A DNA stretch of 10,705 nt from positions 1 through 10,705 of the forward strand of contig CALZNR010000021.1 in assembly GCA_945827565.1 (NCBI GenBank), read 5' to 3'. Position 1 is the first letter of the stretch; each line of letters starts with the position of its first letter. Of this stretch, positions 1-10,705 are shown piece by piece. The translations under genes were made by a program, and so were the position numbers. The stretch comes from an uncultured Prevotella sp. GTDB taxonomy: Bacteria > Bacteroidota > Bacteroidia > Bacteroidales > Bacteroidaceae. Below the pieces are notes generated by a model. It was not told the origin of the DNA. It saw only the letters and a program-made list of their open reading frames with translations, and did no database searches.

Positions 1-34
1 TGGTGCGGGCGTTATCCAGTCCCGCCGTGTTTTG

Positions 35-81
35 TGTTTGTGTTGTTATTATCCCAAATTACGCTTGTTTGTGTTGTTATT
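35..81. repeat. Two exact 16-bp direct repeats, 31 bp apart
   Basis: TGTTTGTGTTGTTATT occurs exactly at 35-50 and again at 66-81. On the minus strand this reads as an A/C-rich sequence (AATAACAACACAAACA), similar in style to the leader ahead of the barrel gene at 3053-3118. The 31-base spacing is close to three helical turns, so paired protein binding sites are possible, but a chance duplication of low-complexity leader sequence is equally possible. No coding region that I trust lies in 1-161. The small plus-strand open frame there overlaps the PII gene and has no family features. Confidence 0.5.
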
Positions 82-118
82 TTTCCCTATTTATCATTAC
101 GTGCATCAGGGATAAGGT

Positions 119-143
119 GGTGGAATGTTTTCTGTTTTCCACC
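119..143 (-). other. Weak hairpin just downstream of the PII gene
   Basis: GGTGGAA (119-125) and TTCCACC (137-143) form a 7-bp inverted repeat with an 11-base loop, about 20 bases past the PII stop. It could act as a transcription end or RNA-stability element for the PII mRNA. However, the minus-strand RNA has no U-tract after the stem, so it is not a standard intrinsic terminator. Confidence 0.25.
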
Positions 144-161
144 TTGACAGGAGTTCAGTGC

Positions 162-518
162 TTACTTCTCCTGCTCTGCATTGTATAGCGCTATATCGCC
201 ACGTTCGGCAGTACGGATGCGCACGGCATCTTCAATGGGTATCACAAAGATGCGTCCATCACCAATCTCGCCGGTATATGCCGACTTCTGGATGGCGGTA
301 ACGGTGCGCTCCACATTCTTGTCGCGTACCACCACATTGATCAGGATGCGCTCAATGCAACTCGTGTCGTACATCACACCACGGTAAATACGCGCCTGGC
401 GCATCTTGCCCTCTCCCCTTACATCATAGTAAGAGAACCACTCAATGTCGGCGGCAAGCAGTGCTTCCTTCACATCCTCAAACTTTGTTTTGCGGATGAT
501 TGCTTCAATCTTTTTCAT
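162..518 (-). CDS. glnK: Nitrogen regulatory protein PII (GlnB/GlnK family)
   Basis: This 118-residue protein has normal PII length. PII trimers sense ATP/ADP and 2-oxoglutarate in the cytoplasm and bind targets such as the AmtB ammonium channel or glutamine synthetase. It opens with MKKIEAIIR and has a T-loop region of about residues 35-55 containing Tyr45 and Tyr50 (the latter aligns with the uridylylated Tyr51 of E. coli). The B-loop is TGEIGDGRIFV (82-92) and the C-loop RIRT (100-103). The T-loop is one residue shorter than in E. coli GlnB, and the B-loop has Glu84 where GlnB has Lys. The start is supported by a Shine-Dalgarno site and an upstream consensus promoter. The gene diverges from dapF and shares the block with glnN, which fits a nitrogen role. 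GlnB versus GlnK cannot be settled here; no amt gene is visible, though one may lie to the left. Confidence 0.93.
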   Translation of the reverse strand: MKKIEAIIRKTKFEDVKEALLAADIEWFSYYDVRGEGKMRQARIYRGVMYDTSCIERILINVVVRDKNVERTVTAIQKSAYTGEIGDGRIFVIPIEDAVRIRTAERGDIALYNAEQEK

Positions 519-523
519 GTTTA

Positions 524-531
524 CCTCTCCT
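524..531 (-). promoter_or_regulatory. Shine-Dalgarno site of the PII gene
   Basis: The minus strand reads AGGAGAGG followed by TAAAC and then the ATG, so AGGAG sits 8 bases before the start. This is the clearest ribosome binding site in the window. The other genes have A-rich start regions without an SD, which is usual for Bacteroidetes. It fixes the start at 518. Confidence 0.75.
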
Positions 532-574
532 ATTAGTTTAATAAATCGTGTAACATTTTGATAACTTTCGAGTG

Positions 575-605
575 CAAAAGTACTGCAAAGTGTTAGCTTT
601 ACAAA
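575..605 (-). promoter_or_regulatory. Bacteroidetes-type promoter of the PII gene
   Basis: Read on the minus strand, TTTG (605-602), a 19-base spacer and TACTTTTG (582-575) match the Bacteroidetes primary sigma consensus of TTTG, 19-21 bases, TAnnTTTG. Transcription should start near 567-571, giving a leader of about 50 nt. The match is in the sequence; the start point is inferred. Confidence 0.7.
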
Positions 606-781
606 AGGAAATACTTCAAAAAGAAACTGAAATTAGGTTATAATTAACAAATAACAAAAACGAAATAGGGTTTGCTTACGGATTGAAAGAAAAAGAATTA
701 AAATTGTAATAATTTGCAATTTTCTCTCAAAAAGTAGAATAAAATGAGGCGAATTTCATTATAAATTATAACATATTGTCG
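606..781. other. AT-rich divergent intergenic region
   Basis: This is the core of the 390-base gap between the PII gene and dapF. It is strongly AT-rich and has no credible open frame. The only structure I see is a 7-bp inverted repeat, AAAATTG (700-706) and CAATTTT (717-723), with a 10-base spacer. It could be a regulator site, but in such AT-rich DNA it may be chance. A TTTG at 671-674 has no matching -7 element at the right distance. Confidence 0.5.
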
Positions 782-789
782 TATCTTTG
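782..789 (+). promoter_or_regulatory. -7 element of the dapF-dapL promoter
   Basis: TATCTTTG is a perfect match to the Bacteroidetes TAnnTTTG box and is followed by CAG. A clear TTTG -33 box is missing; the nearest candidates are TTTC at 754-757 or CATT at 757-760. Transcription would start near 795, giving a leader of about 113 nt before dapF. Confidence 0.6.
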
Positions 790-795
790 CAGTGG

Positions 796-908
796 AAATG
801 AAACAAAAGGTCAGCAAATAACCAAACAGAGCGACATTTGTTCAAATCTATCATCAAGTGAGAAAAGACATAAGTACAGACATAGTTTAGGGTTTAAAGA
901 TTGAAACA
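796..908 (+). other. Leader of dapF with a 7-codon open frame
   Basis: This is the inferred 5' leader of the dapF transcript. It contains ATG at 798 and a stop at 819-821, encoding MKQKVSK with three Lys of seven residues. A lysine-rich leader peptide ahead of a lysine-pathway gene is suggestive. However, the start codon would lie within a few bases of the transcript end, no terminator hairpin follows before 909, and A-rich DNA yields AAA codons by chance. I see no known riboswitch in it. Confidence 0.3.
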
Positions 909-1793
909 ATGACACGAACCATCCATTTCACCAAAATGCACGGAGCCGGTAATGACTACATCTATATAAATACGGTGGAAGAGCATATCGGCAATCCAGA
1001 GGCTGCAGCAATACAGTGGAGTGCTCCGCACACCGGTATTGGCAGCGATGGTTTGGTGCTCATTGGGAAGTCGCCCGTGCCAGAGGCCGATTTCTCTATG
1101 CGCATATTCAATGCAGATGGGTCAGAGGCCATGATGTGCGGAAACGCGTCAAGATGTATTGGCAAGTATTTGTACGAGAAAGGTATGACCAGTGCCACTG
1201 AAATCAAGTTGCTCACTCTTTCTGGTGTGAAGGTGCTGAAGTTGCACGTTGACAAGGATAACAAGGTGGAGAGTGTTACGGTGGATATGCTGGAGCCGGC
1301 ATTGACCAGCGATGTCCAACTGGCTGCTGAGCCTGATGAAAATCACGAGATAGAATTACAGGTAGAGGGTGCAGCGTTCAAAGGCACTTTTGTGTCGATG
1401 GGCAATCCGCATTTCGTGACCTTTGTGAGCGATATCAGCAGTATGGACGTTGCCAAGTGGGGCGTGCTGTTGGAGCATCATCCCGCTTTCCCCGAGCGCT
1501 GCAACATAGAATTTGCCCAGATCACAGGTCAGGGCACCATCAGAACCCGGGTGTGGGAAAGAGGCAGTGGCATCACCATGGCGTGTGGCACCGGAGCCTG
1601 CGCCACTGCGGTGGCAGCCGCCGTGACAGGAAGAAACGGCAGAGAGGCCCGCATAGTGATGGATGGAGGCACGCTGGAGATAGCATGGAGCGAAGCCGAC
1701 AACCACGTGTATATGAGTGGTCCGGCAGCCTTTGCCTTTGAGGGCGAGATAGCTCTGCCCCAGGAAGAACAAGAAAAGCAAACTTCAATATAA
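909..1793 (+). CDS. dapF: Diaminopimelate epimerase DapF
   Basis: A 294-residue cytoplasmic racemase that converts LL- to meso-diaminopimelate (EC 5.1.1.7), the precursor of lysine and of the peptidoglycan cross-link residue. It shows the N-terminal [11 protein letters not shown] (7-17) and GSDG (45-48). The first catalytic cysteine is Cys77 in [12 protein letters not shown] is at 165-168, ERGSG at 217-221, and the second catalytic cysteine is Cys226 in ACGTGACA. This is the PLP-independent two-cysteine pair in two mirror-like halves. The length is slightly above the typical 270-280 because of a charged C-terminal tail ([11 protein letters not shown]). The start is the only ATG that gives the full N-terminal motif. 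dapL begins 25 bases later, so the two are probably co-transcribed from the promoter at 782 and catalyse consecutive steps. Confidence 0.97.
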
Positions 1794-1817
1794 TAACCAA
1801 AAAAACAGAAACGAAAT

Positions 1818-3047
1818 ATGGCATTAGTTAATGAACATTTTCTGAAATTGCCGAACAACTACCTGTTCGCCGACATCGCCAAGAAGGTCAATGCCTTCAA
1901 GGTTTCTCACCCCCATGCCAACGTCATCAGTCTTGGCATCGGCGATGTGACACAGCCTCTGTGCCCTGCCGTGCTCGAAGCCATGCACAAGGCAGTGGAA
2001 GAGATGGGTAGCAAAGACACGTTCAGAGGTTATGGTCCTGAACAGGGCTATCCCTTTCTGCGCGAAGCCATTGTGAAGAACGACTACCTGCCGCGTGGCA
2101 TACATCTGGATCCCTCAGAGATTTTCGTGAACGATGGTGCCAAGAGCGACACGGGCAATATACAGGAGCTGGTGAGATGGGACAACAGTATCGGTGTAAC
2201 CGACCCCATCTATCCCGTTTATATCGACTCTAATGTGATGATAGGCAGGGCAGGAGTGGTGCAGGATGGCAAGTGGAGCAATGTGGTGTACATGCCTTGT
2301 ACGGCAGAAAACAACTTCACTCCACAGATACCCGACCGCCGTGTGGATATCATCTATCTGTGCTATCCCAACAACCCCACCGGAACGGTCATCTCTAAAG
2401 ACGAGTTGCGCAAGTGGGTGAACTATGCGCTGAAGAACGACACGCTGATATTCTATGATGCCGCCTATGAGGCATATATCCGTGAAGACCACGTGCCACA
2501 CTCCATCTACGAGATAAAGGGTGCAAGAAAGGTGGCAATAGAGTTCAGAAGCTATTCCAAAACAGCCGGATTCACCGGCGTGCGTTGCGGCTACACCGTG
2601 GTGCCCAAGGAACTGACGGCAGCCACTATCAGCGGAGAACGAGTGCCCCTGAACCCCTTGTGGAACCGCCGACAGTGCACCAAGTTCAACGGCACCAGCT
2701 ACATCAGTCAGAAGGCAGCCGAGGCCACCTATTCTGCCGAGGGCAAGGAGCAGGTGAAAGAGGTGATAGATTACTACATGACCAACGCCGCCATGATGCG
2801 CAACACACTCACCTCGCTGGGCATACAGGTGTTTGGCGGAAAGAATGCCCCCTATCTCTGGGTGAAGACGCCCGATGGTTCTGGCAGTTGGCGCTTCTTT
2901 GAGCAGTTGCTCTACAATGCCCATGTGGTGTGCACACCCGGTGTGGGCTTCGGTCCAAGTGGCGAGGGCTATATCCGTCTCACGGCCTTTGGCGACCGCA
3001 ATAACTGCGAGGAGGCCATGGAGCGACTGACCAAATGGCTGAAATAA
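1818..3047 (+). CDS. dapL: LL-diaminopimelate aminotransferase DapL
   Basis: A 409-residue PLP-dependent class I/II aminotransferase, the usual DapL length (EC 2.6.1.83). It converts tetrahydrodipicolinate and glutamate directly to LL-diaminopimelate, bypassing the succinyl or acetyl routes. Visible features are the N-terminal [10 protein letters not shown] (11-20), GIGD (40-43), [14 protein letters not shown] (69-82), [12 protein letters not shown] (105-116) and YPNNPTG (183-189). Asp214 and Tyr217 lie in FYDAAYEAY, and the Schiff-base lysine is Lys248 in [15 protein letters not shown]. All are diagnostic of DapL rather than generic AspC. It follows dapF after a 24-base A-rich gap and feeds it substrate. 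Use of glutamate as amino donor connects it to the nearby glnN and PII genes. Its antisense strand carries a long open frame explained by codon bias. Confidence 0.97.
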
Positions 3048-3052
3048 ATACC

Positions 3053-3118
3053 ATACAACACAAACATAAAGAGCGTGCCAGAGGTGCACGACAAACACAA
3101 CACAACACAAAATAAAAC
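3053..3118 (+). other. A/C-rich, G-poor leader ahead of the barrel gene
   Basis: The gap after dapL is dominated by CA-type runs (ACAACACAAACA at 3055-3066, CACAACACAACACAAA in 3095-3110). A small stem CGTGC/GCACG with a 7-base loop sits at 3074-3090. No TAnnTTTG promoter is visible, so the barrel gene may be read through from dapFL. Unstructured A/C-rich leaders can help translation start in Bacteroidetes; that role is inferred. ACAACACAAACA also occurs twice on the minus strand, at 35-46 and 66-77. Confidence 0.4.
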
Positions 3119-3146
3119 GCAGTTTAATTCAAAAAATTGAATGGTT

Positions 3147-3875
3147 ATGAAAAATGTAAAAAGATTGGGTCTTGCAGCCATGATGCTGCTGGCCAGTGTA
3201 AGTACTGTAAGTGCTCAGGACGAATTGGAAGCCACTGTTTCTGCTGATGCTGTTTCGCGTTATATCTGGCGTGGTCAGGATTTGGGCGGTGTAAGTTTTC
3301 AGCCCACTCTGGGTGTATCCTACAAAGGTCTTTCGCTCAGCGCATGGAGCAACGTAGGATTGGAGAGCACCGACACTAAGGAGTTCGACCTTACCTTGGC
3401 TTACTCTATCTCAGGATTCAACATCGGTGTTACCGACTACTGGTTCACCGGCGGTGCCAACGATGGCGGTCGCTATTTCCTGTACGATGCCCATCGCACC
3501 AATCACATCTTTGAAGCCAATGTGGGCTATGACTTTGGTTTTGCTGCCATCCAGTGGTACACCAACTTTGCCGGAGCCGACTATCGCCTCAAGGACAATG
3601 GCGAAGAAACACGTGCTTTCTCTTCTTATGTAGAGGTGTCTGCTCCCTTCACCGCTGGTGGTGTGGATTGGGTAGCTGCTGTGGGTGCCGTTCCCTTCAA
3701 GAGTTCTGCCGTGTATGGTGGCAATGAAAAGTTTGCTGTCATCAACGCTTCACTCAAGGCAAGCAAGGACATCAAGGTAACTCCTACCTTCAGCATCCCC
3801 GTGTTTGCACAGTTGGCAGCCAACCCCTACACACAGAAGGCATACATGGTGTTTGGCTTCACCCTCAAACCGTAA
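3147..3875 (+). CDS. TorF/TIGR02001-type outer-membrane beta-barrel protein
   Basis: A 242-residue exported protein if started at 3147; an in-frame ATG at 3141 would add two residues (Met-Val). I prefer 3147 because it gives a standard Bacteroidetes signal peptide, MKNVKR then a hydrophobic stretch (7-21), with cleavage near VSA/QDE (23/24). The mature protein begins with a strand containing SRYIWRGQDLGG (37-48). The Y-[IVF]-[WF]-R-G motif is the hallmark of the TIGR02001/TorF putative porin family. Alternating aromatic and small residues continue to the end (YMVFGFTLKP), as in a small outer-membrane barrel. The function of the family is not established. Its place between the diaminopimelate genes and glnN suggests a link to uptake or envelope response under nitrogen limitation, but this is inference. 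A hairpin at 3903-3939 follows it. Confidence 0.75.
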   Translation: MKNVKRLGLAAMMLLASVSTVSAQDELEATVSADAVSRYIWRGQDLGGVSFQPTLGVSYKGLSLSAWSNVGLESTDTKEFDLTLAYSISGFNIGVTDYWFTGGANDGGRYFLYDAHRTNHIFEANVGYDFGFAAIQWYTNFAGADYRLKDNGEETRAFSSYVEVSAPFTAGGVDWVAAVGAVPFKSSAVYGGNEKFAVINASLKASKDIKVTPTFSIPVFAQLAANPYTQKAYMVFGFTLKP

Positions 3876-3902
3876 TTAGTCAACTTCCATTATATCAGCG
3901 TT

Positions 3903-3939
3903 TTTTCGGAACAGCGTGGCAGATACGCTGTTCCGAAAA
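3903..3939. other. Perfect 15-bp inverted repeat between the barrel gene and glnN
   Basis: TTTTCGGAACAGCGT (3903-3917) and its exact complement ACGCTGTTCCGAAAA (3925-3939) flank the 7-base loop GGCAGAT. A stem this long and perfect is very unlikely by chance. It starts 28 bases after the barrel stop and ends 87 bases before glnN, so a terminator, attenuator or mRNA-end stabiliser is the natural reading. However, U's precede the stem and A's follow it on both strands, so there is no U-tract in either direction. A CAGCGT copy at 3896-3901 could compete for the right arm. A palindromic protein site is an alternative. Confidence 0.6.
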
Positions 3940-4026
3940 CCAGAAGCATTGTATCTTGTAGAGAGGGTTTGCAATAGAAGCGACAGAGGAATTAGGAAAT
4001 ATACAATCACATAAAACTTTTAAACA

Positions 4027-6216
4027 ATGACAAATTTAAGATTTCAGGTTGTAGGCGAGGCCTTCAAGAAAAAGGCCGTTGAAGTGAAAGCGCCCGCAGA
4101 GCGCCCCTATGAATACTTTGGCAAGAAGGTATTCAATCGTGAGAAGATGTACAAGTATCTTCCCAAAGATGTTTATGAAAAAATGGTTGACGTGATTGAC
4201 AACGGTACCCGTCTTGACCGTTCCATTGCAGATGCAGTGGCAGCAGGTATCAAGCAGTGGGCTGTTGAGAATGGCGTTACTCACTATACACACTGGTTCC
4301 AGCCCCTTACCGAAGGTACTGCCGAGAAGCACGACTCTTTCATAGAGCACGATGGCAAGGGCGGCATGGTAGAGGAATTCTCTGGCAAGTTGCTGGTACA
4401 GCAGGAACCCGATGCTTCTTCTTTCCCCAGCGGCGGTATCCGCAACACTTTCGAGGCACGTGGATATTCTGCATGGGACCCCACATCGCCCGTGTTCATC
4501 ATGGACGACACCCTTTGCATCCCCACCATCTTCATCTCTTACACCGGTGAGGCTCTCGACTACAAGGCTCCTCTGCTGCGCACCCTGCGTGCCGTGAATG
4601 TGGCTGCCACCGAGGTGTGCCACTACTTCTATCCCGAAGTGAAGAAGGTGCAGAGCAATCTGGGCTGGGAGCAGGAGTACTTCCTGGTGGATGAAGGACT
4701 TTACTCTGCACGTCCCGACCTGCTGCTCACTGGTCGCACACTGATGGGTCACGACTCTGCCAAGAACCAGCAGATGGAAGACCACTACTTCGGAACCATC
4801 CCCAACCGTGTGCAGGCATTTATGAAGGATTTGGAGATTCAGGCACTGGAACTGGGCATCCCCTGCAAGACACGTCACAACGAGGTGGCTCCCAACCAGT
4901 TCGAGGTGGCTCCTATCTTTGAGGAAACCAACCTGGCAGTAGATCACAACATGCTGCTGATGCTGCTGATGAAGAAGGTGGCACGCAAGCACGGATTCAG
5001 AGCCCTGTTGCACGAAAAGCCCTTTGCTGGCATCAACGGTTCTGGAAAGCACAACAACTGGAGCCTCTCTACCGATACCGGCGTACTGCTGCACGCTCCC
5101 GGTAAGACCCCGATAGACAACCTGCGCTTTGTGACCTTCATCGTGGAAACACTGATGGGTGTGTATAAGCACAACGGACTTATCAAGGCCAGCATCATGA
5201 GTGCCACCAACGCACATCGTCTGGGAGCCAATGAGGCACCTCCTGCCATCATCTCTTCGTTCCTTGGCAAGCAGCTCAGCGAACTGCTCGACCACATCGA
5301 GGCAAGCGACACCGAAGAACTGTTCAGCATGGCAGGCAAGCAGGGCATGACCATGGACATCCCCGAGATTCCCGAACTGCTCATCGACAACACTGACCGC
5401 AACCGCACCTCTCCCTTCGCCTTCACGGGCAACCGCTTCGAGTTCCGTGCCGTGGGTTCTGAGGCCAACTGTGCATCGGCAATGATAGCCCTCAACTCTG
5501 CTGTGGCAGAGGCTCTGAACAACTTCAAGGCACGTGTGGATGCACTCATTGCCAAGGGAGCCGACACCACCAAGGCCATCATCGACGTTGTCAGAGAAGA
5601 CATCAAGACCTGCAAGCCCATCCGTTTCGACGGCAACGGCTACAGCGATGAGTGGGTGGCTGAGGCCACCAGCCGCGGTCTCGATGTAGAGAAGAGCTGT
5701 CCTGTTATCTTCGAACGCTATCTCGACAAGGCAAGCATCGATATGTTCGAGTCGCTGGGCGTGATGTCGCAGAAAGAGCTGGAGGCCCGCAACGAAGTGA
5801 AGTGGGAAACCTATACCAAGAAGATTCAGATAGAGGCACGCGTGATGGGCGACCTGTCGATGAACCACATCATCCCTGTTGCCACCCACTATCAGAGCAA
5901 GCTGCTGAAGAACGTGGAGAACATGCGCAGCATCTTCCCGAAGGAGAAGGCAGAAACCCTCTCTGCACGCAACATGAAGATCATAGAGGAGATCGCAGAG
6001 CGTACTGCCATCATCGAGAAGGGTGTGGAAGACTTGGTGAACGCACGCAAGGTGGCCAACAAGATAGAGAGCGAGCACGACAAGGCCATTGCCTACCACG
6101 ACACCGTGGCACCGCTCATGGAGTCTATCCGTTACCACATCGACAAGTTGGAACTCATTGTAGAAGACGACTTGTGGACCTTGCCCAAGTATCGTGAAAT
6201 GTTGTTCATCAGATAA
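4027..6216 (+). CDS. glnN: Type III glutamine synthetase GlnN (GSIII)
   Basis: A 729-residue cytoplasmic enzyme making glutamine from glutamate, ammonia and ATP (EC 6.3.1.2). The length, about 700-730, is specific to the GSIII class found in Bacteroidetes and some other phyla; GSI is about 450-470 residues. Visible features are the GSIII stretch FPSGGIRNTFEARGYSAW (133-150), the metal/substrate motif WEQEYF (214-219), GINGSGKHNNWS (335-346), equivalent to the GS active-site glycine-His loop, and the ATP/glutamate-binding NRTSPFAFTGNRFEFR (459-474). A helical C-terminal extension special to GSIII follows. The start is preceded by an A/T-rich leader (ACTTTTAAACA) with no SD. No convincing promoter is visible between the 3903-3939 hairpin and the start. 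It is the main ammonia-capturing enzyme of the block and a plausible PII-linked target. Strong codon bias leaves its antisense strand open over the full length. Confidence 0.97.
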   Translation: MTNLRFQVVGEAFKKKAVEVKAPAERPYEYFGKKVFNREKMYKYLPKDVYEKMVDVIDNGTRLDRSIADAVAAGIKQWAVENGVTHYTHWFQPLTEGTAEKHDSFIEHDGKGGMVEEFSGKLLVQQEPDASSFPSGGIRNTFEARGYSAWDPTSPVFIMDDTLCIPTIFISYTGEALDYKAPLLRTLRAVNVAATEVCHYFYPEVKKVQSNLGWEQEYFLVDEGLYSARPDLLLTGRTLMGHDSAKNQQMEDHYFGTIPNRVQAFMKDLEIQALELGIPCKTRHNEVAPNQFEVAPIFEETNLAVDHNMLLMLLMKKVARKHGFRALLHEKPFAGINGSGKHNNWSLSTDTGVLLHAPGKTPIDNLRFVTFIVETLMGVYKHNGLIKASIMSATNAHRLGANEAPPAIISSFLGKQLSELLDHIEASDTEELFSMAGKQGMTMDIPEIPELLIDNTDRNRTSPFAFTGNRFEFRAVGSEANCASAMIALNSAVAEALNNFKARVDALIAKGADTTKAIIDVVREDIKTCKPIRFDGNGYSDEWVAEATSRGLDVEKSCPVIFERYLDKASIDMFESLGVMSQKELEARNEVKWETYTKKIQIEARVMGDLSMNHIIPVATHYQSKLLKNVENMRSIFPKEKAETLSARNMKIIEEIAERTAIIEKGVEDLVNARKVANKIESEHDKAIAYHDTVAPLMESIRYHIDKLELIVEDDLWTLPKYREMLFIR

Positions 6217-6273
6217 CAGCATCTGGTAAAATCAGACAATCTATTTCTTTTTTTGGTTGTTTGAAGTTTGCGG

Positions 6274-6310
6274 CGGGGAGCAACTGTGAAGTTGTTCCTC
6301 GTTTTTCTTT
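6274..6310 (+). terminator. Intrinsic terminator after glnN
   Basis: A 12-bp stem (6274-6285 with 6290-6301, two G-U pairs) closes on a GTGA loop, a GNRA-type tetraloop, and is followed directly by TTTTTCTTT. This is a classic Rho-independent terminator, 58 bases past the glnN stop. It ends the nitrogen/diaminopimelate block and rules out coding starts at 6268 for the next gene. Confidence 0.85.
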
Positions 6311-6317
6311 CCAATTC

Positions 6318-6349
6318 TTTCGTCAACTCATTTTTTTGCCGTACCTTCG
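6318..6349 (+). promoter_or_regulatory. Candidate promoter of the glycosidase locus
   Basis: TTTC (6318-6321), a 20-base spacer and TACCTTCG (6342-6349) approximate the Bacteroidetes TTTG/TAnnTTTG promoter with one mismatch in each box. It lies between the glnN terminator and the glycosidase start at 6370, where a promoter is needed. The leader would be only about 15 nt. Confidence 0.5.
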
Positions 6350-6369
6350 TAGCGAAAAGCATTTACACC

Positions 6370-8169
6370 ATGATGAAAAGAATACTCCTTGCGCTTGTAT
6401 GGACAGCGGTGGCATTAAGTGCCACTGCGGGTGATATATATGTGTCGGCACAGCGTGGCACCGACCGTGGCAGCGGCACCTCCCAAGCGCCTTTTGCCAC
6501 CCTGCAGCGGGCATTGAAAGAGGCGCGCGAATGGCGCCGACTGAACGATGGGCGCATTGAAGGGGGAATCCGCATCCTCATGGAGGGCGGTGTTTATCCG
6601 CTCGTCAAGCCCGTGTTCATACGTCCTGAAGACAGTGGCACGCCACAGTCGCCCACAGTGATATGTGCCGTCAAGGGTCAGGAGCCTATTGTCAGTGGTG
6701 GTGTCGGCGTGGGCGGATGGAAACCTGCCTCTGCTGATAGCCGCATCCCAGTGGCAGCCCGTGGCAAACTGTGGGTGAGCGAGGCTCCGATGATGGGCAA
6801 TCAGGTGGTGCCCGTGGCACAGATGTATGTCAATGGGCGCAAGGCAGAGCGAGCCAAGCAGTTTGCGGGCGACCGCATGGAGCGCATGGTAGATTTTGAC
6901 AAGGAGAGCGAAACCATCACCATCCCCACTCCTGCCTTTCCTTTGGATGCTGCTCCCCAGTTGCAGATGCTGGTACACCAGCGCTGGGCCATTGCCCTGT
7001 TGCGTGTAAGGGAGATGCGGCACCGTGCCAACGGCACCACACAGGTGTGGTTCCATCAGCCTGAGAGCGAGCTGGAGTTTGCCCATCCATGGCCGCAGCC
7101 AGTTATCTATGGCGAGCGGGGCAGTTCTGCTTTCTATCTGGTCAATGCCCTTGAGCTGCTCGACGAGCCCGGCGAGTGGTATCAGGATTTGCCTTCCGGG
7201 CGCATCTACTACTATCCACGTGAGGGCGAGAACATGCAGCAGGCACAGGTGGTGGTGCCCTGTCTGTCGCTGCTGGTGCAGTTGGCAGGCAGTCGTGAGC
7301 GCCCTGTCAGTTATCTGCGCTTTGAGCATATCTCCTTTGCCCATGCCGCCTGGACCCGTCCGCTCTTCGAGGGGCACGTCACCTTGCAGGGAGGCTTCCG
7401 CCTGATAGATGCCTACAAGTTGCCCCAGGCTGGTGTGTTCCACAAGTCACAGTTGGAGAACCAGGCGTGGATAGCCCGTCCCGAGGCGGCGATAGATGCC
7501 GCTTTTGCCCATGACATCACTTTCGAGAATTGCGTGTTCAAGCATGTGGGAGCCACCGCCCTCGACCTTCGCTATGCCGTTCGTCATGCCCGTGTGTGGG
7601 GCTGCCTTTTCGATGATATAGGGGGCACCGCCCTGATGGCAGGCTATTTTGGCGAACAGGGCTTCGAGACACACATACCCTATCAGCCACAGGTGGGCAC
7701 TGACCTTTGTGCTCATCTGCACATTGCAGGCAACACCATCCACAATACCTCTAATGAAGACTGGGGCTGCGCCGCAGTGAGTGCTGGCTATGTGAGCCAC
7801 ACCGATATACTGAACAACAAGGTGAGCCACACCAACTACTCTGGTATATGCGTGGGGTGGGGGTGGACCGCCTTGAAATGTGGTATGCAGTGCAACCGCA
7901 TCGAGGGCAACACAGTGAGCGATTATGCCCGCCGCCTGTATGATGCCGGGGGCATATACACCCTTTCCAATCAGCCGGGCTCGGTGATACAGCGCAACAC
8001 CATCTCGGCTCCCCATCCGGCACCCTATGCCACCAATCACAGAGCCTTCTGCATCTATTTCGACGAAGCCACCGATGGCTTCACCGTGAGCGAGAATGTG
8101 ATGGTGAAGGGCAGTTATGGTTACAACTGTCCCGGACCCAACCTCATAGTGAAAGACAATATCCAGTAA
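6370..8169 (+). CDS. Secreted GH141-like right-handed parallel beta-helix glycosidase
   Basis: A 599-residue protein from ATG 6370 (or 598 from 6373). The open frame reaches back to 6268, but that segment contains the glnN terminator and promoter, so I reject it. A signal peptide is clear: MMKRILLALVWTAVALSATAG, with cleavage near residue 20 or 21. There is no lipobox Cys, so it is probably periplasmic. The N-terminal part has DIYVSAQRGTDRGSGTSQAPFATLQRAL (22 on), YVNGR (153-157) and DEPGEWY (265-271), which I recognise from GH141-type proteins. Residues about 370-599 carry beta-helix turns, including ITFENCVF, LHIAGNTI, DAGGIYTL (525-532) and FTVSENVM. The D-x-G-G-I-Y-T motif is probably in the active cleft. 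Known GH141 members include an alpha-L-fucosidase and a xylanase; which applies is unknown. A GH31 gene follows after 28 bases, probably in one operon. Confidence 0.75.
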   Translation: MMKRILLALVWTAVALSATAGDIYVSAQRGTDRGSGTSQAPFATLQRALKEAREWRRLNDGRIEGGIRILMEGGVYPLVKPVFIRPEDSGTPQSPTVICAVKGQEPIVSGGVGVGGWKPASADSRIPVAARGKLWVSEAPMMGNQVVPVAQMYVNGRKAERAKQFAGDRMERMVDFDKESETITIPTPAFPLDAAPQLQMLVHQRWAIALLRVREMRHRANGTTQVWFHQPESELEFAHPWPQPVIYGERGSSAFYLVNALELLDEPGEWYQDLPSGRIYYYPREGENMQQAQVVVPCLSLLVQLAGSRERPVSYLRFEHISFAHAAWTRPLFEGHVTLQGGFRLIDAYKLPQAGVFHKSQLENQAWIARPEAAIDAAFAHDITFENCVFKHVGATALDLRYAVRHARVWGCLFDDIGGTALMAGYFGEQGFETHIPYQPQVGTDLCAHLHIAGNTIHNTSNEDWGCAAVSAGYVSHTDILNNKVSHTNYSGICVGWGWTALKCGMQCNRIEGNTVSDYARRLYDAGGIYTLSNQPGSVIQRNTISAPHPAPYATNHRAFCIYFDEATDGFTVSENVMVKGSYGYNCPGPNLIVKDNIQ

Positions 8170-8197
8170 ACCAATCTATCCCCAATAAACCACTCAA

Positions 8198-10447
8198 ATG
8201 ATTCCCACAAACTATTATCTCTTCGACTTTCTCGATTTCGACGAGAACCTCTCCAAACAAGAATCGCTGTGGAAGGCCTGTCAGCCCACTTCGGTAACGG
8301 AGCACCAGGGCGATATATGGGTCACCGTGCCCTTTCAGAAACAGCAGAACTCTAACGATATGGCCCCCGACACCACGGCAGAGCGAGAGGTCTATACGGT
8401 GATTATCAGACAGTATGCTCCCAAGATTATCCGTGTGTTTGCCGCCTTCAGTCCCACGGCAGTAGTGCCCGCCGACAGCGACGAGATGCTGCAATACAGT
8501 GAGCGGGTGAAGCAAATGCCCCTCCGTGTGGAGCAGGTAGAAGCGGGGTGGCGCATCACCGACGAGGCGGGAGTGATGCGTGCCTTCATCAACGTGCAGC
8601 AACCGCCCCTGCACCGCTGGAGCACCCTGTTGCCCGACCCGCAGGAAACCTTCGACCTGCGCCTCTATCCTGATGGCAAGCGTGAGGTGCGACTGGCTGC
8701 CTACGATCACTTCTCGCCCCCCCGCTACGATGCCCTGCCCCTGGGCTATTGCAAAACAGGCACCACCATCGACCGTGCCACCCTGTCGTTCGAGTGCAAG
8801 GCAGACGAGTGCTTTGCAGGCACGGGTGAGCGATTTGCAAAGATGGACCTCAGCGGACAAACCTTCTATCTGAAGAATCAAGACGGACAGGGTGTCAACA
8901 ACCGCAGAACCTATAAGAATATCCCCTTCTATCTCTCCAGCAGGATGTATGGCGTGTTCTATCACACCTGCGCCCATGCCAAACTGTCACTGGCAGGCTT
9001 CTCCACCCGTTCGGTGGAGTTTATGGAGCGCCAGGCAATGATAGATGCCTTTGTGATAGGTGGCGACCATCCCGAAGAGATTCTCCGTGGATATAGAGAC
9101 CTTACAGGCTATCCCTCCATGCCTCCGCTCTGGAGCTTTGGCGTGTGGATGAGCAGAATGACCTACTTCAGTGCCAACGAGGTGGAAGAGATATGTCAGC
9201 GGATGCGCCAAGAGCATTATCCCTGTGATGTGATACATCTGGACACAGGATGGTTCAAAACCGACTGGCTGTGCGAGTGGAAGTTTAACGATGAGCGCTT
9301 CCCCGACCCCAAAGCCTTCATCCACCGACTGAAAGACAATGGCTACCGTGTCACCCTGTGGCAGTTGCCCTACGTGGCAGAAGAGGCTGAGCAGATTACC
9401 GAGGCGCGGGAGAATAAGTATATCTGTACGCTCACCAAGCAGCAGGCGGGCGACGGCTCCAATTTCTCTGCACTTGACTATGCAGGCACCATCGACTTCA
9501 CCAGCAAGAAAGCCACGGAGTGGTATAAGTCACTGCTTAGGAACCTGCTGCAGATGGGGGTGGCTGCCATCAAGACCGACTTTGGCGAAAACATACACAT
9601 GGACGCTGTCTATGAGAATATGAAGCCCGAACTGCTGAACAACCTCTATGCACTGCTCTATCAGAAGGCGGCTTATGAGGTGACCAAGGAGGTGACGGGC
9701 GATGGCATTGTGTGGGCAAGGGCTGCCTGGGCAGGATGCCAGCGCTATCCCCTGCACTGGGGTGGCGACTCGTGCAGCTCGTGGGATGGTATGGCAGGCT
9801 CGCTCAAGGGCGGTCTGCACTTCGGCTTGTCGGGCTTCGCCTTCTGGAGCCACGATGTGCCCGGCTTCCACAGTCTGCCCAACTTTATGAACACCTGTGT
9901 GCGCGACGATGTGTATGTGCGCTGGACACAGTTTGGCGTGTTCTCCTCGCACATCCGTTATCACGGCACCAGCAGACGCGAACCGTGGCATTATCCAGCC
10001 ATCGCACCCATCGTGAAAAAATGGTGGAATCTGCGCTATCGGCTCATCCCCTATATCGTGAGCCAGAGCGAGCAAGCCACAAAGAGCGGCAGCACACTGG
10101 TGCAGGCCCTCATCTTCCACCATCCCCACAACCGCCTGTGCTGGCATATCGACGATGAGTATTACTTTGGCAACGACTTCCTGGTGGCACCTGTGATGAA
10201 CAGCGAGAACCGCCGCGACATCTATCTGCCAGAGGGAGAGTGGACACACCTCTTCACCGGAGAGCAGTATCATGGCGACCAATGGTTGCACGATGTGGAG
10301 GTGCCGCTGGAACAGATGCCCGTGTTTGTTCGCCGTGGAGCGGTGATACCCGTTTATCCTGAGCATGTGGAGTGCACCGACCAGATGGATATGAGTAAGG
10401 TGAAGCAACTGATTATTGACGAACATTTCAAGGGTATAGCATTATGA
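8198..10447 (+). CDS. GH31 family alpha-xylosidase-like glycosidase
   Basis: A 749-residue retaining alpha-glycosidase close to E. coli YicI in the catalytic barrel. An N-terminal beta-sandwich domain covers roughly residues 1-300. The barrel begins near PLWSFGVWMSRM. The nucleophile is Asp461 in IKTDFGE, and the acid/base is Asp524 in HWGGDS. LSGFAFWSHDVPGF and a C-terminal sheet region (YLPEGEWTHLFTGEQY) follow. KTDFGE, rather than the WIDMNE of alpha-glucosidases, points to alpha-xylosidase, though other specificities exist in this subgroup. No signal peptide is present (MIPTNYYLFDFLDFDEN), so it is predicted cytoplasmic, unlike the secreted neighbour upstream. It would then act on imported oligosaccharides. 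Its stop overlaps the next start (ATGA), suggesting translational coupling. Substrate is not provable from sequence alone. Confidence 0.9.
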   Translation: MIPTNYYLFDFLDFDENLSKQESLWKACQPTSVTEHQGDIWVTVPFQKQQNSNDMAPDTTAEREVYTVIIRQYAPKIIRVFAAFSPTAVVPADSDEMLQYSERVKQMPLRVEQVEAGWRITDEAGVMRAFINVQQPPLHRWSTLLPDPQETFDLRLYPDGKREVRLAAYDHFSPPRYDALPLGYCKTGTTIDRATLSFECKADECFAGTGERFAKMDLSGQTFYLKNQDGQGVNNRRTYKNIPFYLSSRMYGVFYHTCAHAKLSLAGFSTRSVEFMERQAMIDAFVIGGDHPEEILRGYRDLTGYPSMPPLWSFGVWMSRMTYFSANEVEEICQRMRQEHYPCDVIHLDTGWFKTDWLCEWKFNDERFPDPKAFIHRLKDNGYRVTLWQLPYVAEEAEQITEARENKYICTLTKQQAGDGSNFSALDYAGTIDFTSKKATEWYKSLLRNLLQMGVAAIKTDFGENIHMDAVYENMKPELLNNLYALLYQKAAYEVTKEVTGDGIVWARAAWAGCQRYPLHWGGDSCSSWDGMAGSLKGGLHFGLSGFAFWSHDVPGFHSLPNFMNTCVRDDVYVRWTQFGVFSSHIRYHGTSRREPWHYPAIAPIVKKWWNLRYRLIPYIVSQSEQATKSGSTLVQALIFHHPHNRLCWHIDDEYYFGNDFLVAPVMNSENRRDIYLPEGEWTHLFTGEQYHGDQWLHDVEVPLEQMPVFVRRGAVIPVYPEHVECTDQMDMSKVKQLIIDEHFKGIAL

Positions 10448-10661
10448 TGTGGAAGAAGAATCTGGAAGAAACCAAGCAGCATTACATCAACTGGTGGAAC
10501 CATAAGGGCATTGTGCTCAACATGTGGGAGCATTTTCAGGAGGGAGTGACTCCTCATGCCAACATCCCCATGCCGCCCGCTCCCGAGAGCCTGCAGCAAA
10601 AGTGGTTTGACGTGCAGTGGCGTGCCAGCTATCTGGACTGGTATGTGGCGCACAGCAGTAT
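10444..10661 (+). CDS. Partial gene, possibly uroporphyrinogen-decarboxylase-fold protein
   Basis: About 72 codons of genomic sequence remain before the contig runs into sequencing adapter at 10662. The start overlaps the GH31 stop (ATGA at 10444-10447, with a second in-frame ATG at 10447), so it is likely co-translated. The N-terminus is rich in Trp and His (WKKNLEETKQHYINWWNHKG, then MWEHF, then WFDVQWRASYLDWY) and has no signal peptide, so it is predicted cytoplasmic. From memory this resembles the start of Bacteroidetes and Firmicutes proteins annotated as URO-D-like or corrinoid-methyltransferase-like, often near glycosidases. That match is weak and unverified. The residues after Ser-Ser (I-C-L-L-Y-T-S-D-A-A-D-D) are adapter translation and must be discarded. 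Confidence 0.6.
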
Positions 10662-10705
10662 CTGTCTCTTATACACATCTGACGCTGCCGACGATATGCA
10701 GTGTG
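10662..10705. other. Sequencing adapter (Nextera), not genomic
   Basis: CTGTCTCTTATACACATCT (10662-10680) is the Tn5 mosaic end used in Nextera libraries. GACGCTGCCGACGA (10681-10694) completes the reverse complement of the read-1 adapter. TATGCAGT (10695-10702) is the reverse complement of ACTGCATA, the i5 index known as 506. GTG (10703-10705) is the first part of the P5 side. All four parts are in the correct order with no mismatch, so this is untrimmed adapter at a contig end. Confidence 0.98.

What the first reader, a model, noticed from the sequence alone, without database searches (positions are those of the whole stretch)
10662..10705. Untrimmed Nextera adapter with i5 index 506 at the contig end
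Mosaic end, read-1 adapter, an 8-base index (ACTGCATA when reversed) and the first P5 bases follow one another exactly. The last 44 bases are a library artefact and create a false protein tail (CLLYTSDAADD) on the third gene of the carbohydrate locus. Any protein record ending this way is chimeric, and the index names the library.
Basis: partly seen in the sequence, partly recalled or inferred. Interest (0 to 1): 0.7.

Follow-up and report, generated by a model that had tools for sequence, protein, structure and literature searches.

The report
Sequencing adapter left on contig end
The last 44 bases are laboratory adapter left in by untrimmed sequencing, as at many other contig ends of this draft genome, and they cut short a gene that in relatives encodes a vitamin-B12-linked methyl-transfer enzyme, often found beside plant-cell-wall sugar enzymes.

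Summary
Confirmed artefact. Window 10662-10705 matches, 44 of 44, the Nextera mosaic end, read-1 adapter, reverse complement of i5 506 and three P5 bases. The assembly carries 284 mosaic ends in 337 contigs. Those reaching an index show one i5 (97 of 100 listed exact) and one i7, AGGCAGAA (99 of 100 listed). Bases before 200 of 282 junctions fit the published Nextera preference GTNYWRNAC, most clearly at its YWR and AC positions. The same 42-mer ends contigs of unrelated organisms, including one isolate.

The chimeric tail is real (...SSI|CLLYTSDAADDMQC). The cut gene is no sugar hydrolase: relatives encode about 920-1,040 aa with a URO-D-like domain, homocysteine S-methyltransferase and B12 domains. 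The own genome holds the rest on contig C82, about 230 bases on by homology. In 24 of 44 neighbourhoods this gene lies with GH141, GH31 and a sodium symporter. That suggests, untested, B12-dependent demethylation of 2-O-methyl-xylose from rhamnogalacturonan-II.

The parts
10662..10680 (+). Tn5/Nextera mosaic end CTGTCTCTTATACACATCT (artefact)
   Evidence: exact match
10681..10694 (+). Nextera read-1 adapter, reverse complement, GACGCTGCCGACGA (artefact)
   Evidence: exact match
10695..10702 (+). i5 index as read through, TATGCAGT = reverse complement of ACTGCATA; index name 506 recalled
10703..10705 (+). first 3 bases of the P5 part, reverse complement (GTG)
   Evidence: longer tails elsewhere in the assembly read GTGTAGATCTCG
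10653..10661 (+). last 9 genomic bases before the mosaic end: by position the Tn5 target site (CAGCAGTAT, fits GTNYWRNAC at 4 of 7 specified positions)
   Evidence: inferred from position; fit counted; the motif is shown over 200 junctions, not by this one site
10444..10661 (+). 5' 218 bases (72 codons + 2 bases) of a gene for a URO-D-like / homocysteine S-methyltransferase / B12-binding protein, cut by the adapter junction
   Evidence: by its relatives; rest of the gene on own contig C82
10662..10704 (+). false in-frame continuation, CLLYTSDAADDMQC after a half-genomic I codon
8198..10447 (+). GH31 family glycosidase, overlaps the start of the cut gene by 4 bases; no signal peptide apparent by eye
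6370..8169 (+). GH141 protein with a signal-peptide-like start (by eye); the listed frame opens at TTG 6268
   Evidence: 522 bits to BT_1002, 5mqp

Best explanation
The last 44 bases are adapter from an Illumina Nextera-type (Tn5 tagmentation) library. Tn5 cut the genomic DNA just after 10661 and joined its mosaic end there. The insert was shorter than the read, so reads ran through the mosaic end, the read-1 adapter, the i5 index and into P5. The reads were not trimmed, so the assembler carried the contig into the adapter. Shown: adapter identity, one index pair across the assembly, and the transposase target preference at the junctions. Inferred: short-insert read-through, and that the assembler stopped where adapter-containing words become shared by very many junctions. 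With a word size near 55 that would leave about 10 genomic plus 44 adapter bases. The gene cut by the junction continues in the real genome after a gap of about 230 bases, on contig C82 (inferred by homology).
For: 44 of 44 bases match. 284 mosaic ends in 337 contigs, 0 for the reversed pattern. 134 i5-type hits, 97 of the 100 listed with TATGCAGT exactly and 3 with one change. 117 i7-type hits, 99 of 100 listed with AGGCAGAA and 1 with one change. In 200 of 282 junction flanks the 9 bases before the mosaic end lean to GTNYWRNAC: Y 134, W 141, R 137, A 87, C 91 of 200 with p from 3e-5 to 3e-11; that motif is printed for Nextera XT (PMC8224930, passages). 5 of 39 other genomes match the 72-residue stub. 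The three that I read there (G004, G006, G029) go on with ADMLPV or ADILPV instead of the adapter tail, and G007 and G009 align across the place. The same 42-mer lies within 100 bases of an end in 126 of 126 matches from other records. Of 18 own ends read in full, the 10 whose adapter has a read error run to 49-60 bases and the 8 without stop at 21-47, as the shared-word account expects; these ends were picked partly for odd length.
Against: No raw reads were available, so coverage drop and soft-clipping at 10661/10662 were not seen. This junction's own 9 bases (CAGCAGTAT) fit the motif at 4 of 7 specified positions, and only 1 of the 200 flanks fits all 7. G at -9 is weak (69 of 200, p 0.045) and T at -8 is not significant (56 of 200, p 0.41); some columns outside the 9 bases are also uneven (-10 p 7e-4, -14 p 3e-3). 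No pair of the 200 flanks shares the 9-base duplication expected of two sides of one insertion (0 pairs, 0.08 expected by chance); it would be seen only if both sides of one cut ended contigs. Contig C82, which carries the rest of the gene, does not end in adapter.
Confidence: 0.99

Rival explanations
1. A natural Tn5/IS50 end or an engineered Tn5 insertion in the chromosome.
For: The 19-base mosaic end is, by recall, a Tn5 transposon-end sequence.
Against: It is followed by synthetic read-1 adapter, a standard index and P5, or by the i7 side, at 251 sites; the 38 own ends fetched and the window's all lie at a contig end. A transposase gene was not searched for.
Confidence: 0.005
2. Adapter ligated or chimerised to the fragment by another route (adapter dimers, PCR chimera), not short-insert read-through.
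For: The contig alone cannot tell the routes apart. At 2 of the 8 copies in the genome of TCTTCTGCTTG (the end of P7 reversed) the mosaic end follows exactly 9 bases later, both i7-type, which is not explained.
Against: The Tn5 target preference at the junctions and the orderly mosaic end-adapter-index order are what tagmentation gives; shorter matches to P7 or P5 ends are not enriched before the junctions.
Confidence: 0.02

Closest known systems
Untrimmed Illumina Nextera adapter in public assemblies
   Same: Mosaic end, read-1 adapter, 8-base index and P5 in order, at contig ends; the same 42-mer in at least 104 stretches of other genomes and in 12 IMG/VR contigs
   Different: Nothing in kind; the extent here is large (284 hits in 337 contigs, against 7 in the only other positive among 199 genomes searched, own included)
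Cobalamin-dependent methionine synthase MetH (for the cut gene, seen in relatives)
   Same: Homocysteine S-methyltransferase and B12-binding domains, with GGCC, GxNC and DxHxxG motifs in 43 of 43 full-length copies
   Different: A URO-D-like N-terminal domain stands in front; no pterin-binding domain listed; 506 bits against a metH cut-off of 1010.85; a homologue of the activation domain is encoded separately nearby in 31 of 44 neighbourhoods
MtaA/CmuA-type methyltransferases of the URO-D superfamily
   Same: Distant similarity to URO-D members (L181 E 8.3e-8, itself just over the Pfam cut-off); a passage in PMC9768040 places MtaA/CmuA in the URO-D superfamily
   Different: No Pfam URO-D match of its own; YHLDG in 43 of 44 where, by recall, MtaA has a zinc-binding HxC
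BT_1002 (GH141) of Bacteroides thetaiotaomicron
   Same: Window GH141 matches it over 578 residues, 522 bits. Two Asp 41 residues apart are conserved in that alignment; I take them as the catalytic D523 and D564, assuming a numbering offset of 5. BT_1002 releases 2-O-methyl-D-xylose-alpha-1,3-L-fucose from RG-II (PMC10154630, passages)
   Different: Here the gene lies beside GH31, a corrinoid methyltransferase and a symporter; activity untested

Membership tests
Nextera read-through artefact | Mosaic end plus read-1 or read-2 adapter, exact and in order | tested here: met
   44 of 44; both sides in the assembly
Nextera read-through artefact | One index pair throughout one assembly | tested here: met
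   97 of 100 and 99 of 100 listed exact, the other 4 one base off; 34 and 17 further hits were counted but not listed
Nextera read-through artefact | Adapter lies at contig ends | tested here: met
   38 of 38 own ends fetched (20, 7, 11; read) plus the window; 126 of 126 in other records within 100 bases of an end
Nextera read-through artefact | Genomic side shows the transposase target preference | tested here: met
   200 of 282 flanks, against the motif in PMC8224930; two of its seven specified positions weak or not significant
Nextera read-through artefact | Soft-clipped reads and coverage drop at the junction | not testable with these tools
   no raw reads
Natural Tn5/IS50 insertion | Transposon sequence follows the end | tested here: not met
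   synthetic adapter and index follow
MetH (cut gene, relatives) | Score above the metH model cut-off and a pterin domain | tested here: not met
   506 of 1010.85 bits; no pterin domain listed
URO-D family PF01208 (N-terminal domain) | Match above Pfam gathering score | tested here: not met
   no match; indirect link through L181 and L183 and a partial profile match, probability 68.5 over 64 columns
O-methyl-sugar demethylase | Demethylates a methyl sugar with B12 and homocysteine | not testable with these tools
   gene linkage only

The most novel reading that the evidence does not exclude
The gene cut by the adapter belongs to a conserved cassette for using the methylated sugars of pectin without oxygen. 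An exported GH141 frees 2-O-methyl-xylose-alpha-1,3-fucose from rhamnogalacturonan-II, a sodium symporter imports it, a cytoplasmic GH31 splits it, and the three-part protein removes the O-methyl group onto its own B12 and passes it to homocysteine, making methionine. A small partner with a methionine-synthase activation domain re-activates the B12.
Probability: 0.4. Interest if true: 0.7.

Novelty: not a real feature. Interest (0 to 1): 0.25.

Why it matters
The tail is laboratory DNA, so genes at a large share of this assembly's contig ends are suspect (284 hits against 674 ends, 42% if each hit is one end): false residues, false sharing between unrelated species, and words shared between bins. 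The same tails show where trimming was missed in other public MAGs and viral contigs. The cut gene matters for another reason: if the cassette reading is right, it would give a testable oxygen-free route for O-methyl sugars of pectin. By recall, the known demethylation of a methyl sugar in marine bacteria uses an oxygen-dependent P450.

Tried and rejected
Natural Tn5 insertion: rejected because synthetic index follows. Two sides of one insertion on different contigs, by a shared 9-base duplication: 0 pairs among 200 flanks. A P7-homology mechanism suggested by two flanks with TCTTCTGCTTG 9 bases before the mosaic end: the 11-mer occurs at 8 places in the genome; the last 10 of its bases occur in 0 of 126 flanks of other records (all i5-type); 0 viral contigs have it within 30 bases of a mosaic end; shorter matches are not enriched. 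Left unexplained. URO-D identity of the N-terminal domain: a first profile comparison gave probability 16, but 3 of its 30 HemE-like rows were wrong reading frames chosen by my script; with those 3 dropped it gives 68.5 over 64 columns, suggestive only. PDB searches gave nothing meaningful for the N-terminal part. In the plasmid collection, window 8198-10661 matches 3 records over at most 6% of its length. Whether protein records elsewhere end in this tail could not be asked: the protein database was off.

Full report
Observation. There is no other mosaic end in the window with up to 4 mismatches. The names 506 (ACTGCATA) and N703 (AGGCAGAA) are recalled.

The same tail is all over this assembly. 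The window is contig C21 of a draft of 1.80 Mb in 337 contigs, 69% complete. The mosaic end occurs 284 times with up to one mismatch; the reversed pattern, as control, 0 times. 134 hits read through read-1 adapter and index: 97 of the 100 listed have TATGCAGT, 3 have one substitution. 117 read through the other adapter: 99 of the 100 listed have AGGCAGAA, 1 has one substitution. So one dual-indexed library is seen throughout. If each hit is one contig end, 284 of 674 ends (42%) are adapter. I fetched 38 such ends, and all 38 lie at a contig end (read).

Tagmentation signature. For 200 of 282 exact junctions (the first 100 places of each of two searches) I tallied the bases before the mosaic end. 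Positions -9 to -1 show G 69, T 56, no bias, C or T 134, A or T 141, A or G 137, no bias, A 87, C 91 of 200. The columns -6, -5, -4, -2 and -1 have p from 3e-5 to 3e-11; -9 is weak (p 0.045) and -8 not significant (p 0.41). Some columns further out are also uneven (-10 p 7e-4, -14 p 3e-3). Single sites fit loosely: only 1 of 200 fits all seven specified positions, most fit 3 to 5, and this window's site fits 4. The pattern is GTNYWRNAC, the motif that PMC8224930 reports for Nextera XT (passages read). The 126 junctions in other records also show G at -9 (64) and C at -1 (70). These contig ends are therefore transposase cut sites.

Why the tail has this length. Among the 55 left-end tails that I copied from the list, the median is 45 and 43 of 55 lie between 43 and 47. 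Of 18 ends read in full (partly picked for odd length), the 10 with a read error in the adapter run to 49-60 bases and the 8 without stop at 21-47. I infer that the assembler stops where its words become common to very many junctions, with a word size near 55. The assembler is not known.

Other genomes. Of 199 genomes searched for the 33-base mosaic end plus adapter (own included), 2 have it: the own genome (138 hits) and one other of the same genus (7 hits). In the genome collection the 42-mer with this i5 is in at least 104 stretches (the scan stopped at its limit; 80 rows shown). The shown rows come from 18 MAGs of varied bacteria and from the isolate Streptomyces sp. NRRL F-2664. 12 viral contigs have it too. 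All 126 matches in these 116 records lie within 100 bases of an end, 114 of them with tails of 42-50 bases. So the i5 alone does not name a library, and presence in an isolate genome is no refutation.

The false protein. The frame from 10444 reads 72 genomic codons, then a half-genomic I codon, then CLLYTSDAADDMQC. MQC comes from the index and P5 bases.

What the gene really is. 5 of 39 other genomes (four of the genus, one of the order) match the 72 residues. The three that I read at that place go on differently from the adapter tail: AHSSLMADMLPV, AHSCLKADMLPV, SKSSFKADILPV. The full protein of G006 has 1,035 residues: about 460 without a Pfam match, then homocysteine S-methyltransferase (284 bits) and two B12-binding domains. 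The own genome holds the rest on contig C82 (839 aa; S-methyl_trans and B12 domains, then an SSF symporter gene). By comparison with L240, the closest fetched relative by its GH31 (93%; 187 of 218 bases identical in this stretch), the two contigs are about 230 bases apart. C82 shows no adapter at that end.

The N-terminal domain. It has no Pfam match of its own and no PDB match. A 365-aa distant relative in the phylum (L181, E 8.3e-8) matches URO-D just above the cut-off (24.9 against 23.9 bits), and L183 (E 5.1e-4) clearly does (71.5 bits). Profile comparison with 27 HemE-like proteins gives probability 68.5 over 64 columns; an earlier run with 3 wrong-frame rows gave 16. YHLDG stands in 43 of 44 copies where, by recall, MtaA has HxC. 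I call it URO-D-like, not a member. Two stand-alone versions exist: L034 (355 aa, followed by a gene that by eye reads as an SSF-type symporter) and L254 (358 aa). Outside the genus it is rare: in a sample of 392 genomes of the phylum only 4 others matched, all weakly (best E 8.3e-8).

Neighbourhood. 107 of 398 genomes of the genus (own included) have the domain. I fetched 40 of these hits, chosen by hand down the ranking with a preference for long contigs, plus four fetched earlier: 44 neighbourhoods, most of about 20 kb. GH31 is in 27, GH141 in 24, the SSF symporter in 29, all three in 24, none of the three in 15. Where present they are on the strand of the methyltransferase. A homologue of the methionine-synthase activation domain is in 31 of 44, on the other strand in 27 of these and within 3.6 kb of the gene's start in 25; Pfam confirms the domain in the three tested, L228, L225 and L035. 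In 14 of the neighbourhoods without GH141 and GH31 I scanned 72 of 128 flanking proteins. They include one rhamnogalacturonan lyase, one rhamnosidase, one GH88, one BT_1020-like protein and two with an L-fucose isomerase domain; 25 of 128 matched families were shown, most unrelated to pectin. That is suggestive only, and 15 neighbourhoods without any of the three genes speak against a strict cassette. No random-gene control for linkage was run; [quoted passage not shown]

Hypothesis. The window's GH141 matches BT_1002 (522 bits); two aspartates with the spacing of the catalytic pair are conserved, by my count and an assumed numbering offset of 5. BT_1002 releases 2-O-methyl-xylose-alpha-1,3-fucose from RG-II (PMC10154630, passage); the same passage names a second characterised GH141 without activity on an aryl-fucoside, so the family alone does not fix the substrate. 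The GH31 is closest to 5f7c, named only alpha-glucosidase (1,371 bits); NCBIfam's best model is alpha-xylosidase, but below its cut-off (473 of 606). A B12 methyltransferase that feeds homocysteine, next to these enzymes and an importer, fits demethylation of the methyl sugar. Nothing here tests activity. My paper searches for this idea found no description (no paper; one review on fucosidases; 8 of 12 papers listed with the start of their abstracts, none holding 'methyl sugar'; passages of one, PMC9768040, read), in a library that lacks most subscription journals.

Verdict. The finding given is a sequencing artefact, correctly recognised; its biological interest is low. The gene it hides deserves a look of its own.

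Noticed in passing
window 6370-10661 and own contig C82 (L285:2240-6445): GH141, GH31, a URO-D-like/homocysteine methyltransferase/B12 protein and an SSF symporter: all four together in 24 of 44 neighbourhoods of the genus; possible B12-dependent O-methyl-sugar demethylation.
   Followed up: partly
L228:7031-7681, L225:12726-13352, L035:11598-12341 and 28 further neighbourhoods: A small gene with similarity to the methionine-synthase activation domain lies near the methyltransferase gene, on the opposite strand in 27 of the 31 neighbourhoods that have it, of 44.
   Followed up: partly
own contigs C80 (6399-6464) and C162 (1-80): TCTTCTGCTTG, the end of P7 reversed, stands exactly 9 bases before the mosaic end at two i7-type junctions; it occurs at only 8 places in the genome. 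Unexplained.
   Followed up: partly
G054, contigs C17, C22, C29, C40, C66, C87: Another genome of the same genus carries 7 copies of the same mosaic end plus read-1 adapter.
   Followed up: no
L148-L159 (IMG/VR contigs): 12 viral contigs carry the 42-mer with this i5, in L149 with 58 further bases to the end; their terminal genes would be affected.
   Followed up: no
window 162-6216: DapF, a class I/II aminotransferase, an unnamed 244-aa protein and type III glutamine synthetase (729 aa), with P-II on the minus strand at 162-518.
   Followed up: no
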